From assembly GCA_031280115.1 (NCBI GenBank), contig JAITHF010000056.1, forward strand, positions 1-5,005: 5,005 nt of DNA, in the 5' to 3' direction. A program made the position numbers and the translations under genes. The notes beneath the pieces were generated by a model. That model searched no databases, was not told where the DNA came from, and worked only from the letters and a program-made list of their open reading frames with translations. This document shows positions 1 to 5,005 of this stretch, in pieces (position 1 is the stretch's first letter; each line of letters begins with the position of its first letter). Origin of the DNA: Spirochaetaceae bacterium (GTDB lineage: Bacteria; Spirochaetota; Spirochaetia; Treponematales; Breznakiellaceae).

Positions 1-169
1 CTTTCTTGACTACAGGAAAACCTTTCTTGACTACAAGAAACTTTTTCTTGACTGCAAAAAACTTTTTCTTGACTGCAAGAAACTTTTTCTTGACTGCAAG
101 AAAACTTTTCTTGACTACAAGAAAACCTTTCTTGACTACAAGAAAACCTTTCTTGGCTACAAGAAAACC
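1..169. repeat. Array of eight 21-bp dyad-symmetric tandem repeats, open at the left edge
   Basis: The core TTTCTTG starts at 2, 23, 44, 65, 86, 107, 128 and 149, an exact 21-bp period. Each unit has the form TTTCTTG-N4-CAAGAAA, so the arms are self-complementary over 7 bp with a 4-base centre. The centre is ACTA in units 1, 2, 6 and 7, ACTG in units 3-5 and GCTA in unit 8. Unit 1 has one change (CAGGAAA) that would keep a G-U pair in RNA, and unit 3 has one that breaks a pair (CAAAAAA). The neighbouring arms AAGAAA and TTTCTT are also complementary across unit junctions, so the array can fold in two registers. The period is two turns of B-DNA, which places every dyad on the same helical face. 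The array begins at base 1, so it probably continues to the left. There are no spacers, so this is not CRISPR. Function is unknown. Confidence 0.95.
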
Positions 170-233
170 GGTTTTTCTGCCGCGTTCTGTTGGTATATTA
201 AAAAAATTATCGGCGCTTTCGCGCCTCTCTTAA
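6..233 (+). other. Doubtful open frame of heptapeptide repeats across the array
   Basis: Because 21 is a multiple of three, the array reads as a heptapeptide repeat (FLTTRKP and variants) in this frame, then about 25 nonrepetitive residues to a TAA at 231-233. The frame is open to the window edge, so the TTG at 6 is not a meaningful start. A second plus frame (FLDYKKT repeat, open to a TGA at 371) and two minus frames across the array are also free of stops. Openness is therefore a by-product of the repeat unit and not evidence of selection for protein. No Shine-Dalgarno or known domain is visible. It could be the 3' end of a real repeat protein that starts to the left, but a non-coding array is more likely. 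Confidence 0.15.
162..178. repeat. Palindrome closing the repeat array
   Basis: AGAAAACC at 162-169 is followed directly by GGTTTTTCT, giving a dyad of 8 bp per side with one extra T. It shares the right arm of the eighth 21-bp unit, so the array ends in a different, centre-less inverted repeat. It may be a degenerate boundary unit. Confidence 0.6.
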
Positions 234-261
234 GAGATGTGGAGGGTCATAGACCCTCCAC
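212..261. repeat. Three abutting inverted repeats
   Basis: Three perfect dyads lie almost end to end. GGCGC-TTTC-GCGCC is at 212-225, TCTCTTAAGAGA at 226-237, and GTGGAGGGTC-ATA-GACCCTCCAC at 239-261. The last has a 10-bp perfect stem with a 3-base loop and would be very stable in RNA or as a cruciform. None is followed by a T-run, so none looks like an ordinary intrinsic terminator. With the 21-bp array and the palindrome at 162-178, they make most of 1-261 a chain of hairpins. Confidence 0.8.
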
Positions 262-375
262 GCCACCCCTAAAGGCTTCCTGCGCCGCGCCTGTGCGTTA
301 TCTAAGCGCGATGAGGCGCCGCTTCGGGGTTGTGACTAAACGTGCAAACCCGCTCGCCGCGAGAAGCACCTGAAT

Positions 376-388
376 CCCCCGCAGGGGG
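376..388. repeat. C5-GCA-G5 hairpin, related to the one after the sigma gene
   Basis: A perfect 5-bp all-GC stem with a GCA loop, followed by TAAAAAT. The block GAAGCACCTGAAT just before it (364-375) resembles the sequence before the C5-GCAA-G5 hairpin at 1546-1559, where GAAGCCTG leads into the stem. The two may be members of a dispersed intergenic repeat family, but two degenerate copies in a GC-rich genome are weak evidence. Confidence 0.4.
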
Positions 389-426
389 TAAAAATATCCT
401 GCGCGGTGTATATAATATGATACAGA

Positions 427-456
427 GCGCGGGGCATAGCCGGCGCCGCGCCTTTT
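427..456 (+). terminator. GC-rich hairpin followed by TTTT
   Basis: GCGCGG (427-432) pairs with CCGCGC (446-451). Inside it GGC-ATA-GCC (433-441) forms an inner hairpin, leaving a 4-base bulge. The stem is followed by C and TTTT (453-456). This is the layout of an intrinsic terminator for plus-strand transcription entering from the left, and would keep the sigma gene under its own promoter. The T-run is short and the bulge lowers confidence. Confidence 0.35.
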
Positions 457-529
457 GAACCAGCGGATAAAGCGCGATAATCCGGTGAATACTATGGTTC
501 CTCCGCCTTTTTTCTGAAAATAGCGCGTA

Positions 530-545
530 TGGCACGGCTATTGCT
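530..545 (+). promoter_or_regulatory. Sigma-54 (RpoN) -24/-12 promoter of the sigma-factor gene
   Basis: TGGCACG (530-536), GCTA (537-540) and TTGCT (541-545) match the sigma-54 consensus YTGGCACGRNNNTTGCW at every fixed position except the leading Y, which is A at 529. The -24 GG (531-532) and -12 GC (543-544) are separated by the required 10 bases. The predicted transcription start is near 556, giving a leader of about 30 bases that still contains the Shine-Dalgarno. Sigma-54 promoters need an enhancer-binding activator with ATPase activity, so the gene is inferred to be silent until such an activator is switched on. No activator site can be assigned with confidence. Confidence 0.85.
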
Positions 546-576
546 TTAATAAAAAAAGAAAAGGACACGCTCCCGT

Positions 577-581
577 GGAGG
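577..581 (+). promoter_or_regulatory. Shine-Dalgarno of the sigma gene
   Basis: GGAGG ends four bases before the ATG at 586. The spacing is slightly tight but the match is strong, and it fixes this ATG as the start. It lies inside the short leader predicted from the sigma-54 promoter. Confidence 0.8.
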
Positions 582-585
582 ACTT

Positions 586-1437
586 ATGCGTAAAACAAAG
601 ACCTATTCTGATGAAGGCCAAGACGCTTTGCAAACCTATCTTGATGAGATAAAACATATTCCCCTGCTCAATGCCGGGGAAGAAGCAGCGTTGTCAAAAA
701 GGATTAAGGCAGGGGACAAAGCCGCGAAAGAACAGCTTTTTAAGGCCAATTCGCGGCTGGTTATCAAAATAGCCCGAGCCTATGCCGCCTCCGGAACCGC
801 GCTCCTTCCCGATATTATTCAGGAAGGCAATATCGGCCTTATGCGGGCAGTAGAAAAATATGACCATACCAAAAATGCCCGTTTCTCAACCTACGCCGGC
901 TTATGGATACGCCAGTATATAAGCCGGTTTCTGGCAAGCCAGCAGCGGGGCATCCACCTGCCCCACCGGAAAGAAGAGTGCCTGCGGAAGGTGCGGAAAA
1001 TAGAGCAGGAACTCAGCCAGACCCTTATGCGGGAGCCCTCGGCGGAGGAGGTTGCAAGGGCGCTCAATATGGCCCCGGAGGATATAACCACCCTCCTTAA
1101 CAGAACCAGCGCGTCTTTGTCTTTTGAGACAGAAAGCGCCAATGAAACCCTGCCGGTGATTGAGATGTATGAGGACTATACCTACAACCCTGAAGAGGAG
1201 TTTTTTAAGCGCTTTTCCCAAGACAGCGTGGCCCAGATACTCAACCGGTTAAAGTCCCGGGAAAAATGGGTGCTTATCCATAGGTACCAGATAAACGGCT
1301 GTAAACGCTGTACCTTGCGGAACCTGAGCGACAAGATGCGGGTATCTCCTGAAACGGTGCGGCAGATTGAAAACCGGGCGCTCAAAAAAATGTACCTCTA
1401 TGCCAAAGAGTTCAAAGAAACTCTTAACGCAATCTAG
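586..1437 (+). CDS. Alternative sigma-70-family RNA polymerase sigma factor (group 2-like)
   Basis: This 283-residue cytoplasmic protein would join core RNA polymerase and direct it to a promoter class. Region 1.2 is at about 13-45, region 2 at about 46-120 (core-binding DIIQEGNIGLMRAVEKYD at 76-93, melting and -10 element FSTYAGLWIRQ at 100-110), region 3 at about 121-175, and region 4 at about 214-270 with the helix-turn-helix ending in VRQIENRAL (258-266). Region 1.1 and the long insert of primary sigmas are absent, so it is not the housekeeping factor. By alignment to E. coli sigma-70, F427, Y430, W434 and Q437 are kept (F100, Y103, W107, Q110), but W433 is L106, T440 is S113, and the -35 contact R584 is P255, while R588 is kept as R259. 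This suggests altered promoter preference. A CxxC (C239, C242) sits in region 4. The start has a good Shine-Dalgarno and the gene lies behind a sigma-54 promoter, as rpoS does in Borrelia. I do not assign a name because RpoS identity cannot be shown by eye. Confidence 0.95.
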   Translation: MRKTKTYSDEGQDALQTYLDEIKHIPLLNAGEEAALSKRIKAGDKAAKEQLFKANSRLVIKIARAYAASGTALLPDIIQEGNIGLMRAVEKYDHTKNARFSTYAGLWIRQYISRFLASQQRGIHLPHRKEECLRKVRKIEQELSQTLMREPSAEEVARALNMAPEDITTLLNRTSASLSFETESANETLPVIEMYEDYTYNPEEEFFKRFSQDSVAQILNRLKSREKWVLIHRYQINGCKRCTLRNLSDKMRVSPETVRQIENRALKKMYLYAKEFKETLNAI

Positions 1438-1438
1438 C

Positions 1439-1454
1439 CAGCCTGCGGCTGTTT
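1439..1454 (+). terminator. Weak terminator just after the sigma gene
   Basis: CAGCC-TGC-GGCTG (1439-1451) begins one base after the TAG stop and is followed by only TTT before a C. The stem is short and the T-run minimal, so termination here would be leaky. An A/T stem AAAAAG-CGG-CTTTTT plus TTT at 1676-1693, inside the end of the opposing gene, could catch read-through. Confidence 0.3.
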
Positions 1455-1541
1455 CAACGGCATATCGTAGAGGCGGTGCGGGTTCGGGGCGCAGTGCCCT
1501 CGCATGGCGCGGCGTACGCGCTCAAAGCAGGAAGCCTGTTT

Positions 1542-1560
1542 AAAACCCCCGCAAGGGGGC
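1542..1560 (-). terminator. Intrinsic terminator of the nuclease-helicase gene
   Basis: Read on the minus strand, CCCCC-TTGC-GGGGG is followed at once by TTTTAAA. The stem begins about 16 bases after the TAA at 1576-1578. A pure GC stem with a T-run in the right orientation and place is a good fit, though the run has only four Ts. On the plus strand the loop reads GCAA, a GNRA-type tetraloop, but no T-run follows there. Confidence 0.6.
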
Positions 1561-1575
1561 GCAGGGGAGGACGCC

Positions 1576-4500
1576 TTAGAACAGGGGGATTTGGGGCTGA
1601 GGCAGGGGTTTGCGTTTCTTTTGAGGGCTATCCAGATGGCCGGCAGAGCCGGGAACAAGGGGTTCAAGGTCATTGAAAAAGCGGCTTTTTTTTAGTTTTA
1701 TAGTTTTTCCGGCTGCCCCGCGCGCGCCGTGAAAGGCCCGCCGCTCTTCAGTATAAGAAAGGTATAAGCCGGTTTTAGCCCTGGTCATGGCCACATAGAG
1801 AAGCCGCTTTTCTTCCGCAAGCGCCTCTTCCGAAAGGATGGGGGAATCAAAAGAAAAAGCCCCCGTAAAAGGCAGTATGCCTTCTTCAAGGGCCGGCACA
1901 AACACGTGCTCGAATTCAAGGCCCTTGGAAGCGTGGATGGTGATAATCCGTACCCCTTCGCGGCGCGCCTCAAAGCCGCTCTCCCCGCCGCTGAGGGCAA
2001 AAGCGTCAAGAAACGCCTCAATGTCCGTATACAGCGCCGCCATGTCCAAAAGCCTTTGCGGGCACCCAGGCGGTTCCCCCGCCTTTTTAAGCCGGTCCCA
2101 GACCTCCTGCGCCGCTTCAGACGGAGGCCGCGCCGCGCCGCGCCGCTGATTGTCCCGCAGGGCTTGCAGTATACGCGCCGCCGGCCCGGCCTCCCACCAG
2201 GGCTTTTCGCCGGAAAGCGCGCAGGGAATCCCGTAAACCCCCAGAGCCTTGACAAAGGGCCCCGCCAGCTTCAACGTCCGCAGCAGTATGGCGCAGGAGT
2301 CTAAGCCTGTGAGTTCAAGCCCCGCATCCCGGTCCCGCGCCTGCTCAAAGGGGCGCCGGTCAAGAGCGTAAAAAGAAGTGCCGCCGATAAGGCGGGCGAT
2401 ACGCCGGGCAATGTCCCGGGCTTCGGCGTTTTCGTGGGGATACCCGCAGGAAAAGACCCGCGCCGGCGCGGAGGTTCCCTGCAAGGGCGCGCCTGTAAGC
2501 CTGCAAGCCGCGTCAATGACCGGTCCGGCGCACCGGAAACTCCGGCTTAAATGAAAAGCCGCCGCATCAGGATAATCTTGGACGAACCGGTCCATAAAGC
2601 GCTTGTCTGACCCGCGGAAGCCGTATATGGACTGGTCCGGATCCCCGATGACCCACAGGGATTCCCCGCGGCCCGGGGCTAGAAGCCGGATAAGCGTGTA
2701 CTGGGCGGCGTTAATATCCTGATATTCGTCCACAAAGATAAAGCGGAACCGGTCCTGACAGCGCCGCAGAAGCGCCGTATCCTCCGCCAGCAGCCGGACG
2801 GTCTTGACGATAAGGTCGTCAAGGTCAAGGAGGCGGCCCTGCTGGAGCGCGTCTTGATACCGGCTGTACAGGATTTCCAGACCGTTTTCCGGTTCCGGTA
2901 TGCCCAGCCAACACGCGCACGGCGCGAGGGCTTGGGGGAGGGACCGCTCTCCGGGCATGAGGAGAAAGCGTTTGCGCGTCTCGATATAGCGTCCCAGACT
3001 TTGACGGCCCCTTGGGGCGCTCTTTTCCTCCGGTTCCTTTTTCTCCTCTTTCTCCTCTTTTTTTCTCTTGCTCCCTCTGGCAATAGTCCTAAGGAGGCGG
3101 TCCCGCTGGTCGTCTCCCAGTATGGTGAACCCCCTGATCTGTTCCTGTTCCCGCAGGATAGCAGCGCACAGGGAATGGAACGTGGAGGCAGTGCCTCCGG
3201 CAAGCGTTTTTACGTTGCGCTGTATCCGCCCGCCCAGTTCCGCGGCGGCCTTGACCGTGAAACTCAAAGCCAGTATACAGGCGGGGTCAACGCCCTGCTG
3301 GAGGAGCAGCGCAATCCGCGCCGCTAACGTGGCGGTTTTCCCGGTCCCCGGGCCGGCAGTGATACAAGCGCGTTTTCCGTCGTAACTTATGGCGCGCCCC
3401 TGTTCTGGATCCGGTGTAAAGGCCGGTACCGGCTCTTGCCTTGCTTCCGCCCCTTCGGGGTCTTTTATAACGGGGGTTATAGAAGTTAGAGTTATAATAG
3501 AAGAAAGGTCTTTTTCTGATTTTTCTGATTTTTCTGAAAGGTCTTTTTTTATAAGCGCAGAATCCGTGAAAATAGAAAGCTCGCCCTGGGCTTTGTCATT
3601 TTTCAGAGGTTCGGCGGCGCGGATAATCCCGTATTCCCCATCATAGCCCGGGGTAATGGCCACTTTTCCCTCCCGCATCCGGCCTATGGACGCGGCAAGC
3701 AGCTCGCCTGACACCTTCGGGGCGCGGGCCTGCTCAAGCGCGTCAAGCGGCGCCTCCATAAGCAGGGAAAGCTCTGAAGATCCGGCAATAAGCGCGGTAT
3801 ATGCGGCATCGACTTTCTTGGACGCGGCGCCGGCCCCCAAAATCTCGGCCAACAGCTCCTTGAGCGGGATGAGCGAAGCGTAGGGGCGCCGGTTTCCGCC
3901 GGAGTTCTCCGGCGTATACGGCGCGTTCTCGTCTACGGGCCGGTTAGAAAGCGCCAGCACTCGGGTCATCACGCCTTGGGTTAGGGGCTTGCGGCACACC
4001 GGGCAGACCCCTTTTACCTCGCGGGTTTCCTCCGGCGTGAGGCATACCCCGCAGGCGCGGTGGCCGTCATAATGATACTTGCCCTCTTGGGGAAAAAACT
4101 CCACCGTGCCGGCAAGCCGCGCGGGCCCGCCGCGGCAGCGGAGGTCAAGGGCCGCGGCCAGCGCTGGAAGGGACAGAGGCGCGTCAAGGTCGAATATGGT
4201 GGCTTCCCGCCCAAGTTTTTCAGGCGAGTGGGCGTCAGAGTTGGAAATAATGGCGAACCGGTCAAGGGATGAGAGCGCCCAGTTCATAGGCGGGTTGGAG
4301 GAAAGGCCGGTTTCCACCGCGAGGATGCGCGGCGCCATGTCCCCATAACATTCTTCTATAGAATCAAAGCCGGATTTGGCGCCGAGCGCGGAGAACCAGG
4401 GAGTCCAGATATGCGCTGGAATGAGGAGGGATCTTTCGTCAGCGTCAAGGAGCATGGCCAAGAGGTCCCGTGAATCAAGCCCCAGTACGGGCCTCCCGTC

Positions 4501-4899
4501 GGATTCTATCGAGCCTACCCGCTCAAGTTTCCGCTGGAACGCCCCGGCGGCGGTAAAATCAGGCAGTATCACCAGGTGGTGGACCTTGCGGGTCTTCTCT
4601 CCCTTTTTATAAATCGTGCTTATCTCGCCGGTAAGGGCGAAGCGCGGAACCGCGCCATGATCTTCGGGCGCAGGAAAGCCGGCGGTTCTCGCGGCGCCGC
4701 GCAGGGTGTACAGCCCGGTTTCGGCATCCTCAAGCTGGTTCCGCAGTTCTCTAAGCCACACCGGATGGGTGCAGTCGCCGGTTCCCACAAGGCCGAGCCC
4801 CTTGATCCGCGCCCAGTATTCCAGAACCGGCGGGGTGAGGGACGCGCTGGTAGCTCGGGAATAGGGCGAATGGATATGTAAGTCCGCAATGATACGCAT
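1576..4899 (-). CDS. EndoQ-like PHP nuclease fused to a UvrD/PcrA-type SF1A DNA helicase
   Basis: This 1107-residue fusion probably nicks DNA at deaminated or abasic bases and unwinds from the nick. Residues 1-430 match the EndoQ/TIGR00375 layout in full. PHP metal-site motifs are DLHIHS (6-11), GTGDCTHP (39-46), GEIS (91-94), HH (107-108), PAHIWTPW (161-168), and NSDAHSP (220-226). A C4 zinc ribbon has C283, C286, C299 and C302, and a helical segment ends in PGYDGEYG (417-424). After a polar linker (431-495) comes a complete helicase: Q500, Walker A GPGTGKT (516-522), Ia around 543-555, Ib TFHSLC (573-578), II VDEYQD (723-728), III IGDPDQSIYGFRG (751-763), IV SRSFRC (785-790), V TIHASKGLEFEHVFV (987-1001), and VI LLYVAMTRAK (1033-1042). 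No key residue is missing. A K/E-rich insert lies at 611-628 in the 1B region. The tail ends in QIPLF, a QxxLF clamp-type motif. EndoQ is known from archaea and some bacilli and cuts 5' of deaminated bases; activity of this fusion is inference. ATG 4899 is the only sensible start because DLHIHS follows at once, but there is no Shine-Dalgarno. It converges on the sigma gene. Confidence 0.93.
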   Translation of the reverse strand: MRIIADLHIHSPYSRATSASLTPPVLEYWARIKGLGLVGTGDCTHPVWLRELRNQLEDAETGLYTLRGAARTAGFPAPEDHGAVPRFALTGEISTIYKKGEKTRKVHHLVILPDFTAAGAFQRKLERVGSIESDGRPVLGLDSRDLLAMLLDADERSLLIPAHIWTPWFSALGAKSGFDSIEECYGDMAPRILAVETGLSSNPPMNWALSSLDRFAIISNSDAHSPEKLGREATIFDLDAPLSLPALAAALDLRCRGGPARLAGTVEFFPQEGKYHYDGHRACGVCLTPEETREVKGVCPVCRKPLTQGVMTRVLALSNRPVDENAPYTPENSGGNRRPYASLIPLKELLAEILGAGAASKKVDAAYTALIAGSSELSLLMEAPLDALEQARAPKVSGELLAASIGRMREGKVAITPGYDGEYGIIRAAEPLKNDKAQGELSIFTDSALIKKDLSEKSEKSEKDLSSIITLTSITPVIKDPEGAEARQEPVPAFTPDPEQGRAISYDGKRACITAGPGTGKTATLAARIALLLQQGVDPACILALSFTVKAAAELGGRIQRNVKTLAGGTASTFHSLCAAILREQEQIRGFTILGDDQRDRLLRTIARGSKRKKEEKEEKKEPEEKSAPRGRQSLGRYIETRKRFLLMPGERSLPQALAPCACWLGIPEPENGLEILYSRYQDALQQGRLLDLDDLIVKTVRLLAEDTALLRRCQDRFRFIFVDEYQDINAAQYTLIRLLAPGRGESLWVIGDPDQSIYGFRGSDKRFMDRFVQDYPDAAAFHLSRSFRCAGPVIDAACRLTGAPLQGTSAPARVFSCGYPHENAEARDIARRIARLIGGTSFYALDRRPFEQARDRDAGLELTGLDSCAILLRTLKLAGPFVKALGVYGIPCALSGEKPWWEAGPAARILQALRDNQRRGAARPPSEAAQEVWDRLKKAGEPPGCPQRLLDMAALYTDIEAFLDAFALSGGESGFEARREGVRIITIHASKGLEFEHVFVPALEEGILPFTGAFSFDSPILSEEALAEEKRLLYVAMTRAKTGLYLSYTEERRAFHGARGAAGKTIKLKKSRFFNDLEPLVPGSAGHLDSPQKKRKPLPQPQIPLF
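3503..3543 (-). repeat. 9-bp tandem repeats in the interdomain linker
   Basis: On the plus strand TTTTCTGAT occurs at 3512-3520 and 3521-3529, with TTTTCTGAA at 3530-3538, flanked by two copies of GAAAGGTCTTTTT 33 bp apart (starting 3503 and 3536). In the protein these encode the SEK repeats and the two KDLS blocks at about residues 452-466. The unit is in frame, so gain or loss of a copy only changes linker length between the nuclease and helicase halves. Confidence 0.8.
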
Positions 4900-4905
4900 A
4901 GCGCC

Positions 4906-4934
4906 ACTATAGCCGGCGCGGGAAGAATAGGGAA
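4906..4934 (-). promoter_or_regulatory. Possible promoter giving a leaderless nuclease-helicase message
   Basis: On the minus strand TATAGT (4911-4906) lies six bases before the ATG, and TTCCCT (4934-4929) stands 17 bases further up as a poor -35 (three of six matches to TTGACA). If the -10 is used, transcription would begin at or next to the A of the start codon. No Shine-Dalgarno-like sequence is seen in the 30 bases before the ATG, which agrees with leaderless initiation but does not prove it. Confidence 0.3.
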
Positions 4935-4987
4935 GGGAGGCGCCGCCTTTGGCCGCGTCCGGTTTGCGGGAAAGGGTGAAAAAAAAA

Positions 4988-5005
4988 TGTGTATTGACAC
5001 AATTT
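4988..5005 (+). promoter_or_regulatory. TTGACA box within a dyad, likely -35 of a divergent gene to the right
   Basis: TTGACA at 4994-4999 is a perfect -35 hexamer on the plus strand. It is embedded in TGTGT-ATTG-ACACA (4988-5001), and the outer AAA and TTT lengthen the dyad with one base offset. The -10 would fall beyond the window. A repressor or activator dimer could bind here and might also affect the minus-strand gene that starts 90 bp away. A single hexamer is limited evidence. Confidence 0.4.

Follow-up and report, generated by a model that had tools for sequence, protein, structure and literature searches.

Sequence evidence that the Borrelia RpoN-RpoS cascade is likely inherited from spirochaete ancestors, which probably had a second sigma factor under RpoN control

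The window analysed here is the whole of a 5,005-base contig, from an assembly of 1.84 Mb that is 62% complete. It holds a sigma-54-type promoter followed by the gene for an alternative sigma factor, which we call sigma1:

407..424, + strand: predicted enhancer (UAS) E1, a palindrome TGTAT-N8-ATACA, its function proposed from the sequence
530..545, + strand: sigma-54 -24/-12 promoter TGGCACG-GCTA-TTGCT, an exact match with GG-N10-GC spacing
556, + strand: predicted transcription start, placed from the position of the -12 GC
577..582, + strand: Shine-Dalgarno sequence GGAGGA
586..1437, + strand: sigma1 gene, a 283-aa sigma-70-family factor by its Pfam regions, and by tree and profiles a Borrelia RpoS orthologue
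1345..1362, + strand: region 4.2 signature S-P-E-T-V-R, at E. coli sigma70 positions 583-588

The sequence-only reading of this stretch had described an exact -24/-12 box with GG-N10-GC spacing ahead of a well-placed Shine-Dalgarno sequence and start codon, and each of these elements was confirmed. When both strands of the window were scanned, TGGCACG-N4-TTGCT had a single exact match, and matches with up to three mismatches occurred at the chance rate (5 found versus 4.53 expected). The start codon, the ATG at 586, follows the final C of the -12 element at a distance of 42 bp, and the place of this element predicts a transcription start near 556. The suggestion that the host is a spirochaete other than Borrelia also held, since close relatives are MAGs named Treponema sp. 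or Spirochaetaceae, and also Leadbettera azotonutricia (53% identity). Elsewhere in the window, the minus strand at 1576-4899 encodes a 1,107-aa protein. Its residues 94-426, in the N-terminal part, resemble TIGR00375 (142.7 bits, below the cut-off of 326.6), and this part is joined to a UvrD-type helicase. Several tandem TTTCTTGACTACAAGAAAAC-like units of about 20-22 bases were seen by eye at the contig end (1-170).

Box conservation was scored in 87 sigma1 upstream regions, comprising the window and sets of 29, 17 and 40 orthologue loci. These rows cover 31 of the 42 sampled family groups of the class Spirochaetia and include five Treponemataceae-type and five Borreliaceae loci; G046 was left out because its contig end cuts the gene. 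The 40 loci (35 sigma1 and five Borreliaceae RpoS) were picked for family spread before their upstream DNA was inspected, and the promoter matrix was built from the general sigma-54 consensus. Within the 200 bp or less that were scanned, a box of at least 12 bits was present in 83 of 87 upstreams versus 2 of 435 dinucleotide shuffles, a control that ignores the kinship of the rows. The GG-N10-GC spacing was retained in 84 of 87. Retention of the -24/-12 elements upstream of orthologues had been put forward as a check on the promoter, and these counts bear it out. Four upstreams fall short of 12 bits: L220, at 11.9 bits, and the Treponemataceae-type L100, L101 and L108. L101 has a 12.4-bit site at 264 bp. 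GG-N10-GC is absent at L101, L107 and L108, the last two having TTAGC instead of TGGC.

Control promoters had no box: the maximum was 9.2 bits at 11 loci of a third sigma-70 gene and 9.5 bits at seven rpoD loci. A looser box pattern showed no enrichment across the genome (15 matches versus 26 for the reversed control), so the case for the box rests on its position and its conservation. The abundance of such loose patterns is what would speak for a chance box, with sigma1 read from a sigma-70 promoter instead. Set against retention in 83 of 87 upstreams and 2 of 435 shuffles, we regard that explanation as extremely improbable. Sigma1 is not universal in the class. A match at E <1e-50 was found in 75 of 148 genomes, and 7 of the 34 other genomes of the same family have no match below this value, including G014 (94% complete) and G033 (99%).

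The sigma1 protein contains the Pfam domains for sigma-70 regions 1.2, 2, 3 and 4. Among the 25 NCBIfam matches listed, it exceeds the cut-off only for the broad sigma70-ECF superfamily, and the best of these matches by score is TIGR02394, proteobacterial RpoS, at 209 bits versus a cut-off of 378.7. Proteobacterial RpoS resembles sigma1 in being a sigma-70-family protein with regions 1.2 to 4, but E. coli RpoS lies outside the sigma1 clade and the nlpD-adjacent sigma of the source genome is another gene. The latter is the third sigma-70 gene (L033, contig 31), which by eye directly follows an nlpD-like gene, as in E. coli nlpD-rpoS; it belongs to a different clade from sigma1, and its relatives are the 11 box-free control loci described above.

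In a tree of 199 rows, sigma1, Borreliaceae RpoS and the Treponemataceae-type rows were separated from sigma2 (described below), RpoD, the third sigma and E. coli RpoS with a support of 99. The Borreliaceae rows form family group f22, whose G172 sequence matches the cluster RpoS [Borreliella bavariensis] at 97% and a Borrelia recurrentis cluster at 92%. More careful trees were built on subsets of 57 and 53 rows, the smaller one without L106 and the Treponemataceae-type rows because long branches came together. The branch that puts sigma1 and Borreliaceae RpoS on one side obtained 100/99 and 100/97, respectively. In the 53-row tree, grouping Borreliaceae RpoS with sigma2 was rejected (p-AU 0.011), as was grouping it with E. 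coli RpoS (p-AU 0.004). An E. coli-type RpoS identity for sigma1 was discarded on the latter value, on the TIGR02394 score below cut-off and on the position of E. coli RpoS outside the clade.

Profile scores gave a corresponding result. Borreliaceae RpoS proteins scored 265.7-270.5 bits with a sigma1 profile built without Borreliaceae versus 191.9-198.4 bits with the sigma2 profile, a preference of about 70 bits; E. coli RpoS had no preference (254.9 versus 259.2 bits for sigma1 and sigma2). The claim that this sigma factor has altered recognition residues proved real. In most sigma1 proteins region 4.2 is S-[P/A]-E-T-V-R (S583 in 77/77, P584 in 62/77 and T586 in 73/77), and in Borreliaceae RpoS it is S-S-E-T-V-R (5/5), versus T-R-E-R in RpoD (7/7), the third sigma (12/12) and E. 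coli RpoS, and T-K-E-R in sigma2. These results make sigma1 and Borrelia RpoS orthologues, which takes the comparison with Borrelia beyond analogy.

The genes surrounding sigma1 were tabulated for 17 of 20 stretches; the others were L272, whose sigma gene is without these neighbours, and L278 and L279, where the sigma gene was not recovered. A divergent polysaccharide deacetylase follows the sigma gene in 15 of the 17. Next after the deacetylase comes tsaD, which we take to be COG0533, in 13. In 7 stretches flgJ stands immediately before the sigma gene. The two Borreliaceae stretches show the complete set, in the order flgJ-rpoS-deacetylase-tsaD that is common to other families. The flagellar, deacetylase and tsaD neighbours are absent at the copy in the window and at four named MAG copies (L042-L045), which suggests that the sigma1 gene was relocated here.

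The Borreliaceae RpoS branch is long, at about 2 changes per site, and the tree leaves its position inside or beside the sigma1 rows unsettled. A branch of this length would be compatible with Borrelia RpoS and sigma1 having been recruited to RpoN independently. Convergence of this kind would nevertheless have to account for a common, supported side of the tree, a shared region 4.2 signature, the neighbouring genes of the relatives and the box itself, and we consider it very unlikely.

The source genome encodes RpoN (PF04552 at 7.4e-53; RpoN box ARRTVAKYR) and three strong enhancer-binding proteins, so that the genome search proposed by the sequence-only reading found both the sigma factor and candidate activators. 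Of the 148 genomes of the class, 147 have rpoN, one copy having eight stops. This near-universal presence, the conserved box and the box-free third-sigma and rpoD controls support the RpoN-to-sigma wiring.

The source genome has an orthologue of the Borreliaceae activator Rrp2, L034. It comprises receiver, AAA+ and HTH domains, and its full-length identity to the Borreliaceae protein is 54-56%. Directly upstream of the Rrp2-type gene, here as in Borreliaceae, lies a kinase-like gene, recognised by its similarity to the Borreliaceae gene (33.5-35% identical) and its H-box. By these similarities a Hk2-Rrp2-like activator pair is present in the source genome. In Borreliaceae, each of the four genomes searched has a single enhancer-binding protein (E <1e-30), which the literature identifies as Rrp2 (PMC12655853, PMC4014564). 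Two genomes of that family were unusual in their rpoN: in G074 the gene has eight stop codons, and in G178 it was not found, while rrp2 and a boxed rpoS remain. A published report describes two Borrelia species as being without sigma-54 (PMC3162934).

A box scan of the source genome revealed a second sigma-70 gene with a sigma-54 box, which encodes a protein of 294 aa on contig 245 and which we call sigma2. Its orthologous upstreams (30 + 21 + 40 = 91, the 40 again picked for family spread before upstream DNA was inspected) had a box of at least 12 bits in 84 of 91 cases versus 4 of 455 shuffles, which ignore row kinship, and GG-N10-GC was retained in 88. L070, with a box beyond the 200-bp scan, was counted as a miss. 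Five extra upstreams outside the 91 (L295-L299) all had the box, at 344 bp in L298. The RpoN box, ARRTVAKYR in the source genome, has changed to AVRTVNKYR in one Treponemataceae-type genus (L280-L282; G036, G039, G185). Two genomes of this genus have TTAGC for TGGC at both sigma promoters, and the third keeps TGGC at sigma2 (L107, L108, L123, L124, L295).

In the source genome, the only one covered for these sites, further genes have a candidate box in front of them: hsp20, the gene of a LytTR response regulator and that of a small unknown protein. The LytTR gene (L061, contig 270) starts 54 bp after the first base of its candidate box.

Sigma-54 enhancers sit roughly 100-200 bp upstream of the promoter. 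An alignment of five close sigma1 upstreams first brought out an 18-bp palindrome, TGTAT-N8-ATACA (E1). The window copy is TGTATATAATATGATACA, the only one in the window with at least 9 of 10 positions, and its centre lies 116 bp upstream of the -24 GG. Of the 87 sigma1 upstreams, 50 have E1 with at most one mismatch (9 or 10 of 10 positions), versus 7 of 435 shuffles, which ignore row kinship; in the 82 rows outside the discovery set the count is 46. With other spacers the count over the 87 dropped to between 3 and 11, and with the reversed motif to 6. At sigma1 the median distance from the centre to the -24 GG was 106 bp. The remaining 37 upstreams score 8 of 10 or lower, including all five from Borreliaceae. 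E1 was found in 5 of 91 sigma2 upstreams versus 8 of 455 shuffles, and in none of 11 third-sigma or seven rpoD upstreams.

When dyads were searched for without a preset motif, E1 was recovered, and other dyads appeared at sigma2, which we read as TGTGTCA-N3-TGACACA (E2). At least 11 of its 14 positions matched in 73 of 91 sigma2 upstreams versus 2 of 455 shuffles, again a control blind to row kinship, and in 0 of 87 sigma1 upstreams. With spacers of 2 and 4 the counts fell to 0 and 1 of 91, and the reversed motif was found once in 91. Re-derived from 45 rows, E2 was recovered in 33 of 46 held-out rows. Its centre lies at a median of 136 bp before the GG, with looser placement than E1. It scores 10 of 14 or lower in 18 of the 91, and reaches 11 of 14 in three of the five extra upstreams. 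The hsp20 gene of the source genome (L051/L314, contig 91) has an 11-of-14 copy 116 bp before its candidate box, and the LytTR gene a weak E2-type palindrome (9/14).

Both E1 and E2 are thus palindromes at enhancer distance that are conserved together with a promoter, and we predict that they are the enhancers of the sigma1 and sigma2 promoters, respectively. No palindrome stands out upstream of hk2-rrp2 or of the second activator that would pair an activator with a site. In a test for autoregulation, E1 did not occur at 9/10 in the stretches upstream of hk2-rrp2 or around the other activators. For E2, apart from sigma2 and hsp20, the test yielded no more than isolated matches at 11 of 14 positions, all close to a single type of activator (L256/L310, L259).

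Alternatively, unrelated regulators, such as a metabolite-responsive or Fur-type repressor, might use the palindromes as operators, next to a box that is read by RpoN with an activator working from solution, as Rrp2 does in Borrelia. The missing palindrome beside the activator genes examined would fit this explanation, as would Borreliaceae, which are without E1 although rpoS there is reported to be sigma-54 dependent (PMC1976401). Unrelated operators would, however, hardly be expected to take the form of two distinct palindromes at enhancer distance, each confined to one boxed sigma gene, with E2 placed once more 116 bp before the hsp20 box of the source genome. We therefore judge this explanation possible but rather unlikely, and prefer to regard E1 and E2 as predicted enhancers.

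The Hk2/Rrp2-RpoN-RpoS pathway of Borrelia burgdorferi is itself already known, and the arrangement described here is alike in its orthologous sigma factor, in the sigma-54 box before the gene, in the orthologous Rrp2-type activator with a kinase-like neighbour and, for the relatives, in the genes around the sigma gene. In published work on B. burgdorferi, mapping placed the start of the rpoS transcript at the box, and deleting or lacking rpoN removed this transcript; changing the -24 GG to TT abolished activation in an E. coli reporter, and activation by Rrp2 required no enhancer (PMC1976401). BosR is additionally reported to be required in Borrelia (PMC6719511). Borreliaceae differ from their relatives in three respects. 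E1 is absent from all five rpoS upstreams, with scores of 7-8/10 that are within chance, while the box is kept in 5/5; sigma2 is absent from all seven genomes, which have rpoD and RpoS only; and there is the single activator noted above. The absence of E1 matches the enhancer-independent Rrp2 activation described in published work (PMC1976401).

The reverse condition was seen in one treponeme genome of 1.14 Mb (G044), about the size of that of T. pallidum. It has no close sigma1, the best match (9.4e-36) lying in a 621-aa frame that was taken as rpoD. Sigma2 is represented by two matching pieces of one frame, and its upstream has the box but no clear palindrome (9/14).

We consider it quite probable that these elements constitute a spirochaete form of the Borrelia RpoN-RpoS switch, in which RpoN is the hub for two sigma outputs, each with its own gate, and from which Borreliaceae lost sigma2 and the sigma1 palindrome. 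A Rrp2-type activator would be phosphorylated and probably bound at the sigma1 palindrome. This AAA+ activator, likely of the conserved Hk2-Rrp2 pair and likely acting through the palindrome 116 bp upstream, would remodel the RpoN holoenzyme at the sigma1 box, and sigma1 is predicted to be transcribed solely upon such remodelling. Once made, sigma1, whose -35-reading helix has lost two arginines, may guide RNA polymerase to a promoter set of its own in which the -35 element differs. A second activator would play the same role for sigma2 and hsp20 through the E2 palindrome. By parsimony, Borreliaceae would have kept sigma1 and lost both sigma2 and the sigma1 palindrome. The RpoN-to-sigma cascade of the sequence-only reading is thus supported; what that reading had not seen is its extent over 31 family groups, the second sigma gene and one predicted enhancer per gene.

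The conserved box, the orthology of sigma1, the shared neighbours and the Hk2-Rrp2 pair make the Borrelia cascade look inherited. The Rrp2-RpoN-RpoS cascade likely came to Borrelia from spirochaete ancestors, and these ancestors probably wired a second sigma factor, since lost from Borrelia, to RpoN control. With less confidence, we lean towards a more specific history. The ancestor of the Spirochaetia would have possessed an RpoN switchboard, in which sigma1 and sigma2 each had their own palindrome and activator, and in which sigma2 would share its predicted enhancer with the small heat-shock protein gene hsp20. Pathogens would then have kept one arm each, sigma1 in Borreliaceae and, on the thin evidence of one genome, sigma2 in the G044 treponeme, both palindrome-free, and the enhancer-independence of Rrp2 would be a derived loss.

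A 2025 cross-phylum survey of sigma-54 regulons, as far as its text was accessible, associates COG0568 sigma genes with sigma-54 promoters generally and reports COG0533 as enriched in Spirochaetia (PMC12316311). This enrichment, if it concerns tsaD, fits the order sigma1-deacetylase-tsaD in the relatives. The same portion of the survey makes no mention of Borrelia, RpoS orthologues, a second sigma gene or two palindromes. Among titles and abstract openings, with subscription papers outside our reach, we found no report of RpoS orthologues or RpoN-to-sigma wiring in non-Borrelia spirochaetes, and none of class-wide RpoS orthology, a second sigma arm or two palindromes.

In abstracts, the Borrelia RpoN-RpoS cascade is presented as a device for tick-mammal adaptation. 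If it was inherited, harmless spirochaetes would give access to the ancestral inputs and targets of the cascade, and the ability of Rrp2 to act without an enhancer would become a testable evolutionary loss. The two palindromes offer cheap, concrete tests of how activators and sigma factors are paired in a class whose regulation is little known.
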